This document shows, in pieces, positions 1-64,000 of a DNA stretch of 64,000 bases. The stretch spans positions 1 to 64,000 of the forward strand of contig JAQBQD010000161.1 in the NCBI GenBank assembly GCA_028287185.1, read 5' to 3'. The stretch's first letter is position 1, and each line of letters begins with the position of its first letter. The position numbers were made by a program, and so were the translations under genes. Source of the stretch: Gemmatimonadota bacterium. Lineage in GTDB: Bacteria > Gemmatimonadota > Gemmatimonadetes > Longimicrobiales > Longimicrobiaceae. The notes under the pieces were generated by a model that saw only the letters and a list, made by a program, of their open reading frames with translations, searched no databases and had not been told where the DNA came from.

Positions 1-2505
1 ATTTCGCGGAGCCGCGCCCGGTGCTCCGGCAGCGCCCGCCGCCGGCCGCGCACCCGCGGGCCCGCGGGCCGACCCGGTTGAATCCACCGCCCCGCGGACG
101 CCGTTCCCCGGACCGTTCGACCCACCCCGCGCGCCGCCGCCGGCCGCCTTCTGCGCCAGCCAGTAGTTGATCACGGCGCCACGCGGGGCGTTCGGCGCCT
201 CGAACAGCGTGGGCTCCACCGCGGACGGCGAGCGGCCGTAGAAGCTCACGGCCGGCAGCGGGCGGAACACCTCGAACGCGGACTGCTCCACCTGCGGCGT
301 GAGCTGCTCCAGGCCAGAGACGTCGTCGGCGATCAGGATGCCGCGGCCGTGCGTGGCCACCACCAGGTCGTGCGTGCGCGGCGCGAACTTCAGGTCCCAC
401 ACCGGCGCGTTCCCGAAGCCGTCGAAGCGCGTCCACCGCGCGCCGTCGTCGCGCGACCAGAACAGCCCGTTGTCCGTGCCCAGCACCAGCAGCCCGCGCT
501 GGTTCGGGTTCTCGCGCACCACGTGGGCCGGCATGTCCTGCGGCAGCCCGGCGTCCATGCGGGTCCACGTGCGCCCGTAGTCCGCCGTGCGCAGCACGTA
601 CGGATGCACGTCGCCCAGCCCGTGGCGGTCCAGCGTGACGAACGCGGTTCCGGCGTCGAAGGGCGACACCCCCACCTGGTACACGCGCCCCTCCGGCGGC
701 AGGCCGTGGGGCCGCACGTTGGTCCAGGTGCGCCCGCCGTCGCGCGTCACCTGTACGTTGCCGTCGTCCGTGCCCACCCAGATCACGTTCGCGTCCGTCG
801 GAGCCAGCGTCACGGACAGGATGGTGTTGTACGTCTCCGCGCCGCTGATGTCGTGGTAGATGGGCCCGCCGCTCACCCGCTGCTTCGACTTGTCGTCGTT
901 CGTCAGGTCCGGCGAGATGGGCGTCCAGCCCTGGCCGCCGTCGGTGGACTTGAAGACCACGTTGGCGCCCACGTACACCTCGTCCGCGTTCGTGGGCGAG
1001 ACGGCGATGGGCGTCGTCCAGTTGAAGCGGTAGCGCAGCTCCGCCGCCGGCGTGCTCTCCACCGTCAGCAGGTAGGGGCGGATGCTGCGCGACACGTTGG
1101 TCCTCAGGTCCAGCCGCTGCAGCGCGCCGTTCTGCGAGTCCAGGTACAGGATGCTGCTGTCGCTGGGCGCCGGCACCACGTACTGCCCGTCGCCGCCCGT
1201 CACCGACAGCCAGCGCGCCATGGGCACGCTGCCGCCGCCCGCGGTGGACGCCGGGCCGCACCACCCGTTGTTGTCCTGCAGCCCGCCGCAGGCGTTGTAC
1301 GGCGTCGCGTTGTCCAGCGCCACGCTGTAGAACTGCTCGATGGGCAGGTTGTTCAGAAAGCGCCAGCTCTTCCCGCCGTCCGCCGTCACGAAGGCGCCGC
1401 CGTCGTTGCCCTGGATCATCCGGCGCGGGTCGGCCGGGTCGATCCAGAGCGCGTGGTGGTCAGGGTGGATCTGCGGGTCCACCGGCTTCACCGTGCGCCC
1501 CGCGTCCGTGCTCTCCATCAGGTTGAACGAGGCGAAGTAGACGTGGCTCTCGTTCTCGGGCGACACGTTCACCTGGCTGAAGTACCAGGGCCGCACGCTG
1601 TACGCGCGGCTGGCGCTCACCCGCCGCCAGTGGTCGCCCGCGTCCGTGGACTCGTACAGCGACCCCTCGCGCGACTCCACCACCGCATAGAGGTGATTCG
1701 GATTCGACGGCGCGATGCCGATGCCGATGCGGCCCACGACGCCCTCCGGCAGCCCGCCGTGCAGCCGCGTCCAGGTGTCGCCGCCGTCGGTGGAGCGCCA
1801 GATCCCGCTGCCGGGGCCGCCGTCCACCATCTCCCACGGAAAGCGCCGCATCTGCCACGTCGCCGCGAAGGCCACGCGCGGGTTGCCGGGCTGGAACGCC
1901 ACGTCCACCCCGCCCGTGGTGTCGTTCACGAACAGCGCCTTCTTCCACGTGCGGCCGCCGTCGCGGGTGCTGAAGATTCCCCGCTCGGCATTGGGCACCC
2001 ACACCTTGCCCAGCGCCGCCACCAGCGCGTGGTCCGGGTCGCCCGGGTCCACGGCGATGCGGGGGATCTGCCCCGCCTCCGGCAGCCCCGCCGCGCGCCA
2101 GCTCCGGCCGCCGTCGGGCGAGACGAACACCCCGTGCCCGCCCGTGATGTCGTTGCGCGGGTTGCCCTCGCCCGTGCCCACCCACACCACGTTCGGGTTC
2201 CCCGGCGCGAGCGCGACGGCGCCGATGGAGGCCGTGGGCTGCTTCGCGAACACCTCTTCCCACGTGTTGCCGCCGTTCGTCGTCTTCCACACGCCGCCGG
2301 CCGCCGCGCCCACCCAGTAGGTGTTGGGGTCGCCCGGAACGCCCGCCACCGCGGCCACTCGCCCGCCCGCCACGCTGGGGCCCAGGCTGCGGAAGCGCAC
2401 GCCCCCGGTGGAGTCCGGCGGGCTGGGCGCAGGCGCCTGCGCACGCGCGGCCGAGGCCAGCGTCAGCAGCAGCGGAAGCACAGCCAGACGCAGCGGAGGG
2501 TTCAT
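1..2505 (-). CDS. VPS10/BNR-repeat beta-propeller exoprotein, C-terminus cut by window edge
   Basis: Secreted protein of the sortilin/VPS10-type or BNR glycosidase-like propeller family. Residues 1-22 form a signal peptide ending in ARAQA. About ten Asp-box motifs of the form S-x-D-x-G-x-x-W follow (for example STDGGDTW and SRDDGARW), alternating with GTGEGNPRN-like and VGTDDGN strands, which is typical of two stacked propellers. 835 codons are visible and the frame stays open to base 1, so the C-terminus lies outside the window. The ATG at 2505 is chosen because the signal peptide starts there and a promoter lies just upstream. Gemmatimonadota and Bacteroidota carry many such proteins of about 1,000 residues; the ligand or substrate is unknown. 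It is divergent from the gene at 2779. Confidence 0.9.
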   Translation of the reverse strand, partial: MNPPLRLAVLPLLLTLASAARAQAPAPSPPDSTGGVRFRSLGPSVAGGRVAAVAGVPGDPNTYWVGAAAGGVWKTTNGGNTWEEVFAKQPTASIGAVALAPGNPNVVWVGTGEGNPRNDITGGHGVFVSPDGGRSWRAAGLPEAGQIPRIAVDPGDPDHALVAALGKVWVPNAERGIFSTRDGGRTWKKALFVNDTTGGVDVAFQPGNPRVAFAATWQMRRFPWEMVDGGPGSGIWRSTDGGDTWTRLHGGLPEGVVGRIGIGIAPSNPNHLYAVVESREGSLYESTDAGDHWRRVSASRAYSVRPWYFSQVNVSPENESHVYFASFNLMESTDAGRTVKPVDPQIHPDHHALWIDPADPRRMIQGNDGGAFVTADGGKSWRFLNNLPIEQFYSVALDNATPYNACGGLQDNNGWCGPASTAGGGSVPMARWLSVTGGDGQYVVPAPSDSSILYLDSQNGALQRLDLRTNVSRSIRPYLLTVESTPAAELRYRFNWTTPIAVSPTNADEVYVGANVVFKSTDGGQGWTPISPDLTNDDKSKQRVSGGPIYHDISGAETYNTILSVTLAPTDANVIWVGTDDGNVQVTRDGGRTWTNVRPHGLPPEGRVYQVGVSPFDAGTAFVTLDRHGLGDVHPYVLRTADYGRTWTRMDAGLPQDMPAHVVRENPNQRGLLVLGTDNGLFWSRDDGARWTRFDGFGNAPVWDLKFAPRTHDLVVATHGRGILIADDVSGLEQLTPQVEQSAFEVFRPLPAVSFYGRSPSAVEPTLFEAPNAPRGAVINYWLAQKAAGGGARGGSNGPGNGVRGAVDSTGSARGPAGARPAAGAAGAPGAAPRN

Positions 2506-2550
2506 GCGTTCGCTCCGGGAAAGGACGTGTATTTTCATGGGTTCCCCCAC

Positions 2551-2579
2551 GATATACGCATCCACCCGCGGACGAGCAA
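2551..2579 (-). promoter_or_regulatory. Predicted sigma70-type promoter of the VPS10 gene
   Basis: Reading on the minus strand: -35 TTGCTC at 2574-2579, 17-nt spacer, -10 TATATC at 2551-2556. It lies about 45 bp upstream of the ATG at 2505, giving a short leader. Prediction from sequence only. Confidence 0.55.
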
Positions 2580-2778
2580 GCCTCCCGACGTCCCTGACGT
2601 CGCCTCGTCGTCGATCCACGGAAACGGCAACGGCTCACGACGGGCTTGGGCGCGTCCCCCGCAGGCGGGGGCCGGGCTGCGCGCGCAGTAAGCCACGATA
2701 CCGCCGTGCCTAACTGCGCTGGGCCCCCGGCGGCTCCACTCGTCCGCCACCCTCCTCCCGATCCGCCGCCGCCCGCCG

Positions 2779-3234
2779 GTGTCTGAACAGCCGCTCTACC
2801 TGCTGGTGATCGTGGGCGCCGCGCTCCTCACCGTCGTCTACGCGCGCGCCCAGCCGGTGCCGCGGCGGACGCTGCTGGTGGCGGACGCGCTGGGGCTGGC
2901 GCTGTTCACCGTGAGCGGCGCGCAGGTGCCCGAGGCGCTGGGCCTGTCGCCGGTGATCGTGGTGCTGATGGGCGCCATGACCGGCTCCGCCGGCGGCATC
3001 CTGCGCGACCTGCTGTGCGGCGAGATCCCCCTCATCCTGCGCCGCGACGTGTACGCCACCGCCAGTATCCTGGGCGGCACCGCCTACGTCTGCCTGCGCG
3101 CCGCGGGGATGGACGCGGACTTCGCGGGGCCGATCGCGATGATCGTGGTGGTCGCCGTTCGCCTGGCCGCCATCCTGCGCCGCCTGCACTTTCCCGCCAT
3201 CGTCCTGCGCCGCGACGACGGCACGGGGCCGTAG
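2779..3234 (+). CDS. Half-length TRIC/YicG-family (UPF0126) cation channel protein, N-terminal repeat missing
   Basis: Integral membrane protein matching the second half of TRIC-family cation channels such as E. coli YicG. The hallmark GxxGGILRDLLCGEIPLIL occurs near residue 75, and about five hydrophobic segments are visible. Family members have about 205 residues built from two three-helix repeats, each with a GG-LRD motif. Only 151 residues are present here, starting at a GTG, and an in-frame stop at 2689-2691 prevents useful extension. No first repeat could be found upstream in any frame. It could be a decayed remnant or a genuine half-size protein that would need a partner. The absence of frameshifts inside the remaining part argues for selection or recent truncation. 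Confidence 0.7.
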   Translation: MSEQPLYLLVIVGAALLTVVYARAQPVPRRTLLVADALGLALFTVSGAQVPEALGLSPVIVVLMGAMTGSAGGILRDLLCGEIPLILRRDVYATASILGGTAYVCLRAAGMDADFAGPIAMIVVVAVRLAAILRRLHFPAIVLRRDDGTGP

Positions 3235-3437
3235 CCGCACGCGATCAGGGGGAGCCGCGGCGACTTCCGGATCGCCGCCTCCGCATCGAAAGCACGCAGG
3301 GGCTCCCGGCGCATCGAGGACGCGGCTGAACGGCCGCCGACCTCCTCGTCGAAACGTCCGCCGCGTCCCCCGCGTAGGAGAGTTCGTCCGCCGTCGATCG
3401 CGCGGACGCATGACTCCTCTTTCGCGGAGCTCGACCG

Positions 3438-4034
3438 ATGGCCACCTGCAAGACGTGCGGGGCGAAGACCGGGTTCCGCGTTTCCACCTGCGACGACTGC
3501 CTCCGCGCCGAGCGCGCGCGCCTTCGCGAGCAGGCGCTGGCCCAGGCCGCGCGGAACCGTCCGTCGCACGCGCTGGAGGACGCGGCCGCCGCCCGGCGCC
3601 GGTCGCCGACCTTCGCGGCCGAGACGGACCGTGTCGTGGTGACGACGGCGCCCTCGCTGGCGGGGCACGTGGTCGAGGAGACGGTCGCCGTGGTGGGCGC
3701 CGAGCACGTCGCGGGGATGAGCATCTTCAGCGACGTCCTGCTCAACCTGGTGGACGGCTTCGGCGGCCGCAGCGAGACGACGCAGAAGATGCTGCGCTAC
3801 GCCCGCGAGGGCTGCCTGCGGGAGATCAAGGAGCAGGCGGCCGCGCTGGGCGCCAACGCCGTGATCGCCACGAGCCTCACCTACAACGTCATGGGCAGCA
3901 ACGACTCCGTTCTACTGATCGTCGCCACCGGCACCGCCGTCCGCGTCCGCCCGGAGATCGGCGGGGACCGCCCGGAGGACCGCGCGTCCGCCGATGCGGA
4001 TGCACCGGCGGCGCTCGTCGAGCCGGGCTCATAG
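3438..4034 (+). CDS. YbjQ-family (DUF74/UPF0145) protein with N-terminal zinc ribbon
   Basis: 198 residues. A small zinc ribbon occupies residues 4-20 (CKTCGAKT, then CDDC), followed by a basic linker and a YbjQ domain from about residue 65. Typical family motifs are VVTTAPSLAGHVVEE, a DVL-NL-DGFGGRS stretch, and GCLREIKEQAAALGANAVIATSLTYN. The family is often annotated as heavy-metal binding, but its biochemical role is unproven; it probably forms a pentameric ring. The four cysteines could bind zinc. The ATG at 3438 is favoured because the zinc ribbon starts immediately after it. It is a single-gene unit between the TRIC remnant and the oxidoreductase. Confidence 0.85.
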   Translation: MATCKTCGAKTGFRVSTCDDCLRAERARLREQALAQAARNRPSHALEDAAAARRRSPTFAAETDRVVVTTAPSLAGHVVEETVAVVGAEHVAGMSIFSDVLLNLVDGFGGRSETTQKMLRYAREGCLREIKEQAAALGANAVIATSLTYNVMGSNDSVLLIVATGTAVRVRPEIGGDRPEDRASADADAPAALVEPGS

Positions 4035-4199
4035 CTCGGTCCGCGTCCTCACCGCTGCACTACGGCGAGCCCGCGTCCAGCGGGCTTCTCTTCATCCATC
4101 ATCCGGTGTTCCATCGCCGGGCTGTCCATCTCCCCCGTCGGCCCCTATCGTATCGGCGGCTCCTCCCGCATCAGCTCCCCGCCACACGCGACGCATCCC

Positions 4200-5177
4200 A
4201 TGAAGGCGCTGGTGTTCGACCGCTTCGGCGGTCCGGCGGTGCTGGAGTACCGCGACGTGCCCGACCCCGTGCTGCGGCCGGGCGAGGCGCGGGTGCGCAC
4301 GGAGGCCATCGGGCTCAACTTCGCGGACGTGTACCGGCGGCGCGGCGACTATCACCTGGTGGGCGCGCCGCCCTTCATCGCGGGGTACGAGGGCGCGGGC
4401 GTGGTGGTGGAGGTGTGCCCGGCGGCGGGCGGCGGGCCGGCGCCCTTCCGCCCCGGCGACCGCGTGGGCTTTGCCGATGCGCCCTTCGCGAACGCCGAGC
4501 AGGTGGCGGTGCCGCTCGACCGGTTGATTCCCCTGCCGCCCGACGTGAGCGCGGAGACGGCGGCGGCGGTGCTGCTGCAGGGCCTCACGGCGCAGTACCT
4601 GGCGCGCGACAGCCACCGGCTCGCGCCGGGAGAGACGGCGCTGGTGCACGCGGCCGCGGGCGGCGTGGGCCTGCTGCTGGTGCAGATCGCAAAAGGCGTG
4701 GGCGCGCGCGTGCTGGGGCTCACCAGCACGGAGGAGAAGCGCAGCGCGTGCTTCGCCGCCGGCGCGGACGACGTGGCGCTCTACACCGCCGACTGGGTGA
4801 CGGCCGCGCACGCCTTCTCGGGCCAGCGCGGCGTGGACGTGGCGTACGACTCCGTGGGCCGCACGCTGGGCGACAGCCTGCGCGCGGTGCGTGTGGGCGG
4901 CCACGTGGTGTTCTACGGCATGGCCGGCGGCGATCCCGACCCGGTGGACCCGCGGCTGCTGATGGACGAGTCGAAGACCCTGTCCGGCGGCGACCTGTGG
5001 AACGTGCTCACCGGCCCCGAAGAGCGCATCCGCCGCGCCGCCGAGCTGTTCGAGTGGCTGCGCACCGGCCGCCTGCACGTCGAGGTCTCCGCCCGCTTCC
5101 CGCTCGCCGACGGCGCCGAGGCCCACGCCTTCCTCGAAAGCCGCCGCAGCATCGGCAAGGTGCTGCTGATCCCGTAG
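4200..5177 (+). CDS. NADPH:quinone oxidoreductase (zeta-crystallin-like MDR family)
   Basis: 325-residue zinc-independent medium-chain dehydrogenase/reductase. It has a GroES-like N-terminal half (LNFADVYRRRGDY, characteristic of quinone reductases) and a Rossmann half with the NADPH motif HAAAGGVGLLLVQIAK near residue 150. No structural zinc cysteine cluster is present, as expected for the QOR subfamily. Probable reaction: one-electron reduction of quinones or enone detoxification by NADPH in the cytoplasm. Length equals the family norm, and the ATG at 4200 aligns with the canonical MKA-LVFDRFGGP start. It stands alone and is followed by a non-coding repeat island. Confidence 0.92.
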   Translation: MKALVFDRFGGPAVLEYRDVPDPVLRPGEARVRTEAIGLNFADVYRRRGDYHLVGAPPFIAGYEGAGVVVEVCPAAGGGPAPFRPGDRVGFADAPFANAEQVAVPLDRLIPLPPDVSAETAAAVLLQGLTAQYLARDSHRLAPGETALVHAAAGGVGLLLVQIAKGVGARVLGLTSTEEKRSACFAAGADDVALYTADWVTAAHAFSGQRGVDVAYDSVGRTLGDSLRAVRVGGHVVFYGMAGGDPDPVDPRLLMDESKTLSGGDLWNVLTGPEERIRRAAELFEWLRTGRLHVEVSARFPLADGAEAHAFLESRRSIGKVLLIP

Positions 5178-5189
5178 CCGTGTCTACGG

Positions 5190-5325
5190 GGGGTGAATGC
5201 GCAGCGACGACCACGCGAAGCCTCCCTGCGGAGGCTGGCTCCAGGGCGGATCAAGGGTGCGCCGGAACGCATGTGGTGACCGTGCGGCGAGGGGCCGGGG
5301 TGGGTGTTGAGGACGTCCGCTGAAC
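5190..5325 (+). repeat. Dispersed repeat family B, copy 1 (left arm of an inverted pair)
   Basis: About 135 bp carrying GCGAAGCCTCCCTGCGGAGG, then GGCGGATCAAGGGTGCG, then GTCCGCTGAACG. The same order of blocks is found in reverse complement at 5562-5700, so the two copies form an imperfect long inverted repeat. Part of the family recurs near 58895. No reading frame is conserved between copies. Confidence 0.7.
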
Positions 5326-5561
5326 GCTCCACCCCCGGACCCGCGAGGAGCGAGCCCACGGAGGTGGGCGGATACGCGGTTGCAGCCCCGGGATTCATCC
5401 CGAGGCTCGGAGCGATGGCTCGCCGGTCGCGCCGGTCTTCGCAGGGGACGAGGTACGCGGACGCGGTCTCTGTCGCCCGATGAACCCAGGTCCGACGCCC
5501 GACGGCGCCCGGCGCGCCGTCGGTGGGAATGGCCGTGGGCGAACGCTTGCCTGCCATTGGC
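5326..5561. other. Non-coding spacer between the two inverted B repeats
   Basis: About 235 bp with no convincing gene. It holds a short CCCCGGGATTCATCCCGAGG-type hairpin near 5388, similar to hairpins at 44588 and 52695. The frames that are open here have no domain signature or ribosome-binding site. Confidence 0.5.
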
Positions 5562-5700
5562 TGAGGAATCCACGGACGTGCTCGGCCCTCGCCGCGCCGC
5601 AACCACGTGCGTGCCGTGCGTACCCTTGATCCGCGTCGGACCAGCTCTCCGCAGGGAGGCTCCGCGTCGTCGCTGCGGATCCGCGGATTCATCCGCCCAT
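5562..5700 (-). repeat. Dispersed repeat family B, copy 2 (right arm, inverted)
   Basis: The reverse complement of this stretch matches 5190-5325 block for block: the GCGGAGCCTCCCTGCGGAG, GCGGATCAAGGGTACGC and GCACGTCCG elements occur in the same order and spacing. The 5701-5864 stretch that follows shows nothing recognisable. Confidence 0.7.
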
Positions 5701-5864
5701 CCCCACCCCACTTCCAGGCCCCCGATCCCTGCCGACAGGTGTGCTGGTGACGGGTAAGCGCGGCCCGGGGAAGGAGATTGTCGGACGCGCTCCGGGGTCC
5801 GCTCTCGCCTGGAGAGGGACCCCGGATCGCTCGGTGTTTCGGTGATCTGATCCGCCGCGGGCGC

Positions 5865-6029
5865 CTACGGCATGGGCACGAGGGGCGCCGGGGGGATGAA
5901 CCCGGACGTGTCGCGGGGCGCGGCGATGAGGTTCGGTTCCGTCGGCGCGGTCTTTCCGCAGGCCGCCGCACCCACCAGCATCGTCGTGATGGCCGCCGCC
6001 GAGACGAGTCGCTTCCGGATCGAGGTCAT
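5865..6029 (-). CDS. Small lipoprotein, 54 residues, unknown function
   Basis: Predicted mini-lipoprotein. A basic start MTSIRKRL is followed by a hydrophobic stretch and the lipobox VGAAAC, with the lipidated Cys at residue 24. The mature part is only about 30 residues, rich in Pro, and ends in IPPAPLVPMP. The start is fixed by an unusually strong ribosome-binding site, AAGGAGGGTGTG directly before the ATG at 6029. The frame continues open upstream but that part lacks such a signal. No family is recognised. It is divergent from nothing nearby and sits alone between the repeat island and the aldehyde dehydrogenase gene. Confidence 0.7.
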   Translation of the reverse strand: MTSIRKRLVSAAAITTMLVGAAACGKTAPTEPNLIAAPRDTSGFIPPAPLVPMP

Positions 6030-6244
6030 CACACCCTCCTTGGTTCGATTCAGCGCGCCGCGCGAGCCGCGACCGCGGGTGATCGACCAACGCAAACACC
6101 GTACCTGCAATTACTTAGATCGCAAACAAGCACCGGTAGAGGTCCAGCGACAACGTGGATTCGAAGGCGGAGCCGCGACCTCCGGCAGGCGGGAGCGCGA
6201 AACGGATGCGGCGGAACAGGCCCCGGGGCGGGGCACGCGGCGGC

Positions 6245-7723
6245 CTACTCCATCCGCCGCACCATCGCCGCGGCCAGCTCGCGCATCCGCCGGGCGTACG
6301 GGGGATAGAACATCTCCACCAGCGGCCTGCCGCGCTGCCGCATGACGGCGCGCTGGTGCGAGAACGCGCGGAAGCCGAACTCGCCGTGGTAGCTGCCCAG
6401 GCCGCTTTCGCCCACGCCGCCGAAGGGCAGGTGCGGGTTGGCGTAGTGCAGCAGCACGTTGTCCACCACCGTCGCACCCGCCGTGGTGCCCCGCAGCACC
6501 CGCTCGCGGTTCTCCGCCCGCCCGCAGAACAGGTACATCGCCAGCGGCTTTCCCCCGCGCCGCACCGTCTCGATGACGTCGTCCAGCCGGCGGTACGCCA
6601 GCACGGGCAGGATGGGACCGAAGATCTCGTCGCGCATGGCCGGGCTGTCCTCCGCCACGCCGGAAAGCACCGTCGGCGAGATGTATCGCTCCGCCGCGTC
6701 GCTCGCGCCCCCCGTCTCCACCACCGCACCGGCCGCGAGGGACGCCTCCAGCAGCGCCGAGAGCCGGCGGTGCGCGCCCGCGTCCACGATGCGGCAGAAG
6801 TCCGGCGTGCGGCGGCGCTCCTCCTCGGTGGCGCCGTAGAACGCCGCGATGGTGGCCTTCAGCGCATCCAGGAAGGCGCGCTCCCGCGAGTGGTGGACGA
6901 GCACGTAGTCGGGGGCGATGCAAGTCTGGCCGGCGTTCACGAACTTGCCCCACGCCACCCGCCGCGCCGCCGCCGCCACGTCCGCTTCCTCGTCCACGAT
7001 CACCGGCGACTTGCCGCCCAGCTCCAGCGTGACGCTGGCCAGGTGCCGGGCCGCCGCCGCCATCACCTTGCGCCCCACGGCCGTGCTGCCGGTGAAGAAC
7101 ACGTGGTCGAACGGCAGCTCCAGCAGCGCGTCGGCAACCGGAATGCCGCCGCCCACCACCGCCACCTCGGCGGGGTCGAAGACGTCCGCCACCAGCCGCG
7201 CGACCACGGCGGACGTGTGCGGCACCTTCTCGGAGGGGCGCAGGACGGCGCAGTTGCCGGCGGCCACGGCGGCCACCAGCGGCGCCGCCATCAGGCCGAA
7301 CGGGTAGTTCCACGGAGCGAGGATCAGCACCACGCCCTTGGGCTCCGATCGCAGCTCGCTGAAGGTGCCCGTCAGCAGCACGGGCGTGGGCGCGCGCAAC
7401 GGCTTCATCCATCGCTTCAAATGGCGGATGGCGTGGTTCACCTCATCCAGCGCGGGGTGGATCTCCGTGACCTCCACCTCGGCCGGGTGCTTGCCGAAGT
7501 CCGCGCGCATGGCCTCCGCCAGCTCACCGCGCCGCGCGACGATCGCCGCCTTCAGCCGCTTCAGCTTGGCGATGCGCTGCGCCGCCGTCGTCTGCGCCAC
7601 GTTCCAGCGGTTGGCCCGCTGCAGCGCGAACACCTCGCCCGCGCGGCGGATGGCGGCCGCGTCCTCCGCCTCCTGCAGCGATTGGAGGTCCTCGGTGGAT
7701 GCCTGCCGGTTCCCGATGCTCAT
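6245..7723 (-). CDS. NAD(P)-dependent aldehyde dehydrogenase, class 3 / coniferyl-aldehyde type
   Basis: 492 residues, one aldehyde dehydrogenase domain. Visible signatures are LILAPWNYPF (residues 133-142), the cofactor-binding FFTGSTAVGRKV, the general base E234 in LELGGKSP, and the nucleophile C268 in NAGQTCIAPDY. The C-terminal HLPFGGVGESG motif is also present. Length and motif spacing match class 3 fatty or coniferyl aldehyde dehydrogenases, which oxidise aromatic or medium-chain aldehydes to acids. The neighbouring TetR gene lies upstream on the same strand, 275 bp away, and might control it; that link is inference. No membrane anchor is visible. Confidence 0.94.
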   Translation of the reverse strand: MSIGNRQASTEDLQSLQEAEDAAAIRRAGEVFALQRANRWNVAQTTAAQRIAKLKRLKAAIVARRGELAEAMRADFGKHPAEVEVTEIHPALDEVNHAIRHLKRWMKPLRAPTPVLLTGTFSELRSEPKGVVLILAPWNYPFGLMAAPLVAAVAAGNCAVLRPSEKVPHTSAVVARLVADVFDPAEVAVVGGGIPVADALLELPFDHVFFTGSTAVGRKVMAAAARHLASVTLELGGKSPVIVDEEADVAAAARRVAWGKFVNAGQTCIAPDYVLVHHSRERAFLDALKATIAAFYGATEEERRRTPDFCRIVDAGAHRRLSALLEASLAAGAVVETGGASDAAERYISPTVLSGVAEDSPAMRDEIFGPILPVLAYRRLDDVIETVRRGGKPLAMYLFCGRAENRERVLRGTTAGATVVDNVLLHYANPHLPFGGVGESGLGSYHGEFGFRAFSHQRAVMRQRGRPLVEMFYPPYARRMRELAAAMVRRME

Positions 7724-7998
7724 CTCAGTCCGCCCCCGGTTTCCATCGTCGGCCCGACCGTACGGGTTCGCCTCCGCCCATCATCCACGCGCATCCACCT
7801 CCATCCGCCGACACGGCCCGTCGCCGCTTTCCCACCCCCGCCGGCGAGCAACATCCTCCGACGCCTGCGATGATCCGCGACCCTTGACGGCACGGCCACA
7901 TACGCGTTCGATGGCTCGCCTGCGGCGTATGGTGCCCGCGCGGATGAACGCCTGCCGACCAGCGTTTTCGGCTGCTCGGCGGTTCGGACGTCGGCCGC

Positions 7999-8664
7999 TC
8001 AGCTCGCCTCGTCCTCCGCCTCCGCCTGCATCCCGCGGAGCATGATGCGAAGCAGCGTGCCCAGGTCGCGGCCGAAGTCCACGCGGGCGCCCTCCAGCGC
8101 GGGGTCCTGCATGATGCGGCGGATGGTGGCGCTGGGCTCGTGTAGCTGCCACAGGCCGATCACCATCGCGTGCAGCCACACCAGCAGGCGCGCGCCCTGG
8201 CCGGGGCGCAGGAACGGGAGCCGGCGCTCCAGCCGTTCGCCCGTGGCGTGCGCGCGCGCCATCACCCCGCGCTTGAACGCGAGCGCCGTCTCGAACGGCA
8301 CGTTGTGCTCCACCACGGTGCCGAGGATGGAGAGCAGGCGGGCGAGCGTGGTATGCCAGCGCGTGCTGCGCATCAGCACCGCGGCCGCGCGGCCGCCCGT
8401 CCACGCCCCACCGCCGTCCTCGTCCAGTCCGGCGTCGATCTCGTCGAACCAGGCGCCGAAGCGCGCGTCCACCAGCGCCAGGAAGACCTCCTCCTTGGTG
8501 CGGAAGTACAGGTAAAGCGTGCCCTTGCCGAGCCCGGCCGCCCGTGCCAGCGCGTCCATGGTGAACGCCGCGAACGACGGATCGGCCTCGTACGCCGCCA
8601 GCGCCGCGTCCAGGATGGCCCCCCGCCGCTCCCGCTTCTCCTCGCTGGACCGTGCTCGCTGCAT
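7999..8664 (-). CDS. TetR/AcrR-family transcriptional repressor
   Basis: 221 residues from the ATG at 8664. The N-terminal TetR helix-turn-helix (about residues 10-60) reads AILDAALAAYE, FTMDALARAAGLGKGTLYLYFRTKEEVF, a textbook TetR_N domain. The C-terminal ligand-binding half is variable and fits no specific subfamily by eye. A longer TTG-started form is possible but would begin only 2 bp from the operator, leaving no leader. The promoter carries two inverted repeats at 8702-8714 and 8724-8736, so autoregulation is likely. Candidate targets are itself, the downstream aldehyde dehydrogenase gene and the divergent small gene at 8944. Confidence 0.93.
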   Translation of the reverse strand: MQRARSSEEKRERRGAILDAALAAYEADPSFAAFTMDALARAAGLGKGTLYLYFRTKEEVFLALVDARFGAWFDEIDAGLDEDGGGAWTGGRAAAVLMRSTRWHTTLARLLSILGTVVEHNVPFETALAFKRGVMARAHATGERLERRLPFLRPGQGARLLVWLHAMVIGLWQLHEPSATIRRIMQDPALEGARVDFGRDLGTLLRIMLRGMQAEAEDEAS

Positions 8665-8701
8665 CCGCCCGCGCCTGCTTCGGTTTCCTCGACGATACAA
8701 G

Positions 8702-8744
8702 TGACTGCTGGTCAGATGATAGATGACCCTAGGTCAGATGTCAA
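8702..8744 (-). promoter_or_regulatory. Near-consensus promoter with two TGAC-N5-GTCA operators upstream of tetR-type gene
   Basis: Minus strand: -35 TTGACA at 8739-8744, 17-nt spacer, -10 TATCAT at 8716-8721. Inverted repeat TGACCCTAGGTCA at 8724-8736 lies inside the spacer. A second, TGACTGCTGGTCA at 8702-8714, lies over the expected start site. Their centres are 22 bp apart, two helical turns, which suits two repressor dimers on one face of the DNA. Confidence 0.75.
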
Positions 8745-8943
8745 TCATCTCAGGTTTTCCCCGGATTTAAGGGACCCGCGAACGACCCCCTTCTGTTCCC
8801 CGCGCGATTGCATTATCGTGCGGGGTGCGGAGGCCACGCGCTGCGGCGAGGCGGCGGTTGGGCCGGAGGCGTGGAGGTGGATGGATGCAGTACCGGAGCG
8901 CGCGCCCGCGCGCTCCGCCTGGTGCCGCACCGGATGGAAGGCC

Positions 8944-9198
8944 ATGGCACTGCGCGAGTTCAAGGACCGCACGGGTCGCGAGTGGCGGGTGTGGGACACG
9001 CTGCCGGCGGCGGGCAGCGTGGGCAGCTTTCCGCTACGCCACCCCACGGGCTGGCTCACCTTCGACTGCGGCGACGAGAAGCGGCGCATGAGCCCCATCC
9101 CCGAGGGCTGGTTCTCGCACGACACTCCCGGCCTGCTCCTGCTGCTGATGAAGGCCGAGATCGTGCCCCGCCGCACCATCGAGCTCCCCAAGCTCTGA
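8944..9198 (+). CDS. Small conserved hypothetical protein, 84 residues
   Basis: Short acidic/basic cytoplasmic protein beginning MALREFKDRTGREWRVWD. It has aromatic-rich blocks GWLTFDCGDEKRRMSPIP and a C-terminal leucine stretch. I recall similar small proteins with a REF-D--G--WRVWDV start in Gemmatimonadota genomes, but none with a known role. An in-frame ATG at 8881 would add 21 residues; 8944 is preferred because the conserved block starts there. The gene is divergent from the TetR gene and ends at a clear terminator hairpin, so it is a single transcription unit. Confidence 0.75.
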   Translation: MALREFKDRTGREWRVWDTLPAAGSVGSFPLRHPTGWLTFDCGDEKRRMSPIPEGWFSHDTPGLLLLLMKAEIVPRRTIELPKL

Positions 9199-9249
9199 CC
9201 TCCGCTGGCGGCCAGCGGCCGCTGGAGCCGGGTTCCGTGGAACGCGAAA

Positions 9250-9282
9250 GAGCCGCCCGTCGCGATGTGCGATGGGCGGCTC
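9250..9282. terminator. Bidirectional terminator hairpin
   Basis: Stem GAGCCGCCCGTCGC / GCGATGGGCGGCTC (14 bp, one G-T pair), loop GATGT. It lies between the convergent genes ending at 9198 and 9313. Confidence 0.75.
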
Positions 9283-9312
9283 TCGTTCGTGCGGCGGCCA
9301 GCGAGCGGAGGA

Positions 9313-9792
9313 TCACTCCTCGTCGCGCGGGTCCGGGCGGTGGCCGGGCGCCCGCGCGTCGGGATCCTTCTTCTTGCGTCCCCTGCGCCTGGGCACCGGA
9401 TACTCCGGCGAGGCGGCCGTGGGCCCGGGCAGCCCGTCGCGCGCCAGGGAGCGCAGCCCCTCGATCCACTCGGGGTAGGGCGCTCGCGCCTGGCGGTGCA
9501 GCTCCTCGTAGTGGTCGGCGGTGCGCAGCAGCGCGGCGGCGAGCTGGTCGCTGGGCAGGTTGGCCAGCGACTCCAGGATCAGCAGCGCCATCTCGCCGGA
9601 GTCCTGCAACGATGCGTACCTCGCGTGCCGGTCCTTGAGAAACCAGACCCTCAGCTTCGGCCAGATCTTGCTGGGCAGCGCCTGCCGCTTCACGAACTTG
9701 TCGATGGAGCTCTTGGCGACGTCCGTCTCTTCCTCCAGCTCCCGCAGCGAAGCGCCCGTCGCCTTCAGCCGGAAGATGGCCCACGAGCGCAC
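9313..9792 (-). CDS. Helix-turn-helix protein of unknown family, paralog 1
   Basis: Unknown protein with a helix-turn-helix-like segment SLRELEEETDVAKSSIDKFVKR, then KLRVWFLKDRHARYASLQ, an alpha-helical middle, and a very basic tail (RRRGRKKKDPDA). The paralog at 10314 has the same order: LDELAKEIHISRSAVDKTL, LTEWFVRDRRALYGPLQ, basic tail KRKKGRRKK. This suggests a DNA-binding protein family. The start is uncertain. The frame is open up to a GTG at 9927, but that GTG lies inside a promoter whose -10 is at 9910-9915. The GTG at 9792 is used here because a GTG occurs at the aligned place in the paralog. In-frame similarity (a PER-L/V motif) reaches further upstream. Confidence 0.65.
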   Translation of the reverse strand: MRSWAIFRLKATGASLRELEEETDVAKSSIDKFVKRQALPSKIWPKLRVWFLKDRHARYASLQDSGEMALLILESLANLPSDQLAAALLRTADHYEELHRQARAPYPEWIEGLRSLARDGLPGPTAASPEYPVPRRRGRKKKDPDARAPGHRPDPRDEE

Positions 9793-9869
9793 GTACTCGA
9801 CCAGCGTGTCATGGTCGAGCCGCTCCGGCGCCAGGTCGGGCGTGGGAGCGTGCGGCGGATCGGCATCTT

Positions 9870-9938
9870 CCCGTCCACTTTGTCCAGGATCGTCAGGTGT
9901 ACACTGTAGAACGTACACTCTGTCCACCCGCTCCGCAA
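9870..9938 (-). promoter_or_regulatory. Promoter plus conserved 34-nt leader block of paralog 1
   Basis: Minus strand: -35 TTGCGG (9933-9938), 17 nt, -10 TACGTT (9910-9915), 6 nt, then a leader block at 9870-9903 containing CCTGACGA and GGACAAA. The block matches the paralog's block at 10790-10823 at 27 of 34 positions, and both sit at the same distance from the -10. A GTG (here) or ATG (paralog) follows GGACAAA at the same place, out of frame with the main gene. Confidence 0.65.
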
Positions 9939-10256
9939 GGGCTATAACGCGGCGAGTTCACGCAGGGGAGATCACGTCGGCGTGATGGGGAGTCGCGGGA
10001 CCAGCGATCGACGGGTGACACGATCAACGAGGTGTGATCGAGCAGCAACGGTCGATGGAGAGGAAGCACGCGAGGACGCGGGAGCGAGAAGTCATCAGCG
10101 GCCGAATACCGCGTCGACGCGGTATCGAGAGACAGGCCGGATTCTATCACGGTCCGGAGGGATGAACCTACCGGCTTCGAACTACGGATCGCGCCTGCGC
10201 GGAAACCAGGGCACAGGCGCGGAAGGATGATCCGGCGCGAGAATCATGAAGTACCC

Positions 10257-10313
10257 ACCCTCACCCGCTGGCGGGAGAGAGTGGGCGGGTCTCAGCCCGC
10301 CGGGGGAGGGCCA
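10257..10313 (-). repeat. Short dispersed repeat family C, copy 1
   Basis: GC-rich hairpin-prone stretch of the pattern CCCGCTGGCGGGAGAGAGTG followed by GGGTCTCAGCCCGCCGGGG. It directly abuts the stop codon of the minus-strand gene at 10314. A second copy is at 44690-44742. Confidence 0.6.
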
Positions 10314-10736
10314 TCACTCGCCCTCCTTCTTCCGTCTCCCCTTCTTCCGCTTGGGCGGGTCCCCCGGCGCCTCGCCAGTCAGGTCCTCGGGTCGCGTCTG
10401 GCGGAGCATGTCCACCCAGGGCGGGATGGGCGCCTTGCGCTTGCCCAGGATGGTCTGGTACGCGTCGGCGAGCTCTTTCGCGGCTTCAGCCCGCTCCTGG
10501 GGCAGCAGGACGTCCAGCGTGTCCAGGAGCTGGATGACCCGGTCGGCGCCCTGCAGCGGGCCGTACAGGGCGCGCCGGTCGCGGACGAACCACTCGGTGA
10601 GCTTCTGGAGGTTCTTGTCGGGATTGATGGGCTCCTTCAGCGTCTTGTCCACGGCGCTTCGGGAGATGTGGATCTCCTTGGCCAGCTCGTCCAGCGTCGC
10701 CAGCTTGCGGCGGAACGCCAGATGGCGGCGGATCAC
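10314..10736 (-). CDS. Helix-turn-helix protein of unknown family, paralog 2
   Basis: 140 residues from a GTG at 10736. The helix-turn-helix-like region TLDELAKEIHISRSAVDKTL lies near residues 13-32, followed by WFVRDRRALYGPLQ, a helical core and a basic C-terminus (KRKKGRRKKEGE). It is clearly homologous to the neighbour at 9313. In-frame similarity continues upstream of the GTG (C-PDD-GQ then PERV), yet no ATG, GTG or TTG is available there. A 21-codon frame starting at an ATG in the leader ends in a TGA overlapping this GTG (GTGA), suggesting translational coupling. Function unknown; DNA binding is the best guess. Confidence 0.65.
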   Translation of the reverse strand: MIRRHLAFRRKLATLDELAKEIHISRSAVDKTLKEPINPDKNLQKLTEWFVRDRRALYGPLQGADRVIQLLDTLDVLLPQERAEAAKELADAYQTILGKRKAPIPPWVDMLRQTRPEDLTGEAPGDPPKRKKGRRKKEGE

Positions 10737-10789
10737 CTCGAACGAGACGCGTTCGGGAGGTCCGCCGCCGCCGGGAGCCTCCTCAGGCT

Positions 10790-10858
10790 CCCGTTCATTT
10801 TGTCCACCGTCGTCAGGATTACACTTGCCAAGCTAGACGCCGCCCGGGCGCCCCGCAA
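10790..10858 (-). promoter_or_regulatory. Promoter plus conserved 34-nt leader block of paralog 2
   Basis: Minus strand: -35 TTGCGG (10853-10858), 17 nt, -10 TAGCTT (10830-10835), 6 nt, then the shared leader block (10790-10823). The -35 lies 15 bp beyond the stop codon of the peptidase gene at 10873, so this gene is transcribed independently. Confidence 0.65.
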
Positions 10859-10872
10859 GAACTTCGGCGGCG

Positions 10873-12564
10873 TCAGCGGCCGGCGGGCTCCAGCACGCGC
10901 AGCACGGGGAACTCGCCGCCCGGCCGCAGCGCCGCGTCGAACACGTTCCACGTCGCCAGCCCGTCGTCGCTCTCCGGCTCCAGCAGGTACGCCGCCAGCG
11001 TCGCCAGCGGCTGGCCGGTCCGCACCACCAGCCACCCCGCGGGCACCACGCGGTCCACCTCGGTCCATCGGCCCACGAGCCGCACCTCGTGGTGGCGCTG
11101 GAACTCGCGCGGCGAGCGGACCACGGAGTCCACGGCGAACGCCTCGCCGCGCACGCGCCACGGGGCCCGCAGCGTATCCACCCGCAGCCCGTGCAGCGCC
11201 AGCAGGCGCACCGCGTCCGTCGCGTCCGGCGCCAGCGCGTACGCGGCGGGCATCCGGCGCGTGAGCGTGGGCACGAAGCGGTCGGCCACGGGGATGCTGA
11301 GGGTGCGGAACCGCCCCGTGCGCCGCAGCCCGCGCGGCACCCCGGGCTGCGTGAGCGAGCTGTCGCCCGTGGCCGCCAGGTCCTCCGCGATCACGGGGCC
11401 GCGCGGCGGGTGGGGGATCAGGATGCTGCGGATGGCGACGTCCCGCGCCGGCTGGGCCCGCCGGAGCGCCGCCAGCTCGCGGCCGCGCTCCGCCGCCAGC
11501 GACAGGATCTCGCGCACGAAGGCGTAGGTGCTGGCCACGCGACGCTCGAACGGGTCGTGCGAGAAGGCTTCGCTCAGGATGGAGACGCGGCCGCGCAGCC
11601 CCACGTAGTTGGTGCCGAAGCGGGGCCGGTGGTCGTAGCTGTACCACCCCGGCTTCACCGTGTCGGTGTTGACGTCGTCCCCGTATCCCAGGGTGAAGTT
11701 GCCGTAGTCGAAGGTCTCGAAGCCGTGCCGCGCCCGCATCCGCCGGCGCAGCTCGGGCAGTAGCACGTCGCGCGTAAGGGCGCCTGCCGCGCCGGCGGCG
11801 GGCGTCAGCGAGGGGGCGTAGGTGAGCGCGTAGCCGTGGTAGCTGCCGTCCGTGGTGTGCAGGTCCACGAACACGTCCGGGTCCCACCGGGCGAACGCCG
11901 CCAGCGAGGCGCGCGTCTCGGGCGCCTCGGCTTTCACGTAGTCGCGGTTCAGGTCCAGCCCCTGCCCGTTGGCCCGCTCGCCCACCCGCTCCGGCCCGTT
12001 CTGCTCCTCACGGTTCACCGCCTGCGCCGCGAAGCGCTCGTTGCCGTCCGCGTTGTAGATGGGCACGGCGACGAGGACGACGGAGTCCAGCACGTTGGGC
12101 CGGGGATCGAGCGTGAGGTCGCGGAGCAGCGCCTGCACCGCCTCCTTCCCCTCCACCTCGCCCGCGTGGATGTTTCCCTGCACGTACACGATGGGGCGCC
12201 CCAGCCGCCGCGCCTCCTCCGGCGTCCGCACGAGGGGGCGCGAGGCGATCACCAGCGGGATCGCGCGCCCCTGCGGCGAGAAGCCCAGCGTATCGAGATG
12301 GATGGCCGCGCCGCCCGCCCGCAGCGAGTCCAGGAACGCCACCACGTCCGCGTAGCGCGACGTCTCCAGGTAGCCCGTGCGCTCCGCCCGGGTGTGCGGC
12401 CCGGCGGTGGACGGCCGCGGCGCGGTGGCGGTCGAGGCAGCGGTGGCCGACGCCGGAGTCGCGGGGCCCGCGGCGGGCGGCGGCGTCCACGCGGGCGTGC
12501 ATGCGGCGGCGAGCGCGGCGAGGGCGGCGGCGGCGAGAGGGCGTGCCGGGGCGCTGCGGATCAT
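10873..12564 (-). CDS. M14-family zinc carboxypeptidase lipoprotein
   Basis: 563 residues. The signal peptide ends in a lipobox (LAAAC, Cys22), so the enzyme is probably membrane-anchored in the periplasm or on the surface. A Thr/Pro/Ala-rich linker reaches residue 60, followed by the peptidase M14 domain. Zinc ligands are H133 and E136 in NIHAGEVEGKE and H236 in DLHTTDGSYHG; substrate-binding DLNRDYVK is near 204-211, and SILSEAFSHDPF probably holds the catalytic Glu. It is likely to trim C-terminal residues of extracellular peptides. The ATG at 12564 gives the lipoprotein signal. It is divergent from the MFS gene. Confidence 0.9.
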   Translation of the reverse strand: MIRSAPARPLAAAALAALAAACTPAWTPPPAAGPATPASATAASTATAPRPSTAGPHTRAERTGYLETSRYADVVAFLDSLRAGGAAIHLDTLGFSPQGRAIPLVIASRPLVRTPEEARRLGRPIVYVQGNIHAGEVEGKEAVQALLRDLTLDPRPNVLDSVVLVAVPIYNADGNERFAAQAVNREEQNGPERVGERANGQGLDLNRDYVKAEAPETRASLAAFARWDPDVFVDLHTTDGSYHGYALTYAPSLTPAAGAAGALTRDVLLPELRRRMRARHGFETFDYGNFTLGYGDDVNTDTVKPGWYSYDHRPRFGTNYVGLRGRVSILSEAFSHDPFERRVASTYAFVREILSLAAERGRELAALRRAQPARDVAIRSILIPHPPRGPVIAEDLAATGDSSLTQPGVPRGLRRTGRFRTLSIPVADRFVPTLTRRMPAAYALAPDATDAVRLLALHGLRVDTLRAPWRVRGEAFAVDSVVRSPREFQRHHEVRLVGRWTEVDRVVPAGWLVVRTGQPLATLAAYLLEPESDDGLATWNVFDAALRPGGEFPVLRVLEPAGR

Positions 12565-12678
12565 GGTGAATGTCCGGGTTCCGTGGGGCTGGGACCGCGC
12601 CGGAGCGTGCCGGGTACGGTGCGGCCGGACCCCACGGTGCCACCGCGCGGCGCCTGCCGCAAGGGCCGCCCGGGCGCG

Positions 12679-12708
12679 TTGACGCCGGCCCGCCGCCGCC
12701 GCTACGTT
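12679..12708 (+). promoter_or_regulatory. Predicted promoter of the MFS exporter gene
   Basis: -35 TTGACG (12679-12684), 18-nt spacer, -10 TACGTT (12703-12708). The pattern resembles those at 9910, 14732 and 48162. It places the transcript start near 12715 and therefore excludes the in-frame TTG at 12679 as start codon. Confidence 0.6.
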
Positions 12709-12789
12709 CCCGGCGCCCCGGCCCCTCCGCGCGGGGCCGCTCCCCACCCTTCCGCCGGCAGGTCTCGCCTGGGCAAGCTCATCGTCCTG

Positions 12790-14118
12790 ATGGTCACGGC
12801 GTTCGTGGACATGGTGGGTCTCCTCATGGTGATCCCCCTGATCCCGTTCTATGCCATGAAGCTGGGCGCAGGCGGAATCGTGGTCGGCATCCTGGTGAGC
12901 GCCTTCTCGCTGGCCCAGCTCCTGAGCGCGCCGCTGTGGGGGCGCGTCTCGGACCGCTACGGCCGGCGGCCGGCGCTGCTCGTGGGGCTGGGGGCGAGCG
13001 CGCTGGCGTACGTGACCTTCGCCTTCGCGCAGTCCATCTGGCTGCTGCTGCTGTCGCGCCTCATCCAGGGCGCGGGGGGAGGCACCACGGGCGTGGTGCA
13101 GGCGTACGTGGCCGACGCCACGGAGCCCAAGGACCGCGCCAAGAGCCTGGGATGGCTTTCCGCCGCCACCAACCTGGGCGTCACCATCGGGCCCCTGCTG
13201 GGCTCGGCCAGCCTGGCGCTCAGCGTGCACGCGCCGGGGCTGCTGGCCGCCGGCCTGTGCGTGGCCAACATGGGCTTCGCGTGGGTCTACCTGCGCGAGA
13301 CGCGGGTGATGGCCGCGCCCGGCGCCGCCTCCGCCCGCGTGAAGCCGCGCACGGTGGTGGCTCGCGTGATCACGCACCCGGGCGAGCCGGCGCCGCGGAT
13401 GATCTGGATCTACGCCATCGGCATGGGGGCCTTCTCGGGGTTCACGGCCCTGCTGGCGCTCTTCCTGAACAAGCGCTTCGGCATCACGGCGCAGACCATC
13501 GGGTGGGCGTACGCCTGGAATGGCGGCATCTCGGTGCTGGTGCGCGCCTTCGTGCTGGGCAAGGCCGTGGACCGCTTCGGCGAGGCGCGGCTGTCGCGGC
13601 TGGGGCAGATCCTGCTCACGGCGGGCCTGGCGCTTATGCCGATGACCTGGCGCTTCGGCGGCTCGTTCGCGCTCCCCTTCCAGGTGCACGTGAAGGCGCT
13701 GGCCGTCGCAAACGGCTGGTCGTTCCTGCTGCCGTCGTTCGGCGCCGGGAGCACCACGATCCCGCTCAAGTTCGTGGCGCTCGCGGTGGTGATGGCGCTG
13801 ATCCCGCTGGGCACGGCGTTCACCTTCCCCTGCGTGACCGCCACCCTGTCGCGGATCATCAAGCCCACCGAGCGCGGGCTGTACATGGGCGTGCAGCAGA
13901 GCTTCGGCGGCGCGGCGCGGGTGATCGGGCCCATCTGGGCGGGCTGGGCCTTCGACGCACTGGGCACGCCGTACCCGTTCTGGACCAGCGCCGGCCTGGT
14001 GTTCGGCACCATCTTCCTGGGCCTGGGGATGGAGCGCTTCACCCGCGACGCCCCCGAGACGCCCGGCGCGGAGTCCATTCCCGCAAAAGCCGGCGACCCG
14101 GTGCCCGCGGCGGACTGA
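12790..14118 (+). CDS. Major facilitator superfamily exporter (TetA/multidrug type)
   Basis: About 442 residues and 12 transmembrane segments. The MFS signature WGRVSDRYGRRPALLVG follows TM2, and TM5 carries NLGVTIGPLLG, typical of the proton-driven drug-export branch. The second half has RGLYMGVQQSFGGAARVIGP. A central insertion of about 60 residues (GGSFALPFQVHVKALAVA) is longer than usual. Start is uncertain: ATG 12790 falls within TM1. A CTG at 12769, preceded by GGCAGG, would restore MGKLIVLMV and the full first helix, and lies downstream of the predicted transcript start. Substrate unknown. Confidence 0.88.
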   Translation: MVTAFVDMVGLLMVIPLIPFYAMKLGAGGIVVGILVSAFSLAQLLSAPLWGRVSDRYGRRPALLVGLGASALAYVTFAFAQSIWLLLLSRLIQGAGGGTTGVVQAYVADATEPKDRAKSLGWLSAATNLGVTIGPLLGSASLALSVHAPGLLAAGLCVANMGFAWVYLRETRVMAAPGAASARVKPRTVVARVITHPGEPAPRMIWIYAIGMGAFSGFTALLALFLNKRFGITAQTIGWAYAWNGGISVLVRAFVLGKAVDRFGEARLSRLGQILLTAGLALMPMTWRFGGSFALPFQVHVKALAVANGWSFLLPSFGAGSTTIPLKFVALAVVMALIPLGTAFTFPCVTATLSRIIKPTERGLYMGVQQSFGGAARVIGPIWAGWAFDALGTPYPFWTSAGLVFGTIFLGLGMERFTRDAPETPGAESIPAKAGDPVPAAD

Positions 14119-14185
14119 GGCGAGGGAGGGAGGCGGGGAACACGATTCCAGCTTGGCGCCCGGATGAGGCACGGCGGAGTGCAAG

Positions 14186-14215
14186 GAAGGCCCGGCGCAC
14201 GAGCGTCGGGCCTTC
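14186..14215. terminator. Bidirectional terminator hairpin
   Basis: Stem GAAGGCCCG-G-CGC / GCG-T-CGGGCCTTC with loop ACGA, between the convergent genes ending at 14118 and 14320. Confidence 0.7.
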
Positions 14216-14319
14216 TCCGATTCCACAGCCCTTCAACGACCCGCGTTCGAGGGACGTCGGATGCTGGACAGCGCCCTCAGGTGAGCCGGGCCCGTGCCGC
14301 CGCGAGCCCTTGAACGCGC

Positions 14320-14619
14320 CTACTTCATCCCGCGCGGGCGGACCAGGTCGTCGTAGAGGCGGGTCATGGTCTCGGGGGGGACGTCGTAGATGCGGGCGAT
14401 GTAGCCGAAGGTGACGCCGTCGTCGCGCAGCTCGCGCAGGCGGTCGGCGGCCAGGCGCAGGATGAGGCGGGCGCGGGCCTCCTGCGCGGCGTCGGGCCTG
14501 GGCTCCAGCGGCGGCAGGGCGCGCGGGCGCGGGGCGCGGCGGGGGTCGCCGGGGGCTGCGAAGTCCCGCGCGGGCGCTTCGGTGCGGCGGGCGGTGGCGG
14601 ATTCGGCTGCGCGAACCAT
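14320..14619 (-). CDS. Small helix-turn-helix-like protein, 99 residues
   Basis: Short basic protein with a disordered Ala/Pro/Arg-rich first half. Its C-terminal helix-turn-helix-like segment is RLILRLAADRLRELRDDGVT then FGYIARIYDVPPETMTRLYDDL, reminiscent of resolvase-type or sigma-like HTH motifs. The start at 14619 is supported by GAGG six bases before the ATG; the frame is open further upstream. Possibly a small DNA-binding regulator; no family can be named. It is convergent with the MFS gene and shares its terminator. Confidence 0.6.
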   Translation of the reverse strand: MVRAAESATARRTEAPARDFAAPGDPRRAPRPRALPPLEPRPDAAQEARARLILRLAADRLRELRDDGVTFGYIARIYDVPPETMTRLYDDLVRPRGMK

Positions 14620-14731
14620 GGGTCCTCGGCGCTGCTTGGGCTGTCGGATTCCGGGCGGGCTGGGGAGGAACACCTGAGGCATATCCCGTGCCGATTTCGA
14701 CACAGCGGAGGGCAGCCACGCCCCCGCACCC

Positions 14732-14760
14732 TTGAGCGAAGTTGGCGCCGGGCGTAGATT
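14732..14760 (+). promoter_or_regulatory. Predicted promoter of the zinc-ribbon membrane protein gene
   Basis: -35 TTGAGC (14732-14737), 17-nt spacer, -10 TAGATT (14755-14760), about 45 bp before the ATG at 14807. Confidence 0.6.
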
Positions 14761-14806
14761 TGCGCTTCGGTTTTACCCCTGCTCCCGCACACCCGGACCC
14801 TACTCG

Positions 14807-15619
14807 ATGAGCCAGTCCTGTCCGTCCTGCGGCAAGCCCGCCGCGGGCCGTTTCTGCGCCGACTGCGGCGTGGCGCTCGACGCGGAGTGCCGCGACTGCG
14901 GCAACCGCCTTCCCGCGGGCGCGCGCTTCTGCAACCAGTGCGGGCGCTCCGCCGCCGCGGGCGAGCCGGCGGCCGCCTCGTCCCCCGCGGGCAACCTGCC
15001 GTGGCTGATCACCGGCGTGGCCCTGGTGGCGCTGGCGGGCGTGCTGTTGTGGCCCCGCATGAGCGGCACGGACAAGCCGGAGGTGCCCACCGGCTCCACG
15101 AGCGCCATGGCCCAGGCCCCGGCGGCGCCCTTCGCGGGCGGCGGCGCGGCGCCCGGCGGCGGCGACCCGCGCTCCATCGACGTCACCAGCATGCCGCCAC
15201 GCGAGGCGGCGGACCGCCTGTTCAACCGGGTGATGCAGGCCGTGTCGCGCGGCGACACCACGGAAAGCACCCGCTTCATGCCGATGGCGCTGATGGCGTA
15301 CGGCCGCGTGCCCAGCCTGGACGCCGACGGCCACTACCACCTGGCGATCCTGCAGCTCGTGGCGGGCGATGGGAAGGCGGCGCGCGCCCAGGCCGACACC
15401 ATCCTGGCCGCGGACCCCGCCCACCTCTTCGGCCTGTTCACCGCCGCGCAGGCCGAGAAGGCGATGGGCAACACGGCCGCCGCGAAGGGGTTCTACCAGC
15501 GCTTCCTGGCCGGGTACGATGCGCAGATCAAGCGCGGTCTGCCCGAGTACAAGGAGCACGAGCAGGCCCTGCCCCCCATGAAGGCAGAGGCGCAGAAGCA
15601 GGTCTCCGGCGGCAGGTAG
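14807..15619 (+). CDS. Double zinc-ribbon membrane protein with TPR-like C-terminal domain
   Basis: 270 residues. A double zinc ribbon fills the N-terminus: CPSCGKPAAGRFCADC, then CRDCGNRLPAGARFCNQC. A single transmembrane segment follows (LPWLITGVALVALAGVLLW, about residues 65-83), then a Gly/Ala linker and a helical domain of about 140 residues with tetratricopeptide-like spacing (HYHLAILQLVAGDGKAARAQ, AAQAEKAMGNTAAAKGFYQRFL). By topology the ribbons are cytoplasmic and the helical domain outside. Function unknown; it resembles other bacterial zinc-ribbon-TM-TPR proteins of presumed scaffolding role. It has its own promoter and terminator. Confidence 0.8.
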   Translation: MSQSCPSCGKPAAGRFCADCGVALDAECRDCGNRLPAGARFCNQCGRSAAAGEPAAASSPAGNLPWLITGVALVALAGVLLWPRMSGTDKPEVPTGSTSAMAQAPAAPFAGGGAAPGGGDPRSIDVTSMPPREAADRLFNRVMQAVSRGDTTESTRFMPMALMAYGRVPSLDADGHYHLAILQLVAGDGKAARAQADTILAADPAHLFGLFTAAQAEKAMGNTAAAKGFYQRFLAGYDAQIKRGLPEYKEHEQALPPMKAEAQKQVSGGR

Positions 15620-15650
15620 CCGCCCGTCGCCGCGACGGTACGCGGGAAAG

Positions 15651-15687
15651 CAGAGGGGTGCACGGCAGCCTGCCGCGCACCCCTCTG
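15651..15687 (+). terminator. Terminator hairpin after the zinc-ribbon gene
   Basis: Perfect 11-bp stem CAGAGGGGTGC / GCACCCCTCTG with a 15-nt loop that can itself pair (GGCAG/CTGCC). Confidence 0.7.
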
Positions 15688-15769
15688 CCGTTGTCGACGA
15701 GCGCCTGCGCTCGATGGTCGAGTTTGACCGCTGGGCGATGGAGGCCGCCGGCCTGTCCACCGGGCGGTT

Positions 15770-15899
15770 GCGAAAGCGATCGTGACCCGAAGGGCGGAGA
15801 CGGACGGGGCGGTTTCCGGCCGGCTCCGTTTTGCTGGCGAGCGTCGTTTGATCGCCCGCAAAATAGAGCGCGGTGACCGCGAAGCGGGCATTCGCCCAA
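15770..15899 (-). repeat. Dispersed intergenic repeat family A, copy 1
   Basis: 130 bp starting GCGAAAGCGATCGTGACCCG and ending ATTCGCCCAA. On the minus strand it reads as a string of hairpins: GGGC-GAAT-GCCC, GCGGTCACCGC, and the TTTTGCTGGCGATC stem (degenerate in this copy). It starts 12 bp beyond the stop codon of the DUF1501 gene. Other copies are at 38597 and 53250. Confidence 0.85.
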
Positions 15900-15911
15900 A
15901 CAGCTTTCGAT

Positions 15912-17246
15912 CTACCCCAGCACCCGCCGCCAGCGGTGGGGATCGACGGTGTAGCCGGGGAAGACACGGTCCATGTGCTGGGCACCCAGGTGGCGGCCGG
16001 CGACCTCGGCGAAGACGTCGCGAAAGTCCGTGGTGACCTTGAGGTCGCGGCCCTCGTTGAGCTGCTCGGGCGCCAGACCGGGCCACTCGCCGTAGACGCG
16101 CCCGCCCGCCACGCCGCCGCCGATGACCATCATGCAGTTGGCGTGGCCGTGGTCGGTGCCGCCGGTGCCGTTCTCGGCCACGGTGCGCCCGAACTCGCTC
16201 ATGGTGAGCACCACCACGTCGCCCATGCGGTCGCCCAGGTCGTCGTAGAACGCCCGCAGCCCGCGCGCCAGCTCGTCCAGCCGCCGCGCGAGCTGGCCGT
16301 CCGCCCCGCCCTGCGCCACGTGCGTGTCCCACCCGCCCAGGTCCGCGAACGCGACCTCGACGCCGACCTCGGCCTTCACGAGCTGCGCGATCTGCCGCAG
16401 GCTGCGCCCGAAGTCGCCCGCGGGATAGGCGATGCCGTCGCGCGGCCGGTAGCGGCTGGGGTCGATGCGCTTGAGCAGGGCGGCGGCCTCCAGCCCTTCG
16501 TCGGCCGCGCCGGTGACGGCGTCGCCCGCGCCGGTGTGGTACATCCGCTGGAAGGTGTCCGAGAGCGATGCGTCGCGCCCGCCTGCCACGCCGAAGCGGT
16601 CCAGATCGCCGATGGCCAGCGCCGGCGCGGCGCCGCGCATGGAGAGCGGCAGGCTGGCGCCCATGGCGATGCCGCGCAGCGCCTCGCCTCCCCCCGCGGC
16701 GCCCGCCTGCCCGGCAGCGTGGTCGGCGGCGTGGGCGCGCGGGTCGGCCAGCGTGCGGCCCGTGCAGTCCGCGCACGGGGTGGCGGCCAGCACGCGGTTC
16801 AGCCACCCGTCGCGCGCGCGGCCGTCGGGCGAGGCGCTTTCCATGACGTCCTGCGCCTCGAAGTGCGAGCGCGTGGGGTTGGGCGAGCCGGTGGCGTGCA
16901 CCACCGCCAGCTCGTGCCGGCCGTACAGCTCGTGCAGCGGCGCAAGCGACGGGTGCATGCCGAAGAAGCCGTCCAGGTCCAGCGCCGCCCGCGCCCCGGA
17001 CGCCCGCGACGCATCGGCGATGGCGATGCCGCGCCGGGCGCCGTAGTAGGCCTTCTCGCCGAACGGCACCACCATGCTCAATCCGTCCACCGCGCCACGC
17101 TGGAAGATGCAGACGAGCGTCTTCTTGCGCGCGCCCGCCGTGGTCTGCGCCAGCAGCGAGCGCGTGACGAACTCGGGCGGCATGCCCATCGCCAGCAGGG
17201 CCATGGCGCCGCTCTTCAGGAACACGCGCCGGTTCATCGATCCCAT
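15912..17246 (-). CDS. DUF1501 (sulfatase-like fold) Tat-exported protein
   Basis: 444 residues. The N-terminus MGSMNRRVFLKSGAMALLAMG is a twin-arginine-type signal (RRVFLK). DUF1501 motifs follow: KTLVCIFQRGAVDGLSMVVP, HPSLAPLHELY, LAVVHATGSP, ADLGGWDTH, VVLTMSEFGRTVAENGTGGTDHG and a C-terminal FPGY. The DUF1501 family has an alkaline-phosphatase/sulfatase-like fold of unproven activity. The start at 17246 is set by AGGAGG seven bases upstream. The DUF1800 gene directly upstream (151 bp) on the same strand is its usual partner, so the two probably act together in the periplasm. Confidence 0.9.
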   Translation of the reverse strand: MGSMNRRVFLKSGAMALLAMGMPPEFVTRSLLAQTTAGARKKTLVCIFQRGAVDGLSMVVPFGEKAYYGARRGIAIADASRASGARAALDLDGFFGMHPSLAPLHELYGRHELAVVHATGSPNPTRSHFEAQDVMESASPDGRARDGWLNRVLAATPCADCTGRTLADPRAHAADHAAGQAGAAGGGEALRGIAMGASLPLSMRGAAPALAIGDLDRFGVAGGRDASLSDTFQRMYHTGAGDAVTGAADEGLEAAALLKRIDPSRYRPRDGIAYPAGDFGRSLRQIAQLVKAEVGVEVAFADLGGWDTHVAQGGADGQLARRLDELARGLRAFYDDLGDRMGDVVVLTMSEFGRTVAENGTGGTDHGHANCMMVIGGGVAGGRVYGEWPGLAPEQLNEGRDLKVTTDFRDVFAEVAGRHLGAQHMDRVFPGYTVDPHRWRRVLG

Positions 17247-17397
17247 CGTGGTGCCTCCTGCTCGGTTTCGGACGGATGCTTCCCCTTCTGTCGATCTTCT
17301 GCTTCGATCGTCCGGAGCTCGATCGATTCCACTTCGGCTCCGCGTTCGGCTTCGATCCGGCCTCGTTCGATCGATGGCTCTCTCCGTGAACCGCAGC

Positions 17398-19446
17398 TCA
17401 GCGCCGCTGGAAGTTGGGCGAGCCGAGGACGAGGCCCAGCGCGCGGGCCGCCTGCCGACGCGGATCGGGGTCGTTCTGCGACGACAGGTCTTCATGGAGG
17501 GTCCTCAGCAGCGATTCGTCCACGGGTCCGGGCAGGACGGCTTGGACGATGCGGCGCAGCGCGGCGTCGTCCAGCGTGCGCGGCATGCCTCCGAGGAAGA
17601 AGACGGCCGGGTCCGGCGCGGCGCCGTCGATGCGGCCCGCGGCGAGCGCCAGGCCGAAGTTCATGCGGCTGAGCATGGCGCCGCTGTTGGTCCACGCCTC
17701 GTCGCGGTTGGGATACCCGGTGGGGGGCGACGACAGGTACGGCACCTGGCCGAAGCCGCGCAGCGCCTGCAGCACGCCGCGCGAGGGGCCCACGTCCGCC
17801 CCCGTGGCGCGCAGGGCGCCGGCCACGAACTCCACCGGCGTCTTCACCTTGGACGTGCGCAGGCGCGGGTCCGCGAACTCGGGCGACAGGAAGAGCGCCC
17901 GCGTCACCTCGCGCAGGTCGCCGCCGGTGCGCAGGAACGTCTGCGCCAGGCGCTCGACCAGCGCGGGCGGGGGATCGTCCGCCACGAAGCGCTCGGCGAG
18001 CTGGCGGGCGATGTGGCGCGCGGTGGCCGGGCTCGTCGCCAGCAGGTGCAGCACCTCGCGCCCGTCCTCCTCGCCGCGGCCCGCCGGCAGGCGGTGCCCG
18101 AGGACCGTCTTCTCCCCCTGGTCGTGCATCGGGCCGCGAAAGACGAAGGCGGGGTCGATCTCCAGCGCGCCGCGGCCCCTGCGACGCGGGAGCTGCACGG
18201 ACCACCCGGTGAAGGCGCGCGCCACCTCGCCCACGTCGTGCTGCGTGTATCCGCCGTCCACGCCCAGCGTGTGCAGCTCCATCAGCTCGCGGGCGTAGTT
18301 CTCGTTCAGCCCGCGCGTCCGGCGGCGCGCCATCGTGCCGGCGGACGCGGTTTCGGCGACGGCGAGCATCTGCGCCTGCGGCTCCGTCAGGCGGCCGGAG
18401 CGGATCACCGCCTGGCGCTGCGCCGGCGTCAGGCCGCGCCAGCGGGTGATCATCGCGTCCCGCCGGTCGGCCTGCGGGTTCAGCGAGTCCGGCACGGTGC
18501 TCTGCGCGTTGTCGAGATAGACGAGCATCGCGGGGTGCCGCGCCGTCGCCAGGAGCAGGTCCTCGAACCTTCCGAAGACGTGGGGGCGGATGGCCGTGCG
18601 CTCGTAGTCGGCGACCAGGTACCGGTCCGCCGCCTTGCCCCAGAACACGTTGAAGTGGTTGAACCAGAAGTCCGTCATCACCTCCTGCAGCTGCCGCTGG
18701 GAGTAGACGGCCCGCTGCACCTTGGCCCCCGCCAGGTCGAACAGGATGCGCTGCGGCCCCTGCGCCGCGCGCCCTCCCTGCTCGCCCGCCTCCGCGCCGC
18801 CGGCGGGCGTGGCGGGGCGACGGCTTCCGCGCGGCCGGTTCGCCCGCATCTCCGGCCGGCCGACCGCGTTCCGCGCATCCGGGGACATCGACGCAGCGCC
18901 TTCCATCGCCCGAGAATCCGCCGACATCGACTCGCCGCCGTCCTGCGCCGCCGCCGTCATCCGCGCGGAGTCGCGCATCACGCGGCCGGACGGGCGACCG
19001 GCGGCGGAGTCGGCGCGGGCGCGGGCCTCCCGCTGCTGGCGCGTGGGCTGGGGATACGCGGCGTACAGGTCCGCGACGGTCATGGATGCGGCGGGAAACT
19101 GCGCGATCCGCGCGTCCAGCGCCGCGTCGTCGATGCGCTCGGGGTGAAGCTGCCCGTCGAGCCACGCCTGCGGCCCCATCCGCAGCACCTCGTCCAGGTC
19201 CCGCGGCCGCACGCCGAAGGTGGCGCGGCGCAGCAGGTGCAGCGCGAACGCCGTGTCCGTGCGCGGCGCATCAGCCCGGTCGACGGTCGGCGAAAGGGAT
19301 GCGCGGTGGACGAGCACCGGACGCAGCGAGCCGCCCAGCGCACGCCCGGGAATGAAGGCGGCTCCCAGCGCGGCGGCGGAGAGCAGCACGGCGGCGGCGG
19401 TGCCGGCGCGGCGGCGGAAGGGTGGGGACGGGGAGATCGGGTTCAT
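17398..19446 (-). CDS. DUF1800 family exported protein
   Basis: 682 residues. A signal-anchor-like hydrophobic stretch (AAAVLLSAAALGAAF) lies near residues 15-30. The DUF1800 domain starts around residue 65 (LHLLRRATFGVRPRDLDEVL) and continues with FWFNHFNVFWGK, PAMLVYLDNAQS, the family hallmark LNENYARELMELHTLGVDGG, FTGWSVQ, and the C-terminal SPPTGYPNRDEAWTNSGAML. A disordered Ser/Ala/Asp-rich insertion lies at about residues 135-200. The function of the family is unknown; it is nearly always encoded beside DUF1501, as here. ATG 19446 is preferred over an in-frame GTG nine bases upstream. Confidence 0.9.
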   Translation of the reverse strand: MNPISPSPPFRRRAGTAAAVLLSAAALGAAFIPGRALGGSLRPVLVHRASLSPTVDRADAPRTDTAFALHLLRRATFGVRPRDLDEVLRMGPQAWLDGQLHPERIDDAALDARIAQFPAASMTVADLYAAYPQPTRQQREARARADSAAGRPSGRVMRDSARMTAAAQDGGESMSADSRAMEGAASMSPDARNAVGRPEMRANRPRGSRRPATPAGGAEAGEQGGRAAQGPQRILFDLAGAKVQRAVYSQRQLQEVMTDFWFNHFNVFWGKAADRYLVADYERTAIRPHVFGRFEDLLLATARHPAMLVYLDNAQSTVPDSLNPQADRRDAMITRWRGLTPAQRQAVIRSGRLTEPQAQMLAVAETASAGTMARRRTRGLNENYARELMELHTLGVDGGYTQHDVGEVARAFTGWSVQLPRRRGRGALEIDPAFVFRGPMHDQGEKTVLGHRLPAGRGEEDGREVLHLLATSPATARHIARQLAERFVADDPPPALVERLAQTFLRTGGDLREVTRALFLSPEFADPRLRTSKVKTPVEFVAGALRATGADVGPSRGVLQALRGFGQVPYLSSPPTGYPNRDEAWTNSGAMLSRMNFGLALAAGRIDGAAPDPAVFFLGGMPRTLDDAALRRIVQAVLPGPVDESLLRTLHEDLSSQNDPDPRRQAARALGLVLGSPNFQRR

Positions 19447-19915
19447 CGGCGGCACCGGGCGCGTGTCCCTGCGGTCGTTCGGTGGATGAGGGCGCGGACG
19501 GGCCGCCGCTCACCCAGGAACTACATCCGCTTCGCGATGGGCGTTGGGACGTTGCGGCGGCGCGCACCCAGACGCCTGCGCGGGTGGCGGAGGAGCGCGC
19601 GGCGCCCCGCCCGCGGGTTGGAAACCCGAAGGGCCACCGGGCGCCCGCTGCTCTCCTCGCGCGGCACCGGCATCCCGGCGGTCCCCCACGGCTCTCGCCC
19701 GACGACGACCGCCGCTCGACGATCGCCCGCATGTCAGAGACACCCGCCGCGCGCCGTTCCACGTCAGCGAAATGTCAGAGCCCGCCGGCCCGCGGCGGAA
19801 CATCGAGGGCGAGGGCCGGAGTATCAACCTTACGAGAAGCTGTCATGCGGGCCCGCCGTCCCGTCCGGGCGAGCAGTGCAGGCGCCTGCTTCCATCCCCA
19901 TCCCGAGCATCCCCC
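19447..19915. other. Divergent intergenic region without a recognisable gene
   Basis: About 470 bp between the divergent DUF1800 and VIT/VWA genes. It must contain both promoters, but no pair of boxes stands out; a TAGTTC -10-like sequence on the minus strand near 19520 lacks a matching -35. No repeat family member seen. Confidence 0.4.
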
Positions 19916-22150
19916 ATGCGACTCCGCGCCCTGCTCGCCGCGCTCGTCCTGCTCGCCCCCGCCGCCGTTCCGCTCCGCGCGCAGGGCATCATCGTGCCCA
20001 GCTGCCGCGACTGCCGGCCGTGGGTTCCGGGCAGGCCGCCGTTTCCCAACGTGCTGCCCGTGCAGTCGGTGCAGGTGGAGACGGGCATCCAGGGGCAGGT
20101 GGCCACCACGCACGTCACGCAGGTGTTCCGCAACGAGACGGACCTGACGCTGGAGGGGACGTACCTGTTCCCCATCCCCGAGCGCGCCTCCATCGCCGAG
20201 TTCGCCATCTGGGACGGCGAGCGGCGCATCGCCGGCGAGGTGCGCTCGCGCGAGGAGGCGCGGCGCATCTACGACGGCATCGTGCGGCGGCGGCGCGACC
20301 CGGGGCTGCTGGAGTACGCGGGCCAGGACCTGTTCCAGGCCAGCATCTTTCCCATCCCGCCCCGTGGCACCAAGAAGCTGGAGATCACCTATACGCAGGT
20401 TCTGGCGGCCGAGGGCGGCACGGTGGGCTACCGCTACGCGCTGGGAACGGGCCGCGGCTTCGCGCCGCCGGAACGGGTGTCGGCACGGGTGGAGATCCGC
20501 GGCGATCGTCCCATCGGCGCCGTCTACTCGCCCACGCATGACGTGGAGGTGCGGCGCGGCGAGGGCGACCGGCGCGCCACGGTGAGCTTCGAGACGGGGA
20601 GGCGCTCGGAGCGGCGCGACTTCCAGCTCTTCTTTTCGCCCGCGGCGGGGGACGTGGCGGCGTCGCTGGTCACCTACCGCGAGCCGGGCAAGGACGGCTA
20701 CTTCCTGCTGCTGCTGAGCCCCCGCAGCGACGCGACCGAGCGGGAGTACGCGGCCAAGGACGTGGTGTACGTGCTGGACACCAGCGGCTCCATGCGCGAA
20801 GAGGGCAAGATCGACAAGGCCAAGCGCGCGCTGGAGTTCGGGGTGCGGGGGCTGGGGCCTGAGGACCGCTTCAACGTGATCTCGTTCGCGGGCGAGACGC
20901 GGCTGATGGAGACGGGCCTGATCCGCGCCGACGCCACCGGCCGCGCGCGCGGCGTGCAGTTCGTGCGCGGCCTGACGGCCACGGGCGGCACCAACATCGA
21001 CGAGGCGCTGACCGACGCGCTGCGCCAGTTTCCCGCGGACGGCACCCGCCCGCGGCTGCTGGTGTTCCTCACCGACGGCCTGCCGACGGTGGGCGAGACG
21101 GACCCGGAGCGCATCCTGACGCACGTGCGCGCGGCGGCCGGCGGGCACCTGCGCCTGTTCAGCTTCGGCGTGGGATACGACGTGAACACGCGCCTGCTGG
21201 ACCGCGTGGCGGCCGAGAACGGCGGCACGGCCGACTACGTGGAGCCGCAGGAGGACCTGGAGGCCAAGGTCAGCCGCTTCTTCGACAAGGTGAACCACCC
21301 CGTGCTCACCGACCTGGCGCTGGACGCCGGAGGCGTGCGCACCGACCTGGTGTATCCCCGCGCCCTGCCCGACCTGTTCCGCGGCAGCCAGGTGGCGCTG
21401 GTGGGCCGCTACCGCAACCCGGCCGATCTGCGCGACGTCGCCCTGCGCCTCACGGGCACCGCCGGCCGCGAGCGCCGCACCTTCACCTACGCGGGAATGC
21501 GCTTTCCCCTGCGCGCCGAGGCCAACGACTTCCTGCCGCGCCTGTGGGCCACGCGGCGGGTGGGGTGGCTGATGGAGCAGATCCGCACCCACGGCGAGGC
21601 CCGCGAGTTGCGCGACGAGGTGGTGGACCTGGGCACGCGCTATGGCATCGTGACCCCCTACACCTCGTTCCTGGCGGTGGAACCGGGGATGGAGGACCGG
21701 AACGCCTTCTCCGGCAACGGCGACGCGGGTGCGCTGCAGCGCCGGACCTCCGGCGGCATGCCCATGCCCGCGCCGCCGCCCCCGCCCTCCTCCCCCGCGC
21801 CGAACGTGAGCCTGGAGGCGGTGGTCACCACCAGCGGGCAGGCTGCCGTGCAGCAGTCCCGCCGCGACCGCGCGCAGCAGGACGCCGTCACGGTCGATTC
21901 CGTCGCCGCGGCCGGCGTACGCCGTGTGGGCGAGAAGACCTTCTACCTGCGCGGAGGCGTGTGGACCGACGCGGATCTCCGCGCCGATGCCGGGCTGCCG
22001 GTGACGGAGGTCCGGTTCGGCAGCGACGCCTACTTCGCCCTGCTGCAGCGCGCGCCGCGGCTGGCGCGCTGGTTCGCGCTGGGCGAGCGCGTGGCGGTGG
22101 TGATGGACGGCCGCGTGTACCGCAGCCTCCCCGCATCGGCGACGCCGTAG
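19916..22150 (+). CDS. VIT-domain and von Willebrand factor A protein (marine proteobacterial sortase-target-like / inter-alpha-trypsin type)
   Basis: 744 residues. Signal peptide 1-22 (MRLRALLAALVLLAPAAVPL, cleaved after LRAQ). The VIT domain covers about residues 45-165 (TTHVTQVFRNETDLTLEGTY, FPIPERASIAEF, FPIPPRGTKKLEITYTQ). The VWA domain covers about 280-450 with a complete metal site: DTSGSMREEG (D288), TGGTNIDEAL and FLTDGLPTVGE. A Pro-rich linker and a C-terminal domain follow. Exported adhesion- or complex-forming protein; the partner is unknown. The CRDCRPW near residue 30 could form a disulfide. A hairpin terminator follows 60 bp downstream. Confidence 0.9.
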   Translation: MRLRALLAALVLLAPAAVPLRAQGIIVPSCRDCRPWVPGRPPFPNVLPVQSVQVETGIQGQVATTHVTQVFRNETDLTLEGTYLFPIPERASIAEFAIWDGERRIAGEVRSREEARRIYDGIVRRRRDPGLLEYAGQDLFQASIFPIPPRGTKKLEITYTQVLAAEGGTVGYRYALGTGRGFAPPERVSARVEIRGDRPIGAVYSPTHDVEVRRGEGDRRATVSFETGRRSERRDFQLFFSPAAGDVAASLVTYREPGKDGYFLLLLSPRSDATEREYAAKDVVYVLDTSGSMREEGKIDKAKRALEFGVRGLGPEDRFNVISFAGETRLMETGLIRADATGRARGVQFVRGLTATGGTNIDEALTDALRQFPADGTRPRLLVFLTDGLPTVGETDPERILTHVRAAAGGHLRLFSFGVGYDVNTRLLDRVAAENGGTADYVEPQEDLEAKVSRFFDKVNHPVLTDLALDAGGVRTDLVYPRALPDLFRGSQVALVGRYRNPADLRDVALRLTGTAGRERRTFTYAGMRFPLRAEANDFLPRLWATRRVGWLMEQIRTHGEARELRDEVVDLGTRYGIVTPYTSFLAVEPGMEDRNAFSGNGDAGALQRRTSGGMPMPAPPPPPSSPAPNVSLEAVVTTSGQAAVQQSRRDRAQQDAVTVDSVAAAGVRRVGEKTFYLRGGVWTDADLRADAGLPVTEVRFGSDAYFALLQRAPRLARWFALGERVAVVMDGRVYRSLPASATP

Positions 22151-22210
22151 TCCTGACCGCGGCGGGTCGTCACGATCGCCGGGAGCCAGTGCACCGTGGG
22201 ACGTCGACGG

Positions 22211-22243
22211 AACCGCCCGCGTCGGCTGTCGACGCGGGCCGTT
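22211..22243 (+). terminator. Terminator hairpin after the VIT/VWA gene
   Basis: Stem CCCGCGTCG / CGACGCGGG with loop GCTGT, extendable by AACCG / GGCCGTT-type pairs. Confidence 0.6.
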
Positions 22244-22320
22244 CGCGTCCCGGCAGATGAGGTTTCCGATTCCGGGGAGATAACCGCCGACCAGAGAATC
22301 CTGCTGACCTGCGGTTTCCC

Positions 22321-22350
22321 TTGACTGTCTCCGGAACCGCGGCCATCGTT
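22321..22350 (+). promoter_or_regulatory. Predicted promoter of the MarR-type gene
   Basis: -35 TTGACT (22321-22326), 18-nt spacer, -10-like ATCGTT (22345-22350), about 60 bp before the ATG at 22412. Confidence 0.4.
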
Positions 22351-22411
22351 GCGCGCGGATGCCGGGCCCCAGCGGCCGTGGCCGCGGGCGGACAGCGAAC
22401 GGGCGGGTGCC

Positions 22412-22879
22412 ATGACGGGTCGGATCCAGCGCGAGCTGAAGCAGAGCAAGCCGGTGGGCAGCGTGGAGCAGGAGGCCTTCCTGAACCTGCTGCGCACCTC
22501 CAACGCGCTGATGGCGGGCCTTTCCGAGCTGCTGAAGGCCCACGACCTGACGCAGACGCAGTACAACGTGCTTCGCATCCTGCGCGGCGCGGGCGAGCCG
22601 GGCCTGACCGCGGGCGAGGTGGGCGACCGCATGATCACCCGCGACCCCGACGTCACCCGCCTGCTGGACCGGCTGGAGAAGCGGGGCCTGGTGGAGCGCT
22701 GGCGCTGCGGCCAGGACCGCCGCGTCGTGCGCACGCGCATCACCGCCGCGGGCCTCGCCGTGGTCGATCCGCTGGATGCGCCGGTGCTGGACCTGCACGC
22801 CCGCCAGCTCCACCACCTCGGCCCCGAGCGGCTGGACGCGCTGATCGGGCTGCTGGAGGCCGCGCGCGAGGGGATGTAA
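22412..22879 (+). CDS. MarR-family transcriptional regulator
   Basis: 155 residues. The winged helix spans about residues 40-125: LTQTQYNVLRILRGAGEPGLTAGEVGDRMITRDPDVTRLLDRLEKRGLVERWRCGQDRRVVRTRITAAG. The D-R-R--R-R wing is characteristic of MarR proteins. They usually act as dimers released from DNA by phenolic ligands or oxidants. No obvious divergent target lies next to it, since it is flanked by the VWA gene upstream and a DUF4186 gene downstream. The start at 22412 follows a weak GGCGGG. A terminator lies downstream, so it is probably monocistronic. Confidence 0.93.
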   Translation: MTGRIQRELKQSKPVGSVEQEAFLNLLRTSNALMAGLSELLKAHDLTQTQYNVLRILRGAGEPGLTAGEVGDRMITRDPDVTRLLDRLEKRGLVERWRCGQDRRVVRTRITAAGLAVVDPLDAPVLDLHARQLHHLGPERLDALIGLLEAAREGM

Positions 22880-22941
22880 GGCCGTTCCGGCGGAGGTGCT
22901 TGCGTGCGGAGCAGGCCCGCCGGTGAGGTGTATCGGCAGAT

Positions 22942-22971
22942 GCGGGGCCGTTCCTGCGGGAGCGGCCCCGC
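22942..22971 (+). terminator. Terminator hairpin after the MarR gene
   Basis: Stem GCGGGGCCG / CGGCCCCGC with a 12-nt loop. Confidence 0.6.
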
Positions 22972-23061
22972 CGCGTTTCCATCCACCGCCGATTGCCGGA
23001 GTGGGAAGGCGCGACGGGGATTGGTCGATCGAATGGGACGAGCGAGGAAAGGACGAGCGGG

Positions 23062-23478
23062 ATGCGGGACCTGGACGAGGTGTTCGGCGCGCTGGCGAAG
23101 TCCGACTTCCGGCGCCGTTTCCGGCTGCGCACGCAGGAGGCGGAGTACCTGCGCAGCCGCGGGCTGGAGACGGTGATGGAGCACGCGGCGGACTTCATCG
23201 CCAAACGGCTGGCGCCCGCGGAGCCGCCGAACGACGGCAAGCAGACGCCCATGCGCGGGCACCCCGCGTTCCTCGCGCAGCACGCCACCGGCACCTGCTG
23301 CCGCGGCTGCCTCGCCAGGTGGCACGCGATCCCCCGCGGCGTGGAGCTGACTCCCGAGCAGCGCGCTCACGTCCTCACCGCGATCCGCCGGTGGATCGAG
23401 ACGCAGGCGGCGGCCGCGCCGGTGGCTCCGTCGACCGGTCCACCGCGGGCGGAGCAGGGCGACCTGGGGATCGGGTAG
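23062..23478 (+). CDS. DUF4186 family protein
   Basis: 138 residues, the first 110 matching DUF4186: RRRFRLRTQEAEYLRSRGLE, HAADFIAKRLAP, then the very conserved NDGKQTPMRGHPAFLAQHAT and GTCCRGCLARWHAIPRG. The Cys-Cys-x-x-Cys with His residues suggests a metal site. The family is widespread and uncharacterised. The last 25 residues are a Pro/Ala-rich extension not usual in the family. An AAAGGA lies nine bases before the ATG. Confidence 0.85.
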   Translation: MRDLDEVFGALAKSDFRRRFRLRTQEAEYLRSRGLETVMEHAADFIAKRLAPAEPPNDGKQTPMRGHPAFLAQHATGTCCRGCLARWHAIPRGVELTPEQRAHVLTAIRRWIETQAAAAPVAPSTGPPRAEQGDLGIG

Positions 23479-23782
23479 ATCTCCATCGGCATGTCCGGTG
23501 TCCTCGTGGCATCACGCAGGGCGGAACGCTTCGCGCGGACGCCTCGGATCCGGATCTCCCGATCCCCCCGTCGGCCTGGCCGCCGCGCATCTCCGCCTCA
23601 TCCGAATCGTCCCCGCCCGAATCCCCGCGATCCCGCCGAACGTCGCCCCTGCGCGTCGCTACACTTTCGCCCGGCGCGGGGCCAACTTCCGCGTCTCCAG
23701 TGGTGTACATTGGAAAAGGACCCACGGACCGTCCCGCCGCCCGCGCGAACGCGGGGGTGGGCGGTTCCCCACGCCAGGCCGC
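23479..23782. other. Intergenic region upstream of the P450 gene
   Basis: 304 bp; should hold the promoter of the P450-kinase unit. No repeat or convincing promoter pair is visible; a TACACT-like -10 lies near 23660. Confidence 0.4.
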
Positions 23783-25141
23783 ATGAGCGCACTCGCCGCC
23801 ACGCCGGACCCTCCCGGCCCGGGCCGCGGCATTCCCGGCCGCACGCTGCTGGCCTTTCGCGGCGATCCGCCGGCGTTCCTCACGCGGGTGCACCGGCGGC
23901 ACGGCGACGTGGCGGTGTTCCGCATCGGGCCGCGGCGCATGTACCTGCTGGGGCACCCGGACCACGTACAGGACGTGCTGGTCACCCGCCACCGCAACTT
24001 CATCAAGAGCCTGGCGCTGCAGCGCTCGCGCGCGCTGCTGGGGCAGGGGCTGCTCACCAGCGAGGGCGACTTCCACCTGCGGCAGCGGCGCATGGCGCAG
24101 CCCGCCTTCCTGCGCCGTCGCATGGACGCGTACGGCGCCGTGATGGCCGGCTTCGCGGAGCGCGCGGACGCAGGATGGACGGACGGCGGCACGCTGGACG
24201 CCGCGCGCGAGATGAACCGGCTGACCCTCGCCATCGCCGCGCGCACGCTCTTCGGCGCCGAGGTGCGGCACGAGGCGGACGAGATCGGCCGCGCGCTGGA
24301 CGACGCGCTGGGGTTGTTCTCGCGCCTCAGCAACCCGTTCGCCTTCCTGCTGGACCGGCTTCCCGTGCCCGGCACCCTGCGGATGAAGCGCGCCCGCGCG
24401 CGCCTGGACGCCACCATCTACCGCATGATCGCCGAGGCCCGCGCCCGGGGCGGCTCCGCCGAGCGCGGCGACCTGCTGTCGCTGCTGCTGGCCGCCCGCG
24501 ACGAGGAGGGGGACGGCGGCGCGATGACGGACGAGCAGCTCCGCGACGAGGCGCTCACCCTGTTCCTGGCCGGCCACGAGACCACCGCCAACGCCCTCGC
24601 CTGGACCTGGCACCTGCTGGGCGCCCATCCGGAAGCCGAGGCGCGCCTGCACGCCGAGCTGGCGGACGTCCTGGGCGGCCGCACGCCCGCGCCGGACGAC
24701 GTGCCGCGCCTGCCCTTCACCCGCGCCGTGCTGGCCGAGTCCATGCGCCTCTTCCCGCCGGCGTGGGCCATCGGGCGCGAGCCGCTGGAGGACTTCGAGA
24801 TCGGCGGATACACGGTGCGCGCCGGGACGGTGGTGCTGATGAGCCCCTGGCTGACGCACCGGGACGGGCGGTTCTTTCCCGATCCCGACCGCTTCCTGCC
24901 GGAGCGCTGGACGCCGGAGATGGAGGCGGGGCTGCACCGCTACGCCTACTTTCCCTTCGGCGGCGGGCCGCGCAAGTGCATCGGCGAGCACTTCGCCTGG
25001 CTGGAGGGCACGCTGGTCCTGGCGACCCTTGCGCAGCGCTGGCGCCTGCGGCCGCTGCCCGGGCACGCGGTGGGCACCGAGCCGCGCATCACCCTGCGCC
25101 CGCGCGGGGGGCTGCCCATGCGCGCGGAGCGCCGCCGGTGA
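23783..25141 (+). CDS. Cytochrome P450 (CYP102/CYP4-like class)
   Basis: 452 residues, soluble bacterial P450. Oxygen-activating I-helix motif AGHETT at residues 263-268, K-helix E-x-x-R in LAESMRLFPPAW, aromatic PERW segment, and haem-binding FPFGGGPRKCIGEHF with the proximal ligand C399. The N-terminus GRGIPGRTLLAFRGDPPAFL has no membrane anchor. The sequence style (fatty-acid hydroxylase-like ESMRLFPPAW-IGREP) suggests hydroxylation of lipids or terpenoids. No ferredoxin or reductase gene is nearby. Its TGA overlaps the GTG of the following histidine kinase gene by four bases, an unusual partnership. Confidence 0.94.
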   Translation: MSALAATPDPPGPGRGIPGRTLLAFRGDPPAFLTRVHRRHGDVAVFRIGPRRMYLLGHPDHVQDVLVTRHRNFIKSLALQRSRALLGQGLLTSEGDFHLRQRRMAQPAFLRRRMDAYGAVMAGFAERADAGWTDGGTLDAAREMNRLTLAIAARTLFGAEVRHEADEIGRALDDALGLFSRLSNPFAFLLDRLPVPGTLRMKRARARLDATIYRMIAEARARGGSAERGDLLSLLLAARDEEGDGGAMTDEQLRDEALTLFLAGHETTANALAWTWHLLGAHPEAEARLHAELADVLGGRTPAPDDVPRLPFTRAVLAESMRLFPPAWAIGREPLEDFEIGGYTVRAGTVVLMSPWLTHRDGRFFPDPDRFLPERWTPEMEAGLHRYAYFPFGGGPRKCIGEHFAWLEGTLVLATLAQRWRLRPLPGHAVGTEPRITLRPRGGLPMRAERRR

Positions 25142-26601
25142 GCGCTCCCGCGAACGACCGAGCGATGGGCGGGGACGGCTCGCGGACGCGGGCGGCCTGG
25201 CGCAACCTGGCGCCGCTGGTGCTTGCCATCGGCTCCCTGCTGGCGCTGGTGGCGGCGCTCTTCGCCCTGCAGCGGAGCACAGACGTGCTGCGCGCCGAGC
25301 TGGCCACCGTGGGCGAGGCGCGGGCGCACCTGAACGGCTTCCAGACGGGGCTGGCGCGAGAGATGTCGGCGCAGCGCGGCAACCTGCTGTTCGAGGACAC
25401 CTCGTTCGTGCAGGACGAGCGGGAGGGCAGGGACGAGGAGGTGAGCACCGCGCGCGAGCTGGAGCCCCTCGCGGTGAGCCTGGGCGCCGTAGCCACGGCC
25501 GCGTACGACACGCTGCGGGCGCGCGCCGACGAGTGGCACCGCTTTCCCGGCGATCCCGCCTCCCTGCGCGGCCGGCCCGCCGCCGAGGTGCGCGCCCTGC
25601 TGGTGCGGCGCGAGCGGGTGTTCGAGCGGGTGTTGGAGGCGGGCGCCGGGCTGGACCGCGCCATCACGCGCGTGGAGGACGGGCGCATCGAGCGCCTGCG
25701 GCACCTGGATGAGGTGCGGATGCTGCTGGCGGTGGGGCTGGTGGCGGTGGCGCTGGCCTCCGTTGTGGGGCTGGCGCGGGTGGCCGGGCGGCTGCGGGCG
25801 CTGAACGAGCAGGCGCTGGGGCTGGCGGAGGAGGCCGAGCGGCGGCGCCTGGCGCTGGAGGCGGTGGCCGAGGAGAAGGGCCGCTTCCTGCGCGGCGTCG
25901 CCCACGACCTCAAGAACCCGCTGGGCGCCATCGACGCCTACGCTCAACTCCTGGAGGCGGGGGTGCGCGGCCCCATGCCCGACGAGCAGCTCGTGTTCGT
26001 GGGCCGCATCCGCCGCGTCACGCAGGAATGCGTGGGCATCATCCAGGACCTGCTGCACCTGGCGAAGGCCGAGGCGCGCCAGCTTCGCATCGACCGGCGC
26101 GCCACGGACCTGGCGCAGCTCGTGCACGAGGCCACCGACGACTACCGCGCGGCCGTGGACGCGGGCGGCTTCACTCTCAGCCTGTCGCTGGCGGACGACC
26201 TGGACGCGGTGCACACCGACGGGCGCCGGGTGCGCGAGATCCTGGGAAACCTGCTGAGCAACGCGCTGAAGCACACGCCCAGGGGCGGGCGGATGGAGGT
26301 GCGGCTGGAGGAGCGCCGCGAGCGCGGGGCGGGGTGGGTGGTGCTGGAGGTGGGCGACAGCGGGCCCGGCATCCCGCCCGACGAGCGCGAGCGCATCTTC
26401 GCCGAGTTCCACCGCCTGTCGCCCGAGCGGGTGCACGGAAGCGGGATCGGGCTCGCCATCAGCCGGCAGATTGCGCGGCTGCTGGGGGGCGACCTGACGG
26501 TGGGGGGAGAGCCGGGCCGCGGCGCCGTGTTCACCCTCTGGCTCCCCCGCGGCGCGGTGGCCGCGGCGGAGCCCGCGTCACGCGCGCTGGCGGGCCTCTG
26601 A
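25138..26601 (+). CDS. Membrane sensor histidine kinase, translationally coupled to the P450
   Basis: 487 residues. TM1 near residues 20-42 (LVLAIGSLLALVAALFAL), a periplasmic four-helix CHASE3-like sensor domain (about 45-190), TM2 near 198-215, a coiled-coil linker without clear HAMP, then HisKA with H256 in GVAHDLKNPLG. The ATPase domain has the N box REILGNLLSNALKHT, G1 VGDSGPGIPP and G2 GSGIGLAIS. The GTG start at 25138 overlaps the P450 stop (GTGA). No response regulator gene is adjacent, so it is an orphan. Its 3' end overlaps the convergent HD-GYP gene by 24 bp. Confidence 0.93.
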   Translation: MSAPANDRAMGGDGSRTRAAWRNLAPLVLAIGSLLALVAALFALQRSTDVLRAELATVGEARAHLNGFQTGLAREMSAQRGNLLFEDTSFVQDEREGRDEEVSTARELEPLAVSLGAVATAAYDTLRARADEWHRFPGDPASLRGRPAAEVRALLVRRERVFERVLEAGAGLDRAITRVEDGRIERLRHLDEVRMLLAVGLVAVALASVVGLARVAGRLRALNEQALGLAEEAERRRLALEAVAEEKGRFLRGVAHDLKNPLGAIDAYAQLLEAGVRGPMPDEQLVFVGRIRRVTQECVGIIQDLLHLAKAEARQLRIDRRATDLAQLVHEATDDYRAAVDAGGFTLSLSLADDLDAVHTDGRRVREILGNLLSNALKHTPRGGRMEVRLEERRERGAGWVVLEVGDSGPGIPPDERERIFAEFHRLSPERVHGSGIGLAISRQIARLLGGDLTVGGEPGRGAVFTLWLPRGAVAAAEPASRALAGL

Positions 26602-27357
26602 CGCGTCGGACTGCGCCTTCTCCCGCGCGCGCTCGGCCTTCTCGCAGCGCAGGCCGTCGCGGGCGATGGCACTCCACCGCTCCATCACGGACGGCGTGCC
26701 GGCCAGCGCCACCAGCTCCGGGTCGAACTGGGTGCCGGCGCTCTCGCGCAGCTTGGCCAGCACCTCGCCCACGGGCAGCGCGTCGTGGTAGCTGCGGGGC
26801 TGCGAGAGCGCGTCGAAGACGTCGGCCACGGAGATGATGCGCGCCTCGCGGGGGATCTGCTCGCCGCGCAGGCCGGCGGGGTAGCCCGTGCCGTCCCAGC
26901 GCTCGTGGTGCGACGCCACGATCCGCCCGATGCCGGGGTGCAGCTTCTCCAGCGGGCCGATGATGTGGGCGCTCTCGTGGGGATGGTCCTCCATCTCGCG
27001 CCGCTGCGCCGGGGTCAGCCGCTCGCTGGAGCGCACCATCTCCTCGAAGCGGTCGTCCATCTTGCCCAGGTCGTGCAGCAGCGCGGCCACCCGCAGCGTG
27101 GCCATCTCCCGCCCGCGCATGCCGCACACCGCCGCCAGCGCGTAGCTCAGGTCCGCCACCCGCCGCGAATGCCGCGCCGTGGACGGGTCGTCCGCCGTCA
27201 GCGCGTTCAGCAGCAGGTCCACCAGCGTGCGGTGCATCGACCGTGCTTCCTTGCCGCGCCTGCGCGCATCCACCGCCCACGCGGCGCCCAGCGCGCCGGC
27301 CAGGGCGAGCGCCGCGCCGGTGATCCTGCCCTCGCCAAAGGCGGAGTCGATTCGCAT
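26578..27357 (-). CDS. HD-GYP domain cyclic-di-GMP phosphodiesterase, membrane-anchored
   Basis: 259 residues. A single N-terminal hydrophobic segment (ITGAALALAGALGAAWAV) is followed by an HD-GYP domain: H63, the HD pair at 95-96 in AALLHDLGKMDD, H125, HH at 150-151, and DGTGYP at 155-160 with GLRGEQIP. All metal ligands and the GYP motif look intact, so active hydrolysis of cyclic-di-GMP is likely. The C-terminus is a short basic helix. It is convergent with the kinase gene and shares 24 bp of coding sequence with it, so antisense interference between the two transcripts is possible. Confidence 0.92.
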   Translation of the reverse strand: MRIDSAFGEGRITGAALALAGALGAAWAVDARRRGKEARSMHRTLVDLLLNALTADDPSTARHSRRVADLSYALAAVCGMRGREMATLRVAALLHDLGKMDDRFEEMVRSSERLTPAQRREMEDHPHESAHIIGPLEKLHPGIGRIVASHHERWDGTGYPAGLRGEQIPREARIISVADVFDALSQPRSYHDALPVGEVLAKLRESAGTQFDPELVALAGTPSVMERWSAIARDGLRCEKAERAREKAQSDASEARQRA

Positions 27358-27542
27358 GGTCGGGCCGGTGGGGTAGCGGGTGGGCGATGTGCCTGCCACC
27401 GCGCCGCTTGCACGGAGCACGCCAGGGCGTCGGCCGCGCATCGCCCGCCGAGCCTCGATCCATCGATGGATGTCATCCGACTTCGGTCCTTGTTCGTATC
27501 GACCGGAGCCTCTTCGACCGGAGCAACGCAAAGGCGCCCAGG

Positions 27543-28349
27543 ATGCACACGGACCAGCAGCCGTATCGCCGGCTTCACGACGACATCCTGGAGTACCAGG
27601 GCGACGCGATGTACGACGACGTCGTCCGCCCATGGCTGCGCGCGGCGGATGGCGAGCGCCGCTGGCTGGACTCCGTCCGCACCCGCCGGGGCGATCCGAT
27701 CCCGTCCACGGAAACCGAGGAGCTGTGGCGCCTCTACGCCCTGTCGCGCGTCCTCCAGCTCCTGCAGCTTCCCCTTGCACCGCGCGCCGCCGATCCGTCA
27801 TGGACGGTCGCGGCCATCGGCACCGGCGAGTACGTGCATCTCGCCGAGACGCTCGGGCTGGAGAGGGTCGATCACCCCGGCTTCCATCCGTTCTACCACG
27901 AGGTCGTGACGGTCGATCAGCTCCCGGACGACGACGCGCCGCCGAGGGTCGAGGAGGCGCACTGGCCCGCCCTGCGCCTGGGCCCGCTGCTCGTCTCCCG
28001 CGCCGGATGTCGCGTCGCGGCGGGACCGCGGCACGTGCGGAAGGACGTCGCCGAGCGGTCGACGCTGTACTGGGCGTACGCGCGCAACCACCGGCCCGTG
28101 CAGGACCTGAGCGCAGGCTGGGGCGGCAACTCGCAGTGGCGCACGTCGTTCCGGCGGGACTACGCGGTGGATGGACGGCTGCACTACAACGTGGATGCCA
28201 AGCCCGCGCGCGGCGGGGGTGCGGCGGTGGACGACCACCTCTCCGCCGGCGAGCGCGCCGAGCTGCTGCGGCACCGCTGCTTCGTCACCTGCACCAAGCC
28301 GAGCGACGACCGCTGGCCGTACGACCTGACGCTCACGGAGGATCTCTGA
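27543..28349 (+). CDS. Conserved hypothetical protein, 268 residues
   Basis: Cytoplasmic protein with no signal or membrane segment. Visible blocks are PYRRLHDDILEYQGDAMYDDVV near the start, an LQLLQLP motif, and GHPxFHPFYHEVV-like HPGFHPFYHEVVTV. Later comes STLYWAYARNHRPV, and GWGGNSQWRTSFRRDY near residue 200. The last part has LRHRCFVTCTKPSDDRWPYDLTL. I do not recognise the family. The coding bias is like the neighbours. AAAGG lies about seven bases before the ATG. Confidence 0.75.
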   Translation: MHTDQQPYRRLHDDILEYQGDAMYDDVVRPWLRAADGERRWLDSVRTRRGDPIPSTETEELWRLYALSRVLQLLQLPLAPRAADPSWTVAAIGTGEYVHLAETLGLERVDHPGFHPFYHEVVTVDQLPDDDAPPRVEEAHWPALRLGPLLVSRAGCRVAAGPRHVRKDVAERSTLYWAYARNHRPVQDLSAGWGGNSQWRTSFRRDYAVDGRLHYNVDAKPARGGGAAVDDHLSAGERAELLRHRCFVTCTKPSDDRWPYDLTLTEDL

Positions 28350-28877
28350 CCGGCCGCCTCCGAAGCATCCGTGGAGGGTCGTCGTCGACCGTTCGATCCA
28401 CGCGAATTTCCCCGCTCGAGCCATGGACGTCGTCGCCAGGCGCCCCGTCCGGAAGACGGTGATCGTTCCAGCCGGGGGGTCCATCCCCTGGTGCGATCCA
28501 TCCGCCGGTGACGGGCGGGTCTCGGCGGGGGAGGCGGCGGTGCGACGCGGGGCGCCCGGTCCACGCGTTGCGGATGCGTTGAACCCATCGCTCCCGATCA
28601 TTGGCGCACAGGTGTTTCCAGGTTAGTTTGACTCAACCGGATCGATGCGCCGTGGGCGCGGGCGCGGTGCGACCGGCGTTCGGTATCTCATGGAGCGGGT
28701 GCGTTCGCTGCTCCGCTACATCGTCCCACCCTCGTCCGTATCCGCCTCCGTCGGACCCCGCCGGACCTCGCCACACGCGACGCTCGCCGCCCTGGCCCGG
28801 CGCCGCGCTCCACGCTACAATGCAGCCGGTGGCGCACCCCATCCGCCGCCGTGCGCCACCGCAGGAGAACGCCTCCC
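28350..28877. other. Long intergenic region, no gene supported
   Basis: 528 bp. Frames open here lack homology signals. A TACAAT -10-like hexamer at 28816-28821 lies 57 bp before the next ATG and probably belongs to its promoter, although no good -35 is seen. No repeat family found. Confidence 0.4.
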
Positions 28878-29297
28878 ATGCCCAATTCCGACAAGCACCT
28901 CAAGCGTACGCTCGCCGATCCCGAGACGGGCCTGCACAACACCCTTTCGCTGCGGCTCGAGCTGCAGCGCATGTCGGCGCGGGCGCAGCGCTACGGCTTT
29001 CCGCTGGGCCTCATCACGGTCACCTTCGCGCCCGCCGCCGAGGACGTGATGCCCGAGCTGGGGCGCTGGCTGGCGCAGGGCATACGCAGCGCCGACTGCC
29101 TGGCGCGCACCGGCCCGTGCGAGCTGCGCCTGCTGCTCTCGCACGAGGACGTGGAGCACGCGCCGCGGGTGATGGACCGACTGCGCGGCATGATCGAGGC
29201 CTTCAACGCCGCCCGCGGGCTGTCCGCGCATCCCGAGATGTCGCTGGACACGGAGCTGGACGTCGACGCGCTGGCCGGCGTGCTGACCGAAGCCTGA
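28878..29297 (+). CDS. Degenerate GGDEF-like protein
   Basis: 139 residues matching the fold pattern of a GGDEF domain but without its active site. The start resembles the canonical DPLTGLYNR (here DPETGLHNTLSLRLELQ), followed by YGFPLGLITVTF, then LGRWLAQGIRSADCLARTG. The place of the GGDEF motif reads TGPCELRLLL. It therefore should not synthesise cyclic-di-GMP; it could be a binding or dimerisation module. GGAG is found 11 bases before the ATG at 28878. The GT gene downstream begins 54 bp later. Confidence 0.65.
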   Translation: MPNSDKHLKRTLADPETGLHNTLSLRLELQRMSARAQRYGFPLGLITVTFAPAAEDVMPELGRWLAQGIRSADCLARTGPCELRLLLSHEDVEHAPRVMDRLRGMIEAFNAARGLSAHPEMSLDTELDVDALAGVLTEA

Positions 29298-29350
29298 CCC
29301 ACCCCTCGCCACCCCCCGCCCCTCCCCAGCCCGCGCCGCCCGCCGACGCG

Positions 29351-29977
29351 GTGCTCGTCTTCGTGCGCGCCCCCGTCCGCGGCGCCGTGAAGACGCGCCT
29401 GGCCGCCGCCATCGGCCCCGACGCCGCGCTCCGCGTCTATCGCCGGCTGGCCGAGCACGCGGTCGCCGCGGCCCTCCCGCTCGCCCCCGCCGCCCGCGTC
29501 CACGTGCACTACACGCCGCACGACGCGCGGGATGCCGTCGCCGCGTGGCTGGGCGCCGATGCCGAGTACCATCCGCAGGCCGGCGGCGACCTGGGCGACC
29601 GGCTGCGCGCCGCGTTCGAGCACGCGTTTGCGGCGGGAGCCGGGCGCGTGGTGGTCATCGGATCGGATCTGCCGGACCTGACGGCCGATCACCTGCGGCG
29701 CGCCTTCCGGCTGTTGGTCGACGCGCCGGCGGTGCTCGGACCCGCACGGGACGGTGGATACTGGCTGCTCGGCCTGCGCCGGCCCGTGCCCGAGGTGTTC
29801 GACGGCATCCCCTGGAGCACCGGAGAGGTGTTCGCGCGGACGGCCGAGCGGCTTCACGCGGCGGGAATGGAGCCCGCGCTGCTGGACGAGCTGGCCGACG
29901 TGGACGAGGCCGCCGACCTGCCGCCCGGGTGGCGCGCGTGGTCGGCGGACGGCGAGGGCGGAGGCGGCGGGGCTTGA
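29351..29977 (+). CDS. TIGR04282-type arsenosugar/sugar nucleotide glycosyltransferase
   Basis: 208 residues. Family features are VFVRAPVRGAVKTRLAAAIG at the start, GGDLGDRLRAAFEHAFAAGA, VVIGSDLPDLT, and LGPARDGGYWLLGL with a conserved final LADVDEAADL. This is the DUF2064/TIGR04282 nucleotidyl/glycosyltransferase family that accompanies arsenosugar genes. The start codon is most likely GTG at 29351; a proline-rich in-frame stretch upstream has no start codon. Its usual partner, the TIGR04283 glycosyltransferase, is encoded at 30928 on the other strand with an HNH gene between them. Confidence 0.85.
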   Translation: MLVFVRAPVRGAVKTRLAAAIGPDAALRVYRRLAEHAVAAALPLAPAARVHVHYTPHDARDAVAAWLGADAEYHPQAGGDLGDRLRAAFEHAFAAGAGRVVVIGSDLPDLTADHLRRAFRLLVDAPAVLGPARDGGYWLLGLRRPVPEVFDGIPWSTGEVFARTAERLHAAGMEPALLDELADVDEAADLPPGWRAWSADGEGGGGGA

Positions 29978-30280
29978 CGATGCGGCGGTAAACGGTAGAT
30001 TCCGGGCGTTCACGGGAGTCGCGTCCCTCTTTCGGCAGGCCGGCAGCGCAACCCAGCGCATCCGTCCGCCCGTCCGTCCGCTGCACGCGGGGACGAAGAG
30101 GCACGCGGCTTTTTTCGTATCCTCATCCACCGTCACACGCTCCGTTCGCTTCCGCGGCGGACCTGCGACGCGATCCGTGCCCCCGGGGCGCGGCAGGCGG
30201 GAGAGAGCCTTTCGACGAGCCGCCGGCCCCCCCGTGGGCCGGCACACCCACGGGCTCCGGAAACGGAGCGGAGGCGGACG
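29978..30280. other. Intergenic region, no gene supported
   Basis: 303 bp with a T-rich tract near 30110 and the ribosome-binding site GGAGG of the HNH gene near 30272. Nothing else recognised. Confidence 0.4.
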
Positions 30281-30799
30281 ATGCGGACGCTGGTGCTGAA
30301 CGCGGAGATGATCCCCACGGCCGAGGTGCCGGTGACCGAGGCGCTGACCAAGGTGTTCCTCGGCAAGGCGTACACGGTGGAGGAGCACCCGCGCATCGTC
30401 TTCCGCTCGCCCGGGCTGACGATTGCGGCGCCCGTCTCCATCGCCATGTTCCGCTACACGCGGCTGCCGGCCTCGTTCTACGGGCGCGCGGCGCTCACCA
30501 ACGAGAACCTGTTCCTGCGCGACGGCGACCGGTGCCTGTACTGCCTGCGCACCCGCAAGGAGCTGTACGAGGCGGGCCTGCGCCTCACGCGAGAGCACGT
30601 GCTGCCCCGCTCCCGCGGAGGGCCCGACCACTGGGAGAACGTGGTGGCCGCCTGCCAGGCCTGCAACTGCCGCAAGGGAAGCCACACGCCCGACGAGGCC
30701 GGCATGCCGCTGCAGGGCCGCGTCTGGGTTCCCAGCGTGGGCCGCCTGCACCGTCTGCGCATGGACCGCCGCATCCGCGGGCTGCACGCCGCGGAGTAG
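30281..30799 (+). CDS. HNH endonuclease-domain protein
   Basis: 172 residues. The N-terminal region (TLVLNAEMIPTAEVPVTEA) is typical of the stand-alone HNH proteins found in most bacterial phyla. The HNH module has a zinc knuckle C85-x-x-C88 (RCLYC), REHVLPRSRGG with H106, WENVVAAC with N120, and a second pair C125/C128 (CQACN). Such proteins may act in DNA repair or restriction; the target is unknown. GGAGGCGGAC precedes the ATG. A strong hairpin terminator follows 40 bp after the stop. It is not part of a visible mobile element. Confidence 0.9.
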   Translation: MRTLVLNAEMIPTAEVPVTEALTKVFLGKAYTVEEHPRIVFRSPGLTIAAPVSIAMFRYTRLPASFYGRAALTNENLFLRDGDRCLYCLRTRKELYEAGLRLTREHVLPRSRGGPDHWENVVAACQACNCRKGSHTPDEAGMPLQGRVWVPSVGRLHRLRMDRRIRGLHAAE

Positions 30800-30838
30800 G
30801 CGCCGCCTCGACGGCCGAACGGTCGGTCGATGGATGAA

Positions 30839-30877
30839 GAGCAGGCCCGCGGCGCACTCTGCGTCGCGGGCCTGCTC
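30839..30877. terminator. Strong bidirectional terminator hairpin
   Basis: 18-bp stem GAGCAGGCCCGCGGCGCA / TGCGTCGCGGGCCTGCTC (one G-T pair), loop CTC, between the convergent HNH and glycosyltransferase genes. Confidence 0.8.
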
Positions 30878-30927
30878 GCGTTTCCACCGATGATCCCCGC
30901 CGACCGATCCCGATCTCCCTCGTCCGG

Positions 30928-31659
30928 TCAGCGGTAGCGCTCCGCCAGGCGCGCGGGGTCCGCGCCCAGCCAGAACTCCAGCCGCAGGCGCCACATCAGC
31001 AGGATGGTGCGCCAGATGCCGCGCGTCTCCCAGCGGCGGCTGCTGGTGAGCACGGCGGCGCGCAGGCACAGCGGCGGGCCCCGGCGCTTGAGCGCGCGGC
31101 TGAGCGCCACGTCCTCCATCAGCGGGATGGATGGAAAGCCCCCGACCTGCCGGAACCGGTCCGCGCGCACGAAGATGGCCTGGTCGCCCGTGGCGATGCC
31201 GGACAGGCGCGAGCGCGCGGAGATGAGCCGCTCCACCACGCGCAGCAGGGGCCCGCGCCCGGTGAGCCGCACGTCGAAGCGCCCCCAGCCGCGGCCGGCG
31301 GACGCGAGGCCGTCGAGCACCAGCGCAACCGCCCCCTCCGGCAGCCGCGTGTCCGCGTGCAGGAAGAGCAGCACGCCGCCCGCCGCCGCCGCCGCGCCCG
31401 CGTTCTGCTGGCTCGCCCGTCCCCGCTCCGCGTGCACGACGCGGTCCGCGAGCGGCGCCGCGATCTGCGCCGTGCCGTCCGTGCTGCCGCCGTCCGAGAC
31501 GACCACCTCCACGCCGCGGGCACGCAGCGGTGCCAGCGCGGCCAGCGTGTTCGCGATGCCGTCCGCTTCGTTCAGCGTGGGGACGATGATGGACAGCGGG
31601 GGGCGTCCGCCGCCGTCCATCCCGGGACCGAGGCCCGGCGCTTCCACGACGTCATCCAT
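30928..31659 (-). CDS. TIGR04283-type family 2 glycosyltransferase
   Basis: 243 residues, GT-A fold. LSIIVPTLNEADGI begins at about residue 22. VVVSDGGSTDGT, RASQQNAGAAAA and LFLHADTRLPEGA (metal-binding D-x-D equivalent) follow, then IATGDQAIFVRADRF and PLMEDVALSRALKRRG. These are TIGR04283 hallmarks, a family tied to arsenosugar biosynthesis but also seen elsewhere. The C-terminal helix WRTILLMWRLRLEFWLG is amphipathic and may touch the membrane. It probably transfers a sugar to an arsenic-containing or other small acceptor. Its partner family member is at 29351, and ArsS is 7 kb away. Confidence 0.9.
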   Translation of the reverse strand: MDDVVEAPGLGPGMDGGGRPPLSIIVPTLNEADGIANTLAALAPLRARGVEVVVSDGGSTDGTAQIAAPLADRVVHAERGRASQQNAGAAAAAGGVLLFLHADTRLPEGAVALVLDGLASAGRGWGRFDVRLTGRGPLLRVVERLISARSRLSGIATGDQAIFVRADRFRQVGGFPSIPLMEDVALSRALKRRGPPLCLRAAVLTSSRRWETRGIWRTILLMWRLRLEFWLGADPARLAERYR

Positions 31660-31802
31660 CGTTCCGCCCGCTCGTCGTCACAGCTTTTCGTGGGGATGGT
31701 GGAGGGCCGCACGTGGCACGTGTCTTGACCGGCCGGCCGCGATGCACCCGCGACCCTGGGCCGGGAGTGCGCGCGTGCAGCCAAGCGGACGAGGAGCCGA
31801 CC

Positions 31803-32333
31803 GTGCCGACCGGCAGCGCAGGGCAGCGTCTAACCATCCGAACGATTCGCACGCCGGCGGGCGTCCTCGCCGGCGTGTGCCTGGTGGCGATGGTGGCGTG
31901 CGGCGGGCGCGGATCGGCGTCCCCGTCGCCCCACCGTGTGGAGGCGCGCTCCGGCCTGGCGATGGCGGACACCGCGTGGGGGTCCGGCGGCTGCGCGCTG
32001 GTGGACAGCATGGGCACCGCGCCGACCGCCGCGAACGCGGACGTGGCGATCGTCGCGCACGTGCACGCGCAGAGCGTTCGCGTGGAGCGCGCCGAGAACG
32101 TGCGGGCGAGCTTCCCCGGGCAGGGCGCGCGCGACACGGTGTCGTGCGTGGTGCGCACCAACCTGCCGCACCCGCTGCAGCCGGGCCGCACGTACCACGA
32201 CGTGACGCTGGACCTGCGCATCCTGACGCGCTTCGACACCGCCGCCGTCCGTGCGGCGGCCGACACCACCGCCCGTCCACCCGCCGGCCCGCGCGGCGGC
32301 ACCGAACCGACCCCCACAGGAGCGAACCCATGA
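31803..32333 (+). CDS. Lipoprotein of unknown function
   Basis: 176 residues from a GTG at 31803 preceded by GAGGAG with a 7-nt gap. The hydrophobic signal (LAGVCLVAMVAC) carries a lipobox with Cys at about residue 31, followed by GGRGSASPS. The mature part includes two isolated cysteines and a beta-rich region (VAIVAHVHAQSVRVERAENV, TYHDVTLDLRILTRF). No family recognised. Its TGA overlaps the ATG of the next gene (ATGA), so the two exported products are translated together. Confidence 0.65.
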   Translation: MPTGSAGQRLTIRTIRTPAGVLAGVCLVAMVACGGRGSASPSPHRVEARSGLAMADTAWGSGGCALVDSMGTAPTAANADVAIVAHVHAQSVRVERAENVRASFPGQGARDTVSCVVRTNLPHPLQPGRTYHDVTLDLRILTRFDTAAVRAAADTTARPPAGPRGGTEPTPTGANP

Positions 32334-33187
32334 TGCGCTGCCTCGCCCCGCTGCCCGCCGCGGCGGCGGCCCTCCTGCTCGCGGCGCCGCTGGCCGCGCA
32401 GCGCGACACCACGCCCGCGGCGGCCAACGCGACCGGGCAGATGCCCGCGGACGTGCAGCGGGCCTACCAGGCGCAGGGGCAGCCGGACGTGTTCCTGAAC
32501 GTGCCCAACCTGAAGGTGCGCGAGATCAACCTGGAGGTGAACAACCTGCGCGCGCGGCTGAACCTGGAGGCGCGGCTGGCCAACCTGCTGTCGCTGAACG
32601 CCGGCGCGGACGTGGGCATCGACCGGGTGAACCTGCGCATCAGCGGGGTGGAGGCGCAGGTCATGCTCGTGGTGCGGCTGGACAACGTGCGCGCCATCAT
32701 CGACCGCACCCTCACCACCATCGACCGCAACCCCGAGATCCTGACGCGGCTGCTGCAGACGGTGGACAACACGGTGGGCACCGTGGGCGGCGTGGCCAGC
32801 ACCGCGCTGCAGCCCGGCGGCGTGGTGAGCCAGACGGTGGGCGCGCTGGGGCAGACGCTCAGCAACCTGACGCAGCCCGGCGGCGTGCTGACGCAGACGG
32901 TGAACACGCTCGGCCAGACGGTGCAGACCACGCTGGATACCAGCGGCCGCCTGGTGGAGCGCACGCTGAACACGGCGGGCGGCGTGGTGAGCACGCGCAC
33001 CCTGGGCGCCCTCACCAGCCTGCCGGCGATCAGCCAGACGACGAACCAGGCCGGGCAGACCGTCCGCCAGGTGCGCACGCAGGCCGGGCAGACGGTGGAG
33101 TACGTCGTCGACACCGCCGGAAAGGTGCTCGGCGCCCGCATTGTAGGCGCGGCCGCCGGGGCCACGGGCACCACGCCACGCCCGTAG
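32330..33187 (+). CDS. Exported repetitive amphipathic protein, 285 residues
   Basis: Signal peptide of about 22 residues (PLPAAAAALLLAAPLAAQ). The mature protein starts with VFLNVPNLKVREINLEVNNL and continues with heptad-like Leu/Asn/Ala-rich helices (LNLEARLANLLSLNAG). The second half has repeated units of the form GG-V-QTV-LGQT (for example VVSQTVGALGQTLSNL then VLTQTVNTLGQTVQTT), reminiscent of long amphipathic helices. It probably binds a membrane, phage-tail-like or storage surface; no family named. AGGAG lies nine bases before the ATG at 32330. Coupled to the upstream lipoprotein gene. Confidence 0.7.
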   Translation: MMRCLAPLPAAAAALLLAAPLAAQRDTTPAAANATGQMPADVQRAYQAQGQPDVFLNVPNLKVREINLEVNNLRARLNLEARLANLLSLNAGADVGIDRVNLRISGVEAQVMLVVRLDNVRAIIDRTLTTIDRNPEILTRLLQTVDNTVGTVGGVASTALQPGGVVSQTVGALGQTLSNLTQPGGVLTQTVNTLGQTVQTTLDTSGRLVERTLNTAGGVVSTRTLGALTSLPAISQTTNQAGQTVRQVRTQAGQTVEYVVDTAGKVLGARIVGAAAGATGTTPRP

Positions 33188-33279
33188 CCCGCAGGCGAAA
33201 CGCGGCGGGCCGGTTCGTCGGCTGTCGATCGGTCCATCGAAGCGGGGAAGCACGCACACGCGGCGGCTTCCCCGCTTCG

Positions 33280-34191
33280 CTATCGTGCCCGCGGACTCGA
33301 CGGACTCGACGGACTCGACGGACTCGACGGACTCGACGGACTCGACGGACTCGACGGACTCGACGGATTCGCTGGAGACGGCGGGCTCGACGGATTCGGC
33401 TGTGACGGCGGACTCGGCCGTGGCGCGGGCTGCATGTGCCAGCCGTCGGCGGCGCGGCGCAGGAGCATGGCGGTTTCCGAGAAGCTGAACCCCGCGCGGT
33501 CGCTGACGCGGCGGGTGAAGCGGATGGACGACGGCGTGATCCAGATGGGATCGGCCGGGTCCCACGGCGCGTCCCGCGGCGGGGCGAAGGTCCACTCGCG
33601 CACGGCCCCCCCACCCTCGAAGCGCCAGACGGAGATCTCGCTGGCCGCCGCCTTCCGCTCGCCCGCCTGCGATGCCTCCACGAAGCGCTGGCCGTCGGGC
33701 GAGACGACCGGCTCGCCGTCCACCACCGCGCGCGCTCCGGACGCCGCGTCCACGATCAGGAAGCCGCCGCCATCCGCGTACGCCAGCTCCACCACGTATA
33801 CGTTCGCGCGGGGCACGTAGTCGCGGAACACGAAGTCCACGGCCTTCGCGCCCGCGCTGTCGGCGGCGGCGGAGCGCGTGCCGGCAGCATCGGTCAGCGT
33901 CAGCCCACGGCCGCTGTCCAGCCGCACCGACAGGTCCCTGCCCGTGCGGCGCACGCGGTCGGGCCACGCATCGATCGCCCGGCTTTCGCGCCGCTGCCGG
34001 CAGGCGAACGCGTCCGGCTGCCCCGCGCAGGGATCGGGCGCCAGGCGCTGCGCGGCGGCGGCGACGGAGATGGGGGACGCGAGGAGCGCGGCGGCCGTGA
34101 GAATCCGTCGAATCCACCGCGGTGCGACCCTCGCCGCGGACTTCGAGGTCGATGCGGATCGGGTCGGCCGATGCGGACGCGAGACGTTCAT
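33280..34191 (-). CDS. Exported hypothetical protein with C-terminal (Ser-Ser-Pro)n tail
   Basis: 303 residues. A basic start (SRPHRPTRSASTSKSAARVA) precedes the signal segment ILTAAALLASPISVAAAAQ near residue 30-48. The mature domain has CAGQPDAFACRQRR (two Cys), VYVVELAYADGGGFLIVD, VVSPDGQRFVEAS, and WITPSSIRFTRRVSDRAGFSFSETAMLLRR. The last 45 residues are Pro/Ser repeats caused by a perfect 9-bp tandem repeat at 33293-33364. The ATG at 34191 overlaps the TGA of the upstream NRDE-family gene (ATGA). Function unknown. Confidence 0.7.
   Translation of the reverse strand: MNVSRPHRPTRSASTSKSAARVAPRWIRRILTAAALLASPISVAAAAQRLAPDPCAGQPDAFACRQRRESRAIDAWPDRVRRTGRDLSVRLDSGRGLTLTDAAGTRSAAADSAGAKAVDFVFRDYVPRANVYVVELAYADGGGFLIVDAASGARAVVDGEPVVSPDGQRFVEASQAGERKAAASEISVWRFEGGGAVREWTFAPPRDAPWDPADPIWITPSSIRFTRRVSDRAGFSFSETAMLLRRAADGWHMQPAPRPSPPSQPNPSSPPSPANPSSPSSPSSPSSPSSPSSPSSPSSPRAR
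33293..33364 (-). repeat. Perfect 9-bp tandem repeat, 8 units
   Basis: GGACTCGAC repeated eight times without a change, then degenerate units (GGATTCGCT). Read on the minus strand it is in frame and encodes Ser-Ser-Pro repeats, so copy-number change would alter tail length without a frameshift. Confidence 0.95.
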
Positions 34192-34985
34192 GCGATCACG
34201 ACGGAGGATGGGACGTGCGATGGAAGGTCGAGCATGAACCGCGACTCCTCCATCGCGTCCACCCCCGGGGTCACGCGGCGCTCGGCGAAGGTGGCGCGGC
34301 CTTCGTGCCGGACGATGAGCACCGTGGAGCAGCGGGTGCCGTACTGCGGCGTTGCGATGAAGGGCGCGGACAGCGCCCGCTCCCGCTCCAGTCCCACGCC
34401 CGTCTGGGGCAGCGCGGCGTCGGGCGCCACGCCGCGGTCCGCGAGGGCGGCGAAGAGGCGGGCCTCCAGCTCGTCGTCGGGACCGGCGAGGGCATCGGCC
34501 AGCGCCGCCTTGCCGCGCACCACCTTGGGCCAGGGATCGTCCAGCAGCGCGTTGCTCAGCCCGTAGACGCCCGGCGCCAGCACGCGCGGCCCGGCGCCGC
34601 GGTTGGAGACGTACGCCAGCGACGCGCCGTCGCCCACCAGCAGGTTGAAGCCGTTGTACGCATCTCCGTCCGCCGCCAGCTCCTCCGCGTAGGCGGCGGG
34701 GGACGCGAGCGAGCGCAGGAAGCCGGCGACCAGGTGCCCGCGCGAGCGCTTGCCGTCGCGGGACAGCGGCATCTCGCGGTAGTTGGTGACGGCGGCGAAG
34801 CGCCCGGCCCGCGTGACGCCCATCCACGTGCCGCCCTCGCGCAGGTCGCGGCCCGCGAGCACGTCCGGCGCATCGGCCCAGAAGCCGGCGGCGGCGGTGG
34901 GGCGGTCGTACAGCTCGTCGCGGTTGGCGGCGACCACCAGCGCATGCTGCGGGTGCGCGCGGTGGGCGAACAGGATCAGGCACAT
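34188..34985 (-). CDS. NRDE/TANGO2-family protein
   Basis: 265 residues. Starts MCLILFAHRAHPQHALVVAANRDELYDRP, the NRDE signature with Cys2, typical of Ntn-hydrolase-like proteins of the TANGO2 family. GGTWMGVTRAGRFAAVTNYR, GFNLLVGDG, YGLSNALLDDPWPKV and QYGTRCSTVLIV are also conserved family blocks. The biochemical role is unsettled (haem or lipid handling has been proposed for eukaryotic TANGO2). The ATG at 34985 is certain from the motif. It is the first gene of a two-gene unit with 33280. Confidence 0.92.
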   Translation of the reverse strand: MCLILFAHRAHPQHALVVAANRDELYDRPTAAAGFWADAPDVLAGRDLREGGTWMGVTRAGRFAAVTNYREMPLSRDGKRSRGHLVAGFLRSLASPAAYAEELAADGDAYNGFNLLVGDGASLAYVSNRGAGPRVLAPGVYGLSNALLDDPWPKVVRGKAALADALAGPDDELEARLFAALADRGVAPDAALPQTGVGLERERALSAPFIATPQYGTRCSTVLIVRHEGRATFAERRVTPGVDAMEESRFMLDLPSHVPSSVVIA

Positions 34986-35114
34986 GGGGGAGCCTCGCCC
35001 TCTGCCGGTGCGGTCCACGGGCGTCCGCGGAACGAGGGACGCCGCGCCACCAATCTACCGCCCCCCGGGCACCTGCGTCACCGCCGGTCGACTATGGGTC
35101 GGCGGACGCGCGAA

Positions 35115-35143
35115 GGGAGGCCCGGCGCGGTGCCGGACCTCCC
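35115..35143 (-). terminator. Terminator hairpin of the lanthipeptide precursor operon
   Basis: Stem GGGAGG-C-CCGGC / GCCGG-A-CCTCCC with loop GCGGT, 27 bp beyond the stop codon of the last precursor gene (35170) on the minus strand. Confidence 0.65.
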
Positions 35144-35169
35144 TGCGTGGTGCCTTCCGCCCGCCGGGC

Positions 35170-35367
35170 TCAGACGCAGCAGGCCTGCGTCTTGATGATG
35201 TCGAGCCCCTCGGCGCGCGGCTGCGCGCCGCAGGTGAAGCCGCAGCTGAGCTGCGGATAGACGGTGTATGCCTGGCCGTGCACGGTGCCGCGGCCGTCCT
35301 GCCCGGCGACGGTGGTGTCGAACGACTCCACGGACAGGCTTTCCAGCTCCAGGGTCAGCTTCTTCAT
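35170..35367 (-). CDS. Pinensin-like lanthipeptide precursor D (65 aa)
   Basis: Fourth and last gene of the precursor operon. The leader MKKLTLELESLSVESFDTT matches the pinensin-family pattern MKKL-L-LD-L-VE[ST]F-T. The R-GTV-G-A-Y boundary motif (GRGTVHGQAY) follows, and then a core of about 30 residues with Cys at CGFTCG and a C-terminal ACCV. AAGGAG lies eight bases before the ATG. Pinensins are class I lanthipeptides made by a LanB-type dehydratase and LanC cyclase. None is encoded in this window. Confidence 0.75.
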   Translation of the reverse strand: MKKLTLELESLSVESFDTTVAGQDGRGTVHGQAYTVYPQLSCGFTCGAQPRAEGLDIIKTQACCV

Positions 35368-35405
35368 CGTCCTGCTCCTTGTGGTGCGTGGGGTGGGCGG
35401 CGCCG

Positions 35406-35615
35406 CTACAGGCAGCACATCATGGGGCACGAGTTGCTGGCGAGGCCCTCGCCGCGCAGGTCCGTGGTCGCCGGCGGGTTGCCGATGGTGGGCGCGCAGT
35501 ACGCGGGATAGCTGTACTCCGCGCCGCGCACGGTGCCGCGCGCGAGGGCCGCGTCGGGCGAAGTGCGGAACGTCTCCACGGCCAGGTCGTCCAGGTGAAG
35601 CGCGAGCTTCTTCAT
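35406..35615 (-). CDS. Pinensin-like lanthipeptide precursor C (69 aa)
   Basis: Leader MKKLALHLDDLAVETFRTS, boundary ARGTVRGAEY, then a core that differs most from its siblings: APTIGNPPATTDLRGEGLAS, ending NSCPMMCCL. It has three Cys near the end plus one at YPAYC, and several Thr/Ser that could be dehydrated. GAGAGGAACC precedes the ATG. Only 38 bp separate its stop from the ATG of precursor D, so they are surely co-transcribed. Confidence 0.75.
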   Translation of the reverse strand: MKKLALHLDDLAVETFRTSPDAALARGTVRGAEYSYPAYCAPTIGNPPATTDLRGEGLASNSCPMMCCL

Positions 35616-35676
35616 GGTTCCTCTCACGTGTGGAGGTCTTTCCGGGACCGCGGCGGGAAGCCGCGGCGGACGGTCG

Positions 35677-35886
35677 TCACACGCAGCAGGGGCCGCCGAC
35701 GGAGTAGTCGTCGTGCGCCACCGTGCCGGGGGAGAGCACGATCCCGCAGGTGGGCAGGCACGACGCGCCGGGGCACGACTGCGTGGGATACGCGTTGCCC
35801 TGCACGGTGCCGCGGGAATGGGCCGCCGGTGCCGTGGCAAAGCTCTCCACCCGCAGGGCGTCCAGGTCCAGGCTCAGCTTCTTCAT
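35677..35886 (-). CDS. Pinensin-like lanthipeptide precursor B (69 aa)
   Basis: Leader MKKLSLDLDALRVESFATA, boundary SRGTVQGNAY, core starting PTQSCPGASCLPTCGI and ending GGPCCV. The S-C-P-G-x-S-C-x-x-T-C-G pattern is shared with precursor A and offers Ser/Thr-Cys pairs for (methyl)lanthionine rings. GAGGAG lies six bases before the ATG at 35886. 61 bp separate it from precursor C. Confidence 0.78.
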   Translation of the reverse strand: MKKLSLDLDALRVESFATAPAAHSRGTVQGNAYPTQSCPGASCLPTCGIVLSPGTVAHDDYSVGGPCCV

Positions 35887-35953
35887 GTGTGCTCCTCGTG
35901 GCCGAAACGGAAGCGCCGGCTGCCCTGGCGGGCGGCCGGCGCGGGGGGGTGGA

Positions 35954-36169
35954 TCAGACGCAGCAGTTGCCGATGTACGAGATGGGTGCCCGGTCGCCCG
36001 CGAAGTCCGGCGAGATGGGGATGCCGCAGGTGCGGGCACACGACACGCCCGGACACGACTGCGTGTCGTACGCCTGCCCGCGCACCGTGCCGCGGGCCGC
36101 GAGCGACGGGGCGGCCGTCTCGAACGTCTCCACGCAAAGCGCGTCCAGGTCCAGGGCCAGTTTCTTCAT
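35954..36169 (-). CDS. Pinensin-like lanthipeptide precursor A (71 aa), first of the operon
   Basis: Leader MKKLALDLDALCVETFETA, boundary ARGTVRGQAY, core DTQSCPGVSCARTCGI then PISPDFAGDRAPISYIGN and a final CCV. The leader itself holds an extra Cys. AAGGAGGACGCG directly precedes the ATG, a strong ribosome-binding site. About 70 bp upstream the region becomes AT-richer (36320-36345), where the operon promoter probably lies, though no clear boxes are seen. The S41 protease gene upstream is on the same strand but is separated by a terminator at 36473. Confidence 0.78.
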   Translation of the reverse strand: MKKLALDLDALCVETFETAAPSLAARGTVRGQAYDTQSCPGVSCARTCGIPISPDFAGDRAPISYIGNCCV

Positions 36170-36472
36170 CGCGTCCTCCTTCGCTCCGGTGGGCGCCTCC
36201 GCGGGGGCGGAGGCGAGATGCGGGTGGCGTGCACCCGGGGACACCGCGGACACTGACATTTCGGTAAGGCGCGTACTACGCCCCGTGATCTCCGCACCGC
36301 CCGGCTGCGGGGCGCCGGATGATCACACTCCTAATCTATCGCAATCCGAAACGTCGTGAAAGGTACCTGCGCGAAGCGTGCCGGGTGGGTCGTGCCACCG
36401 CGACGGCAGGTGGCAGCGCGTTCGCCTGGAGGAGCGATCCGCGGGGCGGGCGTGGATCCCCGGAAAGCGAGA

Positions 36473-36501
36473 GGGGCGGGGACCTTGCCGGTCCCCGCCC
36501 C
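36473..36501 (-). terminator. Terminator hairpin after the S41 protease gene
   Basis: Perfect 12-bp stem GGGGCGGGGACC / GGTCCCCGCCCC with a 5-nt loop, 70 bp beyond the protease stop on the minus strand; it insulates the lanthipeptide operon. Confidence 0.75.
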
Positions 36502-36569
36502 CCTCCTCCTTCTCACCCTCGGTTCGATCGACCTGCCGCCTGCCGGCCTCCTGTCGATCTGCGCCCGGC

Positions 36570-38213
36570 TCAGTGCGTGGCGGGCCGGGTGGCGGCCGCG
36601 GCGCGCTGGGCGGGGCGGGCCGTCTCCGCGGCGGCGCGGACGAAGAGCGCCTGCTGCGTGGTCGCGCCCTGGAGCAGGTTCAGCGCGCGCCGCAGCTGCA
36701 CGTCCTGCGGGATGCCGCGGCGGAAGGCGGCCGAGTCGCCGAAGGCCACCGTCGCCAGCTTGTCCTCGAGCAGTCGGTCGATGAGCGGCGTCACGGCGTC
36801 GTACTGCTCGCGCTTGACGTTCACGCCGGCGGCCACCAGGCGCTGGAAGAAGGTGCTGCGCCACTCGGGGCGGACGGTGAAGCCCGGCGTGAGCGTGCCG
36901 CGAAGCTGCAGCGCGTAGTCGTTGAGCACGCGGTACGTCTGCTGGGCCTTGGGGGCCACGGCGGACATGAACTCCTTCTCGGCGCGGGTCAGGGTGTCGG
37001 GCCTCACCTCCACGTCGGGGGTGATGCCGCCGCCGCCGTAGACGGTGCGCCCCGCATCGGAGTGGAACACCGGCTTGCCCCTGACCGAGTCGGCGCGGAT
37101 GGTGGCGGTGTCCACCACCAGGCGGCCGTCGGCAAGCAGCTTGCGCGGGCGCTGGATGGTGCGGCCGCTGGGCGTGAACCACTTGCCCGTGGTGAGCTTG
37201 AGCGCCCACCCGCTGTCCAGGCGATACAGGTCCTGCACCAGCCCCTTGCCGAAGGTGGTCTGGCCCACGATGAGCGCGCGGTCGTGGTCCTGCAGCGAGC
37301 CCGCCACGATCTCGCTGGCCGAGGCGGCGTAGCCGTCCGTGAGCACCACCACCGGCTCGCCGGCGATGAGCGGGGCCTTGTCGGCCACGTACACGTCGTT
37401 GGGCTGGTTGCGGTAGCGCACGGTGGCGATCTGCTGGCCCTCGCGCAGGAACAGGTTGCTGATCTGCACCGACTGCTGCACGCTGCCGCCGCTGTTGCCG
37501 CGGATGTCCACCACGTACGAGCGAGCGCCACGGCCCTTCAGCTCGCGCAACGCCTGCTCCAGCTCTTCGCCGCTGGTGTTGCTGAACTGCTGCAGCGGCA
37601 CGTAGCCCACGCCGCCCGCCAGCATGAGCGTGTACGGCACCGCGGGCACGTGCACCGAGGCGCGGGCGAAGCGCGAGGTGATGGGCGTGGTGAGCCCGTA
37701 GCGCGCGAAGGTGACGGCCACGGTGGTGCCGGCCGGCCCCATCAGGTGGTCGGACACCTTGTCGATCTTCCAGCCGATGGCCGACTCGCCGTCGATGGAG
37801 ATGATCTTGTCGCCCGCCTGCACCCCGCCGCCGGCGGCCGGGGTGTTGGGGTAGACCTTCATGACCGTGACGGTGTCGCCCTGCTGCTCGATGAGCACGC
37901 CCAGGCCCCCGTACGAGCCGCGCAGCGACTCGCGAGAGAAGCTGGCCAGCTCCTCGGGCGAGAAGAGCTCGGCGTAGGGGTCGCCCAGGTTGCGCAGCAG
38001 GCCGCGGGCGGCGTGCGCGTACAGCGAGTCCTCGGCGACGGGTTCCACGGCGCGGTTCTGCACCAGGCTCATCACCTCCTGGAAGATGCGGGCGCCTTCG
38101 TCGCTGCCGTGCGAGCGCAGCACGAAGCCGCCGGCCACCACCGGCACCAGCGCCACGGCGGCCAGCGCCACCGCCTGCCGCTTCCAGGTCTTCAGGGTCA
38201 CGGGTCTCTTCAT
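36570..38213 (-). CDS. S41-family C-terminal processing peptidase (CtpA/tail-specific protease)
   Basis: 547 residues. N-terminal membrane anchor (AVALAAVALVPVVAGGFVL), a catalytic-associated helix region (DPYAELFSPEELASF), a PDZ domain at about residues 100-190 (GGLGVLIEQQGDTVTVMKVY, AGDKIISIDG), then the S41 protease core. There YVPLQQFSNTSGEELEQAL, VVDIRGNSGGS, TDGYAASASEIVAGSLQDH (catalytic Ser in SASEI) and TFGKGLVQ (catalytic Lys) are complete. Periplasmic protease that trims C-termini of non-polar proteins. AAGGAAGGA lies about 12 bases before the ATG at 38213. Its position upstream of the peptide array is suggestive but probably coincidental. Confidence 0.94.
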   Translation of the reverse strand: MKRPVTLKTWKRQAVALAAVALVPVVAGGFVLRSHGSDEGARIFQEVMSLVQNRAVEPVAEDSLYAHAARGLLRNLGDPYAELFSPEELASFSRESLRGSYGGLGVLIEQQGDTVTVMKVYPNTPAAGGGVQAGDKIISIDGESAIGWKIDKVSDHLMGPAGTTVAVTFARYGLTTPITSRFARASVHVPAVPYTLMLAGGVGYVPLQQFSNTSGEELEQALRELKGRGARSYVVDIRGNSGGSVQQSVQISNLFLREGQQIATVRYRNQPNDVYVADKAPLIAGEPVVVLTDGYAASASEIVAGSLQDHDRALIVGQTTFGKGLVQDLYRLDSGWALKLTTGKWFTPSGRTIQRPRKLLADGRLVVDTATIRADSVRGKPVFHSDAGRTVYGGGGITPDVEVRPDTLTRAEKEFMSAVAPKAQQTYRVLNDYALQLRGTLTPGFTVRPEWRSTFFQRLVAAGVNVKREQYDAVTPLIDRLLEDKLATVAFGDSAAFRRGIPQDVQLRRALNLLQGATTQQALFVRAAAETARPAQRAAAATRPATH

Positions 38214-38596
38214 GGTGATCGCGTCCTTCCTTGGATACCACGGAGGCGGCGAGGCGCACCGCTGCCGGATCGTTGCCGTCATGGGGAGCGGAGGCGGGTT
38301 CGCCGTCCGGTCCTGCTTGCTACCCTTGGGCCGCCCGCGCGTTCGGGCCCGCGCGCATCCCGGCAGCTTCCGGGCCGCGGCCCGCGCACGCGAAAGGATG
38401 CATACCCCACGCGAGCCCCGCCGGGTTCCACCTCCGCCGCGCCGCGGGACCGGACGCCGGAGGTCACGCCCGCCGCTCGCCCGGGGATTGACGACGTCGT
38501 CGGTACGAGCGTGAGCCGCGCCGGCTGTCGGATCCCGCTGCCGAGGCCTCGCCCGCAGCCGGCGAGGGGAGGTCGTTACGGCGCGGAAGTGGGGTC
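38214..38596. other. Intergenic region upstream of the S41 gene
   Basis: About 380 bp; should hold the S41 promoter. No gene or clear promoter pair is visible. It is followed by repeat A copy 2. Confidence 0.4.
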
Positions 38597-38728
38597 GCGA
38601 AAGCGATCGTGACCCGAAGGGCGGAGACGGACGGGGGCTGTTTCCCGGCCGGCTCCGTTTTGCTGGCGATCGTTGTTTGATCGCCCGCAAAATAGAGCGC
38701 GGTGACGGCGCAGCCGGCATTCGCCCAA
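38597..38728 (-). repeat. Dispersed intergenic repeat family A, copy 2
   Basis: 132 bp, nearly identical to the copy at 53250 and close to that at 15770. It contains the hairpin TTTTGCTGGCGATC-GTTGTTT-GATCGCCCGCAAAA with one mismatch. It begins 42 bp beyond the arsS stop codon. Confidence 0.9.
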
Positions 38729-38770
38729 GCCTCCGGTCGACGTCGAATCCGTCGAATCCGTCCGCCGAAG

Positions 38771-39826
38771 CTACGCCGTCGCGCCGCCGCAGCTGGAGCC
38801 GGCGCCGGCCGTGCAGCCGAAGCAGTGCGGGCCCAGCACGATCTCCCGCTCCGCCAGCTTCGCCAGGTCGAAGTCGAAGATCGTCTGCGGGGCGTGCGGG
38901 TGCACGGGCAGCTCCAGCATCTGGTTGAAGTCGCAGTCGTACAGCGTGCCGTCCCACCCCACGGAGAGCGTGTTGCGGCACATGACGCCCGCCGCCGCGG
39001 CGGGGTTGAAGGCGTCCAGCAGCCGCTGCAGGTACGTCTCCACCGCCCCGCCCTCGTGCAGGAAGTCCAGGAAGCGCGAGATGGGCATGTTGGTGATGGT
39101 GTACAGCGCGTTGAACTCGATGCCGTACAGCCGCCGCATCTGCGCCTTCCAGTCGCGCTCCATGGCCTGCTGCCCGCCCGGCAGGAAGGTGCCGACGGGG
39201 TTCGTCACGAGGTTCAGCACGAGCCCGGTGCCCGGCTGGCCGTAGCCCACCTCGTTCAGCCGCCGCAGCGCCGCGATGCTCTCCTCGAAGACGCCGTCGC
39301 CGCGCTGGGTGTCGGTGCCCTTCTGCCGGTAGTGCGGGAGCGAGGCGACCACCTCCACCCCGTGCTCGGCGAAGAAATCGGGCAGGTAGGCGTAGTTGGG
39401 CAGCCGCGTGATGGTGAGGTTGCAGCGGTCCAGCACCCGTTTGCCCGCCGCCCGCGAGCGCGCCACCAGCTCGCGCCAGCGCCTGTGCAGCTCGGGCGCG
39501 CCGCCAGTGACGTCCACGGTGGGGATGTCGGTGCCCTCGATGACCTCCAGGCAGCGGTCCATCACGTCGTCCGGCATCATCTCGGTACGGTCGGGCCCGG
39601 CGTCCACGTGGCAGTGGCGGCACGTCTGGTTGCACTTGCGGCCCACGTTGACCTGGAACACGTCGATGCCCGTAGCGCGCAGGGGATACAGCCCGGCGCC
39701 CGCCAGCGCGTCCTCGAAGCTGCGCGCCAGCGGCACGCCCGCCAGCCGCGCCCGCTGCGAGGCGGCGGACGAGAGGGGGGCGTGGCGCTTCTGCAGCGTG
39801 GGAAGGACGCGTCCCATCGGCTTCAC
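38771..39826 (-). CDS. arsS: Arsenosugar biosynthesis radical SAM protein ArsS
   Basis: 351 residues. Radical SAM cluster motif C65-x3-C69-x2-C72 (GRKCNQTCRHCHVDAG), preceded by DVFQVNVGRK. TVDVTGGAPELHRRWRELV, RCNLTITRLPNYAYLPDFF and ASLPHYRQKGTDTQRGDGVF are typical of ArsS/DUF3641 proteins. The C-terminal CRNTLSVGWDGTLYDCDFNQ and a final cysteine set (CFGCTAGAGSSCGG) probably bind extra clusters. The enzyme adds the 5-deoxyadenosyl group to dimethylarsinous acid. The GTG at 39826 overlaps the TGA of the peroxidase-like gene (GTGA). An ATG nine bases later (39817) is an alternative. arsM is not in the window. Confidence 0.92.
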   Translation of the reverse strand: MKPMGRVLPTLQKRHAPLSSAASQRARLAGVPLARSFEDALAGAGLYPLRATGIDVFQVNVGRKCNQTCRHCHVDAGPDRTEMMPDDVMDRCLEVIEGTDIPTVDVTGGAPELHRRWRELVARSRAAGKRVLDRCNLTITRLPNYAYLPDFFAEHGVEVVASLPHYRQKGTDTQRGDGVFEESIAALRRLNEVGYGQPGTGLVLNLVTNPVGTFLPGGQQAMERDWKAQMRRLYGIEFNALYTITNMPISRFLDFLHEGGAVETYLQRLLDAFNPAAAAGVMCRNTLSVGWDGTLYDCDFNQMLELPVHPHAPQTIFDFDLAKLAEREIVLGPHCFGCTAGAGSSCGGATA

Positions 39827-40158
39827 ATCCCCAGCTTCTCGGCGTGGTTGCGCATCTGGATGCCGTGCACCAGCGAGGCGCCCCCGCGGATGGCGGCGGC
39901 CACGTGCACGGCCTCGGTCATCTGCTCGGTGTCGGAGCCCTTCGCCAGGCAGTCCGCCGAGTAGGCGTCGATGCAGTACGGGCACTGCACCGCGTGCGCC
40001 ACGGCCAGCGCGATGAGCGACTTCTCGCGCTCGGTGAGGGCGCCTTCCGCGAACACGGCGTTGTACCAGGCGAAGAACTTCTCCGCCAGGTGCGGCGCGT
40101 CCTTGCCGATCTCGCCGAAGCGCGGCAGGTCCTGCGAGTGGTAGTAGTGCTCGTGCAT
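39823..40158 (-). CDS. Arsenosugar-associated carboxymuconolactone decarboxylase-like peroxidase
   Basis: 111 residues of the AhpD/CMD fold. The redox pair C59-x-x-C62 in AVAHAVQCPYCIDAY and the downstream KGSDTEQMTEAVHVAAAIRGG are conserved family features. The first residues MHEHYYHSQDLPRFGEIGKD are specific to the arsenosugar-linked subgroup. It may detoxify peroxides or act on arsenic intermediates; unproven. It is directly coupled to arsS through a four-base overlap. Confidence 0.9.
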   Translation of the reverse strand: MHEHYYHSQDLPRFGEIGKDAPHLAEKFFAWYNAVFAEGALTEREKSLIALAVAHAVQCPYCIDAYSADCLAKGSDTEQMTEAVHVAAAIRGGASLVHGIQMRNHAEKLGM

Positions 40159-40365
40159 GCGGGGCTCCGGTGGGTGGATCGCTCGGACGACGAGATGGGT
40201 GCGGACGGCGTGTGGCCCTCACCCCGGCCGCTTCTCCCCACGCAGGAGATGGGGGGTGTCGTGCGGGGCCTTTCGCGGGGCCGCCGGCGTCGGCGCAACG
40301 CGGGGGTCGCGTCGAACCATACGACGAAAGATACTGCGTCCGCCTGGTCGATACACCACCGGACG
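40159..40365. repeat. Upstream region with short repetitive motifs
   Basis: The stretch 40209-40285 (CCTCACCCCGGCCGCTTCTC then a GGAGATGGGGGG-type half) resembles repeat family C. The rest should contain the promoter of the peroxidase-arsS unit; none stands out. Confidence 0.35.
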
Positions 40366-40414
40366 GAAGGCCCGGAGGCGGCGCGCTTGGACAGCGGCCG
40401 GGCTCCGGGCCTTC
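40366..40414 (-). terminator. Terminator hairpin after the DUF1499 gene
   Basis: Perfect 12-bp stem GAAGGCCCGGAG / CTCCGGGCCTTC with a 25-nt loop, 67 bp beyond the stop at 40481 (minus strand). Confidence 0.6.
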
Positions 40415-40480
40415 GTGCGGAAGCCGCGGCGGGGGCGGCGGGTTCCCGGCGGGCGTGTCGACGCGGACCTGGGTACGACC

Positions 40481-41269
40481 TCAGCCGGCGACGGCGGCGT
40501 AGGGCTTGAGCCTGGCGAGGTAGGCGCGGACGCGGGCGGCGTTGGTGCCGGCGTCGCCGCGGCCGACGCGCGACTCGGAGCGCACGTCCACGCGCGAGAT
40601 GCCGCTGGCGGGCATGACGCGGATCACCACGTCGTCCGCGAAGCCGAACCAGAAGGTGCGGTCGGTGGCCTCGATGCGCCCCTCGCCACGGTTGGCGTCC
40701 ACGACCTCCCAGCCCATCGCCTTCGCGGCGCCGAGCGCCACGGCGAAGGCGGAGTCGGGGGAGAGGGCCAGCATCACGGGCTTCACGTCGGGGAACGCCT
40801 TGACCTGGAGCGCGGCCACCGAGTCGCCCTCGTAGCCCAGCGGGTTCAGCGCCGTCTCGCGGCGCGCGGGGAGCACGGCGACGAAGGCGGGCGGGTTCTT
40901 CGTGTCGGTGGTGATGTCGTGGATGGGCGGGGCGCCGCGGGCGGAGGAGACGCGCACGAAGACGAACGCGAAGGCGGCGCCGATGGCCAGCGCGGCCGCC
41001 AGCGAGGGCACGAAGCCCCGGCGCCCGGTGCCGGGGCGCGTGACGAGGGCGGCGGCCAGGCAGACGACGGCGGCGGGCACGGCCAGGTAGGCGCCGTACT
41101 TGAACAGCGTGAGCCCGGTGATGAAGCTCCACACGCCCGCCCGGGTGCCCGGACCGGACACCAGAAGCAGGAGCCCGGCCACGGCCGCGAGCGCCAGGCC
41201 CACCTTCGCCAGCACGGGGAAGGGGCGGGGATCGGGGGAGGGCGCGGCGTCGTACGCGGAGTCGGTCAT
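40481..41269 (-). CDS. DUF1499 membrane protein
   Basis: 262 residues with three N-terminal transmembrane segments (VLAKVGLALAAVAGLLLLV, GAYLAVPAAVVCLAAALV, LAAALAIGAAFAFVFVRV). The extracytoplasmic DUF1499 domain follows from about residue 115: DITTDTKNPPAFV, ALGAAKAMGWEVVDANRGEGRIEATDRTFWFGFADDVVIRV, SRVDVRSESRVGRGDAGTNAARVRAYL. Family of unknown function with a conserved R-S-S-R--G-GDlG-N motif, present here. It lies 64 bp behind the methyl-accepting protein gene on the same strand and may be co-transcribed with it. Confidence 0.9.
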   Translation of the reverse strand: MTDSAYDAAPSPDPRPFPVLAKVGLALAAVAGLLLLVSGPGTRAGVWSFITGLTLFKYGAYLAVPAAVVCLAAALVTRPGTGRRGFVPSLAAALAIGAAFAFVFVRVSSARGAPPIHDITTDTKNPPAFVAVLPARRETALNPLGYEGDSVAALQVKAFPDVKPVMLALSPDSAFAVALGAAKAMGWEVVDANRGEGRIEATDRTFWFGFADDVVIRVMPASGISRVDVRSESRVGRGDAGTNAARVRAYLARLKPYAAVAG

Positions 41270-41333
41270 CGGGATGGGCCTCTGCGGGTCCGGGGTGGGG
41301 CCGGTCGGGAGATGGACGGCGTCCGGCGCGGGG

Positions 41334-43472
41334 TCAGGCGCCGACGGGGGCGGCGGCGGGCGCGCCGGGGCCGGCGTCCAGGTCGGCGCGGTCGGTCTGG
41401 AGAAGGTCGAACATCTTGCCGCCCAGGCTGGACAGCTCCTTGACGCTGGCGGCCACGCTCTCCAGCGAGGCGAGCTGCTGCTGCGTGGCCGCGGCGGTCT
41501 CCTGCGCGGCGGCGGCGTTCTGCTCGCTGATGTCGGTGGCGCGGGTGACGGCGTCGGCGATCATCTGGTTGCGCGACTGGGCCTCGCCGGTGAGCACGGC
41601 CACCTGGGCGATCTCGTCGCGCAGGCGGGCCACCTGGGTGATGCTCTCGCGCAGGGCGTCGGCGGCGCGGTCGGCGCCGCCCGCGCCCTCGGCGATGTCG
41701 CCCCGGGCGCCGCTGATGGCGTCGGCCACCAGGGCGATCTCGTCGCGCACCTGGGCCACGATGCGCCCGATGCGGAGCGCCGACTGGGCGCTGCCCTCGG
41801 CCAGCTTGCGCACCTCGTCCGCCACCACCGCGAAGCCGCGGCCGTGGTCGCCGGCGCGCGCGGCCTCGATGGCGGCGTTCAGCGCCAGCAGGTTGGTCTG
41901 CTCGGCCACGTCGTGGATGGCGGTGCTGATGGCGCCGATCTCGCCGCTGCGCTCGCGCAGGGTGTGCACCTCGCGCTCCACGGCGATCAGGCGCTCGGAG
42001 CCCTTCTTGACCCGCGCCACCAGCATCTCCACGTCGCGCCCCGCGCCCTCGGAGCGGCCCAGCGTCTCGCCGCCCAGCTGGTCGGCGCTCTGCAGGCGGC
42101 GGGCGATCTCCACGCTGCTGGCGCGCAGCCCCGAGATGGCCTCGGCGATGCTGCGGAAGTCCTCCGTCTGGCTGGCGGATCCCTCGCTCACCTCCTGCAC
42201 GGCGGCGGTCACGCTCTCGCCCGTCACGCGCAGCTCGCCCGCCACGGCGTCCACCTCGCGCGCCAGGGCCGTCAGCTCCTCGGCGGCGATGCGCACGCGG
42301 TCGTCCACGCGGCGCAGGTGCAGGGCGATGCCCAGCGGCGACTCCAGCAGGTTCAGGTAGCCTTCGTGCCCCTCTTCGAAGGGGTCGGCGGCGGGACGCT
42401 CCATCCAGAGCGCGGCCTCCACGGCCTCGTGGTAGCGGATGGGATACACCAGCAGGCTGCGGGCGGCGGTGCGCTCGCGGTCGGGCCGGCCGCCGCGCAG
42501 CACCGCCTCCACCCGCGCCGGGTCGCCCACGCCGGGGTCGCCGCCGATCTGGGCGGGCACGCCCACCTCGTCCAGCGCCCACAGCGCGGCGCCGCGCAGC
42601 TCGAAGTCGTCGGCCAGGGCGCCCAGCGAGCGGCGCGACACCTCGTCCACGTTGCTGGAAAGCAGCAGGTCCACCGCCAGTGCCTGGGCGCGTACCTTCA
42701 GCCGGTTCTCGTCGAACAGGTTGTAGCGCACCGTGGCCCAGAAGAAGCCCACGGGCATGAGCACCCAGAACAGGTCGGCGAGCTGCAGGCGGGGCAGCAC
42801 CTCGGCCGCGAAGCCGGCGCCCACCACGGGCACGGCGCGCAGCCACGCGGGCCCCAGCCCCAGCAGGATGCCGGCGCCCGCCCACACCAGCTGCTTGCGG
42901 CCGCGCGCGCTGGCGGTGGCCCGCCAACCGGCCGCGAACAGCGCCAGGCTGCCGAAGAAGGCCAGCCCGTCGGCCACCTTGAACACGGCGCCGACGGCCG
43001 CCGCCGCGCCCAGCGAGCCGCCCACCACGGCGGCCACCTGCGCCACCCACAGCGCCAGCGCCACCGCGTACGCCGCCGCGAAGCCGCGAAGCCAGCCCAC
43101 GGCCTGCCGCGGGTACGCGAGCGCCGCCGCGAAGTGCACCAGCGACACCCCGTTGAGCGCCACGCCCAGCGCGAACACGGCGTACCCCAGGTCGGCCTCG
43201 GGCGCGCCGCGGGTCATCTGGAAGATGGGCAGGTACAGCGTCCACGAGGCGGCGTGGATGAGGAAGGCGGGCCCGGCCGGCACGTTGCCCGCGCGGCGGT
43301 AGGCGCTGAATCCCACCATCAGGAAGCCGTACGCCATGGCCGCGAACGCGAACGCCGACTCGCGCTCGGCGCCCCCGGCCGCGGACAGCAGGCCGTCCAG
43401 GCTGAAGACGATGAGGGACAGGAGCGAGAACCCGGCGAAGACCCCGGCTGCGGTCCGGAAGAACGCTCTCAT
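41334..43472 (-). CDS. Methyl-accepting chemotaxis-type protein with 7TM sensor region
   Basis: 712 residues. The N-terminal third is a polytopic sensor of about seven transmembrane helices (residues 1-240, ending [27 protein letters not shown]), the type normally seen in histidine kinases. A GAF-like segment (about 260-370) and a long coiled-coil signalling domain follow. The hairpin tip motif is [36 protein letters not shown]. No HAMP domain is seen. No chemotaxis kinase or flagellar gene is in the window, so a non-motility output is possible. Promoter at 43562-43589. Confidence 0.92.
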
Positions 43473-43561
43473 CGACACGGCTCCAGGGGTTTCGCGGCGC
43501 GCGGAAGGCGGTCGGCGCGCCAGGTGTTTCGGAGGAATGGGGAAACCGGTCTGTACGAAAG

Positions 43562-43589
43562 AATCTACAGCCCGCGCCTTCCGCCGCAA
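43562..43589 (-). promoter_or_regulatory. Predicted promoter of the 7TM methyl-accepting protein gene
   Basis: Minus strand: -35 TTGCGG (43584-43589), 16-nt spacer, -10 TAGATT (43562-43567). About 90 bp upstream of the ATG at 43472. Confidence 0.5.
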
Positions 43590-43900
43590 TGGAATCCGTT
43601 CGGCCGCCCGATGGCGGTACCCGTCCGCCCTTGACGCTGCCCGCGCCGGGTGGCACATCCCGTATGCGGCCGACCGAGCCCGCGCCCTCCCGACGCCGCG
43701 CTCCGGCAGATGGGGGGGTTGCGGGTGATGGACGGGCGCGGCGGCTTCCCGTCCGCCGCGCACGTGATGAGGTCGACGGGCGATGCTCCGCCGACGCGTG
43801 CCGGCCAATGGAGTCCGTCAACCGCACGCCGCGCGCCGGCCGCCGGATCGCTTCGCACCCGGCACCCCGCGGCCGGCCCCCTTCCACCAGACGAGGACCG

Positions 43901-44413
43901 ATGAGCGCTTCCAGCAGCGACGCCCACCACCGCGCGGCGGCGGAGCGCGGGCCCGTGCGCCTGGCGGTCGTCACCGTCAGCGACTCGCGGACGGCGGAGA
44001 CGGACGTGAACGGCCGCTTTCTCCACGAGGCGGCTGAGGCAGCGGGGCACGTGGTGGCCGCCTACCGGGTGATCCGCGACGAGCCGGCGGAGGTGGAGGC
44101 GGCGCTGGACGAGGCGGCGGGCGCGGCGCAGGTGGCGGTGTTCAACGGCGGCACCGGCATCGCGCGGCGCGACACCACCTACGACGCGCTGTCGCGGCGG
44201 CTGGAGAAGACGCTGCCCGGCTTCGGCGAGCTGTTCCGCATGCTGTCGTGGGAGCAGGTGGGCGCCGCGGCCATGCTGTCGCGCGCCACGGCCGGCGTGT
44301 ACCGCGGGTGCGTGGTGTTCTCGGTGCCCGGCTCGCCCGCCGCCGTCCGCCTGGCCTGGGAGCGGCTGATCGCGCCCGAGCTGGAGCACCTGGCCTGGGA
44401 GCTGGTGCGGTGA
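43901..44413 (+). CDS. moaB: MoaB-family molybdopterin adenylyltransferase/biosynthesis protein
   Basis: 170 residues, MoCF-biosynthesis fold. [20 protein letters not shown] near the start, [18 protein letters not shown], then [53 protein letters not shown], which is the conserved MPT-binding region. The [17 protein letters not shown] motif closes the domain. It acts in molybdenum cofactor synthesis, probably adenylation of molybdopterin. GAGG lies six bases before the ATG. No other mo genes are nearby. Confidence 0.93.
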
Positions 44414-44489
44414 GCGCTGCCGCGGGACCGGAAGTGTCGGACGCCGGGCGAGCCGGAGGCGCCAGGGTCCCGCGCGCACCAACAGCGAA

Positions 44490-44518
44490 GCGCCCGCCTC
44501 GACATCCGGGACGGGCGC
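44490..44518 (+). terminator. Possible terminator after moaB
   Basis: Stem GCGCCCG / CGGGCGC with a 15-nt loop, 77 bp downstream of the stop. Confidence 0.4.
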
Positions 44519-44587
44519 CGAACTGATGGGTGGGCGTGTCCAACGCGACCTGCGCGTCACCCAGGGTCCAGCGTGGGCCGGCGCCTT

Positions 44588-44618
44588 CCACGGGGATGAA
44601 CCCCGTGGCTGGAGCTAC
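44588..44618. repeat. Hairpin repeat of the GGGGATGAACCCC type
   Basis: CCACGGGGATGAACCCCGTGG followed by CTGGAGCTAC. Related short hairpins occur near 5388 (ATTCAT loop) and 52695 (TTGAAA loop), each followed by a pyrimidine-poor GGC stretch. Confidence 0.5.
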
Positions 44619-44689
44619 AATCTTCCTCCGGGCGAACGGCGGGCCCGCGCGGAGGGAAGATCCCACACGAAGCTCATGAAGCGCTCGCC

Positions 44690-44742
44690 TTCTCCCGCTG
44701 CGGAGAGGGTGGCGGCTCTCAGGCCGCCGGGTGGGGGCCCTC
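44690..44742 (-). repeat. Short dispersed repeat family C, copy 2
   Basis: TCCCGCTGCGGAGAGGGTGG followed by CGGCTCTCAGGCCGCCGGG. It includes the last codons and the stop of the aldo/keto reductase gene at 44719; copy 1 at 10257 abuts a stop codon in the same orientation. Confidence 0.55.
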
Positions 44743-45609
44743 CTCGGCCTCCGTAAGCGCCTGGTAGTCGGCGTCGCTGAGCTCCACGGCGGCGGCGGCG
44801 GTGTTCTCCTCCAGGTGCTTCACGGAGCCGGTGCCGGGGATGGGGAGCATGGTGGGCGAGCGGCGCAGCAGCCACGCCAGGGCCACCTGCGACGGCGTGG
44901 CGCCCGTGCGGCGGGCGACCTCGTCCAGCACGCCGCCCTTCTCGCCCACCTTGCCGGCGGCCAGCGGGAACCAGGGGATGAAGGCGATGCCCTGCTCGGC
45001 GCACAGGTCCACCATCCCGTCCCACTTGCGGTCGCCCAGGTTGTACAGGTTCTGCACCGAGACGATGGTGGCGCTCTTCCGCGCGCGCTCCAGCTCCTCG
45101 GCGTTCACCTCCGACAGCCCGATGTGGCGCACCAGGCCCTCGCGCTGCGCGTCCGTCAGCACGCCCAGCGATTCCTCCACCGGCACGTCGGGGTCGATGC
45201 GGTGAAGCTGGTACAGGTCGATGCGCTCCACGCGCAGCCGCTTGAGGCTTCCCTCCAGCGCCCGGCGCAGGTGCTCCGGGCGGCCGTTGGGCGACCACTG
45301 GTCGGGCCCCGCGCGCTCCAGGCCCGCCTTGGTGGCGATCACCAGGCCCTGCGGATACGGATGCAGCGTGTCGCCGATGAGCCGCTCGCTCACGTGCGGG
45401 CCGTACGAGTCGGCCGTGTCGATCAGGTTGATGCCCAGCTCCACCGTGCGCTTCAGCACGCGCCGCGCCTCGGCCTCGTCGCGCGGCTCGCCCCAGATGC
45501 CGGGGCCCGTGATGCGCATGGCGCCGAACCCCAGCCGGTGCACGGGCAGGTCACCGCCCAGCAGGAACGTGCCACTCCGCGCCGCCACTCCGTCCAACGC
45601 TCCGCTCAT
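44719..45609 (-). CDS. Aldo/keto reductase
   Basis: 296 residues, (beta/alpha)8 barrel. Catalytic set visible: D and Y in NLIDTADSYGPH (Tyr as acid), K in VIATKAGLERAG, H in LYQLHRIDP. NADPH site near the end: PIPGTGSVKHLEEN. DLYQLHRIDPDVPVEESLG and GLSEVNAEEL place it in the AKR subgroup of E. coli YdbC/plant pyridoxal reductases. Probable NADPH-dependent reduction of small aldehydes or ketones in the cytoplasm. GGGGGAG lies five bases before the ATG at 45609. The C-terminal tail PHPAA comes from the overlapping repeat C. Confidence 0.93.
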   Translation of the reverse strand: MSGALDGVAARSGTFLLGGDLPVHRLGFGAMRITGPGIWGEPRDEAEARRVLKRTVELGINLIDTADSYGPHVSERLIGDTLHPYPQGLVIATKAGLERAGPDQWSPNGRPEHLRRALEGSLKRLRVERIDLYQLHRIDPDVPVEESLGVLTDAQREGLVRHIGLSEVNAEELERARKSATIVSVQNLYNLGDRKWDGMVDLCAEQGIAFIPWFPLAAGKVGEKGGVLDEVARRTGATPSQVALAWLLRRSPTMLPIPGTGSVKHLEENTAAAAVELSDADYQALTEAEEGPHPAA

Positions 45610-46055
45610 CGTCGCTCCCCCGCTCGCCGTGTCCACGCCCCGGCGCCCGCCCCCCGGCCGGCGCCGCCATCCCACGATGCATCGGTCCGAAGATATCATG
45701 CCGCGGAAGCCCGTACGCCGGCCGCCGTCGATGTCCGTGCGCCGTCGGTCGGAGAGGCCGTCCGTCGATTCACGCGCGCGCCGCCTGGCGCTTTGACTTC
45801 CTTCCGAATTGCGGATAGAGAGCGAATCCGCTTCACCGCATCCTCCGATCCTCCGCCGTTCAGCACCGTGGATCGTTCCCGCCGGTACGTCGATACTGGA
45901 GGGACTGCTGTGGCGGCGGCATTCGGACGCCGCGACATCCAGCCACATGCGGGCTTTCAGCGCTGGACGTCCAATCCCATGGTGCGGCTCGCTCGCGCCG
46001 GCGCGGGGAACTCCGTTCGGCCCTGAGCCACCCCGGCGCGCGCAACGCCACCATC
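45610..46055. other. Divergent intergenic region
   Basis: About 450 bp between the aldo/keto reductase and the first TPR-like gene. No gene, repeat or clear AKR promoter was recognised. Confidence 0.4.
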
Positions 46056-46084
46056 TGGCGGCAAACGGAATGTGCGCTTATGCT
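46056..46084 (+). promoter_or_regulatory. Predicted promoter of TPR-like paralog 1
   Basis: -35 TGGCGG (46056-46061), 17-nt spacer, -10 TATGCT (46079-46084). Confidence 0.45.
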
Positions 46085-46129
46085 GCGTCCTTTCGGGACG
46101 TACCGTCGCCGACCACGAGGCACTCGCAC

Positions 46130-47476
46130 ATGAGCCACGATCCGGCAGCGCGCGCCGAGCGCCGCGCCCCCACGCCAGCCGCCGCGCGGCCCAAGGGCTC
46201 GCCTCGCGGGCACGGCCGCTACTCGCCCGTGCCCCCCGTGCCCAGCCTGCCGCGGCACGAGCTGGCCGTGCTGCGCGACCACGCCGGGCCGCTGGGCCTG
46301 TTGTTCTGGCAGTGCCTGTCGGACGTGCTGCTGTGGGCGGCGGCGGACCGGCGCGAGGGGCTGTTCCACCCGCGCGGGCGGGCGCAGGCCGAGGCCCTGG
46401 CCTACACGCTGCGCGAGGTGCCCGAGCTGGCGGACCCCGTGGCCGGCCTGGTGCAGGTGTCCGCCATGCCCGAGCTGGCCGTGCCCGCTCGCGTGGCCGA
46501 CGCCTGCGAGCAGGTGATGCGGTGGGCCGAGCAGCACGGGATGAAGGAGACGGCGGCCCAGTTCGCCGAGGCGGCCGCCCGCATCGAGCCCGACCGCTCG
46601 TCCCGCTGCTACACCGCCGGCCGCACCTGCCGCCACGTGGGCGACGCCGGCCGTGCCGCCTTGTGGTTCCGCCGCGCCGAGCGCCTGGCCCGCCGCGCCG
46701 GCAACCAGATCGACTTCGCCATCGCCCACCTGGGATACGGCAACCTGGAGAACGACCTGGGGCGGTTCGCCGCCGCCAAGGACCATCTCGGCAAGGCGGA
46801 GCGGGCCGCGCTGCGGGTGGGCAAGCGTTCCCTTGCCGCGGCCGTCCAGCACGACCTGATGGCGGTGTCGATCCACGCAGGCGAGCTGACCGAGGCAGTG
46901 GAGCACGCGCAGAAGGCCGTGGATCTGTATCCGCGGCGCCACGTGCGCCTGCCCGAGCTGGCGCACGACGTGGCCTTCCTCTGGCTGCGATGCGGCCACT
47001 TCTCCAGCGCACTGGCCATGCTGGAGAAGGCGGTTCCCAAGATGGAATTCGGTCCGCACCGGATGCTCGCCCTCGCCACGATCGCGCGCTCGGCAGCCGC
47101 CGTGCGGGACAAGATCCGCTACGAGCGGGCGAGCGAGGAGGTGCTTCGCTACACCGTTCGCGATGCGGAGCGGGCGGCAAGCTGCTTCTACCACCTGGCC
47201 GAAGGGGCTCGATCGTTCCAGCAGGAGGCGCGCGCGACGGACCTGGCGACGCGCGCGCTTGCAGCGGCCCGTGAGCGCGAGAACGTGACCGTGGTCGGCC
47301 TGGCGGAGCGGCTGATCGAGTCCATCCGCGCCGGCCGGGAGGGCGACGTGGATACCGTACCACCCGCTGGAAGCGCCATCGACATCGTGACCCAGGCGCT
47401 GCTGGAGCGCGTGGAGAGGATGCCCGCTCCGGCCCGAGGTGCCGGAACGGGCTCCGTTCCCGACGTGTCCGGATAG
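46130..47476 (+). CDS. TPR-like helical repeat protein, paralog 1
   Basis: 448 residues. After a basic, Pro-rich N-terminus comes a conserved block GPLGLLFWQCLSDVLLWAAA, then at least six tetratricopeptide-like repeats. Examples are AALWFRRAERLARRAGNQ, IAHLGYGNLENDLGRFAAAKDHLGKAERAA, and ELTEAVEHAQKAVDLYPRRHVRLPELAHDVAFLWLRCGHFSSALAMLEKA. No enzymatic or DNA-binding domain is seen. A paralog with the same layout is at 48235 (GELGLVLWESLRDVLLWAEA; YGRGHPRLPVLLLDLARLW). A GSGY-repeat lipoprotein gene lies between them, ending 3 bp from this gene. Role unknown; peptide sensing by TPR domains is one possibility. Confidence 0.75.
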   Translation: MSHDPAARAERRAPTPAAARPKGSPRGHGRYSPVPPVPSLPRHELAVLRDHAGPLGLLFWQCLSDVLLWAAADRREGLFHPRGRAQAEALAYTLREVPELADPVAGLVQVSAMPELAVPARVADACEQVMRWAEQHGMKETAAQFAEAAARIEPDRSSRCYTAGRTCRHVGDAGRAALWFRRAERLARRAGNQIDFAIAHLGYGNLENDLGRFAAAKDHLGKAERAALRVGKRSLAAAVQHDLMAVSIHAGELTEAVEHAQKAVDLYPRRHVRLPELAHDVAFLWLRCGHFSSALAMLEKAVPKMEFGPHRMLALATIARSAAAVRDKIRYERASEEVLRYTVRDAERAASCFYHLAEGARSFQQEARATDLATRALAAARERENVTVVGLAERLIESIRAGREGDVDTVPPAGSAIDIVTQALLERVERMPAPARGAGTGSVPDVSG

Positions 47477-47479
47477 ACC

Positions 47480-48010
47480 CTACGGATGCGGGCAGTAGTT
47501 GTAGCCCGAGCCGTATGTCCCGCCGTTCTCCTCGGGCGGGATGCACGGCGGGGGCGTGGTGTCGTCCGCGTGCGGCCCCTTCGCAGCCGCTTTCGTGGCG
47601 GGGGCGATCGGAGCGTGGCCGCCGCGGGTCGGCGTGCGGAGATAGCCGCTCCCGCCGAAGCCGGTGCTCTCGGGCGGCGGGCACATGCCCGGGGCGTTGT
47701 ATCCGCTGCCCGCGCTACCCGTGTTGCTCACGCAGGGCGCGAGATCGTATCCCGATCCGTACGTCCCCCCGTTGTCGAACGACGCGCAGTCCCTGGACGT
47801 CCCCGTGTTGGCCAGGCAGGGATCCAGGTTGTAGCCCGAGCCGTACGTGCCGCCGTTGTCCGCGTGCATCGTGACGCCGCTCCCGGCCCTGTCGCCGGGG
47901 GCGGCTTTGCTGTTCCGGAAGCCCGGATCGGTGGGCGAGCGGCCGGCGTCGCAGGCGGCCAGCAAGGCGGCGAGGGCGAACGCGGCGAGGGCGGGTCGCA
48001 CGTGCATCAT
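47480..48010 (-). CDS. Lipoprotein with Gly-Ser-Gly-Tyr repeats
   Basis: 176 residues. Signal peptide with lipobox LAAC (Cys20). The mature part holds four to five copies of an NGGTYGSGY-[ND]-L-x-PC motif: residues 52-65 and 80-93 near perfect, shortened versions at 101-110 and 119-123, and NGGTYGSGYNYC at the C-terminus (162-173). Cys residues are mostly tied to the repeats. GAGAGG lies six bases before the first of two ATGs. No family recognised. The gene is convergent with TPR paralog 1 with a 3-bp gap and divergent from paralog 2. Confidence 0.7.
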   Translation of the reverse strand: MMHVRPALAAFALAALLAACDAGRSPTDPGFRNSKAAPGDRAGSGVTMHADNGGTYGSGYNLDPCLANTGTSRDCASFDNGGTYGSGYDLAPCVSNTGSAGSGYNAPGMCPPPESTGFGGSGYLRTPTRGGHAPIAPATKAAAKGPHADDTTPPPCIPPEENGGTYGSGYNYCPHP

Positions 48011-48161
48011 GGGAGACCTCTCGGGTGATGGATAAGTGGACGGCATGGACGGTACGCGGCAAGCTAATGGCCCCGCACCCAAGAAGCCACTCACGGTGGT
48101 ACAGCATCTCCAAACCGTACTACGGCGCGTGGCGGCCTTCGCACGGCATGCGACGAAAGGA

Positions 48162-48191
48162 TTGACGGCTTCCGGTTGTGAGGCGTAGTCT
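48162..48191 (+). promoter_or_regulatory. Predicted promoter of TPR-like paralog 2
   Basis: -35 TTGACG (48162-48167), 18-nt spacer, -10 TAGTCT (48186-48191), 43 bp before the ATG. Confidence 0.6.
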
Positions 48192-48234
48192 GCGGAGGGT
48201 GTATCCACCGTCCACTTTAGCCGCACGCCGAGCC

Positions 48235-49392
48235 ATGAGCACGCCCTCCGACCGCGGGCCCGCCGCCCGACGCTGGTGCGTTCCGCCCGCGCTGCTGCGC
48301 GAGCCGCACGAGACGCTGGAGGGCGCGCACGTGCTGGACGAGGTGCCGGGCGAGCTGGGGCTGGTGTTGTGGGAGTCGCTGCGGGACGTGCTGCTGTGGG
48401 CCGAGGCGGGCGAGGGCCAGCGGGCGGGGCTGTTCCAGGACGGGGCCGCGCCGGTTCGCTTCGAGCGCATCCGCGACGCGCGGCCCGAGGTGGGCGTCGA
48501 GCTTGCGCTTACCACGGTGGCGGCCCTGGTGGCCGATCCCGCGGCGGCCATCCCCGCGCTGCTCGCCACCGTCTGCGCCGAGGTGGCCCGCTGGGCCGAG
48601 GAGCGCGGGTGCGGCACCACGGCGCTGTCGTACGCGCAGGCCGCCGCGCTGGCCTGCCCGGACGATCCCGACCCCGCGGTGGAGGTGGGGCGCATGGCGT
48701 TGCGCCAGGGCCGGCTGCAGCGCGCGGAGTCGTGGCTGCGGCGCGGCGTGGGGGTGGCGCGGCGGGGCCAGGGGTGGGCCGCCTACACCCGCGCGTACCT
48801 GGCGCTGGGCGAGCTGCTCCGCGCCCGCGGAAGGGCCGAAGACGCGCGCCGCCACCTGCTGAAATCGGTGCGCGCCGCCCGCCGCTTCGGGGTGCCGGAG
48901 GTGCGCGGCGACGCGTGGCACCTGCTGTTCCTGCTGGCGCGCGACGGCGGCGAGCACGCCCAGGCCGAGCGCATGGCGGGCCTGGCGGTGCGCGCATACG
49001 GCCGCGGGCACCCGCGCCTGCCCGTGCTGCTGCTGGACCTGGCGCGCCTGTGGGTGGCCCGCGACGAGTTCACGCGCGCCGTGCCCGTGCTGAAGCGCGT
49101 GGCCGAGCGGCAGGGCGAGCCCCGCGACAACGCCGGCGCCCTGGCCCTGCTGGCCCGCGCCGCCGCCGGCGCCGGCGACCGCCCCACCTTCGAGGAGGCG
49201 TGGTCCCGCGCCTGGAGCGTCATCCGCCACCTGGAAGACCCGCTGGTGCCGCCCTCCGCGCTGGTGGACCTGTCCCGCGCGGCCGCCATGCTGGGCGACT
49301 GGGACCGGATGGAGCAGGCGGTCCGCCGCCGCGAGCCCGCCACCCCGGCCTCCCGACCCCGCCGCGACGCGACGCCCGAGACGCATCCGTAG
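48235..49392 (+). CDS. TPR-like helical repeat protein, paralog 2
   Basis: 385 residues, same architecture as the protein at 46130. It has the conserved GELGLVLWESLRDVLLWAEA block near residue 40, then TPR-like repeats (GRMALRQGRLQRAESWLRRG, AYLALGELLRARGRAEDARRHLLKSVRAA, HAQAERMAGLAVRAYGRGHP, FTRAVPVLKRVAER). The C-terminal extension of paralog 1 is missing. Both lack signal peptides and so are cytoplasmic. The pair probably arose by duplication. Function unknown. Confidence 0.75.
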   Translation: MSTPSDRGPAARRWCVPPALLREPHETLEGAHVLDEVPGELGLVLWESLRDVLLWAEAGEGQRAGLFQDGAAPVRFERIRDARPEVGVELALTTVAALVADPAAAIPALLATVCAEVARWAEERGCGTTALSYAQAAALACPDDPDPAVEVGRMALRQGRLQRAESWLRRGVGVARRGQGWAAYTRAYLALGELLRARGRAEDARRHLLKSVRAARRFGVPEVRGDAWHLLFLLARDGGEHAQAERMAGLAVRAYGRGHPRLPVLLLDLARLWVARDEFTRAVPVLKRVAERQGEPRDNAGALALLARAAAGAGDRPTFEEAWSRAWSVIRHLEDPLVPPSALVDLSRAAAMLGDWDRMEQAVRRREPATPASRPRRDATPETHP

Positions 49393-49502
49393 CGGCGACC
49401 GGCCGCCCCTGCGAGCGCCCTTTCGCCGACGTTCTCCGGACGGCGCGTCGCGGATGAACGCGCGGCCGGCCCGGTCTTCGACGGCACCGCGTCTGCGCGC
49501 TC

Positions 49503-49967
49503 CTACACGGACCGCTCGAGCATGCGGGCGATCTCCTCGTCGAACGTGGCGTAGCTCATCCCGAACCCGTCCCCCAGCCCCAGCCTGCAGCCCGAGGCCC
49601 GCATCCAGTCCGCGAGGCCGGCGGGCTCGTCGTCCGTGCCCTGGCTCGGGGGTCCGGCGAGCCGGCGGCGCACTCCTACGCCCGGGCCGGGACACACGTC
49701 GAAGCACCACAGCTCGTCGAAGCCGGTGAACAGGCTCGGCAGGTGGACGGCCCGCGTGAGGAGGGCGCCGGGAGCGAGCAGCGCGCCGTCCACGAACCGG
49801 CACTCGGGGTGTCGGCGGACGATCCCGGATACGACGGGGATGTGGCGCAGGTCGGTCGTGCTGTCCACCGAGGTGACCAGCACGGCTCCGAACGGATCGA
49901 GGAGGTGGGAAAGCTGCCCGAGCAGATCCCCGATGCTCGTGTCGACCCACCCCGTCGTCAGCTTCAT
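49503..49967 (-). CDS. Hypothetical protein, 154 residues
   Basis: Cytoplasmic, no signal. MKLTTGWVDTSIGDLLGQLSHLLDPFGAVLVTSVDSTTDL starts the protein; later GFDELWCFDVCPGPGV, then GMSYATFDEEIARMLERSV at the end. I do not recognise a family; the LWCFD and DVCP pattern hints at an immunity- or barnase-inhibitor-like small fold, but this is only an impression. The gene ends about 110 bp after TPR paralog 2 and is convergent with it. The ribosome-binding site is weak. Confidence 0.6.
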   Translation of the reverse strand: MKLTTGWVDTSIGDLLGQLSHLLDPFGAVLVTSVDSTTDLRHIPVVSGIVRRHPECRFVDGALLAPGALLTRAVHLPSLFTGFDELWCFDVCPGPGVGVRRRLAGPPSQGTDDEPAGLADWMRASGCRLGLGDGFGMSYATFDEEIARMLERSV

Positions 49968-50250
49968 GGGATACCTGTGCGCGTTGGGGCGCGGTTCGGA
50001 TGCGGACGCGTACGGTGCGCGCCTGGTGGAGCGGGCTGCCGGCGCCTCGCCGAGCCGAATGTACGTCCCGCCACTCGCGCGCGCCGCACGCCGCGCGTAT
50101 CGTACGCGTGGCGTGTCGTCCGCCTCCCGGCCCTCCTGACGACTTCCTGACCTTGCCCTGACGCCCGGTCCACCGCTTGCGGCCGGGGGGGCGTATGCTT
50201 ACGGTGCGGCCCTTCGCGCCATTCGCGGAGAACTCCTGGCGAAACGGAAC

Positions 50251-51939
50251 GTGATCCTCAAGCGTCCCCCTCCCGGCGCCCGCTCGCCGGTCGTGATCGT
50301 GCTGCTTCTGCTGGCGCTGGCGCTGTCGGGCGCGCTGGCGTACGAGGCGCAGGTGGCCGCGCGCTCGCACCGCGCGACGGCCGAGGGGGCGCTACGCGAC
50401 TACTCGGCGGTGTCGGCGTTCCTGGTGTCGCGCATGGCCAAGCAGGGGGTGGCCAACGTCACCGGGATGCGCGTGTACCCGTTCGAGGAGGTGCACGTGC
50501 GCAGGGGCGAGTCGCCGCCGCCGCTGCCCGTGCTGCTGCACAAGGCGCACATGCCCGAGTGCCGCACCTGCTTCGCGCTGGACTCGGTGCGCGGCTACTT
50601 TCGCCTGGACCTGCGCGACGGATCGATGGAAAGCACGGGCGAGGCGCCCTCGCCGGCGTTCCGCGCGTGGCTGGCGGACACGGTGCGCGCCTGGTACCGG
50701 CACCGCGTGCGCGACGAGTCGAGCTGGGAGTTCCAGGCGCTGGTGGGCCACATCGCCGGCCGCGACCGCGCCGTGGGCTACGTGCTGCGCCGGGACGAGG
50801 CGGGCGTGCCGGCGCTCATCTACGGCTTCGAGACGGCGCCCCGCGACTTCGTGCGGGCGGCGTTCAAGCGCATCCTTCCCAGCCCCTACCTGCTTCCCGG
50901 CGCCCTCACCCGCGGCCTGCCCAACGACTCGCTGATCTCGCTCGTCGCCACGGACGCGTCGGGGCGCGAGGTGCTGCGCTCGCCGCGTCAGTACCCCGCG
51001 ACCTTCGCCGCCACGGACACCCTGGGGCAGCAGTTCGGCGGGCTGGTGGTGCGCGTGGCGCTGCGCCCCTCGGCGGCGGAGCGGCTGGTGATCGGCGGGC
51101 TGCCGCGCTCGCGGCTGCCGGTGCTGCTGGGGCTCTTCACCCTCGCCGCCGGCCTGGTGGCGACGGCGCTTCTGCAGCTTCGCCGCGAGCGCGAGCTTTC
51201 GCGGCTGCGGTCCGATTTCGTCTCCGGGGTGTCGCACGAGCTGCGCACGCCGCTCGCGCAGATCCGCATGTTCGCCGAGACGCTGCGCCTGGGGCGGGTG
51301 CGGACGGAGGGCGAGCGGGCGCGCTCCATCGAGATCATCGACCAGGAGGCGCGGCGGCTTTCGAACCTGGTGGACAACGTGCTGCACTTCTCGCGCGCGG
51401 AGCGGCGGGCGGTGCGGCTGGCGCCCGAGCCGCTGGACCTGGCCCGCTTGGCCCGCGAGGCGGTGGAGGCGTTCGGCCCCCTGGCGCGCTCGCGGCGCAC
51501 GGAGGTGGCGGTGGCGCTGGAGGACGGGGTGCCGGCCGTGGTGGACCGCGGCGCCTTCCGCCAGGTGCTGCTGAACCTGCTGGACAACGCGGTGAAGTAC
51601 GGCCCGCCCGGCCAGACGGTGGTGCTGGGCCTGGCCCGCGTGGGCGACCGCGCGCGCGTGTGGGTGGAGGACCGCGGCCCCGGCATTCCCGCGCGCGACC
51701 GGGAGCGGGTGTTCGCGCCCTTCTACCGCCTGGAGCGCGACGCGGGATCCGCCGTGGCGGGAAGCGGGATCGGGCTGGCGGTGGTGGGCGAGCTCGTGGC
51801 GCTGCACGGCGGCCGCGCCTGGGCCGAGGAGGGCGCGGCGGGGGGCGCGCGCTTCGTCGTGGAGCTTCCCCTGGCGCCCAGCGCCGAGGCGGCGGATGCG
51901 CCGGAGCGGGCGGAGCGCGCGCAGGAGGCGGCGGTATGA
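50251..51939 (+). CDS. Membrane sensor histidine kinase of a two-component system
   Basis: 562 residues from a GTG. TM1 at about 14-32 (VVIVLLLLALALSGALAY), a large periplasmic sensor domain (about 35-285) with a C104-x-x-C107 pair (MPECRTCFALD), TM2 at about 290-310, then HisKA with H329 in GVSHELRTPLAQIRM. The ATPase has LLNLLDNAVKYGP, VEDRGPGIP and GSGIGLAVVGELV. The CxxC could bind metal or haem or sense redox. The stop overlaps the ATG of the response regulator gene (ATGA), giving a matched pair. A TTGCGG / TTACGG promoter-like pair lies near 50179-50206. Confidence 0.93.
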   Translation: MILKRPPPGARSPVVIVLLLLALALSGALAYEAQVAARSHRATAEGALRDYSAVSAFLVSRMAKQGVANVTGMRVYPFEEVHVRRGESPPPLPVLLHKAHMPECRTCFALDSVRGYFRLDLRDGSMESTGEAPSPAFRAWLADTVRAWYRHRVRDESSWEFQALVGHIAGRDRAVGYVLRRDEAGVPALIYGFETAPRDFVRAAFKRILPSPYLLPGALTRGLPNDSLISLVATDASGREVLRSPRQYPATFAATDTLGQQFGGLVVRVALRPSAAERLVIGGLPRSRLPVLLGLFTLAAGLVATALLQLRRERELSRLRSDFVSGVSHELRTPLAQIRMFAETLRLGRVRTEGERARSIEIIDQEARRLSNLVDNVLHFSRAERRAVRLAPEPLDLARLAREAVEAFGPLARSRRTEVAVALEDGVPAVVDRGAFRQVLLNLLDNAVKYGPPGQTVVLGLARVGDRARVWVEDRGPGIPARDRERVFAPFYRLERDAGSAVAGSGIGLAVVGELVALHGGRAWAEEGAAGGARFVVELPLAPSAEAADAPERAERAQEAAV

Positions 51940-52622
51940 AGCGCATCCTGGTGGTGGAGGACAACCCGGACCTGGCGTTCGGGCTGCGCAACAACCTGGA
52001 GATCGAGGGATACCAGGTGGAGGTGCGCGGCGACGGCGCTTCGGGCTTGGCGCGCGCGCTGGAGTGGGCGCCCGACCTGCTTGTGCTGGACCTGATGCTG
52101 CCCGAGATGGACGGCTACCGCGTGCTGCACGAGCTGCGGCGCGAGGGGGCGGCGGTGCCCGTGCTGATCCTGACGGCCAAGGGCGACGAGACGGACAAGG
52201 TGCGCGGCTTTCGGCTGGGCGCGGACGACTACGTGACCAAGCCGTTCGGGCTGCTGGAGCTGCTGGCCCGTGTGGAGGCCCTGCTGCGCCGCACGGCCGC
52301 CGGCGCCGCCCCGGTGGCCGCCGCCCGCGACCGCTTCGGCAGCGTGGAGGTGGACCGCGATGCGCGCTCGGTGGCCCGCGCGGGCGGGAGCGTGCAGCTC
52401 ACGCCCAAGGAGTACGACCTGCTGCTGGCGCTGATGGACCGCGGCGGCAAGGTGGCCAGCCGCGTGGAGCTGATGCGCGAGGTGTGGGGCCACCGCGCCG
52501 CCATCCTGAGCCGCACGGTGGACACGCACGTGGCCGAGCTGCGCCGCAAGCTGGAGGACGACCCCGCCCACCCGCGCCACATCCTGACGATTCGGAAGGC
52601 GGGGTATCGGTTCCAGGGCTAG
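51936..52622 (+). CDS. OmpR/PhoB-family response regulator
   Basis: 228 residues. Receiver domain 1-120 with D9/D11-like acidic pair (VVEDN), phosphoacceptor D52 in LVLDLMLPEMDGY, T in LILTAKGDE and K in DYVTKPFG. The winged-helix DNA-binding domain follows from about residue 130: VQLTPKEYDLLLALMDRGGKV, SRVELMREVWGH, SRTVDTHVAELRRKLEDDP, ILTIRKAGYRF. It works with the kinase encoded immediately upstream. AGGAGG precedes the ATG. Targets are unknown. Confidence 0.95.
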   Translation: MKRILVVEDNPDLAFGLRNNLEIEGYQVEVRGDGASGLARALEWAPDLLVLDLMLPEMDGYRVLHELRREGAAVPVLILTAKGDETDKVRGFRLGADDYVTKPFGLLELLARVEALLRRTAAGAAPVAAARDRFGSVEVDRDARSVARAGGSVQLTPKEYDLLLALMDRGGKVASRVELMREVWGHRAAILSRTVDTHVAELRRKLEDDPAHPRHILTIRKAGYRFQG

Positions 52623-53249
52623 GGGACGACCCCACCGGCGTGATCGGTTCGGCGAGGGGCGCGTAGCGGAAAGCCGAGGTCTGCACCGTGCCTCGGGTTG
52701 AAACCCGGGCCTGCAACGACGTACTGCCCTGCCTTCGCAGGGCGGCGTCCGAGCGGGGCCGGGTGTTTTTGCGTGTGGCGGGATTCCGCGTCCAACGGCG
52801 GGACACGGGGTAGTCGGCAGTTTTCGCATACATTTTCGCGGGACGGGAGGCGCCTCGCGGTCCGTCTTGCGTGCACTTATCCGCGTTTCAGCTTTGGCGG
52901 AAGGGAAGGGGAGATCATTCTCGATCTCGCCGCGCAGCTCCCCGAAGCCGCGGCGGGGGAGCGCGGCGGCGTGTCGGAAAGCGCCAGCGACCCGCGTGCA
53001 GGGGGCGGTCTTGACGCGGGGGTGGGATCGCTGGTGGGACGGGTCAGGCGGCAACGTCCGGATCACCGCGGCTGGAATGCGGTCGGCGCTTCCGGAACAT
53101 CAAGGATGTACCACGATTTCCGGTTCTCTCGCGGATTCCGGTGCTGCCTCCAGAGCTTCCCCGCTTCCGGTTCCGGAGCGTTCCTCTGCAACCCGGTTTG
53201 ATCCCCGGGAGGACACCAAGGGCGTAGAGGCGCGTCCCGGAGAGCGGTT
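52623..53249. other. Long intergenic region with hairpins, no gene supported
   Basis: About 630 bp. CTCGGGTTGAAACCCGGGC near 52690 belongs to the small-hairpin family; CCCTGCCTTCGCAGGGCGGC near 52728 is another stem. A T-rich run (GTGTTTTTGCGTG) near 52766 could end the two-component transcript. No conserved coding signal. Confidence 0.45.
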
Positions 53250-53381
53250 GCGAAAGCGATCGTGACCCGAAGGGCGGAGACGGACGGGGGCTGTTTCCCG
53301 GCCGGCTCCGTTTTGCTGGCGATCGTTGTTTGATCGCCAGCAAAATAGAGCGCGGTGACCGCGTAGCGGGCATTCGCCCAA
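53250..53381 (-). repeat. Dispersed intergenic repeat family A, copy 3
   Basis: 132 bp. Here the central hairpin is perfect: TTTTGCTGGCGATC-GTTGTTT-GATCGCCAGCAAAA. The arm change relative to copies 1 and 2 restores pairing, which suggests selection on structure. It begins 30 bp beyond the coaA stop codon. Confidence 0.9.
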
Positions 53382-53411
53382 GGTCTTCTCGCCGGCGCCC
53401 TCCGTCGAGGC

Positions 53412-54377
53412 TCAGAGACGGCGGAGGCGGACGCGGCTCACTCGATGGTTGGGGCCCTTCTCCAGGATCAGCCGGGCGCGCTCGCGGGTGGGGGCGATGT
53501 TCTCGCGCAGGTTCAGGCCGTTGATGTCGCGCCAGATGCCCAGCGCCAGCCTCTCGGCTTCGTCGTCCGGCAGCTTCGCCAGGTCGCGGAAGAACGACTC
53601 GGGGTTCTGGAACGCGGTCTCGCGAAGATGGTGGAAGCGCTCCACGAACCAGTGCTTGAGGTCGGCCTCGGGCGCGTCGATGTAGAGCGAGAAGTCGAAG
53701 AAGTCGGAGACGAAGACGCGCGCGCTGCGGTCCACGCCCGGCGTGCCGCTCTGGAGCACGTTGAGGCCTTCGACGATGACGATGTCGGGCCGCTCCACCA
53801 CCTGCACGCGGTCGGGCACCACGTCGTAGACCATGTGCGAGTAGGTGGGCGCCTCCACCCGCTCGCGGCCCGACTTGAGCTCGCTGAGGAAGCGCACCAG
53901 CCGGCGCAGGTCGTAGCTTTCCGGAAAGCCCTTGCGGCGCATGATGCCGCGCTCTTCCAGCACCTGGTTGGGAAAGAGGAAGCCGTCGGTCGTCACCAGG
54001 TCCACGCGCGGGTGGTCGGGCCAGCGCGACAGCAGCGCCCGCAGCACGCGCGAGGTGGTGCTCTTGCCCGCCGCCACGCTGCCGGCGACGCCGATGACGT
54101 ACGGCACCTTGGCCGCCACGCGCCCCAAGAAGGTGTCCGTGGCGCGGAACAGCGCCTGGGCGGCGGCCACGTGCAGGTTGAGCAGGCGAGAGAGGGGGAG
54201 GTACACCTCCGTGACCTCGTCCAGCGACACCTCCTCGCTCACCCCGCTCAGCTCGGCCAGGTCGGCCTCGGAGAGCGTGAGCGGCGTGGCGCCGCGAAGC
54301 TTCGCCCACTCGGCGCGCGACATCTCCACGAAGGGTGAGCGCCCCTCGCCGGGGCGCACGCGGCGGTGGCCGCTCAC
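53412..54377 (-). CDS. coaA: Type I pantothenate kinase
   Basis: 321 residues. P-loop [25 protein letters not shown] near residue 110, [50 protein letters not shown], and [13 protein letters not shown] at the end, all diagnostic of CoaA. It phosphorylates pantothenate with ATP, the first step of coenzyme A synthesis. Alignment with E. coli CoaA (TPYLQFDRNQWAALR against [15 protein letters not shown]) favours the GTG at 54377 over the ATG at 54323. This GTG overlaps the TGA of the upstream MFS gene. Confidence 0.95.
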
Positions 54378-55591
54378 GCCACGGCCGCCTCCCCCGCGGC
54401 GGCACGGTGCGCGGGCACGTGCGCGGCGGTGCGCGCCATCATCCCCGCGGCGGCCAGGCCCACGACGGCCACGCCGCTCCACAGCGCGCCCGGCCCCAGG
54501 CGGTCCATCACCCACGTGCCCAGCCCCGGCCCCACGGTGAAGCCGATGCCGAACGCCATGGAGTAGGCGCCCATGTACTCGCCGCGGCGCCGCGCGGGGG
54601 CCACATCGGCCACGTAGCTGCTCATGGAGGGAAAGAGGATCATCTCGCCGAAGGTCCACACCACCACCGTCACCGCCGCCGTCCACACCCCCGTCACCAG
54701 CCCCAGCCCCGCGAACCCGGCCGTCGCCAGCACGGCGCCGACGACCAGCGAGGTGCGGTGCGCCCAGTGCGCGGTGGCCAGGTTCAGCGGCACCTCCAGC
54801 AGCACGATGAGCACCGTGTTGACGGCGAACAGCATCCCGAAGGTGCTTTCGCGCAGGTGGAGGTCGCGCACCAGGAAGAGCGGCATGGGCCCCAGGTGCT
54901 GGAAGAAGACGGCGGAGACCAGGACCACGGAGGCCAGGAAGAAGAGCATGGGCCGGTCGCGCAGCACGCCCGCGTGGTGCACGCCGTGCTCGCCCGCGGG
55001 AACGGCCAGCCGCCGGCGCAGCACCGTGCGCCGCAGCAGCGCCCACGAGACCAGCGCGGCCGCCAGAGAGGTGGCGGCGTCCACCACGAAGAGCGCGCGG
55101 AACGACACGGCCGCCAGGAACCCGCCCACCGCCGGCCCGATGCTCATCCCCAGGTTCACGGCCAGGCGGATGAGGGCGATGCCGGCCTTGCGCTGCTCGG
55201 GCGGCACCAGGCTGGTCATGGCGGTCAGGTTCGCCGGCCGGCCCGCCTCGTTGGTGACGGACCACACGACGGCGATGGCCAGCACGCCGGCGAAGGTGTG
55301 CACGAAGGGGAAGGCGAGCAGGGTGGCGCCCGTGAGCACCAGCGAGCCCACCATCACCGCCAGCGCGCCCAGCCGGTCGCACAGGCGCCCGCCCAGCGGC
55401 GAGCCCAGCAGGCTGGCGGCGCCGTAGGCCGTGAGCACCAGCCCCGCGCGCTCGGCCGGGAAGTGCAGCGAGCGCGTGAGGTACAGCACCAGGAAGGGCA
55501 GCGCCATGGTGCCCATGCGGTTGACCAGCGTGGCACCGGCCAGGGCCCAGATCTCCCGCGGAAGGCCGTCCAGGCCGCGCCACGGGTTCAT
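54374..55591 (-). CDS. MFS transporter, coupled to coaA
   Basis: 405 residues, 12 transmembrane helices. Motif A between TM2 and TM3 reads [22 protein letters not shown]4-5 has [44 protein letters not shown]. The second half has [27 protein letters not shown]. It resembles the MdtH/YfcJ-like drug exporter group; substrate unknown. Since its stop overlaps the coaA start, it might handle pantothenate or a related compound, but that is inference only. ATG 55591. Confidence 0.9.
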
Positions 55592-55643
55592 CGAGATCGC
55601 CAAGGTACGGACGGCTCCTTTCGCATGCGCGAGGGAAAACGCG

Positions 55644-55680
55644 AGGGGCCGGCGGCGCCCCCGTGGCACCGCCGGCCCCT
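55644..55680 (-). terminator. Terminator hairpin
   Basis: 12-bp stem AGGGGCCGGCGG / CCGCCGGCCCCT with a 13-nt loop, 240 bp beyond the flippase stop on the minus strand and just before the MFS gene. Confidence 0.55.
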
Positions 55681-55921
55681 TGAAGTGTGGCACCCCGCGG
55701 CGCCGCGAGCAACCGGCGGGGGTCCGGACGGCGCTACATCGGCATCGTCGGCTCTTCGGACGACGGCGGCGGAAGGTCGTCTTCCATCGACGGGTCCGTG
55801 GTTGAGCAACGTCGGCGGAGGGAGGTGGACGGGCCTCGATACGACGGGCGGCACGGCTCATCCCGCACCGTGTCCCGGTGCGTGCAGTTTCCGTCGATCA
55901 CGGATCGATCGACCGTGGATG

Positions 55922-57568
55922 CTACGCCGCCGCCGTGCGCCGCCGGCCGCCGGGGAGCATGGCGCGGAGGGCGGCCCACTCGCCGTGGCGGAAGAAGCGG
56001 GTGGCGAAGAGCAGGGCGGGCATGGCGGCCAGCAGGGCCAGCTTCGCGCCGACGCCGGCGGCGGAGAGCGGCGCCACGCCCCTCGACGCGATCCACCAGT
56101 CCGCCGCGTACAGGCCGCCCACGATGGCGGCCAGGTGCAGCAGCCGGCCCCACTCGTAGGGGACGGGATAGACGCGGTTGGACTGCCACGCCCCCAGCGC
56201 CGCCATCACGGCGTACGCGGCCGGCGTCGCGGCGGCCACGCCCACCATGCCCCAGCGCGACTCGGCGAAGATGCAGATGCCCAGGTTGAGCACGGCCCCC
56301 GCGCCCGCGATCCAGGGCAGCACGCCCGTCCTGCGCTCGATGTAGAGCCCGGCGGTGACCACGGTGTAGACGCCGCTGAACACGTAGCCCAGCAGGATGA
56401 CGGGCACGATGGGCAGCCCCAGCCAGTACGCCGCCTTCTCGTAGTGGTGCACGGCGGGGATGCTGGTGAGGGTGGGCAGCAGCACCGACACGCCCAGGAA
56501 CACCGCGCCGCAGATGAGCATGAGCGCGGTCAGCACGCGCGAGAAGAGCTGCGGCGCGCCCGGATCCTTCGCGTGCTGGAGCGAGAAGGGCGTCCACGCC
56601 ATGCGGAACATCTGCACCACCAGCAGCATCGCCACGCCCAGCTTGTAGTTGAAGCCGTAGATGCCCACCACGTCCTTGGACGTCATGTGGTACATCGACG
56701 ACGCCACGTGCTCGGGCAGGTAGTTCAGCACGATGCGGTCGCCGTTCTCCACCAGCATCACCGCCAGCATGGCCGGCATGATGGGCAGCGCGTACTTCCA
56801 GAGCGGCTTCCACGCGGCCCCGCGCAGCCCCGCGGGGCGGAACAGGCGGGCAATCTCGCCCAGGAAGAGCGCCAGCACCACCAGGTTCGCGGCCAGGTTG
56901 GCCAGGAAGATGGACTCCACCCCGTGGTGCAGCGTGCCGATGAGCACCACGTTGAGCCCCACGCTGACGCCCACGAACAGCAGCCGCAGCACCGCGTAGC
57001 GCATGGAGCGGTTGGTCATGCGCAGGTGCGCGTACGGCACCGCCAGCAGCGCGTCCGTGTAGACGATGGCGATCATGTAGCGGAACGACGACGCGTCCAG
57101 CCGGGCCCACGGGGCCAGCGAGGGCGCGGCGGCGAAGGCCAGCGCCGCGATCACCCCGCCCACCGCCAGCACCATCCCGAACGACATGCTGAACGCACGC
57201 TGCCGGTCGGCCAGCGGCGCGTCCTTCACCTGGGCGGCGTTGCGCATGTACGCCACGTCCATCCCCAGGTACAGCGCGATGGAGATGATGGGGATGTACG
57301 AGTAGACGACGCTCTGGATGCCGTTCTGCGCCGGGTCGAACTGGTGCGCGTAGTAGGGCTGCAGCAGGTAGCTGAGCAGGCGGCCCACGATGGAGCTGAG
57401 CCCGTACACCAGCGACTCCGACCCCAGCCGCTTGAGCTTGGCCCCGAAGCCCCCCGGCGCCGACGCCCCCGCCCCCGACCCGCCCGCCGTTCCCGTGGAC
57501 GCCGCCGCCTGCGCCGCGTCCGCGGTGGCCCGCGCATCCGCCCCCGGCCTGTCCCGTCCGTCCGCCAT
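55922..57568 (-). CDS. Polysaccharide/O-antigen flippase (Wzx/MviN-like, MATE fold)
   Basis: 548 residues. After a Gly/Ala-rich hydrophilic N-terminus (about 45 residues) come 12-14 transmembrane helices. ESLVYGLSSIVGRLLSYLLQPYY at the start of TM1 is typical of lipopolysaccharide biosynthesis flippases, as is YALPIMPAMLAVMLVENGDRIVLNYL in TM7-8. It likely moves lipid-linked oligosaccharides across the inner membrane. No glycosyltransferase cluster surrounds it. The downstream methyltransferase gene (57769) is upstream in transcription order by 200 bp and may be part of the same unit. ATG 57568 follows GAGCGG. Confidence 0.9.
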   Translation of the reverse strand: MADGRDRPGADARATADAAQAAASTGTAGGSGAGASAPGGFGAKLKRLGSESLVYGLSSIVGRLLSYLLQPYYAHQFDPAQNGIQSVVYSYIPIISIALYLGMDVAYMRNAAQVKDAPLADRQRAFSMSFGMVLAVGGVIAALAFAAAPSLAPWARLDASSFRYMIAIVYTDALLAVPYAHLRMTNRSMRYAVLRLLFVGVSVGLNVVLIGTLHHGVESIFLANLAANLVVLALFLGEIARLFRPAGLRGAAWKPLWKYALPIMPAMLAVMLVENGDRIVLNYLPEHVASSMYHMTSKDVVGIYGFNYKLGVAMLLVVQMFRMAWTPFSLQHAKDPGAPQLFSRVLTALMLICGAVFLGVSVLLPTLTSIPAVHHYEKAAYWLGLPIVPVILLGYVFSGVYTVVTAGLYIERRTGVLPWIAGAGAVLNLGICIFAESRWGMVGVAAATPAAYAVMAALGAWQSNRVYPVPYEWGRLLHLAAIVGGLYAADWWIASRGVAPLSAAGVGAKLALLAAMPALLFATRFFRHGEWAALRAMLPGGRRRTAAA

Positions 57569-57768
57569 CCGCTCGCCCGTGCCCGTGGATTTTCGATGGG
57601 TGCGCCGCGCCGTCGCCGGCCGGCCCGTGCAACCTAACGCGCCCCGCCGGCCCTCCGCACGGGGAGCGCCCACGGGGCGGCGGCGCAGGTGCGATCTCCG
57701 TGCCCGGTGCGGCCCGCGACGCAACCGGGTGCCGTCCGCACCGTCGTCGTTCTACATCCGCGCGCGGC

Positions 57769-58407
57769 TCAGCCCGCGGGCTTGCGGATGCACCAGGTGG
57801 TCATGCTGCGCCGGCCGTGCACCAGCGTGGTGCGCAGCGGGTCCAGCGGCCGGGCGTCCAGCTCGGCTTCCGCCGCGCGCAGCATGCGCTCGTCCACCAG
57901 GAAGCGCTCGCTGCCGTCGGGCAGCACGAAGCGGCGGCCGCCCAGGGGGCGCACCGCCTGCTCGATCGCCACGTCCGACGCCAGCCGCGCCCACAGCACC
58001 CTGCCAGGCCGCAGCACGCGCCACATCTCGCCCAGCATCGCCCGGAAGTGCGCCTCGTCGCGCGCGAAGTGCAGCACCGCGCTGCTGATGACGAAGTCGA
58101 ACGCCGCATCGCTGAACGGCAGCGCCTCCACGGCCGCCACGCGGAAGCGGCCGGCGTCCAGCGAAGGCGCCAGCTCCGCCGCCAGCGCCCGCACGCGCGC
58201 CACGGCGTCGACGTCCGCGTCCACCGCTGCGACGCGGAAGCCGGCGCGCAGCAGGTAGACGAGGTTGCGCCCCGCCCCGCAGCCCGCGTCCAGCACCTCC
58301 ATCCCCGGAGCCAGACGCCCCTTCAGAAGCTGGTCGAACAGGTACACGTCGATGCCGCCGAACCACTCCAGCAGCCCCGCGGGGCCGATCGGCGGGCCGG
58401 GCATCAT
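57769..58407 (-). CDS. Class I SAM-dependent methyltransferase
   Basis: 212 residues. SAM-binding motif I VLDAGCGAGRNLVYLL near residue 40, motif II acidic VAAVDADVDAVARV, VEALPFSDAAFDFVISSAVLHFARDEAHF (motif IV), and MWRVLRPGRVLWARL. It belongs to the large UbiE/Methyltransf_11 family; substrate unknown. The cysteines needed for arsenite methylation (ArsM) are absent. Two adjacent ATGs at the start; no clear ribosome-binding site. Confidence 0.88.
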   Translation of the reverse strand: MMPGPPIGPAGLLEWFGGIDVYLFDQLLKGRLAPGMEVLDAGCGAGRNLVYLLRAGFRVAAVDADVDAVARVRALAAELAPSLDAGRFRVAAVEALPFSDAAFDFVISSAVLHFARDEAHFRAMLGEMWRVLRPGRVLWARLASDVAIEQAVRPLGGRRFVLPDGSERFLVDERMLRAAEAELDARPLDPLRTTLVHGRRSMTTWCIRKPAG

Positions 58408-58894
58408 CGGGAGCCGCAGGAAAGCGAGCGTGGCCGGCGGATCACAAGAGGCGCTTCCGGCGATGCGATTCCACACGGGGAGAGGAGGTCGGCGTGCATC
58501 GTCGATGGTTCCGTCGGAGGTGCAAAAGGGGCGTTCAGGGGATGCGAAGCGATGGTGCGGACGCCCCGCCCCGGCGCGCACCACTCGCCGGCCCTCCCCA
58601 GTCTGAATCGCCCGGTGATCGGGCCTGGCGATTCGCTGATGGCCGCGGTGCATCGTCTTCTAGCCCACCCGCGCTTCTGCGCGAACGGCCTCGCCGCGCG
58701 CGCGCCATCTGCGTACCGCGGAAACTTCATCCGGCACCGCCGCCAACCCGCGAAGGTAGGTTTCGCGCCGTCTCAGCCGCGGTTTCAACTACCCCTTACG
58801 GAGGCCGCCGTGCGCGAAAGTTGGGATGCCGCCACGGTCACCAATCCACCCCATCGCCGTCCCACGCCAACCATCCCGCCGCGCCGGCACGACG

Positions 58895-58985
58895 GGCGTG
58901 CAGCGAGGAGGTTTCCTCCGCGCGGAGCCAGCCTCCGCAGGGTGGCTTCGCGCAGTCGTTGCCGCGGATTCATCCGCCCGTGGCC
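58895..58985. repeat. Dispersed repeat family B, partial copy 3
   Basis: CCAGCCTCCGCAGGGTGGCT followed by TCGCGCAGTCGTTGCCGCG and GATTCATCCGCCC, matching the forward strand at 5645-5700. The rest of 58408-59019 is non-coding with no other feature recognised. Confidence 0.65.
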
Positions 58986-59019
58986 TTCGCCGGTGCTGGC
59001 AGGGAGCCTCGACCCGGCC

Positions 59020-59049
59020 TTGTGCCCGCCGACCGCTGTCCGTTATATC
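59020..59049 (+). promoter_or_regulatory. Predicted promoter of aldo/keto reductase 2
   Basis: -35 TTGTGC (59020-59025), 18-nt spacer, -10 TATATC (59044-59049), 61 bp before the ATG. Confidence 0.5.
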
Positions 59050-59109
59050 GCCCGCCAGGCGCGGCGGAAGGGATTCCGTGGCGCGGCCCATTGACCGGAG
59101 GAAACGACC

Positions 59110-60090
59110 ATGAAGTACACCCAGCTCGGCGGCACGGGCCTGTCGGTGTCGCGCATCTGCCTGGGGTGCATGAGCTACGGCACTCCCGAGTGGCGGCCGT
59201 GGGTCCTGGACGAGGCGGCGGCGCGGCCCTTCTTCCGGCGCGCGGTGGAGGCGGGCATCAACTTCTTCGACACGGCCGACATGTACTCGCGCGGCGTGAG
59301 CGAGGAGGTGACGGGCCGCGCCCTGCGCGAGTACGCCCGCATGGACGAGGTGGTGCTGGCGACGAAGGTGTTTTTTCCCGTGCGCGAGGGGCCCAACGGC
59401 AGCGGCCTGTCGCGCAAGCACATCGTGCAGGCGTGCGAGGACAGCCTGCGCCGCCTGGGGGTGGACGCCATCGACCTCTACCAGATCCACCGCTTCGACC
59501 CCGCCACGCCCATCGACGAGACGCTGGCCGCGCTGGACCACCTGGTCCGCCAGGGCAAGGTGCGCTACCTGGGCGCCAGCTCGGGCTACGCCTGGCAGCT
59601 CGCCATGGCGCTCTCCGCCTCGGAACGCAGCGGCTGGGCGCGCTTCGTGTCGATGCAGAACCACTACAACCTGCTGTACCGCGAGGAGGAGCGTGAGATG
59701 ATCCCGCTGTGCCGCGCGCAGGGGCTGGGCGTGATCCCCTGGTCGCCGCTGGCACGCGGGGCGCTGGCTCGCGGCGCGGACGCCTTCGGGAAGCTGGACG
59801 CCACCGTGCGCGCCGGCAACGACGACTTCGCCGGCCGGCTGTACGATGCTCCCGGCGACGCGGACGTGGTGCGCGTGCTGCAGACGGTGGCGGACGCCCG
59901 CGGAGCCGCACCGGCCGAGGTGGCGCTGGCGTGGCTGCTGGCGAAGCCCGGCGTCACCGCTCCCATCGTGGGCGCCACCAGGGAGCACCACCTGGAGACG
60001 GCCATCCGCGCGGTGGAGCTGGAGCTGACGGCGGAAGAGATGGCCGCGCTGGAGGCGCCGTACCAGCCGCACGCCGTGCGCGGCCACTAG
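59110..60090 (+). CDS. Aldo/keto reductase (YajO/YghZ-like subgroup)
   Basis: 326 residues. TQLGGTGLSVSRICLGCMSYGTPEW start; catalytic D and Y in NFFDTADMYSRGVSE, K in VLATKVFFPV, H in LYQIHRFDP; SMQNHYNLLYREEEREMIPLC and the C-terminal PIVGATREHHLETA nucleotide site. Longer loops and the NHYNLLYREEE motif put it in the AKR11/13-like group (YajO). It is only distantly related to the reductase at 44719. GGAGGAAACGACC precedes the ATG, a very strong ribosome-binding site. Confidence 0.95.
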   Translation: MKYTQLGGTGLSVSRICLGCMSYGTPEWRPWVLDEAAARPFFRRAVEAGINFFDTADMYSRGVSEEVTGRALREYARMDEVVLATKVFFPVREGPNGSGLSRKHIVQACEDSLRRLGVDAIDLYQIHRFDPATPIDETLAALDHLVRQGKVRYLGASSGYAWQLAMALSASERSGWARFVSMQNHYNLLYREEEREMIPLCRAQGLGVIPWSPLARGALARGADAFGKLDATVRAGNDDFAGRLYDAPGDADVVRVLQTVADARGAAPAEVALAWLLAKPGVTAPIVGATREHHLETAIRAVELELTAEEMAALEAPYQPHAVRGH

Positions 60091-60384
60091 CAGTCGGTCA
60101 CCGAAAAGCTGATGGATTCGGCTTCTCCTGCCGACGCTGCATGCTTGTCCCTCGGGAGGCGGGCCGAGGAAGAAGCTGTGCATCGTGAAGGCCTGAAGAG
60201 CCGGAGCGGGTGCGTCTGCCCGGTCTGATCCGCGTCGGCGAAGTGAGCGGACGGGCGCCGCGCCCGCACGCTGCTGGCGGCGGATGAGGACGAGGCGACG
60301 CGACGATCCCCGCCGCGCCGCACATCGGGCCTCTTCCTGTGATGCGAACGCGGCGTTCGCTCGAAACGCGGAGCCGGGAGCGGA
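60091..60384. other. Intergenic region, no gene supported
   Basis: About 290 bp between the convergent aldo/keto reductase and TerC genes. No clear terminator or repeat family member was recognised. Confidence 0.35.
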
Positions 60385-61425
60385 TCAGGCGTCCGTCGGG
60401 CTGCGGCCGGCGGGGGCCTCGGAGTCGGCCGGGGGCGCGGTGCCGTCCGGGGCGCCGGTGGGCGGGGATGCGTCGGTGGCGGCGCCCGCGGGAGGGACGG
60501 CGGGCTTCCTGGGGATGAGCAGCGAGGCGGCGACGGAGGCGGCGAGCAGCGCGCCCACGACGCCCAGCGAGATGCCGACGGGGATCTCGTAGTGGAAGAA
60601 CGTCGCCAGCATCTTGCCGCCGATGAACACCAGCACCGCGGACAGGCCCAGCTTCAGGAAGCGGAACTTGCTCACCACGCCGGCCAGCAAGAAGTACATG
60701 GAGCGCAGTCCCAGGATGGCGAACACGTTGGACGTGTAGACGATGAAAGGGTCGCGCGTGACGGCGAAGACGGCGGGGATGGAATCGACCGCGAAGATCA
60801 GGTCGGTGGTCTCCACCAGGATCAGCACCACGAACAGCGGAGTGGCGGCGCGGCGCAGGCGGCCGGCTACGTCCATGCGGGTGAAGAAGTGCTGGCCGTC
60901 GTACTGCGGGCTCACGGGCAGCACGCGGCGGACGAGCTTGAGGACGGGGTTGGCCTCGGGCTCCACCTGCATCTCGTCGCTGGTGGCCATGCGGACGCCC
61001 GTGACCACCAGGAACGCGCCGAACACGTAGATGACCCAGTGGAAGCGCGCGATGAGGAACGCGCCGGCCGCGATCATCAGCCCGCGCATGATCAGCGCGC
61101 CCAGCACGCCCCAGAACAGCACCCGGTGCTGGTGCTTGGGCGGGACCTTGAAGTAGGTGAAGAGGAGGACGAAGACGAAGATGTTGTCCACCGAGAGCGC
61201 CAGCTCGATGACGTATCCCGTCAGGAACTCCAGCGCAGGCCCCCGCCCGGCGAAGCGGTGGATGCCGAAGCAGAAGCACAGAGCCAGCACCACCATGAGC
61301 GCGCTCCAGCGCCCCGCCTCGCGCATGGTGACCACGTGCGCGCGGCGGTTGAAGACGCCCAGGTCCACGGCCAGCAGAACCAGCACCACCGCGGCGAACA
61401 ACGCCCACGGCCAGACGGAATGCAC
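60385..61425 (-). CDS. TerC/Alx-family integral membrane protein (probable manganese exporter)
   Basis: 346 residues, about nine transmembrane helices. Hallmarks: ALEFLTGYVIELALSVDNIFVFVLLF and VVLILVETTDLIFAVDSIPAVFAVTRDPFIVYTSNVFAILGLRSMYF, the two TerC motifs with conserved acidic residues. Members such as Alx export Mn2+. The C-terminal 45 residues are a Pro/Ala/Thr-rich cytoplasmic tail. GTG 61425 is preferred, with AGGAGG seven bases upstream; a TTG three bases earlier is too close to it. A yybP-ykoY-type riboswitch (61537-61658) precedes it, supporting a manganese role. Confidence 0.95.
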   Translation of the reverse strand: MHSVWPWALFAAVVLVLLAVDLGVFNRRAHVVTMREAGRWSALMVVLALCFCFGIHRFAGRGPALEFLTGYVIELALSVDNIFVFVLLFTYFKVPPKHQHRVLFWGVLGALIMRGLMIAAGAFLIARFHWVIYVFGAFLVVTGVRMATSDEMQVEPEANPVLKLVRRVLPVSPQYDGQHFFTRMDVAGRLRRAATPLFVVLILVETTDLIFAVDSIPAVFAVTRDPFIVYTSNVFAILGLRSMYFLLAGVVSKFRFLKLGLSAVLVFIGGKMLATFFHYEIPVGISLGVVGALLAASVAASLLIPRKPAVPPAGAATDASPPTGAPDGTAPPADSEAPAGRSPTDA

Positions 61426-61536
61426 CAAGTCTCCTCCTCGGTTCTCGGGCCGCGTGCTCCGGTCCGAGGGTGCGCACCGCGCGCGAAAAAGGGCGCAGAC
61501 CTCGTCGTCGGAATGCCGTTGCCGGTTCCGGTTGAC

Positions 61537-61658
61537 GAAGGTCTCGCCCTGACGAAGCGGTCATCCCGCTCTCGCGTCCCAACCGGACCGTGCGGGGGTG
61601 CCCGCAGTCTTGACGATCCGGCCGCCGGGTTTCTCCCCGGTGGACTACTCCCCTTCTC
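61537..61658 (-). promoter_or_regulatory. yybP-ykoY-type (manganese) riboswitch
   Basis: On the minus strand the leader carries both hallmark loops. GAAGGGGAGTAG opens the element (61645-61656) and GGGCGAGACCTTC closes it (61537-61549). The first GAAGG pairs with the last CCTTC to form the basal stem. In between lie GC-rich hairpins (ACCGGGGAGAAACCCGG, GCGGGCACCCCCGC). The order and the GGGGAGUA / GAGACC loops match the known Mn2+-sensing class usually found before TerC/Alx genes. About 110 nt remain up to the start codon for an expression platform. Confidence 0.8.
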
Positions 61659-61670
61659 GAATATGGCCGC

Positions 61671-61700
61671 AAGTTAGCCGCGCGCGGGGCCGGCTGTCAA
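61671..61700 (-). promoter_or_regulatory. Promoter of the riboswitch-terC transcript
   Basis: Minus strand: -35 TTGACA (61695-61700), 18-nt spacer, -10 TAACTT (61671-61676). The start site would lie a few bases before the riboswitch. Confidence 0.65.
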
Positions 61701-61997
61701 TGCGGTCACGTCTGCCCTTCCGCACGATCGGTGCCGCGAGGGCGCGTCTGCCTCCGCCGCCGCGGCCCGGAATGTAATGCTGGGGACAGCGGGCGGCGGA
61801 TAGCTTCTGCGGTCCCGCCGGGGCCGCTCCCTCCGGAGCCGCCCCGGCGGACGATGCCCGGCCCGCGCTCCGCGGGCGGGCCCACCACGCAGGAGGACGT
61901 GTGGGGCGCCGGCGTTCGCGCCGCCCGAGCACAGCGGAGAGCGGCCAGGCCGGCCGCTCTCCGCTGTCGTGCAGGACCCCCTCGTTCCCGTGGAGCC

Positions 61998-62888
61998 GTG
62001 CTCCAAACCGTCCTCCGCCGCCCTCCCCTGCGCGCCGCCGCGGCCGCCCTGCTCGCGGCGCTCGCCACGCGCTCCGTCGCGCGCGCCGACCTGGTTCAGC
62101 CGGGCACCGCGGTGGGCACCCTGCCGCTCATCGAGGTGCCGGCGCGCGCGCGCGTGCCGGGCGACCTGCTCGTCGTGCTGCTCTCCGCCGACGGGGGCTG
62201 GGCGAAGCTGGACAGGGACGTCGCGGCGCGGCTCTCGGCCGAGGGGATTCCCGTCGTCGGGTGGAACAGCCTGAGCTACTACTCGCACCGCCGCTCGCCG
62301 GACGAGGCCGCCGCGGCGCTGGGAAGCGTGCTGCGCCACTACCTTCCGGCATGGCGGCGCGAGCGCGTCCTTCTCGTGGGATACTCGTTCGGCGCGGACG
62401 TGCTTCCGCTGATGGTGAACCGCCTGCCGCCGGACCTGCGCGCGCGGGTGGCGGGCGTCGCGCTGCTGGCCTTCAGCGGGGACGCGGAGTTCCAGTTCCA
62501 CCTGGGTCACTGGGTGGGCAAGGTCGTCGGGCCGCGCTACGCCACGCTTCCCCAGGTGCGACGGCTGCGCGCGCTGCCCATCCTGTGCGTCCACGGACAG
62601 GGGGACGGGAGCTCCGTCTGCGAGCGGATCGGCACGCCCAACGTCACCGTGTTCGTCACCCGCGGCGGCCACAGCCTGGGCTCGGCGAGCGGCGTCGTGA
62701 GCGCCCTGCTGCTGCGCCAGGTCGCGCAGCTGTCCGGGCACCCGGCCCCGCCGCCGGACGGCGGCGCGCTCATCCCGCCCGCTCCCACGCGGGCCGCGGA
62801 CGCGCGCTGCCCGGCGGCGCCAGCGGATGCGGGCGAGGGACGGCGAACGGTCGAGCAGACGCCGCTCCGGGCGGATCGGCCGCAATGA
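61998..62888 (+). CDS. VirJ/AcvB-like exported alpha/beta-hydrolase protein
   Basis: 296 residues from a GTG at 61998 preceded by GGAG. Signal peptide LRAAAAALLAALATRSVARA. The VirJ-type domain has DLLVVLLSADGGWAKLDRDVAARLSAEGIPVVGWNSL, the nucleophile elbow GYSFGADVLPLMVNRLP (S130) and a final GGHSLG histidine. VirJ/AcvB proteins of proteobacteria hydrolyse lysyl-phosphatidylglycerol or help virulence-factor export. The role here is unknown. A Pro/Ala-rich C-terminal tail follows. Longer in-frame starts exist upstream but lack a signal sequence. A terminator lies 2 bp after the stop. Confidence 0.85.
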   Translation: MLQTVLRRPPLRAAAAALLAALATRSVARADLVQPGTAVGTLPLIEVPARARVPGDLLVVLLSADGGWAKLDRDVAARLSAEGIPVVGWNSLSYYSHRRSPDEAAAALGSVLRHYLPAWRRERVLLVGYSFGADVLPLMVNRLPPDLRARVAGVALLAFSGDAEFQFHLGHWVGKVVGPRYATLPQVRRLRALPILCVHGQGDGSSVCERIGTPNVTVFVTRGGHSLGSASGVVSALLLRQVAQLSGHPAPPPDGGALIPPAPTRAADARCPAAPADAGEGRRTVEQTPLRADRPQ

Positions 62889-62889
62889 A

Positions 62890-62922
62890 AAGACGGCCGC
62901 CAAGTCCTGTGGCGGCCGTCTT
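62890..62922. terminator. Terminator hairpin
   Basis: Perfect 13-bp stem AAGACGGCCGCCA / TGGCGGCCGTCTT, loop AGTCCTG, between the VirJ-like gene and the convergent cysteine-rich peptide gene. Confidence 0.8.
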
Positions 62923-62947
62923 CGTGCGCGCGGTCCTGGTCCGGGTG

Positions 62948-63022
62948 CTAGCAGCAGTCGCCGCCGCAGCAGCCGTCCTTGCAGCACTCGCAGTCGCAGC
63001 AGGGCTCCGTGTCGTCCATCAT
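62948..63022 (-). CDS. 24-residue cysteine-rich peptide (metallothionein-like)
   Basis: Tiny gene: MMDDTEPCCDCECC, then a KDG linker, CC, GG, D and a terminal CC. Nine of 24 residues are Cys and five are acidic; there are no aromatic residues. AGAGGGAG lies about eight bases before the first ATG, and the frame closes with TAG. The composition suits a metal-binding peptide for Cu, Zn or Cd. No family can be assigned at this length, and chance cannot be ruled out. A terminator shared with the VirJ-like gene lies just downstream. Confidence 0.55.
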   Translation of the reverse strand: MMDDTEPCCDCECCKDGCCGGDCC

Positions 63023-63320
63023 GCGTTCGCTCCCTCTGGAAAGCTCCGTCGTTCATCCCTCGTCCCGAAGCATACCGGCGCGGCCCCGGCGGATCAAGGG
63101 CGCCGTGCGGCGATGAGGTTCCCGACGGTTGAAAGGGGGCCGACGGGCAGGCAAAGCGGTGGGCTTTCACGTAACGTTCACGCCGGAGTCGCCGAGCCAT
63201 CGGACGTGCCGGATCGTCCGGTGCGCTGGTCCCGGAGCCGCCGGACCGTCCCGGGCAGCGCAGCGACGGCGCGTCCGCCGCACCCCTGCCGCCCGCTTCG
63301 TCCCTCCCGACCCCCCGACG
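63023..63320. other. Intergenic region, no gene supported
   Basis: About 300 bp. It should contain the promoter of the cysteine-rich peptide gene; no clear pair of boxes. No repeat found. Confidence 0.35.
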
Positions 63321-63944
63321 CTACGGATCGTCTCCCGCACCGGACGTGCTGCTCAACGCGTCCAGGTCCAGCGCGCTCGATGGGGTCGTATCCGCGTCCA
63401 TCACCCGGCGCATGTAGGCCAGCGCGGCGGAGTTGTCGGCGGGGTCGATGGATGCGATGCAGTCTTCCGGCATGTGCAGGTGGAAGTCGCGCAAGTAGGC
63501 GTCGCCGGCGGAGAGCAGCACGCAGGTGTCGCCCGTGACGCCGGCCAGGATCAGGCGGCGCGCGCCCAGGTAGGCGAGCAGGGTGTCCAGCGTGGTCGCG
63601 AAGAAGGCGGAGTGCTTGGGCTTCAGCACGAAGTAGTCGTCCTGGTCCGGCCGCAGCCGCTGCACGAAGGGCCGGCCGCGCACGTCGTCGTCCAGGCAGT
63701 GCGCCACCACCTGGCGAAAGTCCGAGCGCCAGCGGCCGAAGTTGTCGTTGGCGTAGACCACCGGGATCCCCGCCGTCTTCGCCCGCTTCCGCAGCGCGGC
63801 GATGGGATCGGCAATGCGCATGGCTTGCTCGTACAGGCGGTCGCCGCCCGGATACTCCATGTCGTTCACTACGTCGATCAGCACCAGCGCCACGGGGCAC
63901 TGGTCGGGCGCGTTTCCGTGCAGGTCCCCGTTCTTCGCCGGCAT
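63321..63944 (-). CDS. Isochorismatase-family cysteine hydrolase
   Basis: 207 residues. The catalytic triad of the family is visible: D24 in ALVLIDVVNDMEYPGG, a Lys in YFVLKPKHSAFF (K108 or K110), and C141 in LAGVTGDTCVLLSAGDAY. TGIPVVYANDNFGRW and TTLDTLLAYLGARRLIL also fit. Likely a nicotinamidase-like amidohydrolase; exact substrate unknown. GGGGAG lies five bases before the ATG at 63944. The last 20 residues are a Ser/Thr-rich tail. The upstream neighbour is outside the window. Confidence 0.92.
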   Translation of the reverse strand: MPAKNGDLHGNAPDQCPVALVLIDVVNDMEYPGGDRLYEQAMRIADPIAALRKRAKTAGIPVVYANDNFGRWRSDFRQVVAHCLDDDVRGRPFVQRLRPDQDDYFVLKPKHSAFFATTLDTLLAYLGARRLILAGVTGDTCVLLSAGDAYLRDFHLHMPEDCIASIDPADNSAALAYMRRVMDADTTPSSALDLDALSSTSGAGDDP

Positions 63945-64000
63945 CGGCGCTCCCCGTCTGGTCGGTCGATGGTCCGCATCTCCATCCACGGAAGCGCAGA

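Follow-up and report, generated by a model that had tools for sequence, protein, structure and literature searches.

Dispersed pinensin-type precursors in a Gemmatimonadota genome and a shared split LanB/LanC set that probably matures them in trans

How could four lanthipeptide precursor genes be of use at a place in the genome where no modification enzyme is encoded? The question is raised by the window analysed here, the whole 64,000-nucleotide stretch of a Gemmatimonadota contig (JAQBQD010000161.1). An earlier note, made from the letters alone, had described four minus-strand mini-genes of 65–71 codons lying 38–67 bp apart, and the ORF reading of the window (a simple gene caller being unreliable at this GC) confirms a minus-strand operon of four ORFs, with products of 71, 69, 69 and 65 aa and gaps, from first to last, of 67, 61 and 38 bp. 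All four start with ATG, and a Shine-Dalgarno-like sequence lies 5' of each, in keeping with the ribosome-binding sites already claimed for them. The operon and its immediate surroundings hold the following features.

36573..38405, minus strand: S41/Prc-type peptidase with PDZ domain, directly upstream of the operon (PF03572, 4.5e-48)
36463..36507 (approximate), minus strand: very strong GC hairpin with a 16-bp stem, separating precursor 1 from the S41 peptidase gene
35954..36169, minus strand: precursor 1, the operon's first gene, 71 aa, core GQAYDTQSCPGVSCARTCGIPISP...GNCCV
35677..35886, minus strand: precursor 2, 69 aa, core GNAYPTQSCPGASCLPTCGIVLSP...GPCCV
35406..35615, minus strand: precursor 3, 69 aa, core GAEYSYPAYCAPTIGNPP...CPMMCCL
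35170..35367, minus strand: precursor 4, 65 aa, core GQAYTVYPQLSCGFTCGAQP...TQACCV
35110..35144 (approximate), minus strand: GC-rich 13-bp hairpin, possible terminator, directly 3' of precursor 4
34191..34985, minus strand: TANGO2/NRDE-family protein, downstream of the operon (domain search)

The shared terminator that had been proposed is borne out only in part: the 13-bp GC hairpin does follow the last gene, but it lacks a proper T-run, the z-score of its fold is -1.95, and a simple terminator scan around the operon gave no match. The upstream hairpin (z -4.2, without a proper T-run) probably terminates the unit preceding the operon. A Sigma-70 promoter scan gave no match.

The full-length alignment of the four precursors contains 24 identical columns, most of them in the leader, which follows the pattern MKKL-L-L--L-VE[ST]F-T...RGTV-G and so agrees with the shared leader and R-GTV-G boundary read from the letters. 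The cores had been called quite different, and in part they do differ, but a common scaffold, C-x-x-T-[C/I]-G ... CC[V/L], runs through them: SC-x-x-TCG is present in three of the four and in a degenerate form in the remaining one, and CC[V/L] closes all four. This scaffold recurs in loci and arrays of other genera (G242, G285 and G307), and the window operon is therefore of a recurrent type, with cores less different than was first thought. Within the operon itself, pN/pS is noisy and uninformative.

LanB-N and LanC were sought on the window contig and neither was found, and no long frame of the window carries an ABC signature, so the reported absence of modification genes nearby holds, with an S41 peptidase adjoining. 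A role of this peptidase as the leader protease is unsupported, since it is absent beside all other leader loci fetched. Nor is the operon site conserved, as TANGO2 homologues in relatives have neither leader genes nor an S41 gene within about 1.5 kb. Elsewhere in the window, a 9-bp unit is repeated in tandem about 12 times near an ORF end (33292-33416), the frame deciding whether Ser/Pro or VES repeats are read.

The four precursors are members of a large family within their own genome (G000: 6.04 Mb, 225 contigs, 93.8% complete). A tblastn search with precursor 2 at a loose cut-off returned 51 matches, a leader profile search at E<=0.001 returned 46, and an iterated search on fetched loci arrived at about 57 leader ORFs, spread over 34 contigs in some 42 loci; the few with the lowest scores, below about 15, are less secure. 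Because the leader recurs some 57 times, its likeness within the operon is not due to chance. A Shine-Dalgarno-like site precedes 53 of the 57 ORFs, compared with 12.7% of random ATGs. Two tandem arrays, L151 (C60:15573-16714) and L149 (C110:12411-13001), have divergent leaders without the GTV boundary, and in the former an ECTGCVSGCG-type core is nearly alike in several members. A tailoring gene common to the surroundings of the orphan loci was sought, but each neighbouring gene family was confined to three loci or fewer; among viral contigs, no relatives of precursor 2 were found.

The earlier assignment of the leader to the pinensin type has some support from profile search. The NCBIfam model NF038180 (leader_pinensin) matches 24 of 36 paralogues tested at E<=1, and among the scores listed, 27.3 exceeds the curated 24-bit cut-off. 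In the window, precursors 2 and 4 score 19.5 and 16.2 bits, under that cut-off, while the NCBIfam search gave no match for the other two ORFs.

Where, then, are the enzymes? The earlier note had allowed that they might be missing or that maturation might take an unusual route, a suggestion not supported by the genome-wide search, which found a complete split class I set on another contig, C200. On one strand it comprises the three enzyme genes listed below, two precursor genes whose leader is that of the window operon, an ABC exporter and an HlyD protein.

C200: LanB glutamylation protein, 1071 aa (PF04738, 4e-47)
C200: LanB elimination protein, a separate ORF, 323 aa (PF14028, 7.5e-47; TIGR03891)
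C200: LanC, 673 aa (PF05147, 6.6e-55)

Glutamylation and elimination domains of LanB thus adjoin two leader genes, as in class I systems, and LanB is divided between two ORFs, a trait of the pinensin family. The LanC residues C291, C338 and H339 are invariant in seven homologues; such Cys and His residues are the established Zn ligands of LanC, and by sequence the protein is a stand-alone cyclase with an intact Zn site. Its closest NCBIfam model is the LanC half of LanM. In addition, it carries a C-terminal extension of about 235 aa (L039 6498-7205, minus strand) that is conserved across genomes at 44-53% identity, matches PqqD weakly in five of seven rows (best E 0.019) and NGO1945_C in four of seven (8e-4), and has a low-confidence structure model (pLDDT 62.5); against the PDB neither a sequence match nor a fold match was found. 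These weak matches hint at a leader-binding, RRE-like fold. Homologues of the C200 cluster are grouped together in relatives, including two from outside the family (G167 and G169). In both G000 and G285, the enzyme cluster adjoins NIF3, bactofilin, M23 and ParB genes (L039 13613-16799, minus strand), which suggests an old fixed chromosomal site. A GTDB contig scan with the LanB alignment returned a single named record, from a Gemmatimonadetes MAG (JAHWJJ010000021.1), and one with the LanC query gave no match.

The explanation we favour, at a probability of about 0.83, is that the orphan genes encode class I precursors of the pinensin type and that this one shared LanB/LanC/exporter set matures them in trans. 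Maturation in trans had already been named as one of two routes, and the presence of two same-leader precursors in an enzyme cluster on a different contig points the same way. In such a scheme, precursors would be produced at many dispersed genomic sites, and the conserved leader of about 30 aa would serve as a recognition tag bound by the C200 LanB and LanC. The single split LanB would dehydrate Ser/Thr in trans using glutamyl-tRNA, as is established class I chemistry, and LanC would then couple the dehydrated residues to Cys. The ABC/HlyD pair probably exports the products, and a protease would cut at about R-GTV-x-[GA] to release the core. Of the five C39 peptidase domains encoded in the genome, none is on C200; the exporter there lacks one and so does not account for leader removal. 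What the sequence shows is the ORFs, their shared leader and dispersion, the enzyme cluster, the co-occurrence described below and the composition of the cores; modification in trans, ring formation and export are what we infer. The combinatorial products envisaged for a four-core operon are better read as those of one enzyme set that would serve about 57 substrates with many different cores from some 42 loci, the operon being one of them.

One may argue instead that the orphan peptides serve another enzyme, be it a LanB on contig C13, a LanM-like protein or some other RiPP enzyme, and that the C200 LanB/LanC are limited to their own two precursors. The genome does offer candidates: a second, different LanB-like gene on C13 (L040, 24075-25985), which has no such leader nearby and probably belongs to a separate RiPP system, and four further LanC matches, on C4, C75, C7 and elsewhere on C200. 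However, no convincing leader gene was found on C13, C4, C75 or C7, and one leader model describes cluster and orphan genes alike, with scores of 62.3 and 55.3 bits for the two C200 precursors and 53.8-60.2 for the four of the window, so that their leaders are indistinguishable. Moreover, a C200-type LanB is present in every leader genome examined, including two outside the family. We regard this alternative as unlikely and prefer the shared C200 set.

The co-occurrence across relatives can be put in numbers. Of 21 family genomes, the identical ten are marked by the leader profile and by LanB-N, an overlap with a chance of 2.8e-6 if genomes are taken as independent, shared ancestry being ignored. 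At the level of the phylum (298 genomes; LanB counted at E<=1e-20), leaders occur in eight genomes and a C200-type LanB in nine, LanB being present in 8/8 of the genomes with leaders and in 1/290 of the others. The ten positive family genomes have 1, 5, 11, 17, 46, 62, 79, 143 and, in two cases, at least 150 leader matches; counts are approximate because some assemblies are fragmented MAGs, and an assembly may include a contaminating contig. G250 has its only leader gene on the LanB contig, within roughly 1 kb of the LanB match, an arrangement that may be what the system looks like before expansion. The core of that precursor (L130) consists of an SCSGCTSC-type repeat.

The cores, defined by cutting at the GTV boundary, have a composition of their own. 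Cys hardly occurs in the leaders but accounts for about 14% of core residues, with up to 16 Cys in one core. Of 319 Cys, all but nine can be paired with a separate Ser/Thr on the N-terminal side, whereas in shuffled cores 68 (range 43-99) would be expected to go without one. In the cores of the window's genome, [ST]C occurs 142 times against 59 expected and [ST]x4C 115 times against 53, while no other [ST]-to-C spacing, as far as [ST]x5C, departs from its expected count; the excess of these two spacings is seen again in 65 members read from other genomes (224 versus 97 and 192 versus 88), although in both sets the counts include homologous cores and the draws are not independent. Together, the enriched spacings amount to [ST]C-x-x-[ST]C repeats. 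The cores carry Ser/Thr and Cys placed for ring formation, as expected at sequence level of class I substrates, and the pattern is compatible with (methyl)lanthionine rings that join Cys to a Ser/Thr on its N-terminal side, while any ring topology drawn for these cores would be a guess. The abundance of Cys, much of it adjoining another Cys or a Ser/Thr, could also bring to mind small exported peptides, rich in Cys, that have acquired a RiPP-like leader and form disulfides instead of thioether bridges; yet such peptides would leave unexplained both the co-occurrence with LanB and the strong excess of Ser/Thr N-terminal of Cys, and we consider them very improbable next to thioether-bridged products of the C200 enzymes.

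A family of this size could also consist mostly of decaying duplicates without function. Some members are short or divergent (on C60, C110 and C187), and in pairwise comparisons among paralogues within the genome, core pN is close to pS. Decay does not sit well with the open frames, with the Shine-Dalgarno sites retained 5' of nearly all members, or with a core scaffold common to arrays in other genera. Two between-genus orthologue pairs also speak against it (L088 and L095 against C82:29150 and C163:48566 of G000; genus g5), with core pN at 0.09 versus a pS of 0.32 in one pair and 0.15 versus 0.31 in the other. In these pairs pN is below pS, which argues for function and indicates that some products are conserved rather than simply diversifying; wholesale decay thus has hardly any probability in our judgement, and working precursors of the shared set are the reading we keep. 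Both orthologue pairs have very Cys-rich cores, with 16 and 13 Cys, kept between the two genera.

If this reading is true, a split LanB/LanC would be shown capable of promiscuity on dozens to more than 100 natural substrates, and a natural library of ringed peptides, with a promiscuous enzyme set to go with it, would be available for peptide engineering. Extreme substrate promiscuity among lanthipeptide enzymes is known from the class II LanM enzymes ProcM and SyncM. In the open-access literature searched, we found neither documentation of LanB/LanC promiscuity of such scale nor a prior description of such a dispersed class I system. It is tempting to go further and propose, tentatively and with more doubt than confidence, that among known natural class I lanthipeptide systems with one enzyme and many substrates, that of this Gemmatimonadota family is the largest: one or two split LanB/LanC sets would act on scattered precursors numbering up to 150 or more in a genome, and [ST]C-x-x-[ST]C ladder cores would yield chains of overlapping thioether rings of undescribed topology.

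How does the system compare with those already known? With nisin-type class I clusters it shares LanB/LanC chemistry and ABC export. Those clusters, however, are compact and combine a full-length LanB with a single precursor, whereas the present LanB is split and most of the substrates lie outside any cluster. Prochlorosins and synechococsins resemble the system in combining one enzyme system with many dispersed precursors, a conserved leader and divergent cores, a likeness that here is one of genomic arrangement only and that would make the system their class I counterpart. ProcM has 29 precursors and SyncM 79, each with one LanM (PMC10783134), whereas three relatives here have at least 143-150. 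In contrast to the Nif11-type leader and single class II LanM that define the prochlorosin family, we found an unrelated, pinensin-like leader with a class I split LanB and LanC, which places the system outside that family, and the Cys content here is apparently higher. Closer to the present host, the genome report of Longimicrobium terrae lists three lanthipeptide clusters and does not describe dispersed precursors (PMC7291104). Mining around LanC has used seven genes (Walker 2020, PMC7268733), and dispersed precursors would escape any genome mining restricted to LanC surroundings. The nearest relatives are the pinensins, class I lanthipeptides of Bacteroidota, whose LanB is split and whose precursor family is linked to LanM-like class I LanCs in Bacteroidetes (Walker 2020, PMC7268733). 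A pinensin-like leader with the GTV boundary, the split LanB and the LanM-like LanC are all found here, and on these grounds the system is placed with the pinensin-like class I lanthipeptides. In contrast to pinensins, its LanC bears the conserved extension described above (about 235 aa), and its precursors lie mostly far from the enzymes and number from dozens to at least 150; what is new relative to pinensins is the Gemmatimonadota host and the massive expansion of dispersed substrates.
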